Origin: Pedobacter heparinus DSM 2366
GTDB lineage: Bacteria > Bacteroidota > Bacteroidia > Sphingobacteriales > Sphingobacteriaceae
Direction: 5' to 3'
NCBI RefSeq assembly: GCF_000023825.1
Contig: NC_013061.1
Coordinates: forward strand, 2,232,001-2,296,000
DNA: 64,000 bases
Shown here: one piece after another, positions 1 through 64,000 of the stretch
How the letters are laid out: every line of letters begins with the position of its first letter
How positions within the stretch are numbered: position 1 is the stretch's first letter
The notes under the pieces: model-generated
What the model saw: the letters and a program-made list of their open reading frames with translations, nothing else
Databases searched by the model: none
What the model was told of the DNA's origin: nothing
Made by a program: the position numbers and the translations under genes

Positions 1-1351
1 TTTTATGATAACCATGTTTTACAAGGTTTATCAACCCTAAACTGTAACCGGATGAAGTGTCTGATACATTGATAAGGCCAAGCTGGAAACCATCCATTTT
101 TTTGGCATAGTTAAGAATACCAGCAATTTGTACCCCCTTTAAGTGCCTGGTCATATTAGCTATGCCAGCTATCTGGATGCCTTCCATGTCTTTGCGTACC
201 AGGTTGGCAATGCCAGCAATTTGTACCCCATCAACATTTTCTTTAATAACGTTTACAATTCCTGCTGCCTGTACACCCTTCATACTCCTGGCCGACAAGT
301 TGCAAAGCCCGGCAACCTGAAAGCCTTCAGTTTCACCTTTAACACGGTTAAGCAGTCCGGCTGCCTGGAAGCCTTTCTTTTCGCCACTTACATTGTTCAG
401 TAAACCTGCCACCTGAAAACCGTTTACAGCGCCGCCAGCCTCATTAAAAAGACCAGCAAACTGTAATTTCTTCACATCACCTTTGGTAATGTTAAAAAGC
501 CCTGCAATTTCAAGTCCATCTGTGCCTGCGGTATAACCACCCAGAACATTCAGTGAAAATTTGTTGACCACCTGGGAGCTCATGATGCCGTGGGAGCTTA
601 AACCCGGTGTAAGTGAAGTTTGAAAAGGACTGTTGGCAAAAAAACTGGGGATGTTTAAACTCTGGATCCTTTGTTTGGAAGAAATGAAGAACCTGCCGAT
701 TCCCGAATTTTCGACATCACTGAACAGACCATTTGCTTCATCTGCGTTTGGGTCTTTATAACCCTCTGGTTTCACTTTAATGTCAGATAGGAAGACGAGC
801 GTGGTGTCTCTGTAGTTTTCTTTGGCAGCTGTTAATATCACTTCATTATGGTCACCTTTAAACCTCAGTTTAAAGAAGCCCTCATGATCTGTAAGTGTAG
901 ACTGCAAGAGACGTTTTTCATAAACACTGGCCTGTTTAACCTTACGACCCGTTTCTGTATCTATTACATAACCACTGATCAGGTAAAGCTTGTCGGCAGT
1001 GGTGATGTTTTCAGGTTCTATGGTAAGGTGGTTTGCTGCATAACGGAGAATGATATATTCCCCGTTTTCCTTGTAATCTACCTTATTGTTAAAAAGCCTG
1101 TCCAATATTTCCCTTACCGGCGTATTTCTGACATTCAGACTAACCAGGCTATCTGTTGTGAACAAGGCCCCGCTGTAAGAGAAATAGAATGCCCCGGCGC
1201 GGCTAACCCTGGTGAGTACTTCTGATATCTGGGTATTTTTTACTTCTATACTTACTCTTTTTTCTAAATTGTGTTTAGAAGGGGCAAGTGGCATCTGGGC
1301 TTGCAGGTATCCGGTAAGGATGGACAGGATGAGCGTAAGTTTTAATTTCAT
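1..1351 (-). CDS. STN-domain protein with carboxypeptidase-like domain and surface repeats (partial, 3' end outside window)
   Basis: The reading frame starts at ATG 1349-1351 and stays open to the window edge, giving about 450 residues. A signal peptide (about 1-19, ending LQAQ) is followed by an STN domain (about 28-85, the secretin/TonB short N-terminal fold), a carboxypeptidase-regulatory-like beta domain (about 112-190), and about ten repeats of 17-19 residues with the pattern G-x-Q-x-AG-x-x-N (about 265 to the edge). The repeats resemble the LA_2272-type surface repeats also seen in the protein at 4334-5494. Its ATG overlaps the FecR stop (ATGA), so the two are probably translationally coupled. 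In SusC-type receptors an STN domain signals to FecR. Here no beta-barrel is visible in the part seen, so a signalling role without TonB transport is inferred. The C-terminus cannot be judged. Confidence 0.85.
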   Translation of the reverse strand, partial: MKLKLTLILSILTGYLQAQMPLAPSKHNLEKRVSIEVKNTQISEVLTRVSRAGAFYFSYSGALFTTDSLVSLNVRNTPVREILDRLFNNKVDYKENGEYIILRYAANHLTIEPENITTADKLYLISGYVIDTETGRKVKQASVYEKRLLQSTLTDHEGFFKLRFKGDHNEVILTAAKENYRDTTLVFLSDIKVKPEGYKDPNADEANGLFSDVENSGIGRFFISSKQRIQSLNIPSFFANSPFQTSLTPGLSSHGIMSSQVVNKFSLNVLGGYTAGTDGLEIAGLFNITKGDVKKLQFAGLFNEAGGAVNGFQVAGLLNNVSGEKKGFQAAGLLNRVKGETEGFQVAGLCNLSARSMKGVQAAGIVNVIKENVDGVQIAGIANLVRKDMEGIQIAGIANMTRHLKGVQIAGILNYAKKMDGFQLGLINVSDTSSGYSLGLINLVKHGYHK

Positions 1352-2310
1352 TTGGTATTTTTAGACAACAAGAGCTGGTTTTCGTTACGGACAGACTTTA
1401 AATCAAGCGTAAGACAGATTGTTTTTAAATTATCGGCTAAACTTGCTGTGGTTTTTAAAGTTGTAAATAAGGTCAGGTCTCTTATGGCCGGATCTTTAAT
1501 CACGATTTCTGAATTATAAGCCTCATTTAAAACTTCAACTACACGCCATAAAGGGGTATTGTTCAATACAAATTCGTTGCTGCGGTAATAATTGTACAGC
1601 TGATCTGTACTTTGCATTTTAACCAGTTTGTCGGTTGTGTTTTTTATGATTATTTTTTCTCCCTTGTGAAGGGCTATTTCATCCTTGCCAAGGCTTACTT
1701 TTACGATTCCGGTCTCGACAATAACTTCAGTTTGGTGGTTTAAGTGTTTTACATTGAAGGAGGTACCCACTACAAGTACAGCAATTTTGTCTACATCAAT
1801 TACAAATGGCCGGGTTTTATCGTGCAGTACGTTAAAAAATACTTCACCCTGCTGCAGATGGACGCTTCTGTTTTTTTTAAAATTAGTTGCATAGCTGAGT
1901 TGGGTGTTTTTGTTGAGTGTAACTTCAGACCCATCGGGGAGCAATTGTTTGTTTATGGTGTTGCCAGCGGTTATGGGGGTATAGGAAACCGGTGAAAAGA
2001 TACTGTATACAGACCATGCAGCAGCAATGAGGAAAAGAACGGCTGCAATTTTAAGCCATTGGTAGGTTGGTTTTATGCGGCGTACAAGGGGCTGATGCGC
2101 GGCTGATGCTCTTTGTTTAAACCTTAGCCAGGCTTCATCTCCGTTAACATTGCTTTGGGTGGAAAGCTTTTTACTGCTGTTCCATATTTGTTTAAACTGT
2201 TCAAAATGTTTTGCATTGGAAGGAGCGGCGTCTAACCAGTTTTGTACGGCTATGCCTTCCTCTTCACTTGTTTCTTTTAGCAGAAACTTTATCAATAATT
2301 CATCCGTCAT
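1348..2310 (-). CDS. FecR family anti-sigma factor
   Basis: The 320-residue protein has an N-terminal cytoplasmic helical region (about 1-80) that should bind the sigma factor, one membrane segment near 87-106 (IAAVLFLIAAAWSVYSIF), a periplasmic FecR domain (about 115-215, with the LPDGSEVTLNKNTQLSY signature) and a C-terminal DUF4974-like domain (about 250-315). FecR proteins hold an ECF sigma factor until an outer-membrane STN domain signals. It lies 7 nt after its sigma gene and overlaps the downstream STN-protein gene by 4 nt, so sigma, FecR and STN protein form one signalling set. Length and domain order are normal for the family. Confidence 0.93.
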   Translation of the reverse strand: MTDELLIKFLLKETSEEEGIAVQNWLDAAPSNAKHFEQFKQIWNSSKKLSTQSNVNGDEAWLRFKQRASAAHQPLVRRIKPTYQWLKIAAVLFLIAAAWSVYSIFSPVSYTPITAGNTINKQLLPDGSEVTLNKNTQLSYATNFKKNRSVHLQQGEVFFNVLHDKTRPFVIDVDKIAVLVVGTSFNVKHLNHQTEVIVETGIVKVSLGKDEIALHKGEKIIIKNTTDKLVKMQSTDQLYNYYRSNEFVLNNTPLWRVVEVLNEAYNSEIVIKDPAIRDLTLFTTLKTTASLADNLKTICLTLDLKSVRNENQLLLSKNTK

Positions 2311-2317
2311 GCTGTTG

Positions 2318-2905
2318 CTAGTTAAAAAAATCCCTGTAATACATCAGGCCTAATAAAATGAGCGAAAGGAAGTCGGCCAGCTTCAGTCGCATTATTCTGA
2401 GCGCTTTGCCCATTTGGTTTTCTATAGTTTTTACAGACAGGCCCAGCTGTTCCGCTATTTCCCTGTATTTTAATTCTTCAAACCTGCTCATCTGGAATAT
2501 GGTACGGCATTGTTCGGGCAATTCATTTAAGGCCTTTCCAATCTGGTATTCCAGTTCGGTCATTTCTGCTTTTGAAGAGGCGGGTTCATGATGGCTGTTC
2601 ATGGTATAGCTTGCAAAATCCTGGTATTTTGTTTTAATCTTTTCATGTTTTAAAAAGTTCAGGCTGTCGTGGTAAACGCATTTATAAAGATAGGCCTTAA
2701 CCGAGGTCTGGATATTCAACAGCTCCCTTTTCTCCCAAAATTTTAAAAACATGGTCTGTACTATTTCTTCGGCGGTATCTTCATCTTTTAACAAGGCCAG
2801 GGCATAAGCGTGCAAGGCCTTAAAATGTGCTTTGAACAATTGTTCAAAAGCTTGGTCATCATATGGTTGTGATGTATTTGCCGAAATGCTGCTTTTTAAC
2901 TCCAA
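2318..2905 (-). CDS. ECF RNA polymerase sigma factor (sigma-70 family)
   Basis: The 195-residue protein has region 2 (about 20-90, with DEDTAEEIVQTMFLKFWEKR typical of region 2.2-2.4) and region 4 (about 120-175, ALNELPEQCRTIFQMSRFE then a helix-turn-helix around YREIAEQLGLSVKTIENQM). There is no region 1.1 or 3, as expected for ECF factors. The tail (about 178-192) is unusually hydrophobic. FecR follows 7 nt downstream. The gene lies 29 nt after the DUF4833-like gene and is probably part of the same minus-strand operon. It should direct transcription of the surface-protein genes around it, which is inferred from context. Confidence 0.93.
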   Translation of the reverse strand: MELKSSISANTSQPYDDQAFEQLFKAHFKALHAYALALLKDEDTAEEIVQTMFLKFWEKRELLNIQTSVKAYLYKCVYHDSLNFLKHEKIKTKYQDFASYTMNSHHEPASSKAEMTELEYQIGKALNELPEQCRTIFQMSRFEELKYREIAEQLGLSVKTIENQMGKALRIMRLKLADFLSLILLGLMYYRDFFN

Positions 2906-2934
2906 GGGTTTAAATCTTATTCAAATATATCAGT

Positions 2935-3633
2935 TCAGGTTCTTATTCTCTTTAAAATCTCTATTCCGGTTGCACAGTTTGTGGTGATCAAATCTATATA
3001 CTGTATTTTTGGAAACCAAAAGCTACCTCCATTTACCCTTACAAATACCCTTTTTAGCAAGAGGTTTTTACCTTCATCTTTAATGTAAATGTGGTATTTC
3101 TGGTCTGTTTCTGATTTTCTGAGATACATGGGCATCTTTTTATAGGCCACCAGCCTGATCTCATACTCATCTTCGCCAATGGGCCTGCTTTTTATACCGT
3201 AGGCAAATTTCTTTTCAATACTGGTCAGCTCTTTGAACTTTTGTGCCTCTTCATACCTGATCCAGGAACCTTTAATGGGATTATTGCGGTATAAAGTGCC
3301 GTCGCTGTTGTAGTTAAGTTCATAAACTACAGTGTTTGCATCCGGATCGCGCTGCAAAAAGAACAATAGGTTACTGCCTTTTGGAGTAGGCAAATTTTCT
3401 GGTTCTACCTGTTTTTGTGCAAATGTTGACTGGCTTAGCAACAACAGCATGGCTAAAATGATCAATATACTCCTGAGCAACCTTTTACCCAGTGGAACGG
3501 CTGCTTTAGATTGCCGGAGGTTTTTATTGGCTTTATGTTTGTAGACTTTGGATGGACTCGCAAAAATAAAGAACAGCAGTTCTTTTAAACCGTCACTTTG
3601 TTTAATGTCCTGCAGCATATCCCTGTATACCAT
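2935..3633 (-). CDS. DUF4833-like exported protein
   Basis: About 232 residues from ATG 3633. An upstream in-frame ATG at 3672 would overlap the preceding gene by 29 nt, so the inner start is preferred. A charged, possibly cytoplasmic stretch of about 50 residues precedes a hydrophobic segment (LLRSILIILAMLLLLSQSTFAQ, which looks like a signal sequence), then a soluble domain with NLLFFLQRDPDANTVVYELN, a central SWIRYEEAQK and KKFAYGIKSRP. These match my memory of DUF4833, a family without a known function. The long stretch before the signal-like segment is odd and could mean a membrane anchor or a start further downstream. It lies between the DUF2807 lipoprotein and the sigma gene in one tight operon. 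Confidence 0.7.
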   Translation of the reverse strand: MVYRDMLQDIKQSDGLKELLFFIFASPSKVYKHKANKNLRQSKAAVPLGKRLLRSILIILAMLLLLSQSTFAQKQVEPENLPTPKGSNLLFFLQRDPDANTVVYELNYNSDGTLYRNNPIKGSWIRYEEAQKFKELTSIEKKFAYGIKSRPIGEDEYEIRLVAYKKMPMYLRKSETDQKYHIYIKDEGKNLLLKRVFVRVNGGSFWFPKIQYIDLITTNCATGIEILKRIRT

Positions 3634-3643
3634 TTTTGTAAAT

Positions 3644-4294
3644 TTAAAATTTGATAACTTTACCAGAGCCACTTACATCAGCGTCTACATCAGGGTTTCC
3701 GGTGTAATAAATTTTCCCGCTTCCACTGATCCTGGCCTTTAACTTTTCTTCCACTTTCAGCTTTGCATCGCCACTTCCGGAAATGTCTATCTGTGCCTTT
3801 CTTGCGTTTATTTGCTGAAGGTCAGCTTTACCGGAGCCGGAGATCTGTACCAATACTTCATCTGAATCAAAGGCGTCCTGAACTGTAGCATCACCAGAAC
3901 CGCTTATTGACAATTTGAAATCAATAGCTCTTGGAAAGGAACCCTGTACAAGGGTTTTTCCGCTACCGCTTATCGAAACTTTCCTGATGGAGGGCAGTGT
4001 TACAAATACTTCAACATCATCGTGCTGTACGCTGGCTTTTTCGTAACCCAGATATAAGGTGTTGCCGGTTACACTGGTTTTAAAATAGGGGATCAGATTG
4101 TTGGAGCCTTTCAGTACCACTTTAAATTCAGTTCCATAAGTGATGTATACAGAGTTTGAGCCGCTGGTACTTATGCCGTTAAAGTCTCCCGGACTGCGTT
4201 CTTCTGTTATTTTGTCGCCGCTTGCGCTGAGCTTTTCTTTAGAGCAGCCTGTAAATAGGATGCCCAATAATGTGATCAAGGTTAAAATTCTCAT
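3644..4294 (-). CDS. DUF2807 lipoprotein (putative adhesin-type GIN domain)
   Basis: The 216-residue protein starts with a lipoprotein signal peptide (LLGILFTGC lipobox, Cys about 17) and has one DUF2807 domain over about 30-216. The domain shows the typical short repeats ISGSGK/ISGSGD, at least six times, which in this family build a right-handed beta-solenoid. Members are usually outer-membrane-anchored surface proteins of unknown ligand; the adhesin label is only a family name. The gene sits 39 nt after the surface-repeat protein and 10 nt before the DUF4833-like gene on the same strand. Confidence 0.87.
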   Translation of the reverse strand: MRILTLITLLGILFTGCSKEKLSASGDKITEERSPGDFNGISTSGSNSVYITYGTEFKVVLKGSNNLIPYFKTSVTGNTLYLGYEKASVQHDDVEVFVTLPSIRKVSISGSGKTLVQGSFPRAIDFKLSISGSGDATVQDAFDSDEVLVQISGSGKADLQQINARKAQIDISGSGDAKLKVEEKLKARISGSGKIYYTGNPDVDADVSGSGKVIKF

Positions 4295-4333
4295 GATTGT
4301 TTTTTTTGTAGTTTGTGATGATTTATTTTTTTG

Positions 4334-5494
4334 TTAAAAAAGGTATTGTATACCGCCTCCATAACCGATGTACAGGGCCTGGAAATTATTGCCCCATTTG
4401 TTTTCCCATGTATTGATATAGCTTTTGTTTAAGCTGCGTCCTTCAAACGTATTGGTGTTTAGATAGTTGACTGAAGGTCCGCCGAAGATTTCAAGTTTAG
4501 GACTGATCTTGAAGGCGGGCATTAACCTAAACGAGGTTTTGAAGTATTCGCCTGCCTTGAAACTTTCTAGTCCGGTACCTGCAATTTCTGCATTTAAGCG
4601 AAAAGTGGGCGACTGGAAAAAGTGTGCACCCAGGCCAGCTTCAAAAGCATATACTTCATCGGTGTTTTTAAAATTGTAACCTATACCGATAATGCCGTAA
4701 AGTACTTTTCCACCAGACCTGAAAGACAACATTGTAGTGAGTGTTTCATCGGTGCTAATGCCAATGCCTTTTTCGCCATTTTTTACAATATTGATAATCC
4801 CGATGGGATAATCGCTGCTGTCGGCCACATTGATAAAGCCGGCTATCTGGGCCCCTTTAACTTTTTTTGCGATATTGATAAAGCCAGCCAGCTGACTGCC
4901 CTTAACATCTGTAGCTTTATTCATAAAGCCTGCGAACTGGAGGGCAGCATCTTTTTTAGATAAATTGATAAAACCTGCAAACTGAGGCCCTTTTACAGTT
5001 TTAGCAATATTGGCAAAACCGGCAAACTGTGCGCCTTTTACGCTTTTGGATACATTGGCAAAGCCGGCGAACTGCGCGCCTTTAACGTCAGCTGTAGCTA
5101 CATTGCTGAAACCTGCGACAGCAAATGCATCGCCCCCTGCGTAGGTATTTAAAAAGCCAGCGAACAGGCCACCTTCGACCTGCTTACCAATATGATTTGA
5201 AAAGGCAGCAAACTGAAATCCTTTGGTCCCATTGCGTACGATATTAGAAATACCTGCAAAAGAAGCTCCCTGTTCTGATGCCGAAATACCTGCCAGCAGA
5301 TGGATAGACAGGTTATTGGTGTCGAGTGCCGCGTGGCTGCCATTGGTGCTTAAAGGATAAATTATACCGACATGGATTTTACCCGCTGCCTTGTTTTGTC
5401 CGGAAGCGCTTAAACCAGCTATGGATAAAAGTAAACAGGTTATGGCCTTTAGGGCCATTAATTGTGTGTTGATTTTGTAAAATGTAAAGTTCAT
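4334..5494 (-). CDS. LA_2272-type surface repeat protein
   Basis: The 386-residue protein has a hydrophobic export signal ending near SASGQ; the ATG at 5458 gives a more standard signal peptide than the ATG at 5494, so the start is uncertain. Residues about 70-235 are tandem repeats of 16-19 residues with the pattern G-x-Q-F-AGF-x-N, e.g. VKGAQFAGFANVSK. The C-terminal third (about 250-386) alternates polar and hydrophobic residues and ends in an aromatic (GGGIQYLF), as in outer-membrane beta-barrels. It shares repeats and the stretch after them (SDYPIGIINIVKNG) with the STN protein at the left edge. First gene of the probable six-gene minus-strand operon. Function unknown; a surface or outer-membrane role is inferred. 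Confidence 0.8.
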   Translation of the reverse strand: MNFTFYKINTQLMALKAITCLLLSIAGLSASGQNKAAGKIHVGIIYPLSTNGSHAALDTNNLSIHLLAGISASEQGASFAGISNIVRNGTKGFQFAAFSNHIGKQVEGGLFAGFLNTYAGGDAFAVAGFSNVATADVKGAQFAGFANVSKSVKGAQFAGFANIAKTVKGPQFAGFINLSKKDAALQFAGFMNKATDVKGSQLAGFINIAKKVKGAQIAGFINVADSSDYPIGIINIVKNGEKGIGISTDETLTTMLSFRSGGKVLYGIIGIGYNFKNTDEVYAFEAGLGAHFFQSPTFRLNAEIAGTGLESFKAGEYFKTSFRLMPAFKISPKLEIFGGPSVNYLNTNTFEGRSLNKSYINTWENKWGNNFQALYIGYGGGIQYLF

Positions 5495-5572
5495 TTTTTG
5501 TCTTGTTTTAATTAGGACAACCAGATGAACATTTACCCCTACGCAGGATTATAAATTAATTTAATTTAAGGG

Positions 5573-5580
5573 TATCTTTG
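5573..5580 (+). promoter_or_regulatory. Putative -7 promoter element (TATCTTTG)
   Basis: TATCTTTG fits the Bacteroidota -7 consensus TAnnTTTG and lies 46 nt before the ATG of the HMA-AraC regulator. No clear -33 TTTG is visible at the right distance, so this is a motif match only. Confidence 0.4.
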
Positions 5581-5625
5581 TAATTGAGCTCATACTTTGG
5601 TTAAGCATATTAATTCTGTTGCTTT

Positions 5626-6192
5626 ATGTTGTTATATGTTAAAAATATGGTTTGCGACCGCTGTATCATGATTGTGAGGCAGCAGCTGGAAAATTTTGGG
5701 TTTAAAGTGAAAGAGATTTCTTTAGGAAAAATAGCTATTGAACCTGAGGCCAATGAGGGACAACTGCAGGACATTGCTGCTGCTTTAGGAACGTTGGGAT
5801 TTGAGTTGATGGATAAGGAAAAAGACCAGCTGGTTGAACAGATTAAAACACAGGTGATTGATCTGATCCATTATTCGGAGCTGAATGAGCTGCAACAGAG
5901 CCTGAGCCAGGAAATAGCAGATAAATTAAATAAGGACTATGCTTACCTGAGCAGGCAGTTTTCTGATGCTGAAGGCCTGACCATTGAAAAGTACATTATC
6001 CAGCAAAAAATTGAAAAGGTAAAGGAATTACTTGAATATGGCGAGCTGAATTTAAACGAGATTGCTTATAAGATGGGATACAGCAGCAGTGCACATTTAT
6101 CGACCCAGTTTAAGGCGATTACAGGTCTTACGCCGAGTAAGTATAAAACGGCTACCTTAAACGACAGAAAATCATTGGATAAGGTTGGATAG
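5626..6192 (+). CDS. AraC-family regulator with N-terminal HMA-like domain
   Basis: The 188-residue protein has an N-terminal heavy-metal-associated-like fold (about 1-65) with NMVCDRC in the first loop, a linker helix, and a C-terminal AraC-type double helix-turn-helix (about 85-180, with LNEIAYKMGYSSSAHLSTQFKA-type residues and GLTPSKYK at the end). The CxxC could bind a metal, but such domains are widespread in Bacteroidota regulators and may sense something else. It is divergent from the surface-protein operon and just upstream of the Ter operon, so it could control either; the sequence does not decide. Confidence 0.85.
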   Translation: MLLYVKNMVCDRCIMIVRQQLENFGFKVKEISLGKIAIEPEANEGQLQDIAAALGTLGFELMDKEKDQLVEQIKTQVIDLIHYSELNELQQSLSQEIADKLNKDYAYLSRQFSDAEGLTIEKYIIQQKIEKVKELLEYGELNLNEIAYKMGYSSSAHLSTQFKAITGLTPSKYKTATLNDRKSLDKVG

Positions 6193-6231
6193 GCGCTGTG
6201 TTTTTCTAAATTAAATTTCGGACTGTACGTC

Positions 6232-6239
6232 TAAATTTG
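6232..6239 (+). promoter_or_regulatory. Putative -7 promoter element of the Ter operon (TAAATTTG)
   Basis: TAAATTTG matches TAnnTTTG and lies 50 nt before the first gene of the Ter operon (HAD, ATG 6289). No convincing -33 element is seen. All genes downstream to 12132 are tightly spaced, so this is the best candidate for the operon promoter. Confidence 0.4.
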
Positions 6240-6288
6240 TAACATTAGGGATTAAAATGCGTCTGAACTTAAAAAAAATGCGCTCATA

Positions 6289-6984
6289 ATGCCTTTTTAT
6301 AAACATTATTCTTTCGACCTGTGGCTTACCCTGATCAAGTCCAACCCTGCTTTTAAAACCGAGCGGGCACGTTATTTTTACACTAATTTTAACAGTGTAA
6401 AAAAAAGCTTCGAAGAGGTTTGTGTGGTGTTCAGACAAGTTGACCTGATGGTGAACAGCATCAATGAAAAAACGGGGAAAAATATTGATGCCGAAGAAAT
6501 GTACCTTATGGTGATCAGTATCATCAATAATTATTCGACCGAATTTCAGGATATAGCTATAGATGAGCTGTATAATGAAATGGAATTGCTGGTACTAAAA
6601 TATATGCCTCAGGTTTATTGTGCCGATAGCACCAATGTTTTGTACCGCTTAAAAGAATCTGGCTTAAGCACCACCAGTTTGTTGAGCAATACCGGTTTTA
6701 TTAAAGGTAAAACCCTTAGAAGGGTATTGCAGGAGCTGAGACTGGATGAACTCCTTGATTTTCAGCTTTACTCGGATGAGGTAAGGCTTTCTAAGCCTAA
6801 TCAGCAGTTTTTCCAGCTCATGCTGGATACCATTGATAAAAAAAAGCATCCGGAATTGAATTTAACAGAGGTTATACATATAGGGGATAACCCGCTTGCA
6901 GATGTAAGAGGTGCTGAAAAAGCCGGTATCAGGAGTCTGCAAATTAACTCTAATCATTTATCTATAGGCCATTTACTCTTATGA
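6289..6984 (+). CDS. HAD-superfamily hydrolase of the Ter operon
   Basis: The 231-residue protein has the HAD motifs: motif I SFDLWLTLI (the nucleophile Asp is present but the usual second Asp is Trp), motif II LLSNTG, motif III Lys in RLSKPNQQFF and motif IV HIGDNPLADVRGAEKAG. The inserted helical cap (about 25-115) fits a small-molecule phosphatase. HAD proteins and phosphoribosyltransferases recur beside terD genes and are thought to make or modify a nucleotide-like metabolite. Its stop overlaps the ATG of the next gene (ATGA), so the two products are probably made together. The substrate cannot be named. Confidence 0.85.
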   Translation: MPFYKHYSFDLWLTLIKSNPAFKTERARYFYTNFNSVKKSFEEVCVVFRQVDLMVNSINEKTGKNIDAEEMYLMVISIINNYSTEFQDIAIDELYNEMELLVLKYMPQVYCADSTNVLYRLKESGLSTTSLLSNTGFIKGKTLRRVLQELRLDELLDFQLYSDEVRLSKPNQQFFQLMLDTIDKKKHPELNLTEVIHIGDNPLADVRGAEKAGIRSLQINSNHLSIGHLLL

Positions 6985-7817
6985 TCCCATACACTTATTC
7001 CCTGCATAAAATACACCATTCGAATAACTTTGGTTTTAGTGCCGATGATTACAGCCGTTTTAAGTTTGGAGATGACCGGGTAGCCAAAAAATTTGGCAAA
7101 GACCTGGCTGATGGCTTTATAAAGGGTTTTTTGGAAGATAACCAGATATCGGAGCAGATTGTGGTTATCTCCAGTCCGTATTGTTTTATTCCTACGGCTA
7201 CTTTTGCTATGAAAAACTATTTTGTTTACCAGCTTAACCACTGGCTGGTAGAGAACGGACGTATGGTAGTTCAGGAAGCTAAGGTACACAGGACCATTAC
7301 TTATAAAGATGATTATGGGGCTTTGAGTGCGGAGGACAGGATTAAGTTGATTGGTAACGATTCTTTTCATATTGATAAGGACTTTCTGAGGGATAAGGTA
7401 TTGTTCTTTCTGGATGATATCAAAATAACAGGAAGCCATGAAAAGATGATCCTTAAAATGGTGAAGGAGTATGAACTTAAAAATGATATTTACATGCTCT
7501 ATTTTGCTGAACTGGCTAACCATGATATTCATCCGAATATAGAAAATCATTTAAATTACCATAAAGTAAGGTCTGTTTTTGATTTGGATGAAATTATTAA
7601 AAGTGGTAATTTTTGTTTTAATACGAGGATTGTTAAATATATCTTAAATTGCGATTTTAATAGCTTTTCCATATTTCTGGAGCGGCAGACCGAAGATTTT
7701 ATATATAACCTGTATAATTTATCGTTAGGTAACAGTTACCATACTATAGATTGCTATTCCGGAAATTTGAATTTTTTAAAAAACTACATAAATAACAAAA
7801 ACTATAAATTGATTTAA
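6981..7817 (+). CDS. Phosphoribosyltransferase-family protein of the Ter operon
   Basis: The 278-residue protein carries a PRPP-binding loop of the type I phosphoribosyltransferase fold near residues 138-150 (VLFFLDDIKITGSHEK: a hydrophobic strand, two Asp, then TGSHE). The N-terminal part (about 20-120) includes VVISSPYCFIPTATF and a flexible-loop-like region. The C-terminal 80 residues are helical and unlike housekeeping phosphoribosyltransferases. It is coupled to the HAD gene by a 4-nt overlap and sits 2 nt before terD. This pairing is known from Ter-associated biosynthetic modules; the product of the reaction is unknown. Confidence 0.8.
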   Translation: MIPYTYSLHKIHHSNNFGFSADDYSRFKFGDDRVAKKFGKDLADGFIKGFLEDNQISEQIVVISSPYCFIPTATFAMKNYFVYQLNHWLVENGRMVVQEAKVHRTITYKDDYGALSAEDRIKLIGNDSFHIDKDFLRDKVLFFLDDIKITGSHEKMILKMVKEYELKNDIYMLYFAELANHDIHPNIENHLNYHKVRSVFDLDEIIKSGNFCFNTRIVKYILNCDFNSFSIFLERQTEDFIYNLYNLSLGNSYHTIDCYSGNLNFLKNYINNKNYKLI

Positions 7818-7819
7818 TT

Positions 7820-8374
7820 ATGGCCATTAACTTACAAAAAGGGCAGAGAGAAAATATAGATGCGCCCAAATTTACCATTGGTTTGGGTTGGGATACAAAC
7901 AGTTCATCTACAGGTACCGCCTTTGACTTAGATGCTTCTGTTTTTATGCTGAATGACAATAAGAAGCTGGTTTCTGATGAACATTTGGTCTTTTATAATA
8001 ACCTGAAATCGCCGGATACAGCTGTAGAACATACTGGTGATAATTTAACCGGCGATGGGGATGGAGATGACGAGCAGATTAAGGTTGATCTAACAAAAGT
8101 TGGCGGAAGCGTTTCAGAAATTTGTGTGGTAGTAACTATTCATGAAGCGGAAAGCAGAAGGCAAAATTTTGGACAGGTTAGAAATTCGTATGTACGTATT
8201 TTTGATGCGGTTACCAATGAAGTTTTGCTGAAGTATGAATTGGAAGAAGATTTTTCTATTGAGACTGCAGTTGAATTTGGCAGAATATATAAACGCGACG
8301 GTAAATGGAAATTTGAGGCTGTAGGAATGGGAATGAAAGGCGGCTTACAGGATTATTTAAATAAATATCAATAA
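7820..8374 (+). CDS. terD: TerD-family stress protein
   Basis: The 184-residue protein is a full-length TerD domain. It starts MAINLQKGQR and has GLGWDTN, the acidic stretch FDLDASVFML and the DNLTGDGDGDDEQIKVDL segment whose Asp residues bind calcium in the family. TerD proteins are cytoplasmic or membrane-associated and act with TerC in tellurite, phage and envelope stress phenotypes; the molecular job is not settled. It follows the phosphoribosyltransferase by 2 nt and precedes a second TerD paralogue by 6 nt. Confidence 0.95.
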   Translation: MAINLQKGQRENIDAPKFTIGLGWDTNSSSTGTAFDLDASVFMLNDNKKLVSDEHLVFYNNLKSPDTAVEHTGDNLTGDGDGDDEQIKVDLTKVGGSVSEICVVVTIHEAESRRQNFGQVRNSYVRIFDAVTNEVLLKYELEEDFSIETAVEFGRIYKRDGKWKFEAVGMGMKGGLQDYLNKYQ

Positions 8375-8380
8375 GAAATT

Positions 8381-8995
8381 ATGGCAATTAATCTTCAAAA
8401 AGGACAACGCATTAGCCTGGAGAAAAGCAATGGAAGCAAACTTCAAAGTGTTTGTGTAGGCATTAACTGGGGTGCAATAGAAAAAAAAGGGCTGTTCGGG
8501 TTTGGCAAAACTAAAGAAGCTGTTGATTTGGACGCGAGTTGTGCCCTTTACAATGAGCAGAAGCAGCTGACTGAAGTAGTTTATTTTGGCAATCTGGCTT
8601 CTAAAGACGGCGCTGTAAAACATAGTGGCGACGATTTAACGGGTGATATGGGGGGAGACGATGGACTGGATAATGAGGTGATTACCCTCGATTTTTCGGG
8701 CTTAAACCCTGCTGTAAATTATGTAGCCTTTGTGTTGAACAGTTTTAGGGGACATGATTTTGGAACGATCCCTTTTGCTTCTATAAGGATTTATGAAGGA
8801 ACACCTAAAAGAGTAAACGAAGTATTTGCCACTTATGACATTGCAAATGGATCCAATTTTGGAGGTCATGTTTCGATGGTAATGGGTGTGTTTTACAAGA
8901 AAAACGGCGAATGGAAGTTTAATGCGATTGGTGAGCCTACTAAAGACCGTAAGCTTGAAGAAACCGTTAAAACCGTAACGCAAAGTTATTTATAA
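8381..8995 (+). CDS. TerD-family protein, second paralogue (TerZ/TerE-like)
   Basis: The 204-residue protein begins with the same MAINLQKGQR as its neighbour, which shows tandem duplication, but then diverges. It keeps VDLDASCALYNE, DDLTGDMGGDDG and a C-terminal KKNGEWKFNAIGEP block. It carries an insertion after GINWGAIEKKGLFGFGK and an extra C-terminal tail (about 185-204) absent from the first copy. Ter operons often hold several such paralogues, which may work as heteromers. I cannot assign it to terZ, terE or terX from the sequence alone, so no symbol is given. Confidence 0.93.
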   Translation: MAINLQKGQRISLEKSNGSKLQSVCVGINWGAIEKKGLFGFGKTKEAVDLDASCALYNEQKQLTEVVYFGNLASKDGAVKHSGDDLTGDMGGDDGLDNEVITLDFSGLNPAVNYVAFVLNSFRGHDFGTIPFASIRIYEGTPKRVNEVFATYDIANGSNFGGHVSMVMGVFYKKNGEWKFNAIGEPTKDRKLEETVKTVTQSYL

Positions 8996-9020
8996 GCGTT
9001 TAGCTTTTATCTGAAAAATT

Positions 9021-10118
9021 ATGGAAACTAATCCAAATGAAACACAAAGCCTTAGTCCGGCTAAGATTGATAAGGAAGGCAATGTAGACCTGACTGTACT
9101 GAGCGCTGAGGATGAACAGAAATATAAAGAGATTGGTAAATCTCTGGTGCCATCTGATGTAAATTCTATCTTGAATTATGGTGCCGATGCCCAAAATTCG
9201 ATGGAGAAATACAGCAATGATTTTTTATCGTCTGTACGCACGTATAATAGTGGTGAGGTTGGTGGGCTGATCAACGAATTGCTGACCGAACTGAATTATA
9301 TTGATGTTGGAGAGCTGGAACAGAGCGGGTTTAAATCTTTCATCTCTAAAATACCATTCCTTAAAAATCTGGTTGTAGATGTTAAAAAGCTATTTCAGAA
9401 GTATGATGTGGTAGTGAACAATGTTGACAAGATTACAAATAAGATCAAAGCAGGACGTTTAAATTCCATTAAGGACAACAGTTCTTTGCAAACGATGTTC
9501 GACAGCAATGTGGGTTACATTCATCAGATGGAAGAACTGATCATTTCCGGTCAGCTTAAATTTAATGAGCTGAGTCTTCAGCTCGCGGAGATGGAGGGCC
9601 GGCCTGCCGATTACCAGGATTATGAGATTGCCGATCTGCGCGATTTTATCAGCAGGCTGGACAAACGTTTGGCGGATATGAAAATTGTAAGATTTATCAT
9701 GTTACAATCGCTGGCCCAGATCAGGGTAGTGCAGAATAACAATACCTCTATTGCTGAAAAGGCACAATCTATCGTATCTACAACCATTCCGGTATGGAAA
9801 AATCAGCTTACGATAGCGGTTGCACTGCAAAGGCAAAAAGCCAATGTGGAGATGCAGAAAAAGGTTTCTGATACAACGAATACCATTTTACAGAAAAATG
9901 CTGAAATGCTGAAACAGAACAGTATTGATGTGGCGAAAGAAAATGAGAAAACGATTGTTTCTTTGGATACGCTGAAACGGACTACATCCTCATTAATAGA
10001 AACCTTAAATGAGGTTAAGAAAATTCATGAAGATGGTGCGCAAAGCAGAAAAGTACTTGACGGTGAATTGAAAACTTTAGAATCTGAACTGAAGAAAAAC
10101 GTGACCCGGGTTAATTAA
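9021..10118 (+). CDS. telA: TelA-family toxic anion resistance protein
   Basis: The 365-residue protein is mostly alpha-helical and matches the TelA (toxic anion resistance) family. It has an N-terminal low-complexity part, a core helical region (about 60-260, with KIPFLKNLVVDVKKLFQKY and ISRLDKRLADMKIVRF) and heptad-rich coiled coils to the end. There is no signal peptide or membrane segment. The length is normal for the family. TelA genes co-occur with terD and terC in stress-resistance operons; the biochemical role is unknown. The next gene follows after 8 nt. Confidence 0.9.
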   Translation: METNPNETQSLSPAKIDKEGNVDLTVLSAEDEQKYKEIGKSLVPSDVNSILNYGADAQNSMEKYSNDFLSSVRTYNSGEVGGLINELLTELNYIDVGELEQSGFKSFISKIPFLKNLVVDVKKLFQKYDVVVNNVDKITNKIKAGRLNSIKDNSSLQTMFDSNVGYIHQMEELIISGQLKFNELSLQLAEMEGRPADYQDYEIADLRDFISRLDKRLADMKIVRFIMLQSLAQIRVVQNNNTSIAEKAQSIVSTTIPVWKNQLTIAVALQRQKANVEMQKKVSDTTNTILQKNAEMLKQNSIDVAKENEKTIVSLDTLKRTTSSLIETLNEVKKIHEDGAQSRKVLDGELKTLESELKKNVTRVN

Positions 10119-10126
10119 TTTTAACA

Positions 10127-11089
10127 ATGGATGAACGGCGCATCAATATTTTAAAGGAATCGGAGACAGAGATCAACCGTTTGCAGTTGCTCTCTTCTTT
10201 TTTTCAGGAGGAAACTGTTTATAAAATTTATTTACGGAGCAGGGTGATCCATCAGCTTTTTGCGAATAATGAAGAGCTGGATATTGATAAACTGGAATTG
10301 TTCCATATTCAGTTTACTGCAAGTTTAATAGAGCTGCTGAGGAAAATTAAAAAAAGCAACGAAAAGAATGTGACCTTGATTTATGATGAGATTGAGCTGA
10401 ATAAAGAATTAATGGATAAGATTGGCAGTTCGGTTTATACCGAAAAAAGCTTTAACCTCGATAAACAGAAACAATCTTTAAAGATCAATTTATCTTTAAG
10501 AAAACTATTTGAGGTGCTTTCTGATCATACAGAAGAATTTCCATTTGCCAAAAACATCAATACCTTCAGTTCCAGATATGCGAAGGATTTTTATTATGAT
10601 ATTTCTACAGCGCAGTTGGGTACACTGATAGATTTTAATGCAGATAAGATGTACATTGATGTGCATGCCAGCATTGAAAGGAAGTTAATGGGCCTGTTGT
10701 GTAAAGAGGATTTCAGGACTGAATTTTTTTACGGATTAAAATCGGGTCAGCTGATTGTAGAAGTGTATAAGTTTATAGATCTGGACAGGTACTTTTTATT
10801 TTTCCCGAGCAGGAACCTGTTTTTGTTTTGCGACATGAACAAACTTAATGGGGTTGAGCTGGACAATCATCTTTCCGAAAAGGATAGGTTGATACAGGAG
10901 CTGGCTTATAAAAATGATAAGCTTGAGAGTAGTGCAGCTACAGCAAAAACCTATATTCCAACAGAGATTGTAAAGTTGCTGGAAGAGAATTACATCAAGA
11001 TCTCGGATATCAACTTTTTAGATCACCTGAACAATTTTGATGTACAGGCCAATATTTTGAAAACGATGCTTAAAACCGATCTTTTTTAG
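10127..11089 (+). CDS. Uncharacterised helical protein within the Ter operon
   Basis: I do not recognise a family for this 320-residue protein. It has no signal peptide and no clear membrane segment. It looks predominantly alpha-helical with many charged residues and a central hydrophobic-aromatic patch (FIDLDRYFLFFPSRNLFLFC, about 215-235) that may form the core of a small alpha/beta domain. The C-terminal 80 residues look coiled-coil. Placed 8 nt after telA and 44 nt before terC on the same strand, it is almost certainly co-expressed with them. It may be a partner of TelA or the TerD proteins; this is inference from position. Confidence 0.85.
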   Translation: MDERRINILKESETEINRLQLLSSFFQEETVYKIYLRSRVIHQLFANNEELDIDKLELFHIQFTASLIELLRKIKKSNEKNVTLIYDEIELNKELMDKIGSSVYTEKSFNLDKQKQSLKINLSLRKLFEVLSDHTEEFPFAKNINTFSSRYAKDFYYDISTAQLGTLIDFNADKMYIDVHASIERKLMGLLCKEDFRTEFFYGLKSGQLIVEVYKFIDLDRYFLFFPSRNLFLFCDMNKLNGVELDNHLSEKDRLIQELAYKNDKLESSAATAKTYIPTEIVKLLEENYIKISDINFLDHLNNFDVQANILKTMLKTDLF

Positions 11090-11133
11090 CATTTTTATCA
11101 CCATTAGATCAATGAAAAAAAAATAGAATAAAA

Positions 11134-12132
11134 ATGGATAATATGATTAATCATCCCGGTGTTATTATTGGGTTTGCAGTTGTGGTAGTAGTAATGCTGC
11201 TATTGGATCTGGGTGTTTTTAATAAGAAGGTGCATGCAGTGAGCAGCAAGGAAGCAGCAATATGGTCTGTGGTCTGGATCAGCTTGTCCATGGCATTTAG
11301 TGGGGTAATTTACCTAACCTCGGGTTTTGAGAAGTTTACGCAGTTCCAGTCGGCCTACTGGATAGAGAAGGCCCTGTCGGTTGACAACCTTTTTGTATTT
11401 ATACTGGTGTTTGGATTTTTTAATGTGCCTAAGGAATTACACCATAAGGTATTGTTTTGGGGAATTATTGGCGCTTTACTGTTCCGTGCAATTTTCATTT
11501 TTGCAGGCGTAGGGTTGATTAACCTTACTTATTTGCCTGAGATGACTGTATTTGGACAGTTGGTAAAGATCAATATTGTGCTGTTGATTTTCGGGCTGTT
11601 CCTGATCTATGCAGGCATTAAATCCTGGTTTGCTGGTGAAGACGAGGACGAAGAAAAAGACTTTAGTAAAAGTCCGGGAGCAAGAGTAATTTATAAGTTT
11701 TTTAAAGTAAGCAAAGAGTTTGATGGTGCCAAATTTTTTACGGTAGAGAATGGAATTAAACTGGCTACACCTTTACTGGTAGTAGTAGCCGTAATTGAAT
11801 TTACAGATTTACTGTTTGCTGTAGACTCTATTCCTGCCATTTTTGCAATTGCCCCAGATGATCCTTTGATTCTTTATACTTCAAATATATTTGCAATATT
11901 GGGGCTAAGGGCACTTTATTTCCTGCTGGCCAACTTTATTCATATGTTTAGCCTGTTAAAATATGGCCTGGCAATTATATTGGCATTTATTGGTGTTAAA
12001 ATGGTTATTGCACCATTTTACCATATATCTTCACCCTTATCATTATCTATTGTGGGTGGGGTATTAATTTTATCGGTTATTGCTTCGCTGATATTTGTAC
12101 CTAAAGAAAGCCAGGAAATTAAACAGGATTAA
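11134..12132 (+). CDS. terC: TerC-family integral membrane protein
   Basis: The 332-residue protein has about nine hydrophobic segments and the family motifs: EKALSVDNLFVF near 85 and EFTDLLFAVDSIPAIFAI near 225, whose membrane acidic residues may bind or move a metal ion. An acidic cytoplasmic loop (about 168-175, EDEDEEKD) lies in the middle. TerC proteins belong to the LysE superfamily and have been linked to manganese export and to Ter stress complexes. Last gene of the operon; a strong terminator follows 15 nt after its stop. Confidence 0.95.
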   Translation: MDNMINHPGVIIGFAVVVVVMLLLDLGVFNKKVHAVSSKEAAIWSVVWISLSMAFSGVIYLTSGFEKFTQFQSAYWIEKALSVDNLFVFILVFGFFNVPKELHHKVLFWGIIGALLFRAIFIFAGVGLINLTYLPEMTVFGQLVKINIVLLIFGLFLIYAGIKSWFAGEDEDEEKDFSKSPGARVIYKFFKVSKEFDGAKFFTVENGIKLATPLLVVVAVIEFTDLLFAVDSIPAIFAIAPDDPLILYTSNIFAILGLRALYFLLANFIHMFSLLKYGLAIILAFIGVKMVIAPFYHISSPLSLSIVGGVLILSVIASLIFVPKESQEIKQD

Positions 12133-12146
12133 GGAAATGCTATAGA

Positions 12147-12183
12147 TAAAAAAAAGCCCTGGCAACTGCCAGGGCTTTTTTTT
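12147..12183. terminator. Bidirectional rho-independent terminator
   Basis: A 10-bp perfect stem (AGCCCTGGCA paired with TGCCAGGGCT, 12155-12176) is flanked by an A-run on the left and a T-run on the right. It sits between terC (plus) and the convergent OmpA gene (minus) and can stop both. Confidence 0.92.
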
Positions 12184-12197
12184 ATCGTTCTGTTTTA

Positions 12198-13535
12198 CTA
12201 GTACAATGTAAATTCTACCCTACGGTTTTTCTGACGACCTTCGGCAGTTTTATTAGATGCGATAGGTTGGTTCGGACCATAACCTGTTGCTTCGATACGT
12301 GAAGCATTTGCACCCTGTGATACCAAATATGCTTTGATAGCTTCAGCTCTTTCTTTAGACAAACGTAAGTTTAACGCCATAGATCCGGTGTTATCTGTAT
12401 GTCCGGCTAATTTCAGGCTAAAGTTTTTCTCGATTAGCAAAGCAGCTACTTTATTTAAAGTGGCATAAGATTTAGCCCTTATTGTAGCTTTACCCAAGTC
12501 AAATTCTAAGTTTTTGATGGCTTCATCAACCACTTTACGGTCGGCCTCTGTTACTACAACTTTAGTTTCTTTGATGACTTCCCGCTGTACCTTGATAGGG
12601 CAGCCAGATCCGTCTACAACTGTACCAGATGCTGTTCCAGGACATTTATCGAATTTATTGGCTACACCGTCATTGTCATCATCTCCCATGTCTTTAGCAT
12701 ATTGTTCTCTATCTCTGGCTGCATTCTGTTCAGCAGTAGACAATGCTCTTCTCAATTCATCAGATTCTTCTTTTGACTGTTTACGCAGGTTGGCCAATGA
12801 GCTGTAGTTTTGCAATTGTGGCTTTTCTTTGCTTCCCAGTGCAAATTCTAAACCTATATGTCCATAAGAGAATTTGTCATTTTTACCACCTGAATTGAAA
12901 CCATCAAATTTGTCAGATTTAACAAAGTTTACATCGTATCCTAAGTCAACATTGATGCCTTTGGCAACACCCAGTTTAAAACCAGCACCAACTGGAACAA
13001 ACCATCTTTCTTTATAACCTTCATTGGCAGACAACGGAACGTTAGTGGTTGTTGCACCGGCGTTCATGTAACCAGCACCAGCTTTAACATAAGGAATCAA
13101 TACTGCATTTTCATTGTTGATATTGATGTTGGCAATGTTATAAACAGCGGTTAAGGCAGCAGACCAGTCTATTTTAGTTTGATAGCTGGAGCCATTCAGA
13201 TAGGTATTGTCGCCATTTGCATCTACACCGGCATAAGACCTTAATCCTTCAACTTTTCCTCCCAGGAAATCAGCCTGGATACCTAATGAAGGCAATATTT
13301 GTTTTTTAATAAAGGCGCCATAACCGATATTTTCTTTGGCAGTTTGAAAGTCGCGTTCTTTACCATTGAATATTGTATTTTGGCTCAATACACCGCCATG
13401 AATACCAACCGACCATGTGCGAAAAGTTTTCTCTGAAAATCTACCTCCTTGGGTACCTGAATCTTGTGCAAATAATTGCGTTGATAACCCTATTAGGGAC
13501 AGCGCTAAAGCTGTTTTTGTAATTCTTGAGTTCAT
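12198..13535 (-). CDS. OmpA-family outer-membrane protein
   Basis: The 445-residue protein has a signal peptide (about 1-23, ending LFAQ), an N-terminal eight-strand-type beta-barrel region (about 40-240), a short coiled segment, a thrombospondin type-3 calcium repeat (DDDNDGVANKFDKCPGT, near 282-298) and a C-terminal OmpA peptidoglycan-binding domain (about 330-445, with LAGHTDNTGS and the closing GRQKNRRVEF). It anchors the outer membrane to the cell wall. It is monocistronic: a terminator lies directly downstream and a 220-bp gap upstream. Confidence 0.95.
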   Translation of the reverse strand: MNSRITKTALALSLIGLSTQLFAQDSGTQGGRFSEKTFRTWSVGIHGGVLSQNTIFNGKERDFQTAKENIGYGAFIKKQILPSLGIQADFLGGKVEGLRSYAGVDANGDNTYLNGSSYQTKIDWSAALTAVYNIANININNENAVLIPYVKAGAGYMNAGATTTNVPLSANEGYKERWFVPVGAGFKLGVAKGINVDLGYDVNFVKSDKFDGFNSGGKNDKFSYGHIGLEFALGSKEKPQLQNYSSLANLRKQSKEESDELRRALSTAEQNAARDREQYAKDMGDDDNDGVANKFDKCPGTASGTVVDGSGCPIKVQREVIKETKVVVTEADRKVVDEAIKNLEFDLGKATIRAKSYATLNKVAALLIEKNFSLKLAGHTDNTGSMALNLRLSKERAEAIKAYLVSQGANASRIEATGYGPNQPIASNKTAEGRQKNRRVEFTLY

Positions 13536-13755
13536 ATTACTATAATTAGATGTTTTAATATCCAGTTTTTAACTGCTGGATGCTTACCTGATTGTAATAA
13601 CCTTGCCAAAGCTTGTTTTCTAAATTAATAATTCTGAATGCGTTAATAATCAACAGCTTAATTAGTGCTATTCTTTTAAGGAAAAGAACAGATCTATGAT
13701 TTGGATACTCAAAAATGTGTATACTATTTGCTACAATTTTAGCCAGATGCAGGGC

Positions 13756-15141
13756 TTACAATTCAAAGCTCTGCCCTTTTTGAGGGATGGAAACGGCATA
13801 TCCTTCTGATTGCAGGGCATTGGCCAGTGCCCCGATACTTTTCGTTTCCCCATGTACCAGAAATACCTGTTTTAATGTTAAGGAAGACTGATGTCTGACT
13901 GTATTTAAAAGATCATTGTGATCTCCATGGCCACTTAACAGATCGGTTTGTTTTATAGTTGCATATACCATGAGATCACGGTTTCGTAACCGGACAATGG
14001 GGTCGCCCCTTAAAAGCCTGTTCCCTAATGTACCCTTAGCGCAATATCCTATAAACAATATGGTACAATAATAATTTTGTATGTTATAGTAAAGGTGATC
14101 CTGAATCCGGCCACCTTCGAGCATACCGGCCGAAGAGATGATGATACAGGGTTCATGGTAATTAGAAACAGACAAGCTTTCGCGTTTATCGTTTACATAT
14201 GAAAGTTCTTTAAACTCAAAGCTGTGGTTGTTTTTTTCGTAAAATGCCCTTGCCTCATCATTAAGCAGGTGATGGTACTTGCTATAAATTTCTGTTGCTG
14301 AACCGGCAAGAGGGCTATCAATAAATATTTTTACAGAAGGGAGCAATCCATTACTGAATATTTTGTTGAGGGCATATGCCAGTGCCTGGGTTCTGCCAAT
14401 ACTGAATGCCGGGATGATCAACCGTCCGGGATATTTGATACAGGACTCCGTAATTGTTTCTATGAGCTTTTGTTCCAGCGTGCTGTCGGTACTATGCAGA
14501 CGTCCACCATAAGTAGATTCACAGACCAGATAATCTACAGGGGGCAAAGGTTGTGGGTTGGTTAGCAACGGATAGTTTTTTCGTCCGATATCGCCGGTAA
14601 AGGCAATTTTTTTTATGGTTCCATTTTCATGGACCGTTAATATTACTGCAGCGGCGCCAAGTAAGTGTCCTATGGGGATAAAGGTAAGTGACACCTGATT
14701 GTTAATCTGGAATTCTTTATTAAAGTTGATGGTTACAAAGCGTTCAACAGTATCCTTTACATGTTTTTGCAGGTAAAGCGGTTCGGGACCGGATTTGGTT
14801 CTCTTACTGCGGGACCGTTTATTTTGTTTGCTTAGAAAAATATTTACCGAATCGAGTAAAAGCAGTTCTGTAAGATCGGCGGTAGGAGGGGTACAAAGGA
14901 TTTGTCCGTTGAAACCCATGCGCACCAAGGTGGGCAGGTTCCCTGAATGGTCTATATGTGCATGTGTGAGTATAACGAGGTCAATAGCTGCAGGATCGAA
15001 GGGGAAATAAAGGTTTTCGTTTTGATAGGTCTCTTTCTCATAATCAAGTCCGCAGTCAACAATGATATTATAGTTATCCAGTTGTAACAGGTGCATACTT
15101 CCGGTTACCTGCTGTGCTGCGCCTAATATTGTCAATTTCAT
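13756..15141 (-). CDS. MBL-fold beta-CASP hydrolase (RNA-processing type)
   Basis: The 461-residue protein has metallo-beta-lactamase motifs HAHIDHSGNLP (motif 2, near 59-69), GHLLGAAAV, FTGDIGRKNYPLL (motif 4), the beta-CASP block with ESTYGGRLH and IPAFSIGRTQ, and a C-terminal RNA-specificity motif with SGHGDHNDLL and VHGETKS. This fits two-zinc ribonucleases of the CPSF73/YSH1-like group. Length is normal. It is cytoplasmic and probably acts in RNA turnover, but bacterial members of this subgroup are little studied. It stands alone between the OmpA gene and the NAD(P)-binding protein gene, transcribed in the same direction. Confidence 0.92.
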   Translation of the reverse strand: MKLTILGAAQQVTGSMHLLQLDNYNIIVDCGLDYEKETYQNENLYFPFDPAAIDLVILTHAHIDHSGNLPTLVRMGFNGQILCTPPTADLTELLLLDSVNIFLSKQNKRSRSKRTKSGPEPLYLQKHVKDTVERFVTINFNKEFQINNQVSLTFIPIGHLLGAAAVILTVHENGTIKKIAFTGDIGRKNYPLLTNPQPLPPVDYLVCESTYGGRLHSTDSTLEQKLIETITESCIKYPGRLIIPAFSIGRTQALAYALNKIFSNGLLPSVKIFIDSPLAGSATEIYSKYHHLLNDEARAFYEKNNHSFEFKELSYVNDKRESLSVSNYHEPCIIISSAGMLEGGRIQDHLYYNIQNYYCTILFIGYCAKGTLGNRLLRGDPIVRLRNRDLMVYATIKQTDLLSGHGDHNDLLNTVRHQSSLTLKQVFLVHGETKSIGALANALQSEGYAVSIPQKGQSFEL

Positions 15142-15190
15142 AATTAGCGTTTCTTTATTGGCTTGATTTATTGTTTTTGTACAGATGTTA

Positions 15191-16039
15191 TTATAGGTTG
15201 TTGTTTTGCTGAAACCAGCTTGCCCAGTTTGATACCTGATAAGTATAATTTAATAAAGGTGCCTGAATACCTGTGATTAATTTCCATTTCAGCAGTTCAT
15301 TTTTAAATACCGGAGGAGGAAGTTTGGCATTTAGAGCTGCTGCCACATAGAAATCCTGCTTTGCAGGATGGTCTGGTGAACATGCATTGATAATGATGTT
15401 AGTTATTTCATGTTGAACAAGGTGTATACTAATGCCTATACAGTCGGTTAAATGGATGAGATTTACAGGGGCAAGGCCATTGGGTATATCTGTTTTTCCG
15501 GCAAAGAAACGTCCCGGATGTCGGCCAGGGCCAACAAGGCCCCCAAAACGAAGGATAGTACAATTGAAACCGGGGTGTGTGCTTAAAAGGTTTTCGGCGT
15601 CCAGAATGGCTTTACCTGAAGCGGTTTCAGGATTGGGGACAGTTAATTCTGTTACCTCTTCATTGTGATCGCCATACACAGCTGTTGAACTTATAAATAT
15701 CAGATTTGATATTTTATGAAGTTGGGCCGCGGTACAGATCCGCTGAATTTTATGTAGATAATCAGATTGCTGACCTTCACTTCGTTTTGGGGGAATGCAT
15801 ACAAACAATAGCTCTGTCTTAAAGAACAGGGGATCGTAGCTTTCTTTATCTTTTTCAAAATTGACCAGGAAAGGTTGTATCTGTTGTTCAGCAAGTAGCT
15901 GAAGTTTTTGTACAGTGGTGCTGGATCCTTTTACGGTATAACCTTTTGCAACAAGTTCCCTTGCCAACTCGATTCCGTACCAGCCGCAACCTAATATGCT
16001 TATCGTTTGTAAATTGAGCGGAGCTGTTGGTTGGCCCAT
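15191..16039 (-). CDS. NAD(P)-binding epimerase/dehydratase-like protein (YeeZ-type)
   Basis: About 282 residues from ATG 16039. A longer frame from 16096 exists, but it would begin inside the cold-shock gene's terminator, so the inner start is preferred. The N-terminus holds a Rossmann nucleotide-binding motif (ISILGCGWYGIELARELVAKG, first residues of the core), followed by FISSTAVYGDH, with the Ser and Tyr expected of extended short-chain dehydrogenases, and ILRFGGLVGPGRHP. The family resembles the YeeZ-type epimerase-like proteins, whose substrate is not known. It is probably transcribed on its own. Confidence 0.87.
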   Translation of the reverse strand: MGQPTAPLNLQTISILGCGWYGIELARELVAKGYTVKGSSTTVQKLQLLAEQQIQPFLVNFEKDKESYDPLFFKTELLFVCIPPKRSEGQQSDYLHKIQRICTAAQLHKISNLIFISSTAVYGDHNEEVTELTVPNPETASGKAILDAENLLSTHPGFNCTILRFGGLVGPGRHPGRFFAGKTDIPNGLAPVNLIHLTDCIGISIHLVQHEITNIIINACSPDHPAKQDFYVAAALNAKLPPPVFKNELLKWKLITGIQAPLLNYTYQVSNWASWFQQNNNL

Positions 16040-16073
16040 CTGATGTATTTCTGTTTGGTAGAAATTTAAAATG

Positions 16074-16107
16074 AAAAAGGGGTTATATTTAAACAACCCC
16101 CTTTTTT
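16074..16107 (-). terminator. Terminator of the cold-shock gene
   Basis: GGGGTT (16079-16084) pairs with AACCCC (16095-16100), with an A-run on one side and a T-run on the other. Read on the minus strand it lies 20 nt after the cold-shock gene stop and ends in a U-tract. Confidence 0.75.
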
Positions 16108-16125
16108 AATAGAATAAATTGCGAG

Positions 16126-16332
16126 TTAAAGTACTGTTACATTTTGGGCTTCAGGACCTTTTTTGCCATCATTCAATTCAAATTCTACACTGTCCCCTTC
16201 GTTCAGTTCTCTGAATGAATCTCCTGCAATTGCAGAAAAATGCACGAAAATATCTTTTCCTCCATCTTCCGGAGTTATAAATCCAAATCCTTTTGCAGAA
16301 TTAAACCATTTAACTTTTCCTGTTGTACGCAT
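16126..16332 (-). CDS. Cold-shock protein (CspA family)
   Basis: The 68-residue protein is a single cold-shock OB-fold with both RNA-binding motifs: KGFGFI (RNP1) and DIFVHF (RNP2), and an acidic middle ([16 protein letters not shown]). It binds single-stranded RNA and DNA and melts RNA structure. Length is exactly that of the family. An own terminator follows. The upstream gap to 16446 has no gene and probably holds its promoter and 5' leader. Confidence 0.95.
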
Positions 16333-16500
16333 AATTATGATATATATTTCGTTGTGAAAATAATCAATTGAACTTTAATATCAAAATGTTAAACATGGCC
16401 CTGCAGGCAGGTAGTTTTAGAGAAAAGGGAACTCAGGTGTAAACTTTTGCTGGTATTGTATTGTTATAAATACAATTTAATATTTAAGGAGGTATTTATT

Positions 16501-16719
16501 GTGAAGCAGAAAATAAAGGAGAAGAAATCCGGGAAATCAATTTTAAACGAAGAATATAAGGAAAACCTTGGCCTTGATGCCGACGGATCATCAGATGAAC
16601 GTTCCATATATAGTAATCTGGACAGTGACAATGATCGGATTTCTGGAAATCCGGATGGAGAAGATGATCAGAATGATACTAGAGAGCCCCCGGGCCACTC
16701 TTCTTTAACAGATAAGTAA
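16501..16719 (+). CDS. Small acidic hypothetical protein with GTG start
   Basis: I prefer the GTG at 16501 because AAGGAGG (16486-16492) lies 8 nt upstream, a perfect Shine-Dalgarno that is rare in this phylum. A longer frame from ATG 16447 has no such support. The product is 72 residues: a lysine-rich start (KQKIKEKKSGKS) followed by a very acidic, Ser/Asp/Asn-rich tail with no hydrophobic core, so it is likely disordered. No family is recognised. It lies 50 nt before the glycine-zipper lipoprotein gene, and both may share a transcript. Confidence 0.6.
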   Translation: MKQKIKEKKSGKSILNEEYKENLGLDADGSSDERSIYSNLDSDNDRISGNPDGEDDQNDTREPPGHSSLTDK

Positions 16720-16769
16720 TCTTGGCATCATTTTTTCAGGTCTATATAATATTAATTAAATGTAAAGTT

Positions 16770-17237
16770 ATGAAAAAGTTATTTTCTATAATGATATTGG
16801 GTTTAATGCTTTCGGCGTGTACAAACAATGCCAAAGAAGAAGCATTAGCAAAGCAAAAGGCTGTAGCAGCCATTAAAGATAGTTTGAAACTTGATAGTTT
16901 TAAAAGGGCAGAAACAGCAAGGGTAAAAGAAAAAGAAGAAGCCAAATTAGCTCAGGCAAAAGAAGAAAAAAGGATGCTGCTGTTATCTGAACGGAACCAA
17001 GCCGCCAGTAACAGTCAGTATAGTAGCGAAACAGCTGCCCCGGCTAAGAAAAAAGGCTGGAGCCAGGCGGCTAAAGGCGCTGTGATAGGTGCTGGCGCAG
17101 GAGCGTTAGGTGGTGTGCTTATTGACAAAAAAGATGGCAGGGGTGCTATTATTGGAGGTGTTGTAGGTGCTGGTACAGGTTATCTGATCGGAAGAGGACA
17201 GGACAGAAAATCGGGCCGGGTACAACCTAAGAATTAA
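16770..17237 (+). CDS. Glycine-zipper lipoprotein
   Basis: 155 residues from ATG 16770; the frame is open further upstream, but only this start gives the lipoprotein signal peptide (MKKLFSIMILGLMLSAC, Cys 17). A Lys/Ala/Glu-rich, probably helical stretch (about 20-85) with a heptad look is followed by a glycine-zipper segment (about 100-147, with GAVIGAGAGALGGVLID and GAIIGGVVGAGTGYLIG) like those of YMGG/2TM glycine-zipper proteins, which insert into or associate with membranes. A terminator follows. Role probably in envelope stress or integrity; not proven. Confidence 0.85.
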   Translation: MKKLFSIMILGLMLSACTNNAKEEALAKQKAVAAIKDSLKLDSFKRAETARVKEKEEAKLAQAKEEKRMLLLSERNQAASNSQYSSETAAPAKKKGWSQAAKGAVIGAGAGALGGVLIDKKDGRGAIIGGVVGAGTGYLIGRGQDRKSGRVQPKN

Positions 17238-17253
17238 TTGACCTGACATATAA

Positions 17254-17287
17254 ATAAAAAAACCGGAAATTCTTCCGGTTTTTTTAT
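17254..17287. terminator. Bidirectional terminator
   Basis: AAACCGGAA pairs with TTCCGGTTT around an ATTC loop, flanked by an A-run and a T-run. It separates the glycine-zipper gene (plus) from the convergent hybrid kinase gene (minus). Confidence 0.9.
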
Positions 17288-17296
17288 TTGATCACA

Positions 17297-20200
17297 TTAT
17301 CTGACAATTAAGCTTATTGCTGTTTTGATTTCCTGTTGGGCCTCTGCCAACAACTGGTTAATTTCGGTTTCATCGTAAGTAGTAACGGAAGCTACTTTTT
17401 TTGCAATAACGGCAAGTGCAGTTAAACCGGAAACTATTGCGGTATCGTAAACTTTTTGACCCAGTTCCTTTACCTTATTGAGGTTTCTAACTGACGTATG
17501 CTCCTTAAATTCTTTGGAGAAATTCATCAGTTCGGTTCTGAGGAGTGCCAGTACTTTTGTTAAAACAGTTTCATCATCACCTACATATTCTTTTAGCAAC
17601 TCTATATTGAAGTGGTAATCTGAATCGTCGGATGGCGATAGGGATAGATCACTATGTGGGTCTTCTGTAGGGTTCTTAAGCCATTTTTTCAGGGAAAGCG
17701 CAATGGTATGAGCTACTACGGGTTTGGATATAAAATCATCCATACCTGCCGCAAAGCATTTCTCTTTTTCTCCCTTAACATTTCCGGCAGTTAATGCAAT
17801 TATAGGGGTATGGGGTTTATGTCTTACTGCCCTGATTTTTTTTGTAGCTTCATAGCCATTCATTTCAGGCATCTGAATATCCATCAGAACGATATCAATT
17901 TTGGTTGTCTTATAAAGTTCAAGAGCTTCCAGACCATTTTTTGCCTCGAATATAGTGGCATTTGGTGCAATTCGTCTTACAATAGTCTTGGCCAGTAACA
18001 TGTTAACCGCATTATCTTCTGCTATTAAAACCTGGATCGGATCGTCCATTCGCTCTGCTTCCTGTACGGCTGCACCCGGTTTTTCAGTTTTCTTAGAAAT
18101 TACCCTGAAAAGTGAGCTGTACATATCCTTAAGCTTGATCGGTTTTAACAAACGATGATGTACATTCAGTTCTTCACAGGCCTTTATAATTGTTTCGTCT
18201 GATGAACTGTGCAACAAAACAATAGGTTGGTCTTTATCTGAATCTTTCAGGATCTCCCTTATCTTTTTTATAGTTTCCAGTCCATCCAGATCAGGCATGT
18301 GGTAATCCATCAGGATCACATCAAATTTTTCACCCTTAGAGATCATGCCTATCGCTTCATGGCCACTTCCGGCTTCCACTGATCTGATCTGTTTCAGGGA
18401 TAACATTTTATTGATGATCAGTCTGTTGTTTTTGTTATCATCAACAATCAGGACATTCTTTATCTTATCCAGGTTCTGTATCTCAATGGATTCACCTGGC
18501 TCAGACTGGAGGATAATTTCGAAATAGAATACACTTCCCTTACCAATTACACTTTCAACCTGGAGCTGACTGTTCATTAGCCCCAATAATTTGTTTGAAA
18601 TTGTTAAGCCCAATCCTGTACCCCCATACCTTTTTGTTGTAGATGCGTCTTCCTGTGAAAATGCATCGAATATTTTAAGCTTTTTATCGGGGTTAATGCC
18701 TATACCTGTGTCCCTCACAGAAAAGCGGTATTTAATTTCAGGTAGTTCAGGGTTTGTCAGTGCTTCTACCTTGAGTTCAATTTCACCGCTTTCAGTGAAT
18801 TTTACAGCATTTCCTAATAAATTGATCAGGATCTGTTTAAGTCTGAGTTCGTCAGCCCAGATATATTTGGGCAGATCGGCCGAAATATTCAACAACATTT
18901 CAAGGCCCTTACTTTGTACCTGGTATTTTATAACATCGGCAGATTCTTCTGCCATTTCATAGAGATTGAATTTAGACCAGTTCATCTCTAGTTTGCCAGC
19001 CTCAATTTTCGAGAAGTCTAAAATGTCATTAATGGTATTTAATAAGGCATTACCTGACTGTGTAACTATAGAAAGATATTGTTGCTGGGTTTCATTGAGC
19101 TGCGTTTTGATCAGCAGATCGGTAAATCCGATGATACCATTTAATGGGGTCCTGATTTCATGGCTCATATTGGCCAGAAACTCTGATTTTGCTTTATTGG
19201 CTGATTCTGCATCTTCTTTTGCCGAAATTAAGTTCGCTTCCATGCGCTTAATTTTGGTGATGTCCTGAATGGTGCCAGATATTTTATAACAGCGTCCTTC
19301 CAGGAATTCTGGAACTCCGATTGATCTGATCCAGATTGCGTTTCCCTTAGCGGTGAGCAGTTCTAATTCCAGGTCCCAGCTTTTTCCATGAAGTACAGCT
19401 GCATTAAGTGCATTGAACCTATTTTCCCTGGTAGTTCCTGGTTTATAGTACAACAGCTCGCTTTCCAAACTTGGTTCAAAGTCATGTCCTACTTCAAATA
19501 TCTGACGGGTAACTTCAGACCAGGTCAGTTTTTGTTCAACCAGGTTTAGTTCCCAGTTTCCAAGTCGGGCAATGTCATTGGCCAGTTCAAGTTTTTTATT
19601 CCTGGTCCTTAATTCTTTTACCAGGTTATGCCGCTCCGTGATGTCAATTGAATTACAGATAACATAAGGCTTGTTTGTCGCATTATTTTCCAGCACACAG
19701 TTGAATATCCATATGATATGGTTACCTTTTTTGTGTACAGTAGTCATTAGCCCCTGGGCTTTACCCTTATTTTTAATTTCTCTTAGGTAATCGTTAAGTG
19801 CAGCATGGTGGTCTTTAGGGATAAGGTCGAACAGGCCCATGCTCTGCATTTCCTGTTTTGTGTAGCCTAAATAATGGGCCCCGGCGTTATTGATAAATAA
19901 AAGATTACCTGATAAATCATGGGTAAACATTAAACCCTGTGCATTTTCGATAAATGATTTTAATCTGCTCTCGCTGGTTAGAATTTTTTGCTGAAGATTT
20001 TTATCTTTAGTAACATCTCTTGCAATTGCCAGTATTTTCTGAGAATCCGTTTCCGTGGTGACACTCCATTGTAAGGTTCTGTATTCTCCTTTTTTTGTTT
20101 TAAAGCGATTGCTGAAGTTTACAGCATTTTTTCCATCGCTTAATTTTTTTAATTCATCGCTTGTGGGTTGTAAATCATAAGGATGAATAAAACTATAAAA

Positions 20201-20836
20201 AGAATTATTGAGCAAGTCTTGTTCCTGCCATCCGAGAGTATTTGTAAAAGCAGGGTTTACCCGTTTTAAAAAACCATCAATATCAGCCTCGCAGATTAGG
20301 TCGTGGGAAGATTTGTAGAGTTTTAAAAAATGGTTAAGTTCTTTTTTACTCTTAATTTCATTTACTAAAGAAATGACTTCAATAGAAAGCAGTTCAATTA
20401 TTCTTTTTTGCTTGGAAGTAAGTTCATTTTTGGGTTTGGTATCAAATAAAGATAAAGTGCCTATAATATTCCCACTCGAATCAATCAGGGGAATGCCTGC
20501 ATAATAACTGATTTTAATGTACTGATGGTTTGCATTGGATATAAACCGGATATCCTCCCCAGGATCCAGTACTTCGAGAATTCCGGCAGAATTTATTGTT
20601 TGACGATAAAATTCATTTTCTATGGCAATTTCATCACTAGTGAAGATTTTATTTGATCTGTACCATTGTTTATTTTGGTCAATCAAGGTAATAAATGCGA
20701 TTGGTATATCGCATGTGGAGGCTGCTAATTCTGTGATGCGTTCAAAATGCGCCTCGTACGCCGGGTCAAATACCTGAGAGTTGTGTAATACCCTTAATCG
20801 TTCTTTCTCATTTTCGGGAAGAGGTGTGTATTTCAT
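17297..20836 (-). CDS. Hybrid sensor histidine kinase with two receivers and a degenerate Hpt-like tail
   Basis: 1179 residues without a transmembrane segment, so a cytoplasmic sensor. Order: GAF domain (about 20-160), three PAS domains (about 165-285, 290-405, 410-535), a helical linker, the dimerisation/phosphoacceptor domain with His559 in NMSHEIRTPLNG, the ATPase domain (N-box near 670-680, G-boxes near 725-760), receiver 1 (Asp844 in LMDYHMP), receiver 2 (Asp986 in LMDIQMP), and a C-terminal helical domain resembling Hpt (about 1078-1179). In the latter the expected His is not found: the helix reads ELGQKVYDTA with Gln1127 there. So the tail probably cannot pass phosphate on. No partner regulator is adjacent; the output may go through the receivers. 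A CRP-like palindrome lies upstream. Confidence 0.93.
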   Translation of the reverse strand: MKYTPLPENEKERLRVLHNSQVFDPAYEAHFERITELAASTCDIPIAFITLIDQNKQWYRSNKIFTSDEIAIENEFYRQTINSAGILEVLDPGEDIRFISNANHQYIKISYYAGIPLIDSSGNIIGTLSLFDTKPKNELTSKQKRIIELLSIEVISLVNEIKSKKELNHFLKLYKSSHDLICEADIDGFLKRVNPAFTNTLGWQEQDLLNNSFYSFIHPYDLQPTSDELKKLSDGKNAVNFSNRFKTKKGEYRTLQWSVTTETDSQKILAIARDVTKDKNLQQKILTSESRLKSFIENAQGLMFTHDLSGNLLFINNAGAHYLGYTKQEMQSMGLFDLIPKDHHAALNDYLREIKNKGKAQGLMTTVHKKGNHIIWIFNCVLENNATNKPYVICNSIDITERHNLVKELRTRNKKLELANDIARLGNWELNLVEQKLTWSEVTRQIFEVGHDFEPSLESELLYYKPGTTRENRFNALNAAVLHGKSWDLELELLTAKGNAIWIRSIGVPEFLEGRCYKISGTIQDITKIKRMEANLISAKEDAESANKAKSEFLANMSHEIRTPLNGIIGFTDLLIKTQLNETQQQYLSIVTQSGNALLNTINDILDFSKIEAGKLEMNWSKFNLYEMAEESADVIKYQVQSKGLEMLLNISADLPKYIWADELRLKQILINLLGNAVKFTESGEIELKVEALTNPELPEIKYRFSVRDTGIGINPDKKLKIFDAFSQEDASTTKRYGGTGLGLTISNKLLGLMNSQLQVESVIGKGSVFYFEIILQSEPGESIEIQNLDKIKNVLIVDDNKNNRLIINKMLSLKQIRSVEAGSGHEAIGMISKGEKFDVILMDYHMPDLDGLETIKKIREILKDSDKDQPIVLLHSSSDETIIKACEELNVHHRLLKPIKLKDMYSSLFRVISKKTEKPGAAVQEAERMDDPIQVLIAEDNAVNMLLAKTIVRRIAPNATIFEAKNGLEALELYKTTKIDIVLMDIQMPEMNGYEATKKIRAVRHKPHTPIIALTAGNVKGEKEKCFAAGMDDFISKPVVAHTIALSLKKWLKNPTEDPHSDLSLSPSDDSDYHFNIELLKEYVGDDETVLTKVLALLRTELMNFSKEFKEHTSVRNLNKVKELGQKVYDTAIVSGLTALAVIAKKVASVTTYDETEINQLLAEAQQEIKTAISLIVR

Positions 20837-20882
20837 ATGAAAATGGTTGCCGATAAGCTGTTCTCAACAACTGAGTAAAAAT

Positions 20883-20898
20883 AGTGATTTATATCACA
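20883..20898. promoter_or_regulatory. CRP/FNR-like palindrome upstream of the hybrid kinase
   Basis: AGTGATTTATATCACA fits TGTGA-N6-TCACA in nine of ten half-site positions when read on either strand. It lies 47-62 nt upstream of the kinase start codon. A Crp/Fnr-type regulator is a reasonable binder, but a chance match in AT-rich DNA is possible. Confidence 0.35.
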
Positions 20899-21333
20899 TG
20901 TAGATGAGCAAAACCTATAAAAAAGCATTTTACTGAGTTTGTTTAACGGTGTTTTAATAATTATTTGGCTAATATACTCATTATAAGTGTTTTGTTTATT
21001 AATTTATAAGAGTATTTTTTATATAAAATTTCAGTTACCCCTATAAGGGCCTTGATGGAATATATACGGAATGATTTGTAATTGGTTTTTGCGTTAAGAA
21101 GGTGACTGTTTTTAAAATGTTGGTGTTTTTGATACACGTTTTGGGGAATTTTGGGGATTGTTGTTGTTTTTAAATTTAGGGATATCCCAATAACATGTCC
21201 CCTGTATGTTTGCTTTTTATGTGAATATGGCCTGTAAATAAGCTGTTATTGAGTTAAAATGATCTAAAAAATTACCTGTTCATGTTAGTGGCCTGATTTT
21301 TTCATTTAGTTTTTCTGAAAAAAAGTAATAAAA
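20899..21333. other. Intergenic gap between kinase and small lipoprotein
   Basis: About 435 bp of AT-rich DNA between divergent genes. No supported reading frame, RNA gene or clear terminator was seen. A 10-bp palindrome GGGATATCCC lies near 21179-21188 and a short CCCT-ATA-AGGG inverted repeat near 21037-21047; neither is long enough to name. It presumably holds the promoters of both flanking genes. Confidence 0.5.
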
Positions 21334-21705
21334 ATGAAAATCTCAACCACCCTATTGATTCTTCTCATTTTATCCTTTTGCAGTTGTAAAAAGGAATCCC
21401 TCACAGATGATTTGTCTAATGTTGTACTCAGTAACAAAGGAATATTAAGAGTTGAATGTAAAGATTGTCAGGTAAGTTATTCTGTTCAAAACAAAGATTA
21501 TAACGTAAATATAAAAGATGGAAGTGAAGATATTCCTTTCTTTTATGTAACGGATTTCAATCTGAAGACCCAGGTTAAGTCGTTAGAGGCCCAGGGTATC
21601 CGGTTAATGGTCATAGATTCTTATGGACGTGTTGTTTCTAATGAGCTTAATTCCTGTAAAGAGGGGGAAGTTCGAGAGGGATCGTTCACTGTTAAAGCTA
21701 AGTAA
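21334..21705 (+). CDS. Small hypothetical lipoprotein
   Basis: The 123-residue protein has a signal peptide with lipobox (LLILLILSFCSC, Cys near 17-19) followed by KKES, and a small beta-rich domain (about 35-120). Three Cys remain in the mature part: two in VECKDCQVSYSV and one in ELNSCKEGEV, so a disulfide is possible. I do not recognise a family. It stands alone before the exopolysaccharide locus, 237 bp from the response regulator gene. Confidence 0.75.
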   Translation: MKISTTLLILLILSFCSCKKESLTDDLSNVVLSNKGILRVECKDCQVSYSVQNKDYNVNIKDGSEDIPFFYVTDFNLKTQVKSLEAQGIRLMVIDSYGRVVSNELNSCKEGEVREGSFTVKAK

Positions 21706-21790
21706 CCTTAAGGAATAATGTGGTGTTTGAACCTTATTTAGGGCTCAATTGGGAAAGTTATGCCCCAACTTCACTAAAATTCATGAATTA

Positions 21791-21822
21791 TTGATTCTTT
21801 TTGTAAGAAAATGTTACTTTTA
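21791..21822 (+). promoter_or_regulatory. Putative promoter of the response regulator/sugar transferase operon
   Basis: TTG (21791-21793) and TACTTTTA (21815-21822) are 21 nt apart and resemble the Bacteroidota TTTG-N19-21-TAnnTTTG promoter, with one mismatch in the -7 box. This would give a leader of about 115 nt before the ATG at 21943. Confidence 0.3.
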
Positions 21823-21942
21823 CACTTAGTTTAAATAAAACGAATATTTAATTATAAAAACCTTTGATAAAACAAGTTAGTTGGAAATTATTTGTTTACG
21901 TTTGAATTAATTTTAATAAACCAAAAAAATGCTTTATAAGCT

Positions 21943-22326
21943 ATGGAGAGTAACGAAGGCGTTAAAAAAATAATATTAGTTGTTGACGATGAACCAAGCA
22001 TACTCAAATTGTTAAATTTTATATTATCATCTACTTATACATTGGTTATCAAAACAAGCGGTATTGAAGCGATAGCCTGGCTGGAAGAGGGAAATGACCC
22101 TGATCTGATTATATCTGATCTGATGATGCCCTATTTTGACGGAAGTACACTGATCAAAAATCTTAAAATAAGCGGTTTTTATAGAAATACACCAGTTATA
22201 TTACTTTCCGGGGCTGATGACCTGGAGGATAAGGTAAAAGAAATGCCCTTTAAAATAGATCGTTTTGTGGAGAAGCCTTTTAATCCTACAATTTTAAAAT
22301 CCCATATCACACAACTCCTCTCATGA
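21943..22326 (+). CDS. Single-domain response regulator
   Basis: The 127-residue protein is one receiver domain and nothing else. All key residues are present: the acidic pair in LVVDDEPS, the phosphoacceptor Asp in LIISDLMMP, the Ser in ILLSGADD and the Lys in FVEKPFNP. With no output domain it must act by protein contact. Its stop overlaps the ATG of the priming sugar transferase (ATGA), whose N-terminal domain is itself a degenerate receiver. A role in switching exopolysaccharide synthesis is therefore likely (inference). Confidence 0.93.
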   Translation: MESNEGVKKIILVVDDEPSILKLLNFILSSTYTLVIKTSGIEAIAWLEEGNDPDLIISDLMMPYFDGSTLIKNLKISGFYRNTPVILLSGADDLEDKVKEMPFKIDRFVEKPFNPTILKSHITQLLS

Positions 22327-23408
22327 TGATAACAGCTACTATAAATCGACCTGAGATCAATGCAAAGATTGTGTACTTTGGTAAATTGCTCAAAAGCGTG
22401 GTTTTTGAAGATTTTGACTCGAATTTTAATATAGAGCATTTAGAAAACCCTGATGATTTTAGGCGCCATTTGGATAACCAGTCTTTATTAAGTTTACCGG
22501 ATATTATATTAATAGAGGTAGATGACAACAAGGATTGTTTTGATCAGGTAAAGTATATCAAGAAGAATCCATTGCTTCATGGATTGGTTATTGTACTGTT
22601 AGGTATTAAGGAAGATAAAGTATGGAGAAAAAAAGCACTGGACTTAAAAGTAAATGATTATTATACTTATCCTTTCCCGATTGAAGATTTTTACGAAAGA
22701 CTGAATTTTCTGATAAAGTTTAAATTGATCAAGCCAAAGCTGCTGGAACTCTCCAAACAGATGGATGTGGAGTATCAGATTCCTTTGACCAAACGGGTTT
22801 TTGACCTTTTGGCGTCGGGTTTCGCCTTGTTGTTTTTAACGCCGATTTTTATTGTTGTTGCCATTTTGATTAAACTCGAATCAAAAGGTGAGGTGATATA
22901 CAGAAGTAAAAGAGTAGGGGCAGGATACAGGATATTTGATTTTTATAAATTCAGGTCAATGCGCAGTGATGCCGATCAAATGATCGCTTCCATTGCAGAA
23001 CTGAACCAATATTCAAATGAATCAAATAAAAAGAACGGTAAGGCTGCTTTTGTTAAATTTAAGGATGATCCGCGAATTACAAAGTTAGGTTCTTTTTTAA
23101 GAAGAACCAGTATAGATGAACTGCCTCAGTTGATCAATGTATTTCTTGGAGATATGTCGCTGGTCGGTAACAGGCCACTGCCATTATATGAGGCTGAACA
23201 GCTGACGACAAATGAATGGTCGACAAGGTTTTTAGGCCCTGCAGGTTTAACAGGTTTGTGGCAGATCAGTAAAAGGGGAAAAAAAGATATGTCGGAAACT
23301 GAGCGGAAAGAGCTGGATAATTTTTATGCGGATAATTATTCTATTTTGCTTGATTTAAAGATAATCTTGAAAACCATTCCTGCGTTGATACAGAAAGAAA
23401 AGGTTTAA
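22323..23408 (+). CDS. Priming sugar-phosphate transferase with N-terminal pseudo-receiver domain
   Basis: The 361-residue protein has two parts. Residues about 12-135 have the alternating pattern of a receiver domain but lack its active site: no acidic pair after strand 1 (KIVYFGK), Glu in place of the phosphoacceptor Asp (DIILIEVDD), and Tyr in place of the conserved Lys (NDYYTYPFP). Residues about 155-361 are a bacterial sugar transferase (one membrane helix about 165-190, then KRVGAGYRIFDFYKFRSM, RRTSIDELPQLINV, SLVGNRPLP and GLTGLWQISKRG). Such enzymes load the first sugar phosphate onto undecaprenyl phosphate. It is coupled to the intact receiver gene just upstream. Confidence 0.93.
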   Translation: MMITATINRPEINAKIVYFGKLLKSVVFEDFDSNFNIEHLENPDDFRRHLDNQSLLSLPDIILIEVDDNKDCFDQVKYIKKNPLLHGLVIVLLGIKEDKVWRKKALDLKVNDYYTYPFPIEDFYERLNFLIKFKLIKPKLLELSKQMDVEYQIPLTKRVFDLLASGFALLFLTPIFIVVAILIKLESKGEVIYRSKRVGAGYRIFDFYKFRSMRSDADQMIASIAELNQYSNESNKKNGKAAFVKFKDDPRITKLGSFLRRTSIDELPQLINVFLGDMSLVGNRPLPLYEAEQLTTNEWSTRFLGPAGLTGLWQISKRGKKDMSETERKELDNFYADNYSILLDLKIILKTIPALIQKEKV

Positions 23409-23492
23409 TGACATATTCTATGCTGAATTCTATTTATTTTTTTTTGAAAAAGATAAATTTTTTTTTGGTTAATCATAAAAATTATAAAATAG

Positions 23493-25070
23493 ATGAGGCA
23501 TAATTTTTTGATTTTTTCTGTTTATGTACTAATGCTAACTTCCTGCTCAAAAGGACAGAAAGCTGCTCATGTAGAAAATGTAATACCTGATCTATTACCC
23601 GAGAAAAAGCCGCTTGTTTATGGTACTTTAGAAAATCATCTAGGTATTAATGCTTTTGAATGGAGCTTTTCTGAAAGTAACAATTCTATTATATCGCCTG
23701 GAAAAATGGATGTTATTAGGTCTTTTGGTGGATTTAGACATTATTTGGATTGGGAAAAGATAGAGCCCGAGGAGGGTAGATATACTTTTAGCCCAACTCA
23801 GTTTGGTGGATGGGATTATGATATGATTTATGCCTGGTGTAAAAAAGAAGGTATTGAAATTTTAAGTTGTTTGAAAACTTGTCCACCATGGCTACTAAAT
23901 TCCTATCCAGAAGGAAAGCGTGATGCGGAAAATGTTCCTGCGCCATATGGATTAGATAGAAATCTGCCGGCATCTTATATTCAGCAAGCAAGGGCCGGCT
24001 TCCAGTTCGCAGCTCGTTATGGAAAGAATTCAACAGTTGATTTATCACTGATAAAAGTTGACACCCGACCGCGTTGGCCCGGAGATCCTGGAAATAAAGT
24101 TAAAGTAGGACTTGGATATGTTAACTATATTGAATGTGATAATGAACGCGATAAAGACTGGAAGGGGCCTTTAGCTCATCAGAATGCCGAGGAATATGCT
24201 GCTAATATGTCCGCGTTTTATGACGGAGATATGGGAAAACTAGGGCCGGGGGTTGGTGTAAAGAGTGCCGACCCAAATATGAAAGTAGTTATGGGTGGAC
24301 TGTCAGTATCTAAAAAGGAATATGTACTTCAGATGATAGCATGGTGCAAAAAAAATAGGGGATATAAACCGGACGGATCTGTTAATTTATGCTTTGATGT
24401 AATTAATTACCACCATTATAACAACAATGATGCAGGTACTGTAGGTAAAGCTCCCGAATTAAGTTCTGCCGCAAAAGTAGCAGATGGATACTTTGCTTTG
24501 GCGAATGAATCTGCAGGTGGAATGGAAGTCTGGCTTACGGAATGTGGTTACGACATTAATCCTGGTAGTCCTCAAAGAGCAATAGCAATAGGAAATAAAT
24601 CGGCACTAATTACACAAGCAGATTGGTCTCTGAGGTCGGTTTTTTCTAATGTCAGACATGGATTGAAAAGAACTTTTTTTTATATGCTTGACGATGTGGA
24701 TCCAAACAACGGGGGGCGGTTTGCTTCTTCCGGTTTCGCTGTAGGCGTTCAAAGAAGACCCGTTGCAGATTACTTTTATCAGGTAAGAAAATTAATGGGT
24801 TCGTTTAAATATTTGGAAAATAAAGGTATTGACCCGATTGTTGATATTTATAGTGAAAACAAAAGGAAAATTTATGTACTTTATATACCTGACGAAATTG
24901 GTAGAACTGCCCGCTACGAATTAGATTTAGGTAATGCAACAACTGCAACAATTTATACACTTGTACCTGGAGCTGATGACATGAAGTTGGAAAAGGCTAA
25001 TACAACAAATGGTAAACTAACGTTAAATGTTTCAGAAACTCCGATTTTTGTTGAATCAAACATAAACTAG
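23493..25070 (+). CDS. Lipoprotein glycoside hydrolase (clan GH-A type)
   Basis: The 525-residue protein has a lipoprotein signal peptide (VYVLMLTSC, Cys near 18) and a TIM-barrel glycosidase domain (about 50-430). Features of clan GH-A are visible: an Asn-Glu pair in ECDNERD (likely acid/base) and a Glu in EVWLTECGYD on a later strand (likely nucleophile); the roles are inferred from position. A small beta-domain (about 440-525) closes the protein. I cannot fix the GH family. In a polymer locus such an enzyme may trim or release the polysaccharide at the cell surface. It follows the priming transferase by 84 nt. Confidence 0.8.
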   Translation: MRHNFLIFSVYVLMLTSCSKGQKAAHVENVIPDLLPEKKPLVYGTLENHLGINAFEWSFSESNNSIISPGKMDVIRSFGGFRHYLDWEKIEPEEGRYTFSPTQFGGWDYDMIYAWCKKEGIEILSCLKTCPPWLLNSYPEGKRDAENVPAPYGLDRNLPASYIQQARAGFQFAARYGKNSTVDLSLIKVDTRPRWPGDPGNKVKVGLGYVNYIECDNERDKDWKGPLAHQNAEEYAANMSAFYDGDMGKLGPGVGVKSADPNMKVVMGGLSVSKKEYVLQMIAWCKKNRGYKPDGSVNLCFDVINYHHYNNNDAGTVGKAPELSSAAKVADGYFALANESAGGMEVWLTECGYDINPGSPQRAIAIGNKSALITQADWSLRSVFSNVRHGLKRTFFYMLDDVDPNNGGRFASSGFAVGVQRRPVADYFYQVRKLMGSFKYLENKGIDPIVDIYSENKRKIYVLYIPDEIGRTARYELDLGNATTATIYTLVPGADDMKLEKANTTNGKLTLNVSETPIFVESNIN

Positions 25071-25103
25071 AACATTTATATTATAAATTCTAATAAAAAA
25101 TAC

Positions 25104-26054
25104 ATGCCTACTATCCTAACGAATAAGCTTTTTAGTTTATATGTAAGATTGCGTTATCCTTCTGTGCCAGCAAATCTTAGATATTTTTATCGGGATACCT
25201 ATAATTGTGAAATGACACAAATTAAGTATATATTTCGAGATTTTCTTTTTAAAAAAAAGTATAAAGATATTTATTTTAGTGGTGAATTTGCTCCTGAACT
25301 TCAATTTGCTTTACCCTTTGCTTACTGGCACCATTTGAATGGAACATTAAGAAGTACACATTCTTCAAAATTCACAAAGGAGTTATATTTTTTTTCAGAA
25401 AATCATTTCGAAGATTTTGAGATTCGGACTAATGAAGGAAACTATAATTTTGAATTACCACGCATTTTATACAGTCATGATTATGATATGCGTAAATGGG
25501 TTGCGGTGCCATTGAAAAAACATTATCAAAATGATGTATATGTTTTTAGTAAACCAATTTTGATTATAGCCAATCGTTATAACATGGAATGGGATGGCCC
25601 TCCTATAAGTTTTTATGACATTGAAACACTAGATTTTATCATTTCCAAGCTTAAAAATAGTTACACTATTATTTATAACCGGCCTAGGCCTGAGCACATC
25701 ACTACGGATAATAGTGATACTTATGATTTAAATGAATATGATTGGTTGGGAAAAGAACATCCGGAAGTTATACTCATGGAGAACTTATTCAAAGAAAATA
25801 AAGCCAAGGCTAATAATTTTAATCACCTTCAGTTAATGGTATACGCAAATGCCAGTAAGTTTATTTCTGTTCACGGTGGAACTGCAGCTTTAGCGAGCTA
25901 TTTTGGCGGAGTTAATCTTGTAATTTCCAAACAAGGTCCGGAACATCATTTTAACTGTTATAACCACTTGTATCCTAAACTTTCCGGAGCATCTATCTAT
26001 CATGCAAAATCAAACGATGAAGTAAGGAGTTTAATAGAAGAGCATTACATTTAA
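25104..26054 (+). CDS. Hypothetical protein, possible GT-B-like glycosyltransferase
   Basis: The 316-residue protein is soluble with no signal peptide. I do not recognise the family with certainty. The C-terminal part (about 245-310) has KFISVHGGTAALASYFGG and NLVISKQGPE, similar to the donor-binding half of GT-B enzymes and to polysaccharide-associated enzymes that check for a glycine-rich loop after a hydrophobic strand. Aromatic residues are frequent in the N-terminal half. It follows the glycoside hydrolase by 33 nt on the same strand, and its neighbours suggest a role in polymer assembly. Confidence 0.7.
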   Translation: MPTILTNKLFSLYVRLRYPSVPANLRYFYRDTYNCEMTQIKYIFRDFLFKKKYKDIYFSGEFAPELQFALPFAYWHHLNGTLRSTHSSKFTKELYFFSENHFEDFEIRTNEGNYNFELPRILYSHDYDMRKWVAVPLKKHYQNDVYVFSKPILIIANRYNMEWDGPPISFYDIETLDFIISKLKNSYTIIYNRPRPEHITTDNSDTYDLNEYDWLGKEHPEVILMENLFKENKAKANNFNHLQLMVYANASKFISVHGGTAALASYFGGVNLVISKQGPEHHFNCYNHLYPKLSGASIYHAKSNDEVRSLIEEHYI

Positions 26055-26073
26055 CGGAGTTGAGCGTAGTGCT

Positions 26074-27267
26074 TTATTTTATAAAGCTGTCTATTATTTC
26101 TTTAATCTGTTCCGCACGTTTATCCCAAGTATTTTCTAAAGCTAATTTTTTTCGTAATTCTAATTTTACTTGATTATTAGTTGCCAGCTCGTTGTTAATA
26201 GCCATTGAAAAAGATTTGGCGTTATTACAGTAACTCACTAATTCTTGCGACGTAAATTCTTTGAGGTCGGGGTTAAAATCAGTAAGTACAACCGGCTTGC
26301 CAATACTTAAATACTCAAAAAGTTTAATGGGAAAGATGGTCTTACTCACTTCATCAAGCTTAAATGGAATAATTGCTATGTCGAAACTGCTGATTATTTG
26401 GGCTGCTTCTTCGTAAGGTATCGGACCAAGGATATGTACATTTTTAAACTTATAATATTCATCTGGAACAAAGTTCCTGTAAACAGGTCCAACAAGTACA
26501 AAACTTTTATCTTGGTTTGCCTCAATAACTTCCTTCAGCAGTTCGTAGTCAATTCGTCTTTCAATCGTACCTAAATATCCCACTACGGGTTTTGGATATG
26601 ATTTTAACTTTGGATGTTCAGTTTCGCAAACAACAGGGTTATTGCTCAAATCAGTTCCATTTGGTACAAAGAAGGTATTTTTATTTTGTGCTTTTTTTTC
26701 TTCATAAAGCGCCCTGCTTGTACAGATTACCAAATCACTTCCTTCAACCAATTGCTTTTCAGATATTATCCCATGTTTCATGTCGTATGGTACAATCATG
26801 GGATCAACACAATGATAAACACTCAAAGCTGGCTTAATATAACTTGATATATTAGGGTAATGGAAGTTAAATGAGTTAATGTAAATGAATTGGTCAATTT
26901 TCCTTGTCCTAAGAATTTTTTTTATTCTCCTGGATATAATTGATTCATTAACCTTAAGTAGAGATCTAAATAAAAAACTTTCCGGCAAAAAGTTAATCGG
27001 TAAAACCGGGGGAGTAATTACAATTTTTAAATTGGGTAAATCAGTATCTAATATTCCATCCGAAAACAGAGAGAATTTCTTTTTTCGGTTTTTTAAGCTT
27101 TCTGATTTTTTATGTTGAAAATAATCTTTAAGTGTAAAAGGGTAATCGATGAAAAAAACTTTATTATCTTTTGATAAACTCCTTGCAATAAAAAGAGAGG
27201 TAGCCTTAATATCACTATCAAAACGTGTGTTTCCCAAAAAGATAATAACCTTGTTTTTTAAAGCCAT
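26074..27267 (-). CDS. Glycosyltransferase family 4-type
   Basis: The 397-residue protein has a GT-B layout. The N-terminal half starts with VIIFLGNTRFDSDIKATSLFIAR; the C-terminal half has VVGYLGTIERRIDYELL, VHILGPIPYEEAAQIISSF and the donor-binding FPIKLFEYLSIGKPVV with the acidic Glu of the E-x7-E type. It moves a sugar from a nucleotide sugar onto a lipid-linked acceptor at the inner face of the membrane; sugar unknown. It is transcribed opposite to its neighbours and starts beside a 687-bp gap. Confidence 0.88.
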   Translation of the reverse strand: MALKNKVIIFLGNTRFDSDIKATSLFIARSLSKDNKVFFIDYPFTLKDYFQHKKSESLKNRKKKFSLFSDGILDTDLPNLKIVITPPVLPINFLPESFLFRSLLKVNESIISRRIKKILRTRKIDQFIYINSFNFHYPNISSYIKPALSVYHCVDPMIVPYDMKHGIISEKQLVEGSDLVICTSRALYEEKKAQNKNTFFVPNGTDLSNNPVVCETEHPKLKSYPKPVVGYLGTIERRIDYELLKEVIEANQDKSFVLVGPVYRNFVPDEYYKFKNVHILGPIPYEEAAQIISSFDIAIIPFKLDEVSKTIFPIKLFEYLSIGKPVVLTDFNPDLKEFTSQELVSYCNNAKSFSMAINNELATNNQVKLELRKKLALENTWDKRAEQIKEIIDSFIK

Positions 27268-27954
27268 AAGTTAATTCTGTTATGTATTTAGATCACATTG
27301 AAGTTGTCAAGCGTTTACTAAGTTAGGTATTCATATCCCATTTCATGTAATTCGGCTCAAGTTAAGCTTTTTTGCAACGTTTTTAATATTCCAAGTATTT
27401 AACCGGTCATTTTTTTTAAATAATTTTACAATCAAAATTATAGTTTTAATGCAATGGTGATTGGAATTCCAATTCAATGATCGTTTTATACTCTAACTAT
27501 AATTGTTATTTTTGCCTAAATTAAAATATAAAATATTTTGTTTGCATTTTCAGGACTCAATAAGGTGTAGATTCATATTAATGGCAATTATATTATTATA
27601 TTCATTAATAAGTTGTATTTTTAATGCGGCATCCATATTTACCAACTATGAAACATAAATTTAATGCCACATTAGCGTATCCAAATAATAGAATGTATTA
27701 TTAATATGTGTTACTTTTAAATGTCTTATCATTTTAAAACGGTCGGATTATGTTTGGTTATTGATTACAAAAACAGCTTTGTAGCATATATTAATAATTG
27801 TATTTGCTCAATAAAATTAACGGTTGTGAATTACATATCGCTAAAAATCAGGAAGATGTGGACTTCTGATGGATAATCTAATTTTTTTACATAGTGTTGG
27901 AATCAATAAGCATCTTATTATTTAAATAGAATAATCAAAAAACAAATAAACAAA
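27268..27954. other. Long AT-rich divergent intergenic region
   Basis: 687 bp between the GT4 gene (minus) and the export operon (plus). It holds a TAnnTTTG match (TATTTTTG, 27507-27514) and a 14-bp perfect palindrome ATTGGAATTCCAAT (27460-27473) just before it. A 51-codon frame from about 27720 has no coding features and was not accepted. It probably contains the promoters for the export operon and a long 5' leader. Confidence 0.45.
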
Positions 27955-28644
27955 ATGAAAAAAAAATATTTCGTTACCTCAGTGGTATTATCGATGTTAA
28001 CTATTAGCACATTTGCTCAGGAATCAATTATTGGGGAAATCAATTATGGGTTGTTAGAAAAATATATCGAAGCTGCTCGTGTAAATTACCCTAAACGGAA
28101 GTTAGTAAAAGCGCAAGAAGATATTTCGAAGGCAGGAGTTACCATTTCTCAATTATCGTATCTTGATATATTTTCTGCGTCCTATTTTTACCGTCCAAAT
28201 GATAAGGCCGCAATCATAGCACCGGGAACAGTTAATCCATATATTGTTAATGGAATCCAGTACGGTATAAATATAAACCTGGGCAATTTTCTTCAAAAAC
28301 CCTTTTTAGTTAAACGTGCTAAAGCTGAGTATAAAGTAGCACAATTACAAACCGCGGATTATGATGTGTCTCTTGTTACTGAAGTTAAAAGAAGATATTA
28401 TAACTATGTACAAATGCTACAAGAGCTGAAAATAAGAACCATCAAAACACAAGATAATAAAAGTGTTGCAGATAATTCTAAGCGTAGATTTGAAAAAGGC
28501 GAGATTACCTTAGATCAATACAATTTCAGTCGTATACAATTGGCAGATGCAAGTACAGAGCGCCTTCAAACGGAAGTAAATTATTTAAATGCTAAAGATG
28601 CACTGGAAGAAATTATTGGTCAAAAATTAACAGATATAAAATAA
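27955..28644 (+). CDS. Half-length TolC-like outer-membrane protein
   Basis: The 229-residue protein has a signal peptide (about 1-21, ending STFAQ), then TolC-type long helices: LEKYIEAARVNYPKRKLVKA near 35, a short beta hairpin region (about 70-115) and a second long helix pair (about 120-229, with KRRFEKGEITLDQYNFSR). A full TolC protomer has about 430-480 residues and two such repeats; only one is present here, and the reading frame ends cleanly 21 nt before the Wzc-like gene. So this is a natural short form rather than a broken gene. It may provide the outer-membrane exit for the polymer, as no Wza/OPX protein is seen in the window. Confidence 0.8.
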   Translation: MKKKYFVTSVVLSMLTISTFAQESIIGEINYGLLEKYIEAARVNYPKRKLVKAQEDISKAGVTISQLSYLDIFSASYFYRPNDKAAIIAPGTVNPYIVNGIQYGININLGNFLQKPFLVKRAKAEYKVAQLQTADYDVSLVTEVKRRYYNYVQMLQELKIRTIKTQDNKSVADNSKRRFEKGEITLDQYNFSRIQLADASTERLQTEVNYLNAKDALEEIIGQKLTDIK

Positions 28645-28664
28645 TAGTAAAAGGAACTTAATAA

Positions 28665-30812
28665 ATGGATATTAAAAGGTTTTCGAAAATACTAAAGAAG
28701 TTTTCATGGATATTGATTTTATTGCCAGTAATTGCTGGGACCCTAACTTACTTTCTCTCCAAAAATCTTCCGAAAAAATATAAATCAGAAGCACAGATAG
28801 CCACGGGACTTGTAGACCAGTCTAAACAAATATCAACCCAAGTTCAATCTGATTTTTTTAAGATCAGCCAGCAATTTAGTAATATCATTGAAAAAATGAA
28901 AATGAGAAAAATGATGGGAATACTTTCCTATCATCTCATTATTCATGATTTAGAAAATCCAAGCACTGCTTTCAGAAAAAACAGTTCTAAAATAGATTCA
29001 CTGTCCCAGTCTGATAAATCAGAATTAATTAATATCTACAAAAAAAAGCTAAGTGAAAAAGCTACAATTACCGTTTTGGACAATAGAAATAAATTCAAAT
29101 TATTCGATTTGCTCCAATCAATGGGATATGATGAAGCTAGTATCAATGAAGATTTGACCATTTACAGAGCAGAGAACAGCGACTTCATAAATGTGCAGTT
29201 TACTTCTGAAGATCCTTTGTTATCTGCTTTTGTAGTAAATACGCTTTCAACAGAGTTCATTAATAATTATAGCGTAGAAGTTTATAATAATCAGAACAAC
29301 TCTATTTTGCTTCTAGATTCATTGTTAAAGAAGAAAGAACAAGATATGAATGCGAAAAATAGCGCACTGAAGGACTTCAAAATGAAAAACGGAGTCTTAA
29401 ATGTTAATGAACAAGGTGCAACTTTATACGCTCAGATATCTCAATATGAAGAAAAAAAGGCGCAGGCGATAAGAGATATACAAGCTAATTTAGGTGCATT
29501 ATCGGCTATTAATAAAAAGCTGAGTGGGAAAGATGAACCGTTTTTAGGAGGGAGTGCCATTGAAGACAATAATAATATTCTCAATTTAAAATCACAGATA
29601 AAAACAGCCAATGACAGGTATATAGACGGAGGTTTTAAAGTAGCAGATAAAAAGAAAGTAGATTCTTTACAAAATCTGCTTAGTATCCAGTCTTCCAAAG
29701 TCTCAGATAAAAATGTAACTGATCCTCTTGTTCCAAGACAGGGACTTGTTCAGCAAAAAATAAATCTTGAAGTATCTACCGACCAGATTAAAAATACCAT
29801 TAAATCAATTGATAGAGAGTTGGCTACTTTAAAAGCAAAGTACAGTACAATGGTGCCATTTGATGCTGGCATTCAAAACTACGAACGCGATGCCGATATT
29901 GCTACGAAAGATTATATGGCAGCACTTGATCGGACCAATCAAAGTAGAACGGAGCAAAACACTGGTTTAAAGCTTCAGATCGCACAAATTGGTTTACCAG
30001 GTACGCCAGAAAAATCAAAGGCGATACTGTTTATTGCAATGTCTGCCGCTGCCAGTTTTATGTTGTGTTTTGTTATTCTATTGATTCTTTTTCTGCTTGA
30101 CAGATCTGTTTATACCACAGCTCAATTGGCCAAACAAACCGGTGGGCCAGTTTTAGGCTTACTCAATTTAATTACAGAATCAGACAAAGAACCCAAAACG
30201 ATTTGGAAAGATAAAGGAGACAATTTAAATTATAATGTCTATAAAGACCTTTTAAGATCCGTTCGGTTTGAAATTGATAAAGCATTCGGTGATAGTGAGT
30301 CAAAAATATTAGGCATCACAAGTTTAAATATTGGTGAAGGAAAATCATTTTTAGCATCCAGTTTGACTTATGCATTTGCTATGACTGGAAAAAAGGTATT
30401 GCTTATAAGTAGCGAAGAAGATAGTGTAGATAAGGATGGATCTCAGAAACTGATCCCCAGTGAATTTGTAGGTACATTTATTGTGAAGAAAGAAGTACAA
30501 ACAGAAGACCTCATTACTGTGTTTAATATGAAATCCAGCAATTCTTCTTTATTGGAAACTCAGAGCAGTGCTAACATAAAAAATGGGTTTGATCTTTTAC
30601 GGAAGGAGTTCGACTATATTATAATTGACATCAATAACTTAAAGGATGTTAACAATACCAAAGAATGGTTGTATTTTACGGACAGGAGCATTGCGGTATT
30701 TGAGTATGGTAAATCAATAGGAGATGGAGATGCTGAATATATCAACTATATCAGGAACCATCCAGGTTTTATGGGATGGATACTCAATAAATTTAAGTAT
30801 AAAAAGAAATAG
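28665..30812 (+). CDS. Wzc-like polysaccharide co-polymerase with degenerate tyrosine-kinase domain
   Basis: 715 residues: cytoplasmic start, membrane helix 1 (about 14-32), a large periplasmic Wzz-type region with long coiled coils (about 33-445), membrane helix 2 (about 447-472), and a cytoplasmic P-loop domain (about 520-700). The P-loop NIGEGKS (about 555-561) and a Walker B-like IIIDINN (about 650-657) are present. The Walker A' motif, usually with two Asp, reads LLISSEED here, and the C-terminus lacks a tyrosine cluster (only a KYKKK end). So chain-length control is likely but autophosphorylation doubtful. It lies in one unit with the TolC-like gene and the ligase/polymerase gene. Confidence 0.88.
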   Translation: MDIKRFSKILKKFSWILILLPVIAGTLTYFLSKNLPKKYKSEAQIATGLVDQSKQISTQVQSDFFKISQQFSNIIEKMKMRKMMGILSYHLIIHDLENPSTAFRKNSSKIDSLSQSDKSELINIYKKKLSEKATITVLDNRNKFKLFDLLQSMGYDEASINEDLTIYRAENSDFINVQFTSEDPLLSAFVVNTLSTEFINNYSVEVYNNQNNSILLLDSLLKKKEQDMNAKNSALKDFKMKNGVLNVNEQGATLYAQISQYEEKKAQAIRDIQANLGALSAINKKLSGKDEPFLGGSAIEDNNNILNLKSQIKTANDRYIDGGFKVADKKKVDSLQNLLSIQSSKVSDKNVTDPLVPRQGLVQQKINLEVSTDQIKNTIKSIDRELATLKAKYSTMVPFDAGIQNYERDADIATKDYMAALDRTNQSRTEQNTGLKLQIAQIGLPGTPEKSKAILFIAMSAAASFMLCFVILLILFLLDRSVYTTAQLAKQTGGPVLGLLNLITESDKEPKTIWKDKGDNLNYNVYKDLLRSVRFEIDKAFGDSESKILGITSLNIGEGKSFLASSLTYAFAMTGKKVLLISSEEDSVDKDGSQKLIPSEFVGTFIVKKEVQTEDLITVFNMKSSNSSLLETQSSANIKNGFDLLRKEFDYIIIDINNLKDVNNTKEWLYFTDRSIAVFEYGKSIGDGDAEYINYIRNHPGFMGWILNKFKYKKK

Positions 30813-30865
30813 GTCATGATAATATCTGAAAATAAAGTCAGTCCTAAATTCATGAGTTATCTCTC

Positions 30866-32311
30866 ATGATGCAATTTTTTAATCAATTGCCTTTTAGTTT
30901 AAAAAGGATCTTGTTTGTCATTATTGGTTTGATTTTGACAACGGCGATTAGTTTTTTTTCATTCCAATTGGGAATTATTGTCCCCTTAATTGCGATAGGT
31001 TTATCCGCTGCTGTTATTTTTCTGATCATTAGCTTTAATCATCCTAAGATCACATTATGGGCTTTAATTTCCTATTGCTTCTCCATTGCATTGATAAGTA
31101 GAGAAATTGGCGGGGATATTCCATATGGTACATTCATAGAAGTATTGTTATTTCTCACCTGGTTATTTGCAGTACTCAGGGTGCCGGTTGAAGAATGGAA
31201 GAAAGTTAAGAATGATCTTTTTTATATAATAGTAATTTGGTTTTTACTAAGCGTTTTAGAGGTAGCAAATCCGGCGGGGGCAAGTATAATGGGTTGGTTA
31301 CAGGAGATCAGATCGGCAGCACTATATCCTTTGTTAATTATACCTGTCACCTATGTTTTATTTAATACTAAGAAAGACCTAGATTCTTTTTTAGTATTAG
31401 TAATTGTCTTTTCCGTATTTGGAGCAATAAATGGTATCAAACAATTATATATTGGTCTTTCACCCGGCGAACAACGGTTTATTGACGACGGAGGTTACGT
31501 TACCCATATGTTATTCGGTCAGCTACGCGTGTTTTCATTTTATAGTGAAGCGGCCCAATTTGGAGCTTCTCAAGCGCATATCGGTTTAATATGTCTTATT
31601 TTAGCCTTTGGGCCTTACAAATGGTGGAAAAGAGCTTTATTATTTTGTATTTCTCTTCTTTTGCTTTACGGGATGCTTATTTCTGGTACAAGAGGAGCAC
31701 TTTTTGTGCTGGTATCTGGTGTATTTTTAGCAATAATATTGAGTAAGCAAATAAAGGTCATTCTTATAGGTGGGCTTATTGCCTGTTCTTGTTTGTTTAT
31801 ACTTAAATTTACTTATATAGGAAATGGAAATTATCAGATTTACCGTTTAAGAAGTGCTTTAGACCCTACGGATGCATCATTTAATGTAAGGCTTAACACT
31901 CAAAAATTGCTTAGAGAGTATATGAGTACCAGGCCTTTTGGGGGCGGACTTGGTGTTATTGGAGCCTGGGGAGCAAAGTATAACCAGGATAAGTTTTTAG
32001 CGCATATTCCTCCAGATAGTTATTGGGTAAAGGTATGGGCAATGTATGGAATAATAGGTTTTATAATATGGCTGTGTATCATGATGTATATCCTGGGTAA
32101 ATGTTGTGGTATTGTTTGGAACATCAGGGATCCGGACCTAAGAATAAAAGGGATAGCAATGACATCTGGTTATGCCGGTATTTTAATTTGTAGTTATGGA
32201 AACGAAGTTATTAATACAATGCCATCCTCAATAATTGTATATGTTTCATGGGTGTTTATATTTATAAGTCCAGTTTTAGATAAAGAAATATCAAATAAAA
32301 ATAATTTGTAA
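30866..32311 (+). CDS. O-antigen ligase/polymerase-family membrane protein
   Basis: The 481-residue protein has about twelve hydrophobic segments and a large periplasmic loop near 345-395 typical of the Wzy/WaaL superfamily, with RPFGGGLGVIGAWG and the HIPPDSYWVKVWAMYG segment after it (positions about 352-395). Arg residues in RSALDPTDASFNVR may bind the lipid-linked donor. It probably polymerises repeat units flipped across the inner membrane. ATG 30866 is followed directly by a second ATG. A 33-codon frame starts 1 nt after its stop. Confidence 0.88.
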   Translation: MMQFFNQLPFSLKRILFVIIGLILTTAISFFSFQLGIIVPLIAIGLSAAVIFLIISFNHPKITLWALISYCFSIALISREIGGDIPYGTFIEVLLFLTWLFAVLRVPVEEWKKVKNDLFYIIVIWFLLSVLEVANPAGASIMGWLQEIRSAALYPLLIIPVTYVLFNTKKDLDSFLVLVIVFSVFGAINGIKQLYIGLSPGEQRFIDDGGYVTHMLFGQLRVFSFYSEAAQFGASQAHIGLICLILAFGPYKWWKRALLFCISLLLLYGMLISGTRGALFVLVSGVFLAIILSKQIKVILIGGLIACSCLFILKFTYIGNGNYQIYRLRSALDPTDASFNVRLNTQKLLREYMSTRPFGGGLGVIGAWGAKYNQDKFLAHIPPDSYWVKVWAMYGIIGFIIWLCIMMYILGKCCGIVWNIRDPDLRIKGIAMTSGYAGILICSYGNEVINTMPSSIIVYVSWVFIFISPVLDKEISNKNNL

Positions 32312-32312
32312 T

Positions 32313-32414
32313 ATGCCTTACGAAATTTTTGCTATCCCTGCTTTGTTATGCCTGATTTACGGAATTATAAAAGGGTTAAAAATGAATAATAAAGAACCGT
32401 TAAGTAAATTATAA
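32313..32414 (+). CDS. Possible 33-residue membrane peptide
   Basis: ATG 32313 starts 1 nt after the ligase/polymerase stop, and the frame runs 33 codons to TAA. The start is hydrophobic (EIFAIPALLCLIYGIIKGL), enough for one membrane helix, followed by a short charged tail (KMNNKEPLSKL). The tight spacing suggests translational coupling. Size and lack of a known family keep confidence low; it could be a small partner of the polymerase or a chance frame. Confidence 0.45.
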   Translation: MPYEIFAIPALLCLIYGIIKGLKMNNKEPLSKL

Positions 32415-32428
32415 TCCTTTTATCATTA

Positions 32429-33073
32429 ATGCTATCTTTGGAAATGTCATTGACTTCTAAAATAAAATCGAATCCATTGCTAAAGAAAATGGCACACTGG
32501 CTGCTCATACCAAGTGGCGAACACAGGCCAAGGCTTTGGGTAAGGTTATTTATCAATCCATTTAAACACAAAAGGGGAAGAAAATCTATAATTCGATCTA
32601 GGACTCGTCTTGACGTATTCCCTTTTAGTCAGTTTGTTTTAGGAGATGGTTCTGTAATTGAAGATTTTGGTACGATTAATAATGGTGTTGGAGAGGTTAT
32701 AATAGGACACCGGACAATTATTGGTTTAGGAAATACAATTATTGGTCCTGTTGTTATTGGAGACGATGTCATGTTAGCTCAAAATATTGTTTTGTCAGGA
32801 ATGAACCACGGTTATCAGGACGTTACCATACCACCAAGTAGACAAAAAGAAATTAGAAAATTGATTACCATAGGTGATGCTGTATGGATTGGCGCTAATA
32901 GTGTCATTACTGCTGGGGTAACTGTTGGAAAACACAGTGTTATTGGAGCCGGAAGTGTGGTTACTAAAGATATTCCACCTTTTTCTGTTGCTATTGGTAA
33001 TCCGGCTAAAGTGATAAAACAGTACGATGAATTAAGTGGGACCTGGAAAAAGATAGATAAGTCGTATAAATAA
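32429..33073 (+). CDS. Hexapeptide-repeat acyltransferase
   Basis: Up to 214 residues; ATG 32429 and ATG 32444 are both possible starts. The C-terminal 140 residues form a left-handed beta-helix of hexapeptide repeats (VIIGHRTIIGLGNTIIGPV, ITIGDAVWIGANSVITAGV, VIGAGSVVTKDIPPFSVAIG) ending with GNPAKVIKQ, as in CatB/WbbJ/NeuD-type O-acetyltransferases. His in GMNHGYQD is the likely catalytic base. It should acetylate a sugar of the polymer using acetyl-CoA. A TAnnTTTG match (32433-32440) overlaps the first codons; if it is a real promoter, the start would lie further in. Confidence 0.9.
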   Translation: MLSLEMSLTSKIKSNPLLKKMAHWLLIPSGEHRPRLWVRLFINPFKHKRGRKSIIRSRTRLDVFPFSQFVLGDGSVIEDFGTINNGVGEVIIGHRTIIGLGNTIIGPVVIGDDVMLAQNIVLSGMNHGYQDVTIPPSRQKEIRKLITIGDAVWIGANSVITAGVTVGKHSVIGAGSVVTKDIPPFSVAIGNPAKVIKQYDELSGTWKKIDKSYK

Positions 33074-33082
33074 TATATATAT

Positions 33083-33856
33083 ATGAATCTAATTAAAAGT
33101 CCATTCGACGAAGTTACCTTATTAATAACGCACTACAATCGAAGCAGGTCTTTGGAAAGGTTATTGCAAAGTTTTTCCGATTACGGCACAAGATTCTATG
33201 ACATAATCGTATCTGATGATGGAAGTAAATCCGAGCATATTTCCTATATAACCGAGCTTAAGAAGAGATTTGATTTCCAGCTTTTACTTGCCGAAAAGAA
33301 CAGAGGCCTGGGAAATAATATTAATAAGGGACAGGAGGCTGTAAAAAGTGAGTTTACCTTATATGTTCAGGAAGATTTTGTTCCGCTTCCCGGGTTTGAA
33401 AAACCCCTGGCCGATGGATTAAGTATTTTAAAAGACGATCCCTCCGCTGATACTGTTCGGTTTTACTCGTATCTTGATTATCCACAAAAAAAATATTATA
33501 GAGATGGATTTTCAGAAATGATCTTTGATCCTTTTTCTTTGAATCTACACAAATTTCCACTATACAGTGATCATCCTCATTTGAGAAGAAGTAACTTTCT
33601 GAAAAAATTTGGCAAGTACAATGAAAATAAGCACTCTGATAAAACAGAATTTGAAATGATGCTTTCGTTTATCAGAAATAAAGGTAAAGGATATCTTTAT
33701 AATGACTATAAATCTGTTTTTGATCAGGTTAATGATTCTTTTGAACCAAGCACAGTACACCGCGTATCTTGGAGAGCAAGTAACAATTTATTGATCAAGT
33801 GGATACGGTATATCTATAGACAGATATCATATAATTATTCGCTCTATATAAAATAA
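33083..33856 (+). CDS. Glycosyltransferase family 2 (copy A)
   Basis: The 257-residue protein has the GT-A fold start VTLLITHYNRSRSLERLL, the nucleotide-binding Asp pair in IIVSDDGSKSEH, and an acceptor-side DxD-like QEDF (LYVQEDFVPLPGF). It lacks membrane segments. It is a clear paralogue of the protein encoded at 41124-41927: both share the ITHYNRS-x-SLERLL start and the YSDHPHLR-[RK]-S-x-FL block. It follows the acetyltransferase by 9 nt. Confidence 0.92.
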   Translation: MNLIKSPFDEVTLLITHYNRSRSLERLLQSFSDYGTRFYDIIVSDDGSKSEHISYITELKKRFDFQLLLAEKNRGLGNNINKGQEAVKSEFTLYVQEDFVPLPGFEKPLADGLSILKDDPSADTVRFYSYLDYPQKKYYRDGFSEMIFDPFSLNLHKFPLYSDHPHLRRSNFLKKFGKYNENKHSDKTEFEMMLSFIRNKGKGYLYNDYKSVFDQVNDSFEPSTVHRVSWRASNNLLIKWIRYIYRQISYNYSLYIK

Positions 33857-33892
33857 GTTAATTTTCTAACAACAACGGAAACAAAAATTAAT

Positions 33893-35113
33893 ATGTCAAA
33901 AGCAATAAATGGTGTTTCTTCCGGTTTTATTAACGACGTCATCATTGTAGGGCAACAACCATGGGATACCGAAATCGGAAGCAACTGCAAGGATATAGCT
34001 TTTGAACTTAGTAAAACAAATAGAGTTTTATATGTGAATTCTGCAATTAACAGAATTACCCTGATCAAGGAAAGAGACAATCCGAAAACAAAACTACGTT
34101 TGGATGTTGTACGGGGAGAGGAAAATGGCCTGGTAAAAATAACAGACAATTTATGGACTTACTATCCGGATTGCGTTGTTGAATCTATCAATTGGATTAA
34201 CCCTACTTTTATTTTTAACATATTAAATAAACGCAATAACAGGAAATTCGCACATGCCATAAGCAAAGCGCTAAATACTTTAGGATTTAAAAATCCCATA
34301 CTGTTTAATGACAATGAAATGTTTCTCGGCTTTTATCTCAAGGAGTTTTTGCAGCCAAGGCTTAGTATTTATTACGCGCGAGATTATATGATTGCGGTTA
34401 ATTATTGGAAAAAACATGGAGCTAAATTGGAGCCAATCCTGATTGGCAAAAGCGATATTTGTTTTACAAACTCAGCCTATCTCGAAAGGTACTGCATGTT
34501 ATATAACAACAGTTCTTTTAATGTTGGACAAGGATGCAATATCGAAGCATTTAAGAATGTTCCTGATAAAAAGATCGAAGAGTTAAGTCATATAGGCAAA
34601 CCTCTTATAGGTTATGTTGGTTCTTTGAGCAGTATTCGTTTAAATATACAACTTCTAGAATTGATTGCAGTTTCCTATCCTCAATACGTACTGGTTCTGG
34701 TAGGACCAGAAGATAATGAATTTATACAGAGTAATCTGCATAACTTACCAAACGTATTATTTCTTGGACAAAAACCTACCGAGGAACTGCCATTATATAT
34801 TCAAATGTTCGATATATGTATTAATCCGCAGGAGATTAATGAAGTGACTATAGGAAATTATCCTAGAAAGATAGATGAGTACCTGGCCATGGGAAAACCG
34901 GTAGTTGCAACAAGAACAATAACAATGGATGTTTTTGAAGATTATGTCTATTTAGCAAACAACCAAAGTGAATTTATAGAACTTATCAATAAGGCATTTG
35001 CCGAAGATGATGAAATTAAAATAGAAACACGCAAAGCTTTCGCCTTTACCCATACATGGGAGAGGAGCGTACAGGAGATGAGGGATAAAATAGCTTTGGA
35101 ATTACAAAAATAA
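33893..35113 (+). CDS. Glycosyltransferase family 4-type
   Basis: The 406-residue protein has a GT-B fold. The N-terminal half begins FINDVIIVGQQPWDTEIGSN; the C-terminal half has LIGYVGSLSSIRLN, NVLFLGQKPTEELPLYIQMF and a donor-site region with PRKIDEYLAMGKPVVATR, where the Glu is the expected contact. It resembles TuaH/GT4-type enzymes of surface-polymer loci. Same strand as the GT2 before (36 nt) and the GT2 after (17 nt), so one operon. Confidence 0.9.
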   Translation: MSKAINGVSSGFINDVIIVGQQPWDTEIGSNCKDIAFELSKTNRVLYVNSAINRITLIKERDNPKTKLRLDVVRGEENGLVKITDNLWTYYPDCVVESINWINPTFIFNILNKRNNRKFAHAISKALNTLGFKNPILFNDNEMFLGFYLKEFLQPRLSIYYARDYMIAVNYWKKHGAKLEPILIGKSDICFTNSAYLERYCMLYNNSSFNVGQGCNIEAFKNVPDKKIEELSHIGKPLIGYVGSLSSIRLNIQLLELIAVSYPQYVLVLVGPEDNEFIQSNLHNLPNVLFLGQKPTEELPLYIQMFDICINPQEINEVTIGNYPRKIDEYLAMGKPVVATRTITMDVFEDYVYLANNQSEFIELINKAFAEDDEIKIETRKAFAFTHTWERSVQEMRDKIALELQK

Positions 35114-35130
35114 GTTAGCACCTACTTTAT

Positions 35131-36318
35131 ATGTTTATTATACTGATATTATTTATTGTATTGGGATCGATTATAATTATTCATTTGCTATTTCCAGCTT
35201 TTCTGTTGTTGATATCATCATTGTTCAGAATTAAAAGTAAAAAAAATGCTAACCCTGATACAAACGGTGCTGGAGATTATGCAGTTATTGTAACAGCATA
35301 CGAAGACCTCTCTTTGATACATGCTGTTGTCGATTCCATCCTTAAAGTTGATTATGGTAATTTTATAATTTATATAGTTGCAGACAATTGCGATGTTTCT
35401 ACACTTAATTTCGCTGACGAAAGAATAGTTGTTTTAAGACCCACCGAAGTACTATCCAGCAATGTCAAATCCCACTTCTATGCCATTAATAATTTTAAGA
35501 GACAACATGATAGAATAACGATTATAGATAGCGATAATTTAGTGCAATCTTCTTATTTTGTGGAGCTAAACCATATTTTTGATTTGGGCTATCATGCGGT
35601 TCAGGGAGTTCGGGAGGCCAAAAATTTAAATACAAGCCTGGCCTGTTTAGATGCTGCAAATGACATATATTACAGATATGCAGATAAGGAGTTATTAACC
35701 TTGGCAGGTTCTTCAGCATCTTTATCAGGTTCCGGAATGGCATTTTCTACTGAACTTTATAAAGAATGTATGTTAAAACTTGATGCCAGCGGTGCAGGTT
35801 TTGACAAAATTTTACAATACGAAATTGTGATTCGAAAACTTAAGATCGCATTTGCTAAAAAAGCAATCGTATATGATGAAAAGACATCTAAATCTGATCA
35901 ATTGGTTAAGCAAAGGGCCAGATGGATAAATACCTGGTTTAAGTTTTTTAAACTTGGTTTAAAGATGATGTTATCGGGAGTAGTAAATAGAGATTGGAAC
36001 CAATTCTTATTCTCAATTATGCTTGTAAGGCCACCATTATTTATTCTTTTGTTTCTTTCTTTGTTATGGTTTGCAATTGGGTTATTGATTGTTCCCGAAC
36101 TAAGTTTAATTATTGTGATTTCCTCTTTTATATTTGTTTTCACTTTTATGAAATCATTGAGTCATTTTAAGGCTGACAGAAGAATTTATCAATCTTTAAA
36201 GCGTATCCCAATATTTATATTTTTTCAGGTACAAGCGCTTTTAAAGGCCAAGAAAGCAAACAAACTCTCTGTGGCAACGAAACACGACCATAATACAACT
36301 ATAAATGATCTGGATTAA
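35131..36318 (+). CDS. Membrane-bound family 2 glycosyltransferase
   Basis: 395 residues: an N-terminal membrane helix (about 1-28), a GT2 catalytic domain (about 45-270) with YIVADNCDVS, the metal-binding ITIIDSDNLV and a KQRARWINTWFKF block like the QxxRW motif of processive enzymes, and two or three membrane helices at the C-terminus (about 290-345). Enzymes of this layout add sugars at the membrane and may be processive. It ends the plus-strand run; the next gene converges from the other strand, with only a weak hairpin between. Confidence 0.9.
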   Translation: MFIILILFIVLGSIIIIHLLFPAFLLLISSLFRIKSKKNANPDTNGAGDYAVIVTAYEDLSLIHAVVDSILKVDYGNFIIYIVADNCDVSTLNFADERIVVLRPTEVLSSNVKSHFYAINNFKRQHDRITIIDSDNLVQSSYFVELNHIFDLGYHAVQGVREAKNLNTSLACLDAANDIYYRYADKELLTLAGSSASLSGSGMAFSTELYKECMLKLDASGAGFDKILQYEIVIRKLKIAFAKKAIVYDEKTSKSDQLVKQRARWINTWFKFFKLGLKMMLSGVVNRDWNQFLFSIMLVRPPLFILLFLSLLWFAIGLLIVPELSLIIVISSFIFVFTFMKSLSHFKADRRIYQSLKRIPIFIFFQVQALLKAKKANKLSVATKHDHNTTINDLD

Positions 36319-36349
36319 ACCAATAATAATGGTTGGTTAAAGAAATTAA

Positions 36350-37210
36350 TTAAGAAGTTTTCTTATAAGAATCTTCTGGAAGCTTAGAATTGAAATTGCT
36401 AAAAAATCTTTTTAGCTCTTTGTTGATTCTTGACATTAGGGCTTTCGTAAAATCATTGCCATCTCGTTCTAGCGTTCTTGTTCCGGTCCATGCCCGAGCT
36501 CTGTTAGATCTTACCTGCCGGATCTTACCATATTTCATTAACCCCAAACACAGCTGCCCGTCATCGCCCCAAAAATTATCATTTATAAATCCCACTTTCA
36601 GACCTAGTTCTTTTATATAGCCCATGCTAATTCCATACGCATTAAAATAAGGTCTGTTAAGCTGTCTGAATTCTGAAATGATATCTTTCATTTTCTCAAG
36701 CATATAAAGTTTCCATCTAGGAAAACCAGGACTACTTATAAAAGAATATCTGCCGTACACACATACCACATCTTTCTTTTTCAACACTGCTAACATATCA
36801 TTAACCCAACATGAAGGGTAAAAACAATCAGCATCGGCAAGTAGTACAAATTTGCCTTTTGCATTTAATTGTCCAAGTTGCCTGGCGGGTCCACATCCTT
36901 GTACTTTTTCAAACATACTTTTAATATGCAGTTTAGAAATTGTATCCTGTGTTCTGTCTTTTGAATTATTATTTACCACAATAATTTCAATGGGGAAGTC
37001 AAATTTTGTTTCAGAAAGACTAGCAATACACCTTAAAATGTTAATTTCTTCATTCCAGGCAGCTATTAAAATAGTAACCAATGGTTCGTCACCGATGATC
37101 TTATCGAGCTTTTTATTAATTTCGTCAAAGGTACTCTGAGGTATCTCTTCAAATTTGTTGAATGGAAAATCAAAATCTCTTAACCACTTAGGATTTTTAA
37201 AAAGCTTCAT
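36350..37210 (-). CDS. Glycosyltransferase family 2
   Basis: The 286-residue protein has a GT-A start LVTILIAAWNEEINILRCIASL, EIIVVNNNSKDRTQDT with the donor-binding residues, and LLADADCFYPSCWVNDML carrying the DxD motif. The remaining sequence includes GFINDNFWGDDGQLCLGL, where ED/DD is usual as the catalytic base region. It has no membrane segment. It is transcribed alone, convergent with the previous genes and divergent from the oxidoreductase pair after 167 bp. Confidence 0.9.
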   Translation of the reverse strand: MKLFKNPKWLRDFDFPFNKFEEIPQSTFDEINKKLDKIIGDEPLVTILIAAWNEEINILRCIASLSETKFDFPIEIIVVNNNSKDRTQDTISKLHIKSMFEKVQGCGPARQLGQLNAKGKFVLLADADCFYPSCWVNDMLAVLKKKDVVCVYGRYSFISSPGFPRWKLYMLEKMKDIISEFRQLNRPYFNAYGISMGYIKELGLKVGFINDNFWGDDGQLCLGLMKYGKIRQVRSNRARAWTGTRTLERDGNDFTKALMSRINKELKRFFSNFNSKLPEDSYKKTS

Positions 37211-37377
37211 ACAAAAGGAAATCTTATCTAATTCAATTGATTAGTATCTTAATAAAGATATACTAAGGTAAGACTATAAATTTATTTAATAAATTATTTA
37301 TAGTCTAAACTGTATATTATTTGAACATATTTGTTTTCATATATATATATTTAAACTTTTAATCAATTGATATTTCA

Positions 37378-37953
37378 ATGAATAGAAGATCCTATTTAAA
37401 AGGTATTGTTTTTTTGGGAGCTGCTAGTGTTGTAACCTATTTTGCCGGTATAAAAAAATACTTTAATAGGGCTCAGGATATTGGGCATATAAAAGATAAG
37501 GAACCAATTTTGGCCGAATTGGTAGATCTTATTATTCCGGCAACTGAAAGCCCAGGTGCAAAAGATGCATTAGTACATCTCTATATCATCAAAATCTTAA
37601 CAAATTGTCATACTAAAGCTTTACAAAATGAATTTCTGGCAGGAATCGCAGATTTGGAAAAAAAAGCCATAAGTAATTATAATAAAGATTTTTTAAAATG
37701 TACACTACCTGAGAAAATGGCGGTTTTAGATCTGTTTGCAAGAAAATCAGGTTACAACTCAGCAATTCTGAATAAGATCATTAAAAAAATATTCGGTGAA
37801 TCATTTTTTCCTATGTTAAAAAGATTAACTGTTGAAGGATATTGTCTTTCAAAACCGGGGGCAACACAAGGGTTAGAATACGATTATATTCCTGGTGCAT
37901 TTTATGCATGTGTGCCCTTAAAAAAAGGACAAAAATCCTGGGCAACAAAATAG
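37378..37953 (+). CDS. Gluconate 2-dehydrogenase subunit 3-family protein
   Basis: The 191-residue protein starts with a twin-arginine-type leader (MNRRSYLKGIVFLGAASVV) and has the subunit 3 domain (about 40-185, with LAELVDLIIPATESPGAKDA near the start). In known enzymes this small subunit carries the Tat signal for the FAD subunit and takes it across the membrane. The GMC oxidoreductase gene follows 17 nt downstream. The complex probably oxidises a sugar or polyol in the periplasm. Confidence 0.9.
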   Translation: MNRRSYLKGIVFLGAASVVTYFAGIKKYFNRAQDIGHIKDKEPILAELVDLIIPATESPGAKDALVHLYIIKILTNCHTKALQNEFLAGIADLEKKAISNYNKDFLKCTLPEKMAVLDLFARKSGYNSAILNKIIKKIFGESFFPMLKRLTVEGYCLSKPGATQGLEYDYIPGAFYACVPLKKGQKSWATK

Positions 37954-37970
37954 CTGTAGATTTTTATAAT

Positions 37971-39647
37971 ATGAAGAATTTAAATTTTTATGATGCGATT
38001 GTAATTGGGTCTGGTATCAGCGGGGGGTGGGCAGCAATGGAATTATGTAAAAAGGGATTGAAAACGTTACTTCTTGAACGTGGAAGAGATGTCAAACATA
38101 TACAAGATTATCCCACAGCTAATTTGAACCCGTGGGATTTTGAGTTGGGCTTTAATAATACACTAAAAGATCAGGAGAATGATCCCATACAAAGTATGGC
38201 ATATACTCCTGCAGACAAGCATTTTTATGTGAGTGATAAAGACCAGCCTTATGTTCAGGAAAAGCCATTTAATTGGTTTCGCGGCTATCAAGTAGGCGGC
38301 AGGTCGTTACTATGGGGGCGCCAATGTTATCGTCTTAGCGATTTAGATTTTGAGGCAAATTTGAAAGAAGGCGTAGCCATAGATTGGCCAATAAGATACA
38401 AAGACATTGCCAGCTGGTATAGTTACGTGGAATCATTTATCGGCGTTAGCGGAAAACATGAAAATCTATCACAGTTGCCCGATGGAGAGTTTTTGCCGCC
38501 ATTCGAATTGAATTGCATAGAGGAACATTTAGCTGATTCTATCCTCAAAACTGAAGAAAACAGGTTACTTACCCCAGCGCGCGTAGCCAACCTAACGAAA
38601 GGCTGGGATAATAGAGGACCATGCCAAAATAGAAATCTTTGTACCAGGGGCTGTCCATTTGGTGGTTATTTTAGCAGTAACAGTTCTACAATCCCTTCTG
38701 CAATGGCTACAGGTAATTTAACATTGAGGCCTTTTTCAATCGTTGTTGAGTTAATATATGATGAACAAGAACAGAAAGCAAAAGGAGTTAAAGTAATTGA
38801 TAGCGTAAGTAATGAAGTTCACCTATTTTATGCAAACATCATCTTTATCAATGCATCTACTATACCAACTACAGCATTATTACTTAACTCCGTTTCCTCA
38901 AGGTTTCCAAATGGGTTTGGAAATGATAGTGGCCAGGTAGGACATAACCTAATGGATCATCATTCTTCTGCGGGAGCATTTGGAATGCATGATAGTTTTA
39001 AAAATCAGTATTATAAAGGTAGACGGCCTTGTGGATTTTTAATTCCAAGATATAGAAACCTGAATAATAATGAAAATCTTGGTTTTAGCAGAGGGTACAA
39101 CATCCAGGGTCGGGGCCAGCGTCAGGAGTGGGTAGATCTTTCTTCTTCAAATGGATATGGAAGTCAGTTTAAAAAAGAAATCACAACACCTGGTAAGTGG
39201 ATGGTATGGATGGCCGGATGGGGAGAGTGTTTGCCATATTTTGAAAATCGAGTCAGTCTAGTTCCCGATAAAGTAGATAAATGGGGGCAAAAGTTAATAG
39301 CTATTGATTTTGAATTTAAGGATAATGAAAGAAAAATGATGGATGATATCAAAGACACGGCTACTGAAATGCTTATAAAAGCTGGTTTTAATAATATTGA
39401 TAGTTTTAATTACAATAAACCAGGAGGTTCCACTGTACATGAAATGGGCACGGCAAGAATGGGGAACGATCCAAAAACGTCGGTATTGAATAGATTTAAC
39501 CAAATGCATTCTGTAAAAAATGTTTTTATAACTGATGGAAGCTGTATGACCTCTTCGGGATGTCAAAATCCTTCATTAACTTATATGGCTTTAACTGCCA
39601 GAGCTTGCGATTACGCTGTTAAGCAATTAAAGCTGGGTAATCTTTGA
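37971..39647 (+). CDS. GMC-family FAD oxidoreductase (first copy)
   Basis: 558 residues from ATG 37971; the longer frame from 37842 lies over the previous gene and was rejected. The FAD-binding start AIVIGSGISGGWAAMELCKKG is at the N-terminus, GRSLLWGRQCYR and NRGPCQNRNLCTRGCPFGG lie further on (Cys-rich, perhaps metal or structural), and the GMC C-terminal domain has HEMGTARMG with the catalytic His and CQNPSLTYMALTARA with the Asn. It has no signal of its own, so export with the preceding subunit is expected. Substrate unknown; the locus suggests a sugar. Confidence 0.93.
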   Translation: MKNLNFYDAIVIGSGISGGWAAMELCKKGLKTLLLERGRDVKHIQDYPTANLNPWDFELGFNNTLKDQENDPIQSMAYTPADKHFYVSDKDQPYVQEKPFNWFRGYQVGGRSLLWGRQCYRLSDLDFEANLKEGVAIDWPIRYKDIASWYSYVESFIGVSGKHENLSQLPDGEFLPPFELNCIEEHLADSILKTEENRLLTPARVANLTKGWDNRGPCQNRNLCTRGCPFGGYFSSNSSTIPSAMATGNLTLRPFSIVVELIYDEQEQKAKGVKVIDSVSNEVHLFYANIIFINASTIPTTALLLNSVSSRFPNGFGNDSGQVGHNLMDHHSSAGAFGMHDSFKNQYYKGRRPCGFLIPRYRNLNNNENLGFSRGYNIQGRGQRQEWVDLSSSNGYGSQFKKEITTPGKWMVWMAGWGECLPYFENRVSLVPDKVDKWGQKLIAIDFEFKDNERKMMDDIKDTATEMLIKAGFNNIDSFNYNKPGGSTVHEMGTARMGNDPKTSVLNRFNQMHSVKNVFITDGSCMTSSGCQNPSLTYMALTARACDYAVKQLKLGNL

Positions 39648-39655
39648 GTCCTGAA

Positions 39656-41089
39656 TTATAAAGATTTTTTTAATGCCAGCATCTCGCTTAATGATAGCTT
39701 ATATTTTAACGTCAGGCCAATGTAAACAGCTCCACCAATAATTACCTGAGCAATAAGATGAATCAAACCCGTGTTGCCAATAAAACGTTGATAAAGAAAG
39801 ATCAGCCCAACCATTATTAAACAGAAAGAAATGGGCATAAGAATATTACTTACTAACTTTTTAAGGAAGCTGCCTACCAAATGGTTAACTATATAAAATA
39901 CAATTATTGTTTCTAATAAAGACGTGATTACATATCCGTACGCTATTCCGATTAAACCAAATGCTTGAGAAAAGAAATATAAAGTAGGTATTTTTACAAT
40001 AAGAGAGATTAGGTTTACATAAAACATCAGGTTGGGTTTATTTCTGGATAGTGCTACAGATGATGCAGGAGCAATTACACAAGCCAGAAAACTGACAAAT
40101 ACTATAATTTTAACCAATTGCACTGAACCTTCATAATCCGCCCCATATATCAAAACAACTACGCTGGATGAAGTAATGAATAATCCGGATAACAAAGGAT
40201 AATTGCAAAAAGAAATGAAATCAACAATTTTTAAATATGCCCTTTTTAAGCCATCAATATCTTTCATCTTTGCCATAATTGGATAGGAGACCTGCATAAT
40301 TATGGGGTTTAATCTGGTGATTGGGAAAACCGCTAACTGGTAAGCAATTGTATATAAACCCAATTCTTTAATACCTACCGCCTTACCTATCACGATGTTT
40401 TCTAAATTTCCATTCACAAAACCAAGAACTCCTTCGGCCATATGGTATATTCCAAACCTGAGGTGATCCTTTATTTCGCCCAGTTTAAAATACCAGACGG
40501 GGGTAAATAGATTCTTTCCCAATAGGATATAAAGAAATGTTTTAACCCCAGTAAAAATAACCTGACTATATATAATTGATCGTTCTTCAAAACCACTATA
40601 AGCGAGGGTAACAGTTAGTACGATATTTAATACTGCTCCAATAACCTCAATAACCGCAAGGATTTTAAACTTGAGTTCCTTTTGAAGTAGATTCCAGTAA
40701 ATCTGGCTTGTATAGATCATTGGAAAGGTAATTGCAGAAACCTTTATTACATGAGATAGTTTAGGCTCATCGTAATAATCAACAACAAATCCTGATGACA
40801 AATAAATTAGTGCACCCATTGTAAAGCCAAGGGCAATGCTTGCAAAGAATATGGTAGATAAGATTTTTTTATCATTCTCCTGTTTGGAGATGATAGAATT
40901 CGTGAATCCTAAATTAGCGAATATGTGGAAAAAGTTTAAAACAAGTGTACAGATGCTAACCAATCCAAATATAGTAGGTTCTAAAACCCTTGCCACTATC
41001 GCTAGTTGGCAAAAAGAAAGCAAAGTATTAATTACAGTTGCTGTAGTAGTCCACTTAGCACCATTAATGGCAACGGCCTGATTACTCAT
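39656..41089 (-). CDS. Lipopolysaccharide/exopolysaccharide flippase (Wzx-like, MATE/MVF fold)
   Basis: The 477-residue protein has about twelve to fourteen hydrophobic helices, a cytoplasmic start with AINGAKWTTTATVINTLLSF and no signal peptide, as in the polysaccharide-transport branch of the MOP exporter superfamily. It should move undecaprenyl-linked repeat units across the inner membrane for the polymerase encoded at 30866-32311. It is convergent with the GMC gene, 8 nt away, and follows a GT2 gene 34 nt upstream in the same direction. Confidence 0.92.
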   Translation of the reverse strand: MSNQAVAINGAKWTTTATVINTLLSFCQLAIVARVLEPTIFGLVSICTLVLNFFHIFANLGFTNSIISKQENDKKILSTIFFASIALGFTMGALIYLSSGFVVDYYDEPKLSHVIKVSAITFPMIYTSQIYWNLLQKELKFKILAVIEVIGAVLNIVLTVTLAYSGFEERSIIYSQVIFTGVKTFLYILLGKNLFTPVWYFKLGEIKDHLRFGIYHMAEGVLGFVNGNLENIVIGKAVGIKELGLYTIAYQLAVFPITRLNPIIMQVSYPIMAKMKDIDGLKRAYLKIVDFISFCNYPLLSGLFITSSSVVVLIYGADYEGSVQLVKIIVFVSFLACVIAPASSVALSRNKPNLMFYVNLISLIVKIPTLYFFSQAFGLIGIAYGYVITSLLETIIVFYIVNHLVGSFLKKLVSNILMPISFCLIMVGLIFLYQRFIGNTGLIHLIAQVIIGGAVYIGLTLKYKLSLSEMLALKKSL

Positions 41090-41123
41090 AGTAATGATTT
41101 TTTATGACGTGACAAAGTGAACA

Positions 41124-41927
41124 TCAACCAGGATGTTTTCGGGTAGTAAAAAGTTTGACGTTAAGTTTGACAAATTTTATTTTTGCATATGCCCATTTGC
41201 CCAATTTCATATAAGTAGCATCTTTATTTTTCCATGATTTTCTATAAGAAGCAGTACTGCTTTCATGTTGTTCATTATCCTGTGTAAGCAGTCCATAATG
41301 ATCATCAAAAAACAATGCTTTACCCTTATTTTTAATAAAAGACAGACTCATTAGCATTTCTGTTTTATCCACGTTTAATCCTTCAGCATACCTCCCGAAT
41401 TTTTGTAAAAAAGAAGACTTTCTCAGGTGAGGATGATCGCTATACAAGTAAAATTTCAAATTATTGGTAAACCATGGAGCCATTTTAAATTGTTTTTCAG
41501 AAAAACCCAGCTTATACGGCCTTGAATAGGGGTAAAATTCGTATGCATAAAAAGAAATCATATCCCACTGCTTATCTTCCTCCATAATGTTTAAACCATC
41601 ACGAAAATGTTCAGGGAAATTAGGCTTCGGTATGAAATCTTCCTGTATATATAAAGTATATGGGGTTGTTACATTATCTTGTCCTTTGTTGATGTTATTT
41701 CCCAGACCTTTGTTCTTTGGAGTCGTAATCAACCGGAAATTATACTTATTTTTTAGTTCTGTAATGTAAACTAAGTGCTCTTGTTTGCTTCCATCATCAG
41801 AGATGACGACATCTTCAAAAACACAATTTAGTTCCTGAAAGGATTTTAAAAGACGTTCTAAAGACTTACTTCTGTTGTAATGTGTAATAAGAAGCGTGAC
41901 ATTTTTAAAATAATTTTGTTGGGTCAT
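41124..41927 (-). CDS. Glycosyltransferase family 2 (copy B)
   Basis: The 267-residue protein begins VTLLITHYNRSKSLERLLKS and has VVISDDGSKQEH and LYIQEDFIPKPNF, followed by YLYSDHPHLRKSSFLQKFG. It is close in sequence to the plus-strand protein at 33083-33856 along its whole length, so one is a duplicate of the other moved to the opposite strand. No membrane helix is seen. It is upstream of the flippase gene and probably co-transcribed with it. Confidence 0.92.
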   Translation of the reverse strand: MTQQNYFKNVTLLITHYNRSKSLERLLKSFQELNCVFEDVVISDDGSKQEHLVYITELKNKYNFRLITTPKNKGLGNNINKGQDNVTTPYTLYIQEDFIPKPNFPEHFRDGLNIMEEDKQWDMISFYAYEFYPYSRPYKLGFSEKQFKMAPWFTNNLKFYLYSDHPHLRKSSFLQKFGRYAEGLNVDKTEMLMSLSFIKNKGKALFFDDHYGLLTQDNEQHESSTASYRKSWKNKDATYMKLGKWAYAKIKFVKLNVKLFTTRKHPG

Positions 41928-42000
41928 CCTATCGGTTACTATAATTTAGTACCATAAAGATAGAACCAAATACCAAACTTTAAAAGTTTAATTATAATTT

Positions 42001-42038
42001 ATAAAAAAAAGTAACCTGACATGGCAATCAGGTTACTT
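42001..42038 (-). terminator. Terminator of the beta-helix lipoprotein gene
   Basis: AAGTAACCTGA (42009-42019) pairs perfectly with TCAGGTTACTT (42028-42038). Read on the minus strand the stem is followed by a run of eight T, 20 nt after the gene's stop. Confidence 0.88.
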
Positions 42039-42058
42039 AAATTTCAGTTAAACAACAA

Positions 42059-43438
42059 CTATTCTACAGCTCCGATAGAAGGTGAGATTCCTCTTATATT
42101 TCCATAGTAATCTATTTCAATTGGGGTTTGCTTTCCAGAGTTTTTTGCAGGAGAGCCATTTGCTAGTTTAAAAGTGCTCTGATCCACCAGTCCGGCTTCA
42201 GCACTTGTAGAAAAATATAAATTACTGTATGTGTTCGGTTTTAAATCTGCCTGCTGGTTTGAAATTCCGCTACCAGGCTGAAAATTATAACCTAAATTAT
42301 TGTAAACGTCACAGGTTCCGCCAAATAAGCTATATACATCTACCACACTTCCATACCAATCTTTACTTGTATTCAGATTTCCACAAGTGTTGTTAAAAAT
42401 CTTTGCATTTGTAAAAGTCGTTTTGCCACCAACTATATTGTAAGAAAAAGCCTGAACTTCAAAGCCGGAGTATTTTCTGGAATTTACCACAATGTTATTG
42501 TAAATTAGAATATCTTTAGGGGTAGATCCAATAGTATGTCCCCAAGCCCTAAGTGCATTTCCCTGATGATTACTGATGTAATTGTTATAAAATTTTCCAT
42601 TGCCATTTAATTGGAAAATCCCATTGTGATTGTTGTTTTGGGTATTGATATTGTTAATCTTATTGTGGTGGATATTGTAATCTTCTACATTACCTATATA
42701 TACAACAGTACCAACATTTGGTGAATTTTGAAAGTCCAGATATCCGATTTCAATATTTTTAATTAATCCCGTGATATTACCATTTTGCACCGAACCATGA
42801 GCATTTAAAAAAACATTGCAATTGTCACAATTGATGTTCAAAAACTTTAAGTTTTTCATGTATGAATCTTCAGTTCCATTATAGGCCTTGTTTTCTGGAT
42901 AATTGATCACATAATTCCCAATATTTTTAAATGAAATATTTTGTAGGGTAAAATTATCCACACTTCCACTCATTTCAATGGCTCTATAGGTATTATCACT
43001 AAAGGAGAAACCTTTAGCAATGCCAGGCGTACCATCTCCTGAAATAACAACGTTTTTCAGGTTGCTAAGATCCATTTTATTGAAATTTCCGGTGATTTCA
43101 ACCAATCCATCATTTTGTATGGTAATTGGACATCCGTTATCTGAAATAATATTTCGTATAACAATACCTTTATAAGTCCCTCCTTTAATTCTGATTAAAT
43201 CTTTACACTTAAATGGTGTGGTTAAACCGTCAATTATAAGGTTTCCTGATCCTGTACCAACATCCAAAATGCGTTCAAATACCGGTGGTTTGCTTGTTTC
43301 CGGTTTGTTTTCAGGTACTGGAGTTTCTTTAATAATCTCCGGTTGAACAGGTTCTGCAAGAATTTCTGTCTTTTTGCAAGAAGAAAATACAATCAATGGA
43401 AGAACGATAAGTAGCGAAAAATATCCCAATACCTTCAT
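42059..43438 (-). CDS. Right-handed parallel beta-helix lipoprotein
   Basis: The 459-residue protein has a lipoprotein signal (LLIVLPLIVFSSC, Cys near 20), a Pro/Glu/Lys-rich linker (about 25-55), then a repetitive beta-helix region (about 70-430) with many Asn-rich turns (e.g. NNINTQNNNHNGIFQLNGNG). It resembles NosD/pectate-lyase-like folds. In exopolysaccharide loci such proteins often act on or bind the polymer as lyases, epimerases or adhesins; no catalytic set could be recognised. It ends with IGAVE, common in the family. It is divergent from the fucosyltransferase gene and has its own terminator. Confidence 0.85.
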   Translation of the reverse strand: MKVLGYFSLLIVLPLIVFSSCKKTEILAEPVQPEIIKETPVPENKPETSKPPVFERILDVGTGSGNLIIDGLTTPFKCKDLIRIKGGTYKGIVIRNIISDNGCPITIQNDGLVEITGNFNKMDLSNLKNVVISGDGTPGIAKGFSFSDNTYRAIEMSGSVDNFTLQNISFKNIGNYVINYPENKAYNGTEDSYMKNLKFLNINCDNCNVFLNAHGSVQNGNITGLIKNIEIGYLDFQNSPNVGTVVYIGNVEDYNIHHNKINNINTQNNNHNGIFQLNGNGKFYNNYISNHQGNALRAWGHTIGSTPKDILIYNNIVVNSRKYSGFEVQAFSYNIVGGKTTFTNAKIFNNTCGNLNTSKDWYGSVVDVYSLFGGTCDVYNNLGYNFQPGSGISNQQADLKPNTYSNLYFSTSAEAGLVDQSTFKLANGSPAKNSGKQTPIEIDYYGNIRGISPSIGAVE

Positions 43439-43654
43439 GTAATTTATTTATCTTTTAGTTAAGTGTTTAATTATCCTATGCATAGATATGGAAATTATTT
43501 TAAAAAACAATTTTTTTTTAAAATAAAATGGGGAAAAATGGGAAAAAATATCTCTATATGTGGAAAGTGAGATTTTTTTTTATGGTAAAGAAGGATTGTG
43601 TACCTTCGTCTTTGAAGGAATTTTCGTCGTTAAATAATAGGATCTAAACCACTT

Positions 43655-44467
43655 ATGGTAGGAGTACAATTCAATGGAAGATTGGGAAATCAAATTTTTC
43701 AATATGCATTTTATCAATATTTGAAAACAAATAATAAGCGGATATTTTTCTTTTTCTCAAATCCCACTGACAGTTATCTTACCAAATATTTTGATATTGA
43801 TCGTACTGAAGATTACTGTTTAACCTATAAGGCTTTATTTATTGTTCCGAAGATTTTGAATAAAATTCTAGCATCGAGACAAATTTATATTCAGAATATC
43901 CAGATCCCCAAACCAGTAAGCGTAAGAAACTGGACCATTTACAAAGGTTTTTTTCAAACAGACTGGTATGTTAAAAATATCGTTGGAGAGTTTGGCCTTA
44001 AAATTAAGCAAGAATATCAGCAGAAGTTTGACGAAAAATTTGGCGAGGTATTTAAATTGAATAAGACCATTGCGGTTCATATCCGAAGAACAGATTATTT
44101 AAAATATGGTAAAAGAGATATTTCTTTGCCGATAGCGTACTTTAAAAGCAGATTGGATGCATTGCAAAACATTGATGATTATAAGATTTTCTTTGTCAGC
44201 GATGACATTGCTTATGTTTCCTCTTATTTTGGAAAGAATGCCAACTATATTTTTTCAGAAAATGATGAGATAACTGATTTTCAGATTATTAAGGCTGCAG
44301 ATATTTCCATAATTTCTAACAGTAGCTTTGCGTGGTGGGCTTGTTATCTTTCTGCAAATAAAAGAAAGATTACTTATGCTCCAAAAAACTGGTTGGGCTT
44401 TAGAATAGGTAAGGAACATCCTAAAAAAGTCATGACTGATCGTTTTATTTGGTGTGATGTCCAATAA
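43655..44467 (+). CDS. Alpha-1,2-fucosyltransferase-like (GT11)
   Basis: The 270-residue protein has the GT11 start VQFNGRLGNQIFQYAFYQYL, the GDP-fucose-binding HIRRTDYL, FFVSDD and the SNSSFAWWACYLS block near the C-terminus. All motifs of the family are in place and the length is standard. It transfers fucose (or a related 6-deoxyhexose) from a GDP sugar, so fucose is a likely component of the polymer. The next gene follows after 8 nt. Confidence 0.94.
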   Translation: MVGVQFNGRLGNQIFQYAFYQYLKTNNKRIFFFFSNPTDSYLTKYFDIDRTEDYCLTYKALFIVPKILNKILASRQIYIQNIQIPKPVSVRNWTIYKGFFQTDWYVKNIVGEFGLKIKQEYQQKFDEKFGEVFKLNKTIAVHIRRTDYLKYGKRDISLPIAYFKSRLDALQNIDDYKIFFVSDDIAYVSSYFGKNANYIFSENDEITDFQIIKAADISIISNSSFAWWACYLSANKRKITYAPKNWLGFRIGKEHPKKVMTDRFIWCDVQ

Positions 44468-44475
44468 TCATTGCA

Positions 44476-45459
44476 ATGAAGAATTTTGTAATTCTTTCAT
44501 ACGGTTCAGAAACAGAGTATAGAAGAGCTATATTTACGATTTTAAGTTTATTTTCCTGGACAGAAGACTATTCGGACAAATATAGGGTGCTGTTGTATAC
44601 TGATCGCCCGGACTTCTTCTTTTCCTATTTAGCACCTGTATCTGTAAACTATGTTACTTTATCTTCTGAAAAACTGAAAGAAATGATGGGTGAAACAGGT
44701 TTTATCCATCGTCGAAAGGTTGCAGTTATTGATTCGACATTTGAAAATTATCCAGGAGAAGATTTGATTTTTGTGGACTCAGATACTTTCTTTATTTCTT
44801 GTCCTTCAATTTTAATGCACGCTTTTAAACGGGAAGAAAGCTATATGCATGTCAGGGAATTTACACTTAAGGAAAGTATTGGCGTATTTGCCAATTATCA
44901 AATGGTTGAGTTTCCCAAATCTTTTATCCAGTATATTTCCGAGACAGAATTTTTAATAGCTGGCACAATTGAAAAATTTAATCAGGATGATTACAGCTGG
45001 AATTCGGGATTAATAGGCCTTTCATCTGACTTTGCTAAATATATGCAGTATGTATTTAAACTTACAGATCTTTTTTATTCCAACTCCAAATGGTTTATTT
45101 CTGAACAGCTGGCCTTTTCACTCTTACTTCAGAGACAAACCACTATAAAACCAACCAATGAATTATTAATGCATTATTGGGGTAAACGACAAAAAGACCT
45201 GATTGATCAACTCATCCTTAACTTGATAAATGGTACCTCTTTGCAAAAACTGAACGATAGGCAGTTTATCAGAAACTTAACAAAAGATTGGAAGAGTAAA
45301 GTAATAGAGGATTCACTATTGGAACAGATATCTGCTTCTTTTTCGGATCGGTCCTGGTATTTTGGGTTTAAGAAGATTATTCAGCTATTTTTAAATAATC
45401 CTAAAGATTTTTTACGCTTATCTAAAATTTTGAAATCGATATACCATCCCATACCTTAA
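44476..45459 (+). CDS. Putative GT-A glycosyltransferase, unassigned family
   Basis: The 327-residue protein has the beginning of a nucleotide-sugar-binding fold (FVILSYGSETEYRRAIFTIL) and a DxD-like LIFVDSDTFF near 97-106, followed by a WNSGLIGL segment near 175, as in GT8-like enzymes. I cannot fix the family. It overlaps the convergent GT14 gene by 4 nt at its end and follows the fucosyltransferase closely, so it probably adds the next sugar. Confidence 0.8.
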   Translation: MKNFVILSYGSETEYRRAIFTILSLFSWTEDYSDKYRVLLYTDRPDFFFSYLAPVSVNYVTLSSEKLKEMMGETGFIHRRKVAVIDSTFENYPGEDLIFVDSDTFFISCPSILMHAFKREESYMHVREFTLKESIGVFANYQMVEFPKSFIQYISETEFLIAGTIEKFNQDDYSWNSGLIGLSSDFAKYMQYVFKLTDLFYSNSKWFISEQLAFSLLLQRQTTIKPTNELLMHYWGKRQKDLIDQLILNLINGTSLQKLNDRQFIRNLTKDWKSKVIEDSLLEQISASFSDRSWYFGFKKIIQLFLNNPKDFLRLSKILKSIYHPIP

Positions 45460-46316
45460 TGTGAAGCACTGTCATTGTCTAACAAGTCCATGACTTTTAC
45501 GTCAATTTCATTGTCAAACTTTCTTGCAAACAGCATTTTCGAAGCTTGTATTGCTTGTAAATCTTCAACAAGTAACAATTTGGGGCTTGACTTACCCTCA
45601 GACCAATCAATGTAACGGTAATTTTCATTAACAACCTGAGTAGAGAACTGAGAATTCATTAATAAGGTGGATATCACAAATTCCTCACTTCCCCAACAAT
45701 ACCTTAAAAATTTATATAATTTTGATTTCGGGTCAAGTTGATTTAATAGGTATGCAGCACTATCTCCGGTTATTGTCCACCAACACGATTTATTTCCACC
45801 GTACATTGGAACATTTAAAGGAAAACTTCTTTTGCGAAAAAATATGTTAATTATTTTCTGGACAAAGTACTTCCCTGTAAAAGAATAATCCGTCAGATGA
45901 TATCTTTCATATCTTTTTCTTGCGTGTTGCCACCATTCTGAATTTGGAGAGGTGTCATAAGAAATGAAAATCTTTCCCATTCTTTTCTCCAAAAAATTAT
46001 ACATATCCTCAGCATTCATTAGAGGGTAATCCTGGGCACTGATCAGATTTATAAAATCATAACGTACGTTTCCGTTAATTACCTGCTGCAAACTTTTAAT
46101 TATCGTATCCAACAGACTAAATCCACCCCAGTTACAGTTCACTCTGTTTTTTATAAAAAATATTTGAGATCCCCTGATTATACTCTCAAACGGAGCAATA
46201 GGAACTTTAGCGTCAATATGCAAATAGATATCGCTCATTTTGTGTTCTAATTTTTTTGTTAACCGTAGCAATTGCGCAGGATTTTTATGGGCAAGAATGA
46301 TGTGGGCGATTCGCAT
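45456..46316 (-). CDS. GT14-family (core-2/I-branching) glycosyltransferase
   Basis: The 286-residue protein begins MRIAHIILAHKNPAQLLRL and has DIYLHIDAKVPI, NLISAQDYPLM and a SCWWTITGDSAAYLL segment, all typical of the bacterial beta-1,6-N-acetylglucosaminyltransferase-like members of GT14 (this branch also contains xylosyltransferases). It has no membrane anchor. It may add a side-branch. The GT39-like gene is upstream on the same strand, 33 nt away. Confidence 0.9.
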   Translation of the reverse strand: MRIAHIILAHKNPAQLLRLTKKLEHKMSDIYLHIDAKVPIAPFESIIRGSQIFFIKNRVNCNWGGFSLLDTIIKSLQQVINGNVRYDFINLISAQDYPLMNAEDMYNFLEKRMGKIFISYDTSPNSEWWQHARKRYERYHLTDYSFTGKYFVQKIINIFFRKRSFPLNVPMYGGNKSCWWTITGDSAAYLLNQLDPKSKLYKFLRYCWGSEEFVISTLLMNSQFSTQVVNENYRYIDWSEGKSSPKLLLVEDLQAIQASKMLFARKFDNEIDVKVMDLLDNDSASH

Positions 46317-46349
46317 TATATATATATGTTAAAGTGAGATAATTGAGAA

Positions 46350-47978
46350 TTAATGAATCAGTTCAAATAAGCAAACAGTCAAGTCTGAATATACAATTTT
46401 GGTTATCAATTTTCCCTGGGATGAAATTTGCCGTTCGAAATTAATGACAGGTGAAACATCACCTTTATAATACCATACAGGTTGATCTACGAGGTCATTA
46501 ATGGTAGTCGTAAATTGGGTATTGAAAACTACCCATAGTCTTTTTGCGCCTTTGAACTGTGTAAATTCCGATTTCAACTTTTGATTATAAGCATTTAAAT
46601 CATGCACCTCAAATCTGTAATCTTTACCCTGAATAGCAGTATAACGGTAGGTGTTTATCTGCCTGTACACATTATATCCAGGATAATTGTTCCAATAATT
46701 ATACACCATGTCCCCATCCTTATAATTTCGGTTGATAAACGATAACGCTTCCTGCTCAAATGACTTCTTATGTTTGTAAAATTTTGCAGGATAAACCAGG
46801 AAATAAGCCGATTGAATAATTGGACCAGCTATAGTGAGCAACAAAACAATCATCCCAATCTTTTTAACAGATCTGAATTTGCATTTAAGATATTCAAATC
46901 CAAAACCAATCAGTAGAATAAAGATCGGTGCAAGGAACATCCAGAATCTTTCTCTAAGTGGATATAATTTTAATCCTGATGCAATTAATACTAACAGGCA
47001 TGGAATTAAAATCAGACCCAGAACTTCTTTATTTTTGCGGGCAAGTGAATATATTCCTGTACACAGCAGCATCAATGGAACAATAGGGGTAAATAACAAC
47101 TTAGCCATGTTGTTTAGGGGCTCATTCACATTCCAGTTCAATCCTAACGGGTAATCCAGCATGCTAAGCAAATTTCTTCCAAACCATTTGAATCCTTGAA
47201 GGTCAACCGGAGGAAAAGGCATAAAATAGTCGTAGGCTTTAAACCAATATACCACCCATTCAGACTCTTTCTGTTTATAAGTAAAAAAAACGTAATTAAT
47301 TAAAAAGCTGATCATCCATGTCACAAAAGGCAATGTGTTAATTAACAATGACTTGTGATTTTTTTTCAGTAAATGATTGATAATTATTGCCATTGCCATT
47401 CCCGTCAGTATAAATATAACAGAATAGGAAAACCATAATAAAACTGCTCCAAATGCTGCCCAGAGTAACATGCTTTTATAATCAGTCTTATTGGCATAAA
47501 TAGTGAATAAATATAATGCAAGGAGAGTTGCTAAACATTCTGTAGCATATTGTTTAATTTCTGTTGAATGATAGATCATTGCAGGAGCAAACGAAAAAAT
47601 AACTACTGCTAATAGTTGTGCCTCTGGTTTAAGAAAATATCGGCAAACTTTAATAAATAATAAAACGGAAACAATTCCTGAAATAAAAGGAATGATTCGA
47701 AATGAAATTTCGCTGTAACCAAAAATGTTGGTTATGAATTTAACTGCCCATAGGAAACCTATTGGCGCTTTTTGTCCGTAATCTAATGTACCGGCGGCAA
47801 GATCTAAGTAGTCCAGATGAAAAAAACTTGAACACAAGTAAATTTCATCCATCCATAGAGATCTGTTGTAAATAAGGTGAAATATCCTTAATCCAATGCC
47901 CAAGAGGCTTATAATCAAAATTGCTGTTTTTAAAATGTTTTCCTTTTGATTATAAATTCTATCCACTAAAATCCTCAT
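46350..47978 (-). CDS. GT-C membrane glycosyltransferase (GT39/ArnT-like)
   Basis: 542 residues with about ten to twelve membrane helices in the first 400 residues and a soluble periplasmic domain (about 400-542). The first periplasmic loop has the acidic motif SLWMDEIYL (Asp-Glu), the hallmark of the GT-C fold. Such enzymes take the sugar from a polyprenyl phosphate on the periplasmic side. A polyprenyl-phosphate-pentose donor may come from the HAD-UbiA pair that starts 63 bp away on the other strand (inference). Confidence 0.9.
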   Translation of the reverse strand: MRILVDRIYNQKENILKTAILIISLLGIGLRIFHLIYNRSLWMDEIYLCSSFFHLDYLDLAAGTLDYGQKAPIGFLWAVKFITNIFGYSEISFRIIPFISGIVSVLLFIKVCRYFLKPEAQLLAVVIFSFAPAMIYHSTEIKQYATECLATLLALYLFTIYANKTDYKSMLLWAAFGAVLLWFSYSVIFILTGMAMAIIINHLLKKNHKSLLINTLPFVTWMISFLINYVFFTYKQKESEWVVYWFKAYDYFMPFPPVDLQGFKWFGRNLLSMLDYPLGLNWNVNEPLNNMAKLLFTPIVPLMLLCTGIYSLARKNKEVLGLILIPCLLVLIASGLKLYPLRERFWMFLAPIFILLIGFGFEYLKCKFRSVKKIGMIVLLLTIAGPIIQSAYFLVYPAKFYKHKKSFEQEALSFINRNYKDGDMVYNYWNNYPGYNVYRQINTYRYTAIQGKDYRFEVHDLNAYNQKLKSEFTQFKGAKRLWVVFNTQFTTTINDLVDQPVWYYKGDVSPVINFERQISSQGKLITKIVYSDLTVCLFELIH

Positions 47979-48041
47979 TCTTTAATTGAATAAAGTGCGC
48001 AATATAGAAATTTTTAATATTTTTATGTTTCATTAAACCCG

Positions 48042-48728
48042 ATGATAAGAAACATGTTTCCCAAAGATTTAAAGTTGGTAGTTTTTGACGTAGATGGTAC
48101 ATTATATCAACAATCTAAGCTAAGAAAGATCATGTTTTTTAAAATTGTATCTTATTATTTACCAAGACCCTGGCTGTATAAAGAGCTTTTAACGATCTTT
48201 TATTTTAGAAAAGAAAGAGAAAGAAAAGCAGGTTATAGCACAGTTAACCTTCAGGAAGATCAATATTTATGGGCTGCTGAAAAACTGGGGATGAAGATTG
48301 ATGAAGTGAAGAGGGTGATAGATAAGTGGATTTTTAGCATTCCAAATGCATTTCTTAAATCATGTATGTATCCCGGAGTTTCCGAATTTATTGAAAAACT
48401 GAGAAGCTCAGGTATTAAAACAGCCACCTATTCTGATTATGACTCCAGAGAAAAATTAAAATCTATGCAAATTGGCGTCGATCTCGAAATCAGTTCAACT
48501 GATCAGATAGTAAATAGTTTTAAGCCCCTGCCAGCTGGTTTATTAGTAATTTTGTCAAAAATGAAAATAGATAAAAAGAATAGTCTTTATATTGGAGACC
48601 GTTTTGAACTTGATGGTTTATGTGCAAAAAATGCAGGTGTACCTTTTCTTCTGGTAGATAAGAATACAGCACCTAAGAATTTTTTTCTGAAGCTATCCGC
48701 TAAACTGAGCTCCCAAAACAAAAATTGA
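48042..48728 (+). CDS. HAD-superfamily phosphatase
   Basis: The 228-residue protein has motif I VVFDVDGTLY, TYSDYD (motif II), a Lys in FKPLPAGLL (motif III) and YIGDRFELDGLCAKNAG (motif IV); all catalytic residues are present. Its stop overlaps the ATG of the UbiA-like gene (TGATG), so the products should be made in step. In decaprenyl-phosphate-ribose synthesis a phosphatase removes the 5-phosphate after the prenyltransferase; this HAD enzyme is a candidate for such a step. Confidence 0.9.
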   Translation: MIRNMFPKDLKLVVFDVDGTLYQQSKLRKIMFFKIVSYYLPRPWLYKELLTIFYFRKERERKAGYSTVNLQEDQYLWAAEKLGMKIDEVKRVIDKWIFSIPNAFLKSCMYPGVSEFIEKLRSSGIKTATYSDYDSREKLKSMQIGVDLEISSTDQIVNSFKPLPAGLLVILSKMKIDKKNSLYIGDRFELDGLCAKNAGVPFLLVDKNTAPKNFFLKLSAKLSSQNKN

Positions 48729-49762
48729 TGAGTGATAAAACAATATTTGAAGCTTCCGTTAGCAACAACAATATCCTTAAACCTGCTAAATTATATGAGT
48801 ACATTGCAATAGCAAGGCCAGATAACTGGGTGAAAAATGTTTTCATGGTACCTGGGATGTTGTTTGCACTTTCCATTTTTAAAACACCCTTCACTTCATT
48901 TTTAGTATCCAAAATTGTTTTAGGAATTATCAGCATCTGCCTGGTCGCTTCTGCCAATTACGTCATCAACGAATATCTGGATAAGGGATTTGATAAATAC
49001 CATCCCTTAAAGAAGAAAAGATCATCTGTTGTTACAGTGATTAATCCTGTTATTTTGTACACAGAATATGTAGGGTTAGCAACAATCGGACTAACACTGG
49101 CCTATCTTGTTTCCCTTAAGTTCCTGCTTATGGCTGGCTTCCTCTTGTTTATGGGAGGTATTTATAACGTTAAACCATTTCGGAGCAAAGACCGGGTGTT
49201 TTTAGATGTTTTAAGTGAATCTGTTAATAACCCCATCCGTTTTGCAGCAGGCTGGTTTATCTTTACACCATCCCTTGGTGTACCTAATACCAAATGGGAT
49301 CTGGATTGGATCAATACCTTCCCTCCGGTAAGTATTATCATTGCCTACTGGATGGGAGGAGCATTTTTAATGGCCACCAAAAGATTTGCAGAATACAGGC
49401 TCATCGGAGATCCGGAAATTGCCGGACAATACCGCCGGTCGTTTAAATTTTATACAGAAAACAGCTTGCTGGTCTCCATGTTTTTTTATGCCATTACCTC
49501 AGCATTTTTTTTAGGGATATTTTTGATTAAAGACAGGATAGAGTTACTGGTTAGCTTTCCATTCTTTGCTTTGTTGTTTTCCTGGTATCTCAGGATCGGA
49601 TTGCTCAATGATTCACCGGTCCAGGGCTCAGAAAAATTATATACCAGAAAATGGTTCATGCTGTACCTGGTATTATTTACCATCTTGCTTTGTATTCTGA
49701 TGTTTGTGGATATCCCATGGCTACATTGGTTCTTGCAAAATGCAAATAATTATAATTATTAG
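48728..49762 (+). CDS. UbiA-family prenyltransferase, decaprenyl-phosphate phosphoribosyltransferase-like
   Basis: 344 residues from ATG 48728 (a TTG at 48725 would add one codon). About eight or nine membrane helices. The start AIARPDNWVKNVF fits the RPxQWVKN signature of phosphoribosyl-polyprenyl-phosphate synthases, the first acidic site is NYVINEYLDKGFDKYHP (an N-x-x-x-E-x-x-D-x-x-x-D variant) and the second is FLDVLSESVNNPIRFAAGW. The family moves ribose 5-phosphate from PRPP to polyprenyl phosphate, giving a pentose donor for GT-C enzymes. It is coupled to the HAD phosphatase and followed 20 nt on by a GMC oxidoreductase. Confidence 0.88.
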   Translation: MSDKTIFEASVSNNNILKPAKLYEYIAIARPDNWVKNVFMVPGMLFALSIFKTPFTSFLVSKIVLGIISICLVASANYVINEYLDKGFDKYHPLKKKRSSVVTVINPVILYTEYVGLATIGLTLAYLVSLKFLLMAGFLLFMGGIYNVKPFRSKDRVFLDVLSESVNNPIRFAAGWFIFTPSLGVPNTKWDLDWINTFPPVSIIIAYWMGGAFLMATKRFAEYRLIGDPEIAGQYRRSFKFYTENSLLVSMFFYAITSAFFLGIFLIKDRIELLVSFPFFALLFSWYLRIGLLNDSPVQGSEKLYTRKWFMLYLVLFTILLCILMFVDIPWLHWFLQNANNYNY

Positions 49763-49782
49763 CCATTAACCTTAAATGTTGA

Positions 49783-51225
49783 ATGAAATATAGTCAATAT
49801 GATTTAATTGTAGTAGGTACAGGATTTGCTTCGAGTTTTTTTTTAAAAAAGTACCTTTCTAAACCCGGTTCCAAAAACAAAAAGGTACTTGTTTTAGAAA
49901 AAGGTCATTTTTATCCTCATTCAGAACGCCTCAAAGTAGAAAAAGGACTGCCATCAGCTTATCAAAAATATGCCTCGCCATGGCAGGAGAATATCGTCAA
50001 CCTCAATGATAAAAAAGTATGGCAGTTTACCACGGCACATGGGGGGTCGTCCAATTGCTGGTGGGGCTGCACGCCCCGGTTTATGCCCAATGATTTTAAG
50101 CTAAAAAGTTTATACGGAGTTGGGCAAGACTGGCCGGTAAGTTACAATGAGCTGGATCCCTACTATTATGAGGCAGAAGAGCTGATGATTGTATCCGGAC
50201 CAGAAAATACCCCATTTCCCCGAAAAGGGAAGTATCCGCTGCCTCCACATACCTTTAGCCTGGTTGATAAAATATTACATCATAAATATGGGAACCAGTA
50301 CATCAGCCAACCCACCGCCAGGGCAAGCCGGCAATTGGCTCATAGAAACGGTTGCCTGGCCTATAGCACCTGCCATACCTGCCCGGTAAATGCCAAGTTT
50401 ACCATAGAAAATGGAAATATGGGGGTGTATGAAGATAAACGCATAGAGATTATATACGGTTGTGATGTTTACAGCCTGGAAACTGTTAATGATATGGTGA
50501 AAAATGTACTTTTTCAGCATGACGGAAAAGAGCTGTCTGCCTCTGGAGAGGTGATAGTGCTTGGTGCCAACCCATTTTTTAATTCTAATATTTTGTTAAA
50601 TGCAGGCGACAAAAACCCTTTAACTGGCCGGGGTATTGGGGAGCAGCTGGGCATGCAGGTGCAAATTTATCTGGATGACCTGAAAAATGTTGGGGGAAGC
50701 AGCTGGGTAAACGCAAACGGATATATGTTATACGACGGGGACCATAGAAAGGACTTCGCAGCATGTTTAATAGAGGTAAACAACGCACCCTATTACATTA
50801 GAGTAGAAAGAGGGAAATATTTAAATGTAGCCAGTTTCAGGATGGTATTTGAAGATCTGCCCATAAACAGCAATCATGTAGCCATTACCTCAAATAAACT
50901 GAAACCAGAAGTTCATTTTAAAGAAAGGTCCGAATACGCTTTAAAAGGTATAGAAAATATGAAATTGAAATTGCCCGGCGTATTGTCGTGCCTACCGGTT
51001 GAGAAGATTATTTACCAGGATACAGAACCCAATGAAGGACATATCATTGGAGGGACACGGATGAGCAATGATAAAAACAATGGGGTAGTAGACAAACACC
51101 TGATCCATCATCAATACCGGAACCTATTTGTTTTAGGTGCAGGAGCTTTTACCACCTATGGCCCCTCAAACCCCACGCTCACCTTATGTGCCCTATCCTT
51201 ATTTGCTGCCGACAAAGTATTTTAA
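49783..51225 (+). CDS. GMC-family oxidoreductase (second copy)
   Basis: The 480-residue protein starts with a dinucleotide-binding strand DLIVVGTGFASSFFL; the third Gly of the usual GxGxxG is replaced by Ser, which is unusual. Further on are AHGGSSNCWWGCTPR and a Cys-rich CLAYSTCHTCPVNAKF, then GHIIGGTRMS with the catalytic His and YGPSNPTLTLCALS with the Asn. It has no signal peptide. The next gene, 1 nt after its stop, encodes a small twin-arginine-type partner. With HAD and UbiA before it, it could oxidise a lipid-linked or polymer sugar (inference). Confidence 0.88.
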   Translation: MKYSQYDLIVVGTGFASSFFLKKYLSKPGSKNKKVLVLEKGHFYPHSERLKVEKGLPSAYQKYASPWQENIVNLNDKKVWQFTTAHGGSSNCWWGCTPRFMPNDFKLKSLYGVGQDWPVSYNELDPYYYEAEELMIVSGPENTPFPRKGKYPLPPHTFSLVDKILHHKYGNQYISQPTARASRQLAHRNGCLAYSTCHTCPVNAKFTIENGNMGVYEDKRIEIIYGCDVYSLETVNDMVKNVLFQHDGKELSASGEVIVLGANPFFNSNILLNAGDKNPLTGRGIGEQLGMQVQIYLDDLKNVGGSSWVNANGYMLYDGDHRKDFAACLIEVNNAPYYIRVERGKYLNVASFRMVFEDLPINSNHVAITSNKLKPEVHFKERSEYALKGIENMKLKLPGVLSCLPVEKIIYQDTEPNEGHIIGGTRMSNDKNNGVVDKHLIHHQYRNLFVLGAGAFTTYGPSNPTLTLCALSLFAADKVF

Positions 51226-51226
51226 C

Positions 51227-51667
51227 ATGGAAAGACGAAAATTTATAATATTAGCAGGGGTTGGGGTAGGTTTATGTCTCATACCCTCGTCACTTTACAT
51301 CCTTGGGTCTGATCTTAAAAAATACGCGGCTCTCATTCTGAAAAGGGAATTGTTTTATTTAAAACTCGAACCTAAAGGCTTTGATGCATTTATAGAAGAT
51401 TATTTCAAATCCATTAGCAACGATACGGTGACTACGCTAAAGTGGAAAATCTTGTATTATTCAAAATCTAACTGGGAAAAATCTGATAGTATACGAGATC
51501 TGATCAAGTATTATTTGCTATCGAGTGATTTTTTTATCAACAAAACGGACGAAAGTAAGATTGTTAACTACCTGGGCCTGTTTAACTCATACAAAAGTCC
51601 GGTACCTAACCCTTATTCATTTGTGCTTTATCCTCCGGAGGAAATTGATGAGTTATACAAGAAATAG
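51227..51667 (+). CDS. Small twin-arginine-type partner protein (GMC-associated)
   Basis: 146 residues from ATG 51227; a frame reaching back to 51137 lies inside the GMC gene and is rejected. The start MERRKFIILAGVGVGLCLIP is a twin-arginine-like signal or anchor. The rest (about 35-146) is soluble and helical, with no family I can name, though position and size suggest a distant relative of gluconate 2-dehydrogenase subunit 3. It should escort the GMC enzyme across the membrane. The gene order is reversed relative to the first pair, at 37378-39647. Confidence 0.8.
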   Translation: MERRKFIILAGVGVGLCLIPSSLYILGSDLKKYAALILKRELFYLKLEPKGFDAFIEDYFKSISNDTVTTLKWKILYYSKSNWEKSDSIRDLIKYYLLSSDFFINKTDESKIVNYLGLFNSYKSPVPNPYSFVLYPPEEIDELYKK

Positions 51668-51708
51668 ATTCCAGAATCGTACCTTAGTTTATCATATTTA
51701 ATTGTTTT

Positions 51709-52557
51709 ATGAACAAAAAAAATATTATCATAGCGCCGTGTGGAAATAAATCATACTTATATAAAGATTCCTGGCTTAAGAATAGTGAGAACCGTAATTT
51801 TGATATTTGCTTACTTTTTTATCATGATCAAATCAATAATCCAAACATAGCAGAAGATGTAGATTATTTTTTTCATTTAAAGGGTTTTAAATATGCAATG
51901 ATACATGAGCTCTTGACAGTTTTAAAACCAGATTGGATAAATCAATATGATTATTTTTATTTTTTGGACGATGATATACTTATTGATACAAATTCAATAA
52001 ATCAGCTTTTCGATTTAAGTAGAGCATTTAATTCCAATATTAGTTGTGCTGCATTATCTGCAGATTCTTTTTGTAGCTGGCCAATTTTTAAACAAGATAG
52101 CAGGTCATTTTTAAGATTTGTGGGGCAAATTGAAGTAATGGCACCAGTTTTTAATGCAGAGACATTAAAATTGGTATTGCCAACTTTTGTAGAGAACCGT
52201 TCTAGTTGGGGTTTAGATGCAGTGTGGTCAAAACTTCTAAACTATAAAAAAAATAAAATGATAATTTTCGACTCCGTAATCATGAAACATACCCTTCCGG
52301 TAGGTGGTGGAGAGTTGTATGTTAAAATCGGTGTAAACCCGCATGAAGAGTGGATGAGTGTTATAGAAAAATATAACGCAAAAAAGGAAAATTTTGTTGA
52401 ATACGGGCGGCTGAAATATTTATCAATTGATAATAGTCTATCCTATAAAATTTCAAATCTTATATCCAGAGAACTTGGTACTGTAAAACGGAAGATAATA
52501 GATTATGATTTATTATCAAGAGTAAAAAATCGTCTTGGATTGGTTAACGAGAAATAA
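51709..52557 (+). CDS. DUF707-family protein, putative glycosyltransferase
   Basis: The 282-residue protein has no membrane segment. Visible features: IIIAPCGNKSYLYKDSW at the start, YFYFLDDDILIDTNSI with a DDD metal-binding site near 88-95, ENRSSWGLDAVWSKLL near 165, and FDSVIMKHTLPVGG near 190. The WGLD and HT motifs are those of DUF707, a family known mainly from plants and some bacteria and thought to be GT-A-like. It is the last plus-strand gene of the polymer locus. Confidence 0.78.
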   Translation: MNKKNIIIAPCGNKSYLYKDSWLKNSENRNFDICLLFYHDQINNPNIAEDVDYFFHLKGFKYAMIHELLTVLKPDWINQYDYFYFLDDDILIDTNSINQLFDLSRAFNSNISCAALSADSFCSWPIFKQDSRSFLRFVGQIEVMAPVFNAETLKLVLPTFVENRSSWGLDAVWSKLLNYKKNKMIIFDSVIMKHTLPVGGGELYVKIGVNPHEEWMSVIEKYNAKKENFVEYGRLKYLSIDNSLSYKISNLISRELGTVKRKIIDYDLLSRVKNRLGLVNEK

Positions 52558-52596
52558 AATAAACCCCTGCTGCTAAATACCCGGGCAAATCCCCTA

Positions 52597-52615
52597 GGCA
52601 GAAAGCAGACAGAAA
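52597..52615 (+). repeat. Short direct repeat, copy 1
   Basis: GGCAGAAAGCAGACAGAAA, differing in one base from copy 2 at 53821-53839. A caaatccc stretch precedes both copies within 15 nt. The two copies bracket the acyltransferase gene. Confidence 0.55.
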
Positions 52616-52618
52616 ACT

Positions 52619-53677
52619 CTATGGCCTTTTTAAAAAATAAGCCAGCTTTTTTCTTACCGGAATATCATAAACTTTAAGGATTATCCATGACCCTACTATC
52701 AGGCTAAGTATTAAAATGCAGGCAACAAGTGCCGCCATTGTGCTACCTGGTTTTTTATCTGTAACCCAATGAATATAAAGGTGGACAAACGGGTAATGAA
52801 GTAGGTAGAGCGGATAAGATATCTGGCCCATAAAAAGACATGTGGCAGCGAGCTTCCCTTTAACATGGCTACCTGCGCCAATTGAAATAATTAAAGGAAA
52901 TACCAGGATTACACAGGCCGCATCAAACAGCCCATTAGTTCTAAAACGAGGAATATGAGGTACGACAAATACAACAAGCAAAAGTAAAGATGTTAATAGG
53001 AAAGGAAATTTAATATTGACCAATAAATTCAGGCGATAAATTAACAAACCTGCAAAAAAAGGAAAGGTCACCCTCACTGGTCCCACCCAGATATTTTGCC
53101 ATGACCAACCGCCCTGAAGATCTCCGTAATGAACAGCAGTAATAGTTAAAGCAATGGCCGATCCGGCAACAAATACTACCAATGTTTTGATTTTCATTTT
53201 TCTACCCCAAAAAGCATAGCATATATTAATCAGATATTCCTGAAACAAAGACCAGGCTGGCCCATTTAGAGAGTGGGTTTCATGCCACCGATTTGGTAAC
53301 GTAGGAGCCGGCACCAGCAGAATTCCAAGTATAAATGCTACAGCAATTGCAACAGTACCAACCTGCTGATTGTTCCCTACAAAAGGATCATATATATAGG
53401 TCAAAGCGCCGATAACTGTTCCCAGTACAACCAACGGATGTAACCTTTGTAGTCTGATCATAAGGAACTGCGAAATTGTCATCGTATCCCATCTGCTATC
53501 ATATGCATGCCCTATTACAAAACCAGAGAGCAAAAAAAAGAAATCGACAGCCAGGTAGGCATGATGAAAGGGATTAACATCATAAGTGCCAGCTATGCCT
53601 TCTAAAAGATGATAGATAGTAACGATGATAGCAGCTAATCCTCTGAGGCCATCTAAAATCTCAAAATGTTTCTTCAT
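52619..53677 (-). CDS. Acyltransferase family 3 (OafA-like) membrane protein
   Basis: The 352-residue protein has about ten membrane helices and the acyltransferase_3 start LDGLRGLAAIIVTIYHLLEG, in which the Arg and His are the conserved pair. No C-terminal SGNH domain is present. It should move an acyl group, usually acetyl, onto a sugar of the polymer or of lipopolysaccharide at the membrane. It is transcribed toward the end of the polymer locus and is bracketed by two copies of a 19-bp direct repeat. Confidence 0.93.
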   Translation of the reverse strand: MKKHFEILDGLRGLAAIIVTIYHLLEGIAGTYDVNPFHHAYLAVDFFFLLSGFVIGHAYDSRWDTMTISQFLMIRLQRLHPLVVLGTVIGALTYIYDPFVGNNQQVGTVAIAVAFILGILLVPAPTLPNRWHETHSLNGPAWSLFQEYLINICYAFWGRKMKIKTLVVFVAGSAIALTITAVHYGDLQGGWSWQNIWVGPVRVTFPFFAGLLIYRLNLLVNIKFPFLLTSLLLLVVFVVPHIPRFRTNGLFDAACVILVFPLIISIGAGSHVKGKLAATCLFMGQISYPLYLLHYPFVHLYIHWVTDKKPGSTMAALVACILILSLIVGSWIILKVYDIPVRKKLAYFLKRP

Positions 53678-53820
53678 GTGAAATTAAATATTTCCTATTG
53701 AAATTTTCATGGTTATGTTAATTGATAAATTCCCTTTTATAAATATACACTTTAATATAAAGTTTCCATTATAGATAAAAAGATTGTCCAAAAACCAGTT
53801 TCACAAATCCCACTACCTTG

Positions 53821-53839
53821 GGCAGAAAGCATACAGAAA
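53821..53839 (+). repeat. Short direct repeat, copy 2
   Basis: GGCAGAAAGCATACAGAAA, 18 of 19 bases identical to copy 1 at 52597-52615. It lies 9 nt before a long inverted repeat. Confidence 0.55.
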
Positions 53840-53847
53840 GCAGATTA

Positions 53848-53898
53848 CCTGCAGATGGCTTCGGAAAAAAGTACCCCATCTCCGAAGCCATCTGCAGG
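53848..53898. repeat. Perfect 18-bp inverted repeat (hairpin)
   Basis: CCTGCAGATGGCTTCGGA (53848-53865) and its exact reverse complement (53881-53898) enclose a 15-nt loop. The stem is GC-rich against an AT-rich surrounding and no T-run follows, so it is not a usual terminator. It may be a regulatory RNA, a protein-binding site or a small mobile repeat. Confidence 0.85.
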
Positions 53899-53958
53899 CT
53901 TTGTGCAATACATGTGCCTAGGTTATAAATCTATTTCCTGATGAAATTTATTTTCTTT

Positions 53959-53996
53959 TAAAAACAGGATTTGATGCAACTCAAAACCTGTTTTTA
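53959..53996. repeat. Second inverted repeat (hairpin)
   Basis: TAAAAACAGG (53959-53968) pairs perfectly with CCTGTTTTTA (53987-53996) around an 18-nt loop. The outer A and T tracts make it look like a weak bidirectional terminator. Confidence 0.6.
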
Positions 53997-54126
53997 GGAT
54001 TAAATACCTGAGTGTTAACCATACACTATTAAAATAAATCTTCTAAATTTTAACCAGGTAATATGAATTTATCTATACAATTGCAGAAAATATTCAGTAA
54101 TTTTAATAGGGAAAAATACTAAGGGA

Positions 54127-54696
54127 ATGGGTGATTACAGTACTTACACTGACCAGGAACTGCTTGTTTTGATAAAAGCGGAAGATTACTCTGCCTTTAA
54201 CGAAATATATCACCGGCATGCCGATGCTTTATATGGATCGGCGTATAACATACTCCGTGACCGGGACAGCTGCCGAGACGTTATACAGGATATATTTATT
54301 TGGCTTTGGCAAAACAGGTTACATTTGAATATCTCTAACTGCAGGGCCTATCTGTTAACTGCGGTAAAATTTAAAACCGCCAACTACATTCGCGACAATA
54401 AGATCGGTAAAGGATTTTTTATGGAACTATCAACGGTAGAGCTTAGCAGCGATGATGAAGAAAATGCCATAGAGGTTCGCCAATTATCAGATTTCATAAA
54501 AAGTTTAGCAGATCAGCTTCCTGGCAGGTATGGCGAAATATTCAGGTTAAGCCGCTATCAACAACTGAGTAATAAGGAAATTGCATTACAAATGGGCATT
54601 AGCGAAAAGACCGTGGAAAACCAGATGACTATAGCCCTAAAAAAAATAAAAGAGAAACTTGGCCCCGGCAGTGCACTAATGTTTTTCTTTCTATAA
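54127..54696 (+). CDS. ECF RNA polymerase sigma factor of the SusCD locus
   Basis: The 189-residue protein has region 2 (about 20-95, AFNEIYHRHADALYGSAYNI and DSCRDVIQDIFIWLWQNR) and region 4 (about 125-180, ADQLPGRYGEIFRLSRYQ then a helix-turn-helix with NKEIALQMGISEKTVENQM). It is of the Bacteroidota type that works with FecR and a TonB-linked receptor. FecR follows after 94 nt. It should drive the SusC/SusD genes downstream when the substrate is sensed. Confidence 0.94.
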   Translation: MGDYSTYTDQELLVLIKAEDYSAFNEIYHRHADALYGSAYNILRDRDSCRDVIQDIFIWLWQNRLHLNISNCRAYLLTAVKFKTANYIRDNKIGKGFFMELSTVELSSDDEENAIEVRQLSDFIKSLADQLPGRYGEIFRLSRYQQLSNKEIALQMGISEKTVENQMTIALKKIKEKLGPGSALMFFFL

Positions 54697-54790
54697 CAAC
54701 AGCTTCATATTATTTTAAAATTATTTTAACACAACCTGGGGGGTACGTTTATTTTTTGTGCCTTACAGGTATAAAGCCAAAATTCAATTG

Positions 54791-55999
54791 ATGATGGAGG
54801 AAGATAAGTATATTGAGATTGCAGGAAAAGTAGCAGATGGCACAGCTTCAGAAAAGGAAATCGCATTGTACAATGCTTACTATAATGCCTATCAGCTAAA
54901 ATATCCATCATGGGCAGAACTGAATGCGCAACAAAGGAAAGAGATGCTTACTGAAACCCAGGAGGAGATTTATAATCAGTTGCACGGTCATGCAAGAAAA
55001 AGCCAGATAAAACTTTGGTCTCGTATCATCGGCGTAGCCGCTGCGGTAGCAGCCATTGTTTTTGGGGTATTCTTTTTTAAAGCGCCAGGTAATCCTGAAC
55101 CTGGTTCTGGCTCTGCAAACTATGCAAACGACATTGCCCCGGGTAAAAACACCGCAACCCTTACCCTTGCAAATGGTAAAACCATAGTCCTAAGCGATGT
55201 TAAAACCGGGGTAATTGTTGATGCTTCAAAATTAACCTACAATGATAACACACCCGTCATTTCGAACGAAGAGAGGAATCTCTTGAATAGCACAGACAAG
55301 AGATCTCTCCCATACGGTCGAGATGACGGGGCTGGACGAAGCCTTACCCTTACCACCCCCAGGGGTGGAACTTATCAGGTGCGTTTGCCTGATGGCAGTA
55401 AAGTGTGGCTAAACGCCGCATCGAGTTTAACTTATACTGCGCCGCTAAATGAGCGTGGCGGCATACGAAAAGTTGAACTTAGTGGCGAAGCCTACTTTGA
55501 AGTATTTAGGAATAAAAATCAACCCTTTGTAGTAAAGTCCAAAAATTTGACAACAACGGTATTGGGCACACATTTTAACATTAGTGCTTATGACGATGAA
55601 AATAGCACAAGAGCTACTTTGTTAGAAGGAAGTGTAAAGGTGGCTGCTCCCGGGCCTTCGGGGAAAGAAGGTGAAACAGGTAGTGTAATTATAAAACCAA
55701 ATCAACAAGCCTTTGTCACGGGTAGCACCGGTATTAGTGTAAAGGAAGTAGATCCGGAACAAGCCGTAGCCTGGAAAAATGGCAAGTTTATCTTTAACCG
55801 CGAGTCGTTAAGTTCGATTATGCGTAAGGTATCTCGCTGGTACGATGTTGATATCAGTGTAGCTGATAATATAGCAGCGCATACATTTTCCGGAAGTATA
55901 AGCAGGTTTGATAACATTTCGACCCTTTTGGAACAAATGCAGAAAACAAATGAAGTGAAATTTAAAATCACAGGAAGGAGGATATCTGTGACCGAATAA
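54791..55999 (+). CDS. FecR family anti-sigma factor carrying an in-frame palindromic insert
   Basis: 402 residues from ATG 54791 (a GTG at 54758 would add 11 codons; another ATG follows at 54794). An N-terminal sigma-binding region (about 1-75), a membrane helix (about 78-97, IIGVAAAVAAIVFGVFFF), the FecR domain (about 185-290, with TPRGGTYQVRLPDGSKVWL) and a C-terminal DUF4974 domain (about 325-400). Between membrane helix and FecR domain, codons 155-180 come from a 78-bp palindromic element that keeps the frame. The linker it enlarges is normally variable, so the protein probably still works. Confidence 0.93.
   Translation: MMEEDKYIEIAGKVADGTASEKEIALYNAYYNAYQLKYPSWAELNAQQRKEMLTETQEEIYNQLHGHARKSQIKLWSRIIGVAAAVAAIVFGVFFFKAPGNPEPGSGSANYANDIAPGKNTATLTLANGKTIVLSDVKTGVIVDASKLTYNDNTPVISNEERNLLNSTDKRSLPYGRDDGAGRSLTLTTPRGGTYQVRLPDGSKVWLNAASSLTYTAPLNERGGIRKVELSGEAYFEVFRNKNQPFVVKSKNLTTTVLGTHFNISAYDDENSTRATLLEGSVKVAAPGPSGKEGETGSVIIKPNQQAFVTGSTGISVKEVDPEQAVAWKNGKFIFNRESLSSIMRKVSRWYDVDISVADNIAAHTFSGSISRFDNISTLLEQMQKTNEVKFKITGRRISVTE
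55253..55330. repeat. In-frame palindromic repeat element inside fecR
   Basis: The outer arms CCCGTCAT (55253-55260) and ATGACGGG (55323-55330) are perfect inverted repeats, continued inward by TCGA on both sides and by GAGAGG/AATCTCTT against AAGAGATCTCTCC. The total is 78 bp, exactly 26 codons, and starts and ends in codon phase. I recall this kind of palindrome (CGTCATTTCGA...TCGAAATGACG) as a dispersed repeat in Sphingobacteriaceae intergenic regions; that is memory, not a search. Confidence 0.78.
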
Positions 56000-56029
56000 C
56001 TCTACTCAAAAAAGGGAATTCAAAAAATA

Positions 56030-56057
56030 GCCAGGAGTGCTTCGACCTACCCCTGGC
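56030..56057 (+). promoter_or_regulatory. Leader hairpin between fecR and susC
   Basis: GCCAGG (56030-56035) pairs with CCTGGC (56052-56057), with a second GT/AC pairing inside across one mismatch. It lies 77 nt before the SusC start. No T-run follows. It may set the ratio of regulator to receptor transcript or stabilise the susC mRNA. Confidence 0.4.
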
Positions 56058-56133
56058 AAATCGTTTGGATTATGCCCTTACTTAAATGTATTACGACAAG
56101 CAATTTCTAAACCCAAACTAAAAACCAAAGGTA

Positions 56134-59100
56134 ATGAATTTTTATAACCAAATTGGATGCGGCCCAAGTGACCGCTATCTGATTCAAATCCTGCGGATCA
56201 TGAAATTTACCACGTTCATCATCGCAATAACCCTAGTCCACGTAAGTGCCGCCGGTAAGGCCCAGATCAGCCTGGACAAAAAAAATGTTCCGATCAAGGA
56301 GGTTTTCAAAAGTATAACCGCCCAAACCGGTTATGATATATTATATAGCGATCGTACATTAAACGATACTGAAAAAATTAGTATAACAGCGAACAATGAG
56401 CCCCTGAAAACAGTGCTTGACAGGTGCTTAAAAGGACAGCTTCTGGAATATGAACTGGGGAATAAGACCGTTATTATAAAAAAACGCAAGGCCTTACTTC
56501 TCGACAAGGTTATTGATTTTTTTACCAGAATTGACGTACGTGGTCGGGTGGTAGATGAAAACAATCAGCCCCTAGTGGGGGCGGTTATAAAAATAAAAGA
56601 CGGCTTGTCCACTACCTCCACCAATTCTAATGGAGAGTTTCTGCTAAAAAAAGTTGCCGAGGATGCTACCCTGACTATCTCTTTTTTAGGATATGAGACG
56701 CGGGAAATAAAGGCTGCTGAAAATATCTCCATTATCAAATTAACACCGAGTACCGATAAATTAGAAGAGGTGGAAATCAATGCTGGGTACTATACTGTTA
56801 CAGATAAAGAAAGGACTGGATCTATTTCCAGAATTTCATCAAAGGAAATTGAAAAGCAACCTATAAACAATGTGTTACAGGTTATGCAGGCTACTGTACC
56901 AGGCTTACAGGTTATACAAAACACAGGTGTTCCAGGGGGCGGTTTTTCTGTTAGAATCAGGGGCCAAAATAGCTTAACTCAAGGAAATGAGCCCTTTTAC
57001 ATCATAGATGGCGTTCCATTCACTGCAACAAGTTTAGCACCACCTGTTGGGGTAATAACACCAAATGCAAGTCCTTTGGCCAATATCAACCCTGCAGATA
57101 TCGAAAACATTGAAGTGCTGAAAGATGCTGATGCCACAGCTATTTATGGTTCCAGAGGTGCTAATGGTGTAATTCTGATCACCACGAAAAGAGGAAAAGC
57201 AGGAAAATCAAGTGTATCTTTTTCTGCTAATCAAGGTATATCCAAAGTTGGAAGAAAATTGAAACTTATGAATACGCAGCAGTATATAGAAATGCGTAAA
57301 GAAGCAAAAGGGAATGATAACCTGGCAATTTCTACTACAGATTATGATATCAATGGTACCTGGGATCAAAATAGGTACACAGACTGGCAAGATGAGTTGA
57401 TTGGCGGTTCAGCTCCTACAACAAACATATTGGCCTCACTTTCAGGAGGAGCAGGTAATATTACTTATTTAATTGGTGGTAATTTTTACAGTGAAGGAAC
57501 TGTGTATCCCGGTGACCAAACCTATAAGAGAAGTTCAGGTAATTTTAGCTTACAATATACTTCGGACAATCAAAAGTTCGATTCATCTTTCGATGTAAAT
57601 TATAGCCAGATAAATAGTAATCTTTTTCTTAATGATCTTACTCCTTTTATCAGATTGCCACCACATTACCCTTCCTTATTAACTGATGAAGGAATTATAA
57701 ATTGGGGAGATAACACAATGGGGTCGAATCCATTGGCACAGCTTCAAAAGCCATATGAAGCAAAAACCAACAATCTTATTGCCAGCGCAGCGCTGAATTA
57801 CAAAATAATTCCTGATTTAAAATTAAAAGCTCGTTTTGGGTATACAATTATGGATAGGAAAGAGTTTAACAGTCAGCCATTATCTACTTATAATCCCGCT
57901 AATAGTCCCGGGCCTGAACAGCGAATTTCAAAATTTAGCAACAACTCGACAAATAATTGGACATTTGAATCTCAGGTTGATTATACAAGAAAAATTGGTA
58001 ATGGTAAATTCAATGCACTTTTGGGTGTTACATTTCAACAGGGTGTACTAGACGGGCAAATTGTAGAAGGATCTGGTTACAACAGCGATGTTTTAATGCG
58101 GAATATAGCGGCTGCATCTGTTTATAGTGCAAGTGCTTCCTATTCCAAATACCGGTATATGGCATTGTTTGGCCGTATTAACTACAACTTGAAGGATAAG
58201 TATATCATTAATTTGACTGGACGTAGAGATGGCAGCAGCCGTTTTGGGTCTAACAATCGTTTTGCAAATTTCGGTGCAGCAGGGATAGCCTGGATCGTTA
58301 GTGAGGAGGATTTTATTAAGGAGCATCTTCCCTTTGTAAGTTTTGCTAAACTTCGGGGGAGTTTTGGTATTACAGGAAATGATCAAATATCAGCTTATGG
58401 TTATTTGGAATTATGGAAACCTCTTTCGGGTAGTTATCAGGGAGTTACAACTATGTTCCCAGGAAATATTGCAAATCCTGATTATGCATGGGAAGTTAAT
58501 AAAAAAGCTGAAGCTGCATTTGACGTTGGTCTTTTAAATAATAGGATTAATTTATCCCTATCATACTATTCAAACCGATCTTCAAATCAACTGGTTTCAG
58601 TTCAACTTCCATACATAACAGGGTTTTCTGGTATAACCGACAATCTGGACGCTACAATCGGGAATACGGGTTGGGAATTTGAATTCATGACAAAAAATAT
58701 ATCGACCAAATCATTTCAGTGGTCTACATCTTTTAATTTTACGATACCAAAAAACAAATTAATCGAGTTTCCTAACCTAGAAAAAAGCACGTATGCTAAT
58801 CAATATGTGATCGGTGAGCCCCTTGCCATTCAAAAGTTGTATAAAACCAGTGTGAATGCCCAAACCGGATTATATGCTGCTGAAGATTTTGACAAAAATG
58901 GTCTTATAGACATTAAAGATCGTTATGTTGTCACTTTTACTGGCAGGAAATATTATGGAGGGCTGCAAAATTCATTTACATATAAAGGTTTTGCCTTGGA
59001 TGTCCTGTGTCAATTTGTAAAACAAGCCGGAGCTGGGTATTTAAATGGCTTTTCAACTGCTGGTAGCTTTGCAACAGGCATTCCTACACGAAACCAACCT

Positions 59101-59439
59101 GATTTTGTACTTAACAGATGGAGAACCCAGGATGATCCTGCTCCTTATCAAAAATACAGCACACTTACAGCCGCCAGTAACAGTCAGCTGGATGCAACTT
59201 CAAGAGGAAGTTATGCTATTGATAACGCGTCATTTATCAGATTAAAAAACATTTCCCTGTCTTATAACTTGTCAGAAAAACTAATTCAAAAAATAAAATT
59301 GAACAGTGCTAAAGTTTTTTTTCAGGGGCAAAATCTATTTACAATCACACCGTACAAGGGTTTAGATCCTGAAACATCAAGTATAAATAACTTACCAACG
59401 CTTCAGGTTTTTACGGTTGGTATGCAGCTAACATTCTAA
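56134..59439 (+). CDS. SusC/RagA-family TonB-dependent receptor with STN domain
   Basis: The 1101-residue protein has an N-terminal hydrophobic export segment (about 24-45), an STN domain (about 50-110, VPIKEVFKSITAQTGYDILY) that signals to FecR, a carboxypeptidase-like beta domain (about 130-205), the TonB plug (about 215-340, with GSRGANGVILITTKRG, the SusC signature) and a 22-strand-type barrel to the C-terminal aromatic (VGMQLTF). It imports a nutrient across the outer membrane with the SusD lipoprotein that follows 5 nt later. STN presence fits regulation by the sigma/FecR pair upstream. Confidence 0.96.
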   Translation: MNFYNQIGCGPSDRYLIQILRIMKFTTFIIAITLVHVSAAGKAQISLDKKNVPIKEVFKSITAQTGYDILYSDRTLNDTEKISITANNEPLKTVLDRCLKGQLLEYELGNKTVIIKKRKALLLDKVIDFFTRIDVRGRVVDENNQPLVGAVIKIKDGLSTTSTNSNGEFLLKKVAEDATLTISFLGYETREIKAAENISIIKLTPSTDKLEEVEINAGYYTVTDKERTGSISRISSKEIEKQPINNVLQVMQATVPGLQVIQNTGVPGGGFSVRIRGQNSLTQGNEPFYIIDGVPFTATSLAPPVGVITPNASPLANINPADIENIEVLKDADATAIYGSRGANGVILITTKRGKAGKSSVSFSANQGISKVGRKLKLMNTQQYIEMRKEAKGNDNLAISTTDYDINGTWDQNRYTDWQDELIGGSAPTTNILASLSGGAGNITYLIGGNFYSEGTVYPGDQTYKRSSGNFSLQYTSDNQKFDSSFDVNYSQINSNLFLNDLTPFIRLPPHYPSLLTDEGIINWGDNTMGSNPLAQLQKPYEAKTNNLIASAALNYKIIPDLKLKARFGYTIMDRKEFNSQPLSTYNPANSPGPEQRISKFSNNSTNNWTFESQVDYTRKIGNGKFNALLGVTFQQGVLDGQIVEGSGYNSDVLMRNIAAASVYSASASYSKYRYMALFGRINYNLKDKYIINLTGRRDGSSRFGSNNRFANFGAAGIAWIVSEEDFIKEHLPFVSFAKLRGSFGITGNDQISAYGYLELWKPLSGSYQGVTTMFPGNIANPDYAWEVNKKAEAAFDVGLLNNRINLSLSYYSNRSSNQLVSVQLPYITGFSGITDNLDATIGNTGWEFEFMTKNISTKSFQWSTSFNFTIPKNKLIEFPNLEKSTYANQYVIGEPLAIQKLYKTSVNAQTGLYAAEDFDKNGLIDIKDRYVVTFTGRKYYGGLQNSFTYKGFALDVLCQFVKQAGAGYLNGFSTAGSFATGIPTRNQPDFVLNRWRTQDDPAPYQKYSTLTAASNSQLDATSRGSYAIDNASFIRLKNISLSYNLSEKLIQKIKLNSAKVFFQGQNLFTITPYKGLDPETSSINNLPTLQVFTVGMQLTF

Positions 59440-59444
59440 CTAAA

Positions 59445-60830
59445 ATGATCATGAAAACAATATATAATAAACTTCTGCTTTTTATTGTCATAGTGACATC
59501 AGTCCATTCATCTTGTAAGAGCTTCCTGGATATAGATCCTCCTAAAGATTCGGCTACGCCAAACGAGATGTTTGCAAATGACGCAACTGCTACCTCTGCA
59601 ATTACTGGCATTTATAACAGGATGGGGCTTTCTGGAGCTTTTTCGGGGAATCAGAATTCAATTTCAGTATTATGTGGGCTTTCTGCAGATGAATTGAGAA
59701 GTTACAGTTCGTCTCTAGATGTGTTTTATAAGAATGACTTGCCTACAACAAATACTACAATTGAAACACGTTTATGGCAGGAACCTTATGCATACATCTA
59801 TACTGCTAATGCGGTTCTAGACGGGCTCAAATCTGCACAGGGAGTGTCAGCAAAAACTAAAAGCCAATTAGAGGGGGAAGCAAAGTTTGTACGGGCTTTT
59901 TGTTATTTCTATCTGGTAAATCTGTTTGGTGATGTCCCTTTGATCTTGATCACTGATTACAGTATTAATCAACAAGCGGGTAGGTCATCAAAAGAAGACA
60001 TCTACACACAGATTATTAGTGACCTTATTGACGCTGAAAATCTACTTCCTTCCAGTTATATTACCACAGAAAGAGTGCGGCCTAACAAATGGACGGCAAC
60101 TGCTTTACTTTCCAGAACATATCTTTATACCCAAAAATGGGGGCTCGCGGCCCAAAAGGCAGGTGAAGTAATTGATCAAAGAACAATTTATAATATCGTT
60201 GATAATTTAGATCAAGTATTTTTAAAAAACAGCAATGAAACCATATGGCAATTAATGCCTACCGCAGGAAGCAATACAAAAGAGGGAGCTTTATTTATTT
60301 TAACAACAGCACCAACAAATGTTGCGCTTTCACCGGATTTTGTTACCGCTTTTGAAACTGGGGACAACAGAAAAACCAAATGGATAAGTCAATTTTCCAA
60401 CTCTACAGGAACATACAGCTACCCATTTAAATATAAAATACGGACCACTGTGAATGGGATAATAAGTGAGTATTCAATGGTGTTAAGGTTAGCCGAGATG
60501 TATCTAATTCGTGCAGAGGCTCTTGCTAATCTTCAACAGGCTGATCTTGCCTTAGCTGATATCAATTTAATTAGAAAAAGAGCAGGCCTTATTATTCCTC
60601 TTGCAAATTTAACTTCTGCACAGTGTCTTACTGAAATTGAAAAACAACGACGTTTTGAATTATTTTCAGAGTGGGGACATCGATGGTTAGACCTTAAAAG
60701 AACAAATAGAGCTTCTGCAATACTTGAACCAATAAAAAGTAGCAGCTGGAATGACACGGATGTTTTATATCCTATTCCTGAGAATGAAAGGGCCAGAAAT
60801 CAAAACATAGGACAAAACCTAGGCTACTAG
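59445..60830 (+). CDS. SusD/RagB-family nutrient-binding lipoprotein
   Basis: 461 residues; ATG 59445 or 59451. Lipoprotein signal with VTSVHSSC lipobox, then the SusD signature FLDIDPPKDSAT near the start, tetratricopeptide-like helices (VRAFCYFYLVNLFGDVPLI near 145-165, and RAEALANLQQADLALADINL) and the C-terminal LFSEWGHRWLDLKR motif followed by PIPENER. It covers the SusC pore and binds the substrate. The gene is coupled to susC. Confidence 0.96.
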   Translation: MIMKTIYNKLLLFIVIVTSVHSSCKSFLDIDPPKDSATPNEMFANDATATSAITGIYNRMGLSGAFSGNQNSISVLCGLSADELRSYSSSLDVFYKNDLPTTNTTIETRLWQEPYAYIYTANAVLDGLKSAQGVSAKTKSQLEGEAKFVRAFCYFYLVNLFGDVPLILITDYSINQQAGRSSKEDIYTQIISDLIDAENLLPSSYITTERVRPNKWTATALLSRTYLYTQKWGLAAQKAGEVIDQRTIYNIVDNLDQVFLKNSNETIWQLMPTAGSNTKEGALFILTTAPTNVALSPDFVTAFETGDNRKTKWISQFSNSTGTYSYPFKYKIRTTVNGIISEYSMVLRLAEMYLIRAEALANLQQADLALADINLIRKRAGLIIPLANLTSAQCLTEIEKQRRFELFSEWGHRWLDLKRTNRASAILEPIKSSSWNDTDVLYPIPENERARNQNIGQNLGY

Positions 60831-60872
60831 TATATCAAATAGAGCCACTGTAATTAAAATATAAATCACAAA

Positions 60873-62438
60873 ATGAGAAAGATAATTAAATATGCATTAC
60901 TGTTGTTATGTATTGTCATGATGAAAGTAAATGCTCAGGAAAAAAAAACTCTCCCCCCGGATTTTAACTTTTTACCGTCAACCGAAGTTGATGTACCCGA
61001 TAGTGTTTGGGTATTTTTTAGAAAAGGACCATTGGTAAATAATCAGTCTGGTGAAAGAATGAAGATTAAACCAAATGTTGATGGAAGCTTCAGTTTTTCG
61101 CCATCATTTATACAACCGGTTTACTGGTTTGAAATTTATTTTATGTATTATAAATCCAGGCAAAGGGCGAAACCAGCCACCTATTACGCTGAACCGAATG
61201 ATCAGCTCAAAGTCATTTATGCTAAAGCCGCTGATACAGGAAAAGGAACGATACCAAAAATGAAGCTTACATTTTCAGGAAAAGGAGCTGAAAAGTATAA
61301 AGTGGTTGAACTTTTAGGGAAAATTAAAACAGACCTCTCCAGATCTTTAAACGAAGATGCCAAGAAAGAATTTGGAGCCGACTCGAAAACTAAAGACGAT
61401 AAAATAGGCAGGGAAGGTTATTATAAGTCGGCAGAACTAAAGGTCTATCTTAATTCTATACTTGAAAAGGTGAAAGGGGCAAATAGGCAATCACAGGACA
61501 CCTTATTGAAATACAAAAGCTTGATTGGCAATAATATAACTAACTATTTATCATATGAACTCTCCAGTTCAGGTTATTTTTCGTCCTGGATTGACTATTT
61601 ATATCGGATAGGTAACTCTCCTAACTTCAGACAAACGATAACTGATTTTTACTTTTTGAATAGAAACTCTGTAATAAAAGAAGTTTCTGATCCTCTTGTT
61701 AAGTATTCCAAAGATTATAAGTTCAACAAGTTGTTAGAAATAAAGTATGAAACTGGCTTCAGAAATAAAGGGAAAAGCCTTCCTTATTATAAATTATATG
61801 ATGCTGTGAAAGCGGTAAAAAACAGCGGATTAAGAGATATTTTACTTAGCTATCTAATGTATGAGCCAGTATTTACCAATAGAATTACAAATACAGATAG
61901 CCAGGATTCCTGTATAAGAGATGCATTAGCTGTCATTAAATCACCTGAACTTCTAGAACCAGTTCAGGAACAATTGCTATTTTTCAGGGGCAGTCAAATT
62001 CCTGACTTTACATTTGTTGATCAGGAGGGAAAACCGACCAGTCTTGCTGATTTAAAAGGGAAAGTTTTTATGATTGACTTTTATTTTTATGGTTGTAAAG
62101 GCTGTATTGCATATGCAAAGCGATTTAAGGAGGAAATCTACCCAGAATTTGTCCATAACCCAAAATTTAAGGTATTGAGTGTAAGTGTAGACAAAAAAAG
62201 GGAGCATTGGATTTCTGCTATGAATAGCAATCTTTATAATGAAAGAGACTATATAAATCTAAGTGCTGGTAACCTTTCTTGGAAACATCCTTTCTTGAAG
62301 CATTTTAACAGAGCTTCCTTCCCCTTTATATTACTTGTAGATAAAAACGGTAGGTTAATCAGTAAAATAGAAAACGAAAGCAGCCCCGTTATAGCAGATT
62401 TTATCAGGAAATCTTTAAATGAGAAAAACAGCAAGTAA
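60873..62438 (+). CDS. TlpA-like thioredoxin-fold protein
   Basis: 521 residues with a signal peptide (about 1-22, ending VNAQ), a long N-terminal part (about 25-370) of mixed beta and helical character that I cannot assign beyond a DUF4369-like start, and a C-terminal AhpC/TSA-thioredoxin domain (about 370-515) with IPDFTFVDQEGKPTSLADLK and the redox motif FYGCKGCIAYAKR (CxxC). Such proteins reduce disulfides in the periplasm and are frequent next to SusCD pairs in Sphingobacteriaceae. It follows susD by 42 nt. Confidence 0.9.
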   Translation: MRKIIKYALLLLCIVMMKVNAQEKKTLPPDFNFLPSTEVDVPDSVWVFFRKGPLVNNQSGERMKIKPNVDGSFSFSPSFIQPVYWFEIYFMYYKSRQRAKPATYYAEPNDQLKVIYAKAADTGKGTIPKMKLTFSGKGAEKYKVVELLGKIKTDLSRSLNEDAKKEFGADSKTKDDKIGREGYYKSAELKVYLNSILEKVKGANRQSQDTLLKYKSLIGNNITNYLSYELSSSGYFSSWIDYLYRIGNSPNFRQTITDFYFLNRNSVIKEVSDPLVKYSKDYKFNKLLEIKYETGFRNKGKSLPYYKLYDAVKAVKNSGLRDILLSYLMYEPVFTNRITNTDSQDSCIRDALAVIKSPELLEPVQEQLLFFRGSQIPDFTFVDQEGKPTSLADLKGKVFMIDFYFYGCKGCIAYAKRFKEEIYPEFVHNPKFKVLSVSVDKKREHWISAMNSNLYNERDYINLSAGNLSWKHPFLKHFNRASFPFILLVDKNGRLISKIENESSPVIADFIRKSLNEKNSK

Positions 62439-62447
62439 TTTAATTCG

Positions 62448-62481
62448 GCTGTCTTTAAGATTCAGGAATTTTAAAGACAGC
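62448..62481. terminator. Hairpin after the TlpA-like gene, possible terminator
   Basis: GCTGTCTTTAA (62448-62458) pairs perfectly with TTAAAGACAGC (62471-62481), 10 nt after the stop codon. There is no proper T-run after the stem on the plus strand, so termination would be weak. It overlaps the end of the decayed gene on the other strand. Confidence 0.5.
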
Positions 62482-62937
62482 TAAATTATTATAAAACCGT
62501 TTATTTACAATGCCTGGAGGTGTTGAATGCGTAATACGTGTTTTCCTTTTTCTTAAATGAACCTGGGCACGCGTAACCGTATCAATAGTTTTGCTCTGGT
62601 ATAAGCCATTTAGATTGGCATAAAAGGATCTCGGTAGTAAAACATGTAAACCAAAAGATTTGATTCCTTATCATATCTTATTTTGCCATCAGTACAGAAG
62701 TATCCATCTATTTGTTTTTCAGGTAAATAACTGGCAAGTTCCTTGCCATCCTAGTTTACTTTTTTAAGTTTTCTTCTTACTATACCATCTATTTTGGCTT
62801 TGGTCATCATGACAAATGAATTTGGACCGACAACTTCAGATCGATAAATAGGAATAGTATCTAGTTTGCTATTGCCAACTTCCTTATCATTTTCAAATTT
62901 ATAGACTGTAGATGAACCACCGCTAAAAATAAAATTT
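62455..62937 (-). pseudogene. Decayed gene of unknown family
   Basis: Read on the minus strand, coding-like sequence runs from about 62937 to a TAA at 62455-62457. It contains a TAG stop at 62751-62753 and a frameshift near 62615-62625, after which the sense reading continues (NLNGLYQSKTIDTVTRAQVH, then HSTPPGIVNKRF). Before these lie FSGGSSTVYKF, GPNSFVMMTKAKIDG and ASYLPEKQIDGYFCTDGK. No start codon or signal is left, so the front is lost as well. The remaining 155 or so residues look like one beta-rich domain. I do not know the family. It lies antisense to the SusCD operon. Confidence 0.7.
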
Positions 62938-63081
62938 ATGTTAATTATATTGCTTTTTTAGTGTTTAAACCACCATTTTATACCAAATTACTTGATTGTC
63001 AATAATCATGTGTGTTTATTTGTTGGAATTCGTATAAGTTTACAGTATTATTAGTAAATTTAATTGAGAGGGTTTTCAATA

Positions 63082-63651
63082 ATGGCTGATTACAGCAAAT
63101 ATTCTGATGAGGAATTGTTTGGCCTATTAAAACAGGACGATCAGAAAGCCTATTTAGAGATTTATGACCGGTATAAAGTATTACTGCAAAACCATGCGAT
63201 AAGGAAACTTACGGATATGGATGATGTAGAGGATATTTTGCAGGAGCTATTTATAGATCTGTGGGATAAGCGTGCTGCCATTTATTTAACTACTGGCCTG
63301 GTTAACTACCTGTATACTGCAATGCGCAACCGCATATTTAACCACTTTTATAAAAAGCAGCGGGAAGGAAATTATTTAAACTCACTTGTAGCCGTGATAG
63401 AAAGGGGGGAGTATGTAACAGACCTTGCACTGCGTGAAAAGGAATACACCGAAATCATTAAAGCTGAAATTGACGCCCTGCCCGAGCGGATGCGAGAGGT
63501 TTTCCTGTTGCACCGTAACGAAGGTTTAACCTATAAGGAAATTGCCGAGCAGCTGGGCACATCAGAACTTACCGTGGCAACCCAGGTTAAAAAGAGCCTA
63601 AAAACGCTAAGATTAAGGTTGGGGGCTACCGGATTTTCAATGTTTATTTGA
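63082..63651 (+). CDS. ECF RNA polymerase sigma factor, second of the right end
   Basis: 189 residues from ATG 63082; a TTG at 63064 would add six codons without better support. The start MADYSKYSDEELFGLLKQDD resembles that of the sigma factor at 54127-54696 and shows common origin. Region 2 (about 20-95, DDVEDILQELFIDLWDKR) and region 4 (about 125-180, DALPERMREVFLLHRNEG then YKEIAEQLGTSELTVATQV) are complete. A FecR gene starts 280 nt downstream; that gap is longer than usual and filled with hairpins. Confidence 0.93.
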   Translation: MADYSKYSDEELFGLLKQDDQKAYLEIYDRYKVLLQNHAIRKLTDMDDVEDILQELFIDLWDKRAAIYLTTGLVNYLYTAMRNRIFNHFYKKQREGNYLNSLVAVIERGEYVTDLALREKEYTEIIKAEIDALPERMREVFLLHRNEGLTYKEIAEQLGTSELTVATQVKKSLKTLRLRLGATGFSMFI

Positions 63652-63710
63652 ACTCCAGTTCAAAATATTTTAAGCCGATCCAATTAATTGTTGATCATCT
63701 GGAATTCATG

Positions 63711-63732
63711 CGTAAGTTTTTTCTTACTTACG
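63711..63732. repeat. Hairpin 1 of a cluster of three
   Basis: CGTAAGT (63711-63717) pairs with ACTTACG (63726-63732) around an 8-nt T-rich loop, 59 nt after the sigma gene's stop. Confidence 0.6.
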
Positions 63733-63761
63733 AGAAATACGAGACACTGTCTCGTATTTCT
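63733..63761. repeat. Hairpin 2 of a cluster of three, near-perfect palindrome
   Basis: AGAAATACGAGACA (63733-63746) and TGTCTCGTATTTCT (63748-63761) are exact reverse complements with a single C between them. The core CACTGTCTCG is shared with hairpin 3. Confidence 0.8.
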
Positions 63762-63767
63762 GATAAT

Positions 63768-63798
63768 CCAATTTCCGAATCACTGTCTCGGAAATTGG
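63768..63798. repeat. Hairpin 3 of a cluster of three
   Basis: CCAATTTCCGA (63768-63778) pairs with TCGGAAATTGG (63788-63798) around a 9-nt loop. The 10-mer CACTGTCTCG (63781-63790) repeats that at 63745-63754, so the two palindromes share a core but have different outer arms. Confidence 0.78.
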
Positions 63799-63931
63799 AA
63801 AGTCCTGTTAAGATTATTTACCTGTAAATCAGATAGATGTGAAATATTTTAATTTTTATCCATCTACCGATACCTTGATACCCCCATCTTATTTGTCATG
63901 TATTAAAAGGAGATTAAATTCTTGTTAAAAA

Positions 63932-64000
63932 ATGAATACATCCAACATTAACAACTTATTAGAAAAATACCTTGATGGTATTTCAACGCCTGAAGAAAAT
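63932..64000 (+). CDS. FecR family anti-sigma factor (partial, 5' end only)
   Basis: ATG 63932 opens a frame to the window edge of 23 codons: MNTSNINNLLEKYLDGISTP-type sequence. The start with a helix and the KYLDGISTPEE motif match the N-terminal region of Bacteroidota FecR proteins (family pattern L-x-x-Y-x-x-G-x-x-T/S-x-E-E). Its place after an ECF sigma gene supports this. AAGGAG at 63907-63912 is too far upstream to be a normal ribosome-binding site. Confidence 0.75.
   Translation, partial: MNTSNINNLLEKYLDGISTPEEN

Follow-up and report, generated by a model that had tools for sequence, protein, structure and literature searches.

At the left end of a 64,000-nucleotide stretch of the Pedobacter heparinus DSM 2366 genome, the whole of which is referred to here as the window, lies a gene set that probably encodes a FecI/FecR-type surface signalling system of an unusual kind, in which the transducer is a dedicated outer-membrane protein rather than a TonB-dependent receptor and which would steer a regulon of outer-membrane genes. 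FecR surface signalling is generally coupled to TonB-dependent import. The observations behind our reading are the domain order of the transducer, the class-wide linkage of its gene to those of a sigma factor and FecR, the lack of both plug and TonB barrel, and an upstream bipartite motif that is conserved.

Six minus-strand genes, separated by small gaps or overlaps among the open reading frames (ORFs) of the window, run in the order LA_2272 protein, DUF2807, DUF4833, ECF sigma factor, FecR and STN gene (Table 1). A first, sequence-only reading had described sigma and FecR genes followed by an STN gene with a 4-nt ATGA overlap, exactly as the locus is built: FecR and the STN ORF, which starts at 1351, share ATGA at 1348-1351. 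The gene continues past the left edge of the window. In the 5.17-Mb, single-contig genome it is complete at G000:C1:2231564-2233351 and encodes 595 residues, 437 nt including the stop codon lying outside the window. At the head of the set, the STN-less LA_2272 protein aligns with the STN protein over residues 250-594 of the latter at 35% identity and scores 21.5 bits against the repeat family NF047436, under the cut-off of 25. In most close relatives within Pedobacter the DUF4833 gene is placed after the LA_2272 gene and ahead of sigma, and the DUF2807 gene is repeatedly found at the module in several families. The Toastrack group, which includes DUF2807, has been tied to envelope-stress systems in a survey of PSP systems (PMC11237479), a link that fits the mechanism proposed below.

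Table 1. Features of the module in window coordinates, except where genome coordinates (G000:C1) are given.
Feature	Position	Strand	Basis and remarks
STN/LA_2272 outer-membrane transducer gene (predicted role)	1..1351	-	first 450 of 595 codons; full length kept in most Pedobacter orthologues
Remaining 145 codons of the STN/LA_2272 gene	G000:C1:2231564-2232000	-	left of window edge
LA_2272 repeats with 16-aa period, residue 279 onwards	2..517	-	NF047436, E 1.1e-14, 54 bits, cut-off 25
CarboxypepD_reg-like domain (CarbopepD_reg_2), residues 125-165	857..979	-	PF13715, E 1.8e-6, below cut-off
STN domain, residues 57-103	1043..1183	-	PF07660, 27.7 bits (cut-off 28.4, narrowly missed), E 2.4e-6
FecR-type anti-sigma factor	1348..2310	-	FecR 67.4 bits, FecR_C 37.6 bits
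ECF sigma factor, Bacteroidetes subfamily TIGR02985	2318..2905	-	170.6 bits, cut-off 126.4; TTG start as called
DUF4833 protein, likely same operon	2935..3672	-	PF16117, E 4.8e-52
DUF2807 protein (Toastrack / head-GIN), probably in the operon	3644..4294	-	PF10988, E 4.1e-32
386-aa LA_2272 protein lacking STN, opening the likely operon	4334..5494	-	homology to the STN protein
Predicted ECF promoter, GTAGGGGT-N15-TGTC	5516..5542	-	21 nt ahead of called LA_2272 start

From its N-terminus, the STN/LA_2272 protein comprises a signal peptide (recognised by eye), an STN domain, a CarboxypepD_reg-like domain, the LA_2272 repeats and about 150 C-terminal residues. The strict motif G-x-Q-x-[AGS]-G-x-x-N occurs seven times over residues 311-406, at spacings of 16, 16, 16, 16, 16 and 15, against an expectation of 0.003 per shuffled protein, a control that rules out chance as the origin of the repeat. 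The repeat noted at first sight is real. A looser pattern finds eight copies, so the 'about ten' copies of G-x-Q-x-AG-x-x-N first counted require degenerate ones to be included. A TonB plug and barrel hidden past the left edge is ruled out by the complete 595-aa gene, and neither Pfam Plug nor TonB barrel was found in any of 38 STN/LA_2272 proteins across the class, the window protein at full length among them. The STN domain is borne, as originally proposed, by an LA_2272 protein and not by a SusC/FecA barrel. CarbopepD_reg_2 is present in 37 of these 38 proteins and STN at E<0.01 in 23. Pfam gave no match to a TolA/TonB-like C-terminal domain in the window protein, and the hits of the fold search, made with the model of an orthologue, were taken up by solenoids and outer-membrane barrels. 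By sequence, no relative of solved structure was found for the STN/LA_2272 protein except weak DotD matches, and the class-wide profile, compared with solved structures, retrieved mainly CarboxypepD_reg-type domains plus weak matches.

Of 99 Pedobacter genomes, 65 contain a match to the STN/LA_2272 protein; in the family 16 of 25 genera do so, and in the class 51 of 155 sampled genera, some of these matches being STN-less LA_2272 relatives only; the module itself was read directly in 35 Bacteroidia genera outside Pedobacter's family. Gene neighbourhoods were read at 84 loci (43 from Pedobacter, 40 class-wide from 35 genera, and the window locus). In 77 of them a co-directional sigma factor and FecR lie just upstream, so that the linkage first seen at a single locus is conserved in relatives, and FecR is no more than 60 nt from the STN/LA_2272 gene in 74, frequently with a 1- or 4-nt overlap. 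The exceptions include three loci (L065, L066, L079) with the sigma/FecR pair close by on the opposite strand, three class-wide loci (L147, L159, L167) with FecR and no called sigma ORF, and one (L158) with neither. Conservation of the sigma-FecR-STN/LA_2272 order over the class Bacteroidia is thereby supported. Other recurrent neighbours are the STN-less LA_2272 protein, DUF2807 and an STN-less TonB-receptor-like protein (TBDT) of about 790 residues.

The fold was approached through AlphaFold models built from shallow alignments of 7 sequences, that of the STN protein being made on an orthologue (L011) 69% identical to the one in the window. The N-terminal half of the full-length model falls under pLDDT 50 and is unreliable; in the remainder each repeat forms strands of 7 and 4 residues, and a set of strands follows at the C-terminus, mostly at pLDDT 65-88. 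By VIA-align, residues 236-431 match left- and right-handed beta-helices, and residues 430-580 match 8-stranded outer-membrane barrels, among them OprF (Z 13.9, 2.4 A) and NspA (Z 13.1, 2.9 A). The model of the STN-less LA_2272 protein (mean pLDDT 76.5) is likewise a beta-solenoid with an 8-stranded barrel, and both models align with the OprF, NspA and OmpA barrels at Z 12-14 and an rmsd of about 2-3 A; in plain Foldseek the E-values are weak, at best 0.002-0.004. F is the last residue of 45 among 83 proteins with STN and of 31 among 39 LA_2272 proteins lacking it, compared with 4% of other ORFs. Hydrophobic alternation along the barrel strands was only moderate and was dropped as proof of a membrane barrel. 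The protein is accordingly predicted, at the level of these models, to combine solenoid-forming repeats with a C-terminal OmpA-like 8-stranded barrel.

An outer-membrane barrel with an even number of strands usually has both chain ends in the periplasm. Because the modelled 8-stranded C-terminal barrel would place both ends there, and because STN must reach FecR, the LA_2272 solenoid is probably periplasmic. This placement weakens the 'surface repeat' reading: of the transmembrane signalling by a surface-repeat protein that was first suggested, the coupling of STN to sigma and FecR stands and the word 'surface' becomes doubtful. It also bears on whether the protein might instead be an adhesin or autotransporter-like sensor, its solenoid exported via or past the barrel to sense an external ligand. 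The modelled order of solenoid then C-terminal barrel is indeed autotransporter-like, and NCBIfam names the LA_2272 repeats 'surface repeat', but the STN domain, N-terminal of the solenoid, would have to remain periplasmic for FecR and an 8-stranded barrel would be narrow for export, and we regard this explanation as decidedly improbable for the STN protein. It may still apply to the STN-less LA_2272 paralogue.

A further suggestion is that STN-LA_2272 is a degenerate receptor, which would shield FecR as a brake or decoy and sense nothing of its own. One Pedobacter genome (G058) does carry a copy interrupted by stops, and in Pseudomonas, TonB-dependent transducers are reported to bind the anti-sigma factor when the inducing signal is absent and to shield it from proteolysis (PMC11637429). 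Long repeat and barrel regions have, however, been retained across the class, which argues for a function beyond STN; we consider the suggestion very improbable.

Upstream regions of the module have a common bipartite sequence, [AG]TAGGGGT-N15-TGTC, with a highest count of 3 in shuffled sequences. In Pedobacter, 17 of 25 loci have it ahead of the LA_2272 gene, and class-wide 12 of 36 loci have it ahead of sigma; it also precedes TBDT, LA_2272 and DUF2807 genes. The window genome has two exact copies. The first, before the LA_2272 operon (window 5516-5542), is the only exact occurrence of GTAGGGGT-N15-TGTC in the 5.17 Mb; the second, at C1:2941970-2941996, stands 23 nt ahead of an unlinked gene (start C1:2942020) for an 800-aa TBDT. 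Chance alone should yield roughly one copy per genome, on our estimate from base composition, and a reversed control pattern also gives 2 copies here, so it is the positions of the motif that carry weight and not its number: the genome encodes 38 other STN proteins, yet the two exact copies precede the LA_2272 operon and the TBDT, respectively. Across genomes, motif and module co-occur, 'module present' meaning here a match to the protein, some STN-less relatives included. The motif is found in 49 of 65 Pedobacter genomes with a match versus 8 of 34 without (p 1e-6), and in 57 of 70 versus 63 of 225 in the class (p 2e-15). We predict from these sequence comparisons that [AG]TAGGGGT-N15-TGTC is the conserved ECF promoter of the module. 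A promoter study of Flavobacterium psychrophilum reported an ECF-like motif with a CGT box (PMC9723704), which we do not equate with it.

Further motif sites in Pedobacter, 32 from module-bearing genomes and 8 from genomes lacking the module, were read for what they precede. Where the module is present, the genes following the motif, mostly at a distance of 18-64 nt, encode a TBDT (6 genomes), a lipid A acyltransferase (5), an outer-membrane barrel of 189-209 aa (5) and a DUF6268 protein (2); some other sites fall within unrelated ORFs or ahead of other genes, and class-wide the unlinked sites precede DUF2807-like genes (judged by eye) and LA_2272 genes. Pfam searches with three acyltransferases, two barrel proteins and a single DUF6268 protein returned lipid A acyltransferase PF03279, OMP_b-brl_2 and DUF6268; the remaining assignments came from BLAST for acyltransferases and otherwise from inspection by eye. 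All five motif-linked acyltransferases are 33-35% identical to the sole copy in the window genome and are tentatively read as second paralogues. No exact motif was found at the window genome's single acyltransferase gene, which is thus outside that genome's predicted regulon, and the link to LPS therefore depends on other species. FecI-like systems commonly control outer-membrane transport genes, hence an outer-membrane regulon alone is no proof of stress sensing.

One of these targets is a receptor that lacks the signalling domain: among 24 such TBDTs, Plug was found in 22, CarboxypepD_reg in all 24 and STN in none. The 800-aa TBDT is the only homologue found in the window genome of the module-adjacent TBDT of other families, and its gene is also divergent from another sigma/FecR pair. 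This invites a two-chain explanation, an ordinary nutrient-uptake system in which the TBDT binds and imports a ligand and STN/LA_2272, as its detached STN part, signals in trans. Around half of the 40 class-wide loci have a TBDT within the module or close to it; the TBDT shares the module's promoter motif, and in Pedobacter all 11 close orthologues occur in module-bearing genomes. Yet at E<=1e-90, with the 10 best candidates per genome scored, it is present in 14 of 65 module-bearing Pedobacter genomes and missing from 51, which excludes it as an obligate partner in that genus and means that a split transducer is not the general rule there; lipid A acyltransferase and small barrels would, moreover, be odd targets for a single uptake system. 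We consider this division of labour unlikely. By its upstream sequence the TBDT is a target of the predicted module promoter, a frequent one rather than an obligate companion, and it may also be a partner. Signalling may proceed 'without import', as was first suggested, although the TBDT has the same promoter and adjoins or lies near about half of the class-wide loci.

Set against known systems, the module resembles FecI-FecR-FecA of E. coli in its ECF sigma factor, its FecR with a C-terminal domain, an STN on a (here predicted) outer-membrane protein and its own (here predicted) sigma-operon promoter. It differs in that the STN is carried by a predicted solenoid and small-barrel protein, not by a TonB-dependent receptor with plug and 22-strand barrel, and in that the predicted targets are genes of outer-membrane upkeep. 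With the SusC-type sigma-FecR systems of Bacteroidota it shares the TIGR02985 sigma, the FecR type and the order of STN then CarboxypepD_reg, but the module protein has neither plug nor SusC barrel; in the window genome itself, by contrast, sigma-FecR pairs are in three cases directly followed by an STN-bearing single-chain protein of about 850-900 aa. The principle has a precedent in PUMA3 of P. aeruginosa (VreA-VreI-VreR), where an STN component without a TonB receptor barrel works with sigma/anti-sigma partners and the regulon reaches beyond iron uptake, although VreA measures 23 kDa and has a TolA/TonB-like domain at its C-terminus (PMC2729926), whereas the Pedobacter protein has 595 residues with CarboxypepD_reg, LA_2272 repeats and a predicted outer-membrane barrel. 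To the LA_2272 surface-repeat family (NF047436) it is related by a repeat scoring above the curated cut-off; our literature search turned up no description of a family member that carries STN or belongs to a sigma/FecR operon. Nor did the literature searched, in which subscription journals were few, yield a description of the module's architecture, promoter or regulon. An STN without a receptor barrel was known from VreA; the STN/LA_2272 architecture, the predicted [AG]TAGGGGT-N15-TGTC promoter and the predicted regulon appear to be new.

The mechanism we propose would run as follows. The C-terminal small barrel would anchor the STN/LA_2272 protein in the outer membrane, and the periplasmic solenoid at its base would register a change in that membrane or in a partner, for which the STN-less LA_2272 protein is a candidate. 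By analogy with the FecA and PupB systems, STN would relay this change to the C-terminal domain of FecR, FecR would then be cleaved or the sigma factor released, and sigma would transcribe its own operon together with outer-membrane upkeep genes from [AG]TAGGGGT-N15-TGTC, putatively those for the TBDT, small outer-membrane barrels and, in some species, lipid A acyltransferase. Within this explanation the most likely guess at the signal, a tentative one, is outer-membrane or LPS stress. Bolder still, and in our view somewhat doubtful, is a class-wide system of outer-membrane homeostasis in Bacteroidota, in which a FecI-like sigma/FecR pair and a solenoid and small-barrel STN protein would read the state of the outer membrane (LPS or the balance of outer-membrane proteins) without import and drive an LPS and outer-membrane repair regulon from the [AG]TAGGGGT-N15-TGTC promoters, in function a counterpart of proteobacterial sigma-E assembled from unrelated sensor parts.

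What can be traced already is an STN on a non-receptor outer-membrane protein, as predicted, in at least 35 Bacteroidia genera, with control over outer-membrane genes judged by the promoter. If the proposal is true, it would provide a concrete and testable candidate for outer-membrane stress sensing in Bacteroidota, and the promoter sequence would allow the regulon to be read across many genomes.

A further family of STN/LA_2272 proteins is found in Pedobacter, about 690-730 aa long with an extra C-terminal part (loci L069, L071, L073, L076 and L225), and at several of these loci a gene for a protein of 477-487 aa follows. The L225 copy of this gene, the only one scanned, codes for a type I phosphodiesterase; a separate [AG]TAGGGGT-N15-TGTC site, the predicted ECF promoter motif, belongs to this gene. 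The orthologue of the operon's own STN/LA_2272 transducer is interrupted by stops in one Pedobacter genome (G058:C1:3994117-3995849); unbroken copies occur in its relatives.

The AraC-type regulator gene is retained beside the operon in several Pedobacter, and the N-terminus of its product resembles a metal-binding HMA-like stretch (MLLYVKNMVCDRC). DUF4833 is seen repeatedly close to sigma/FecR systems, both in the operon and at L180, where a 298-aa DUF4833 protein is encoded two genes beyond the TBDT-like ORF. The L010 cluster comprises genes for a GspE-like ATPase, a secretin with STN, a prepilin-like protein and a prepilin-peptidase-like protein.

Features of the P. heparinus genome (G000) discussed here
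Feature	Location	Strand	Remark
AraC-type regulator gene, short	window 5626-6192	+	divergent from operon
Sigma-FecR pair, then 881-aa TBDT-like ORF	L180 (G000:C1:4402500-4411500)		ORF has STN match
Type II secretion/type IV pilus-like cluster	L010 (G000:C1:1285000-1297000)		same genome as window
Sigma/FecR pair beside the unlinked, STN-less TBDT gene	L182:3005-4831 (G000:C1:2937000-2949000)		pair different from the operon's, head to head with the TBDT gene

The sigma/FecR pair neighbouring the unlinked TBDT gene could serve as an additional regulator of this receptor.
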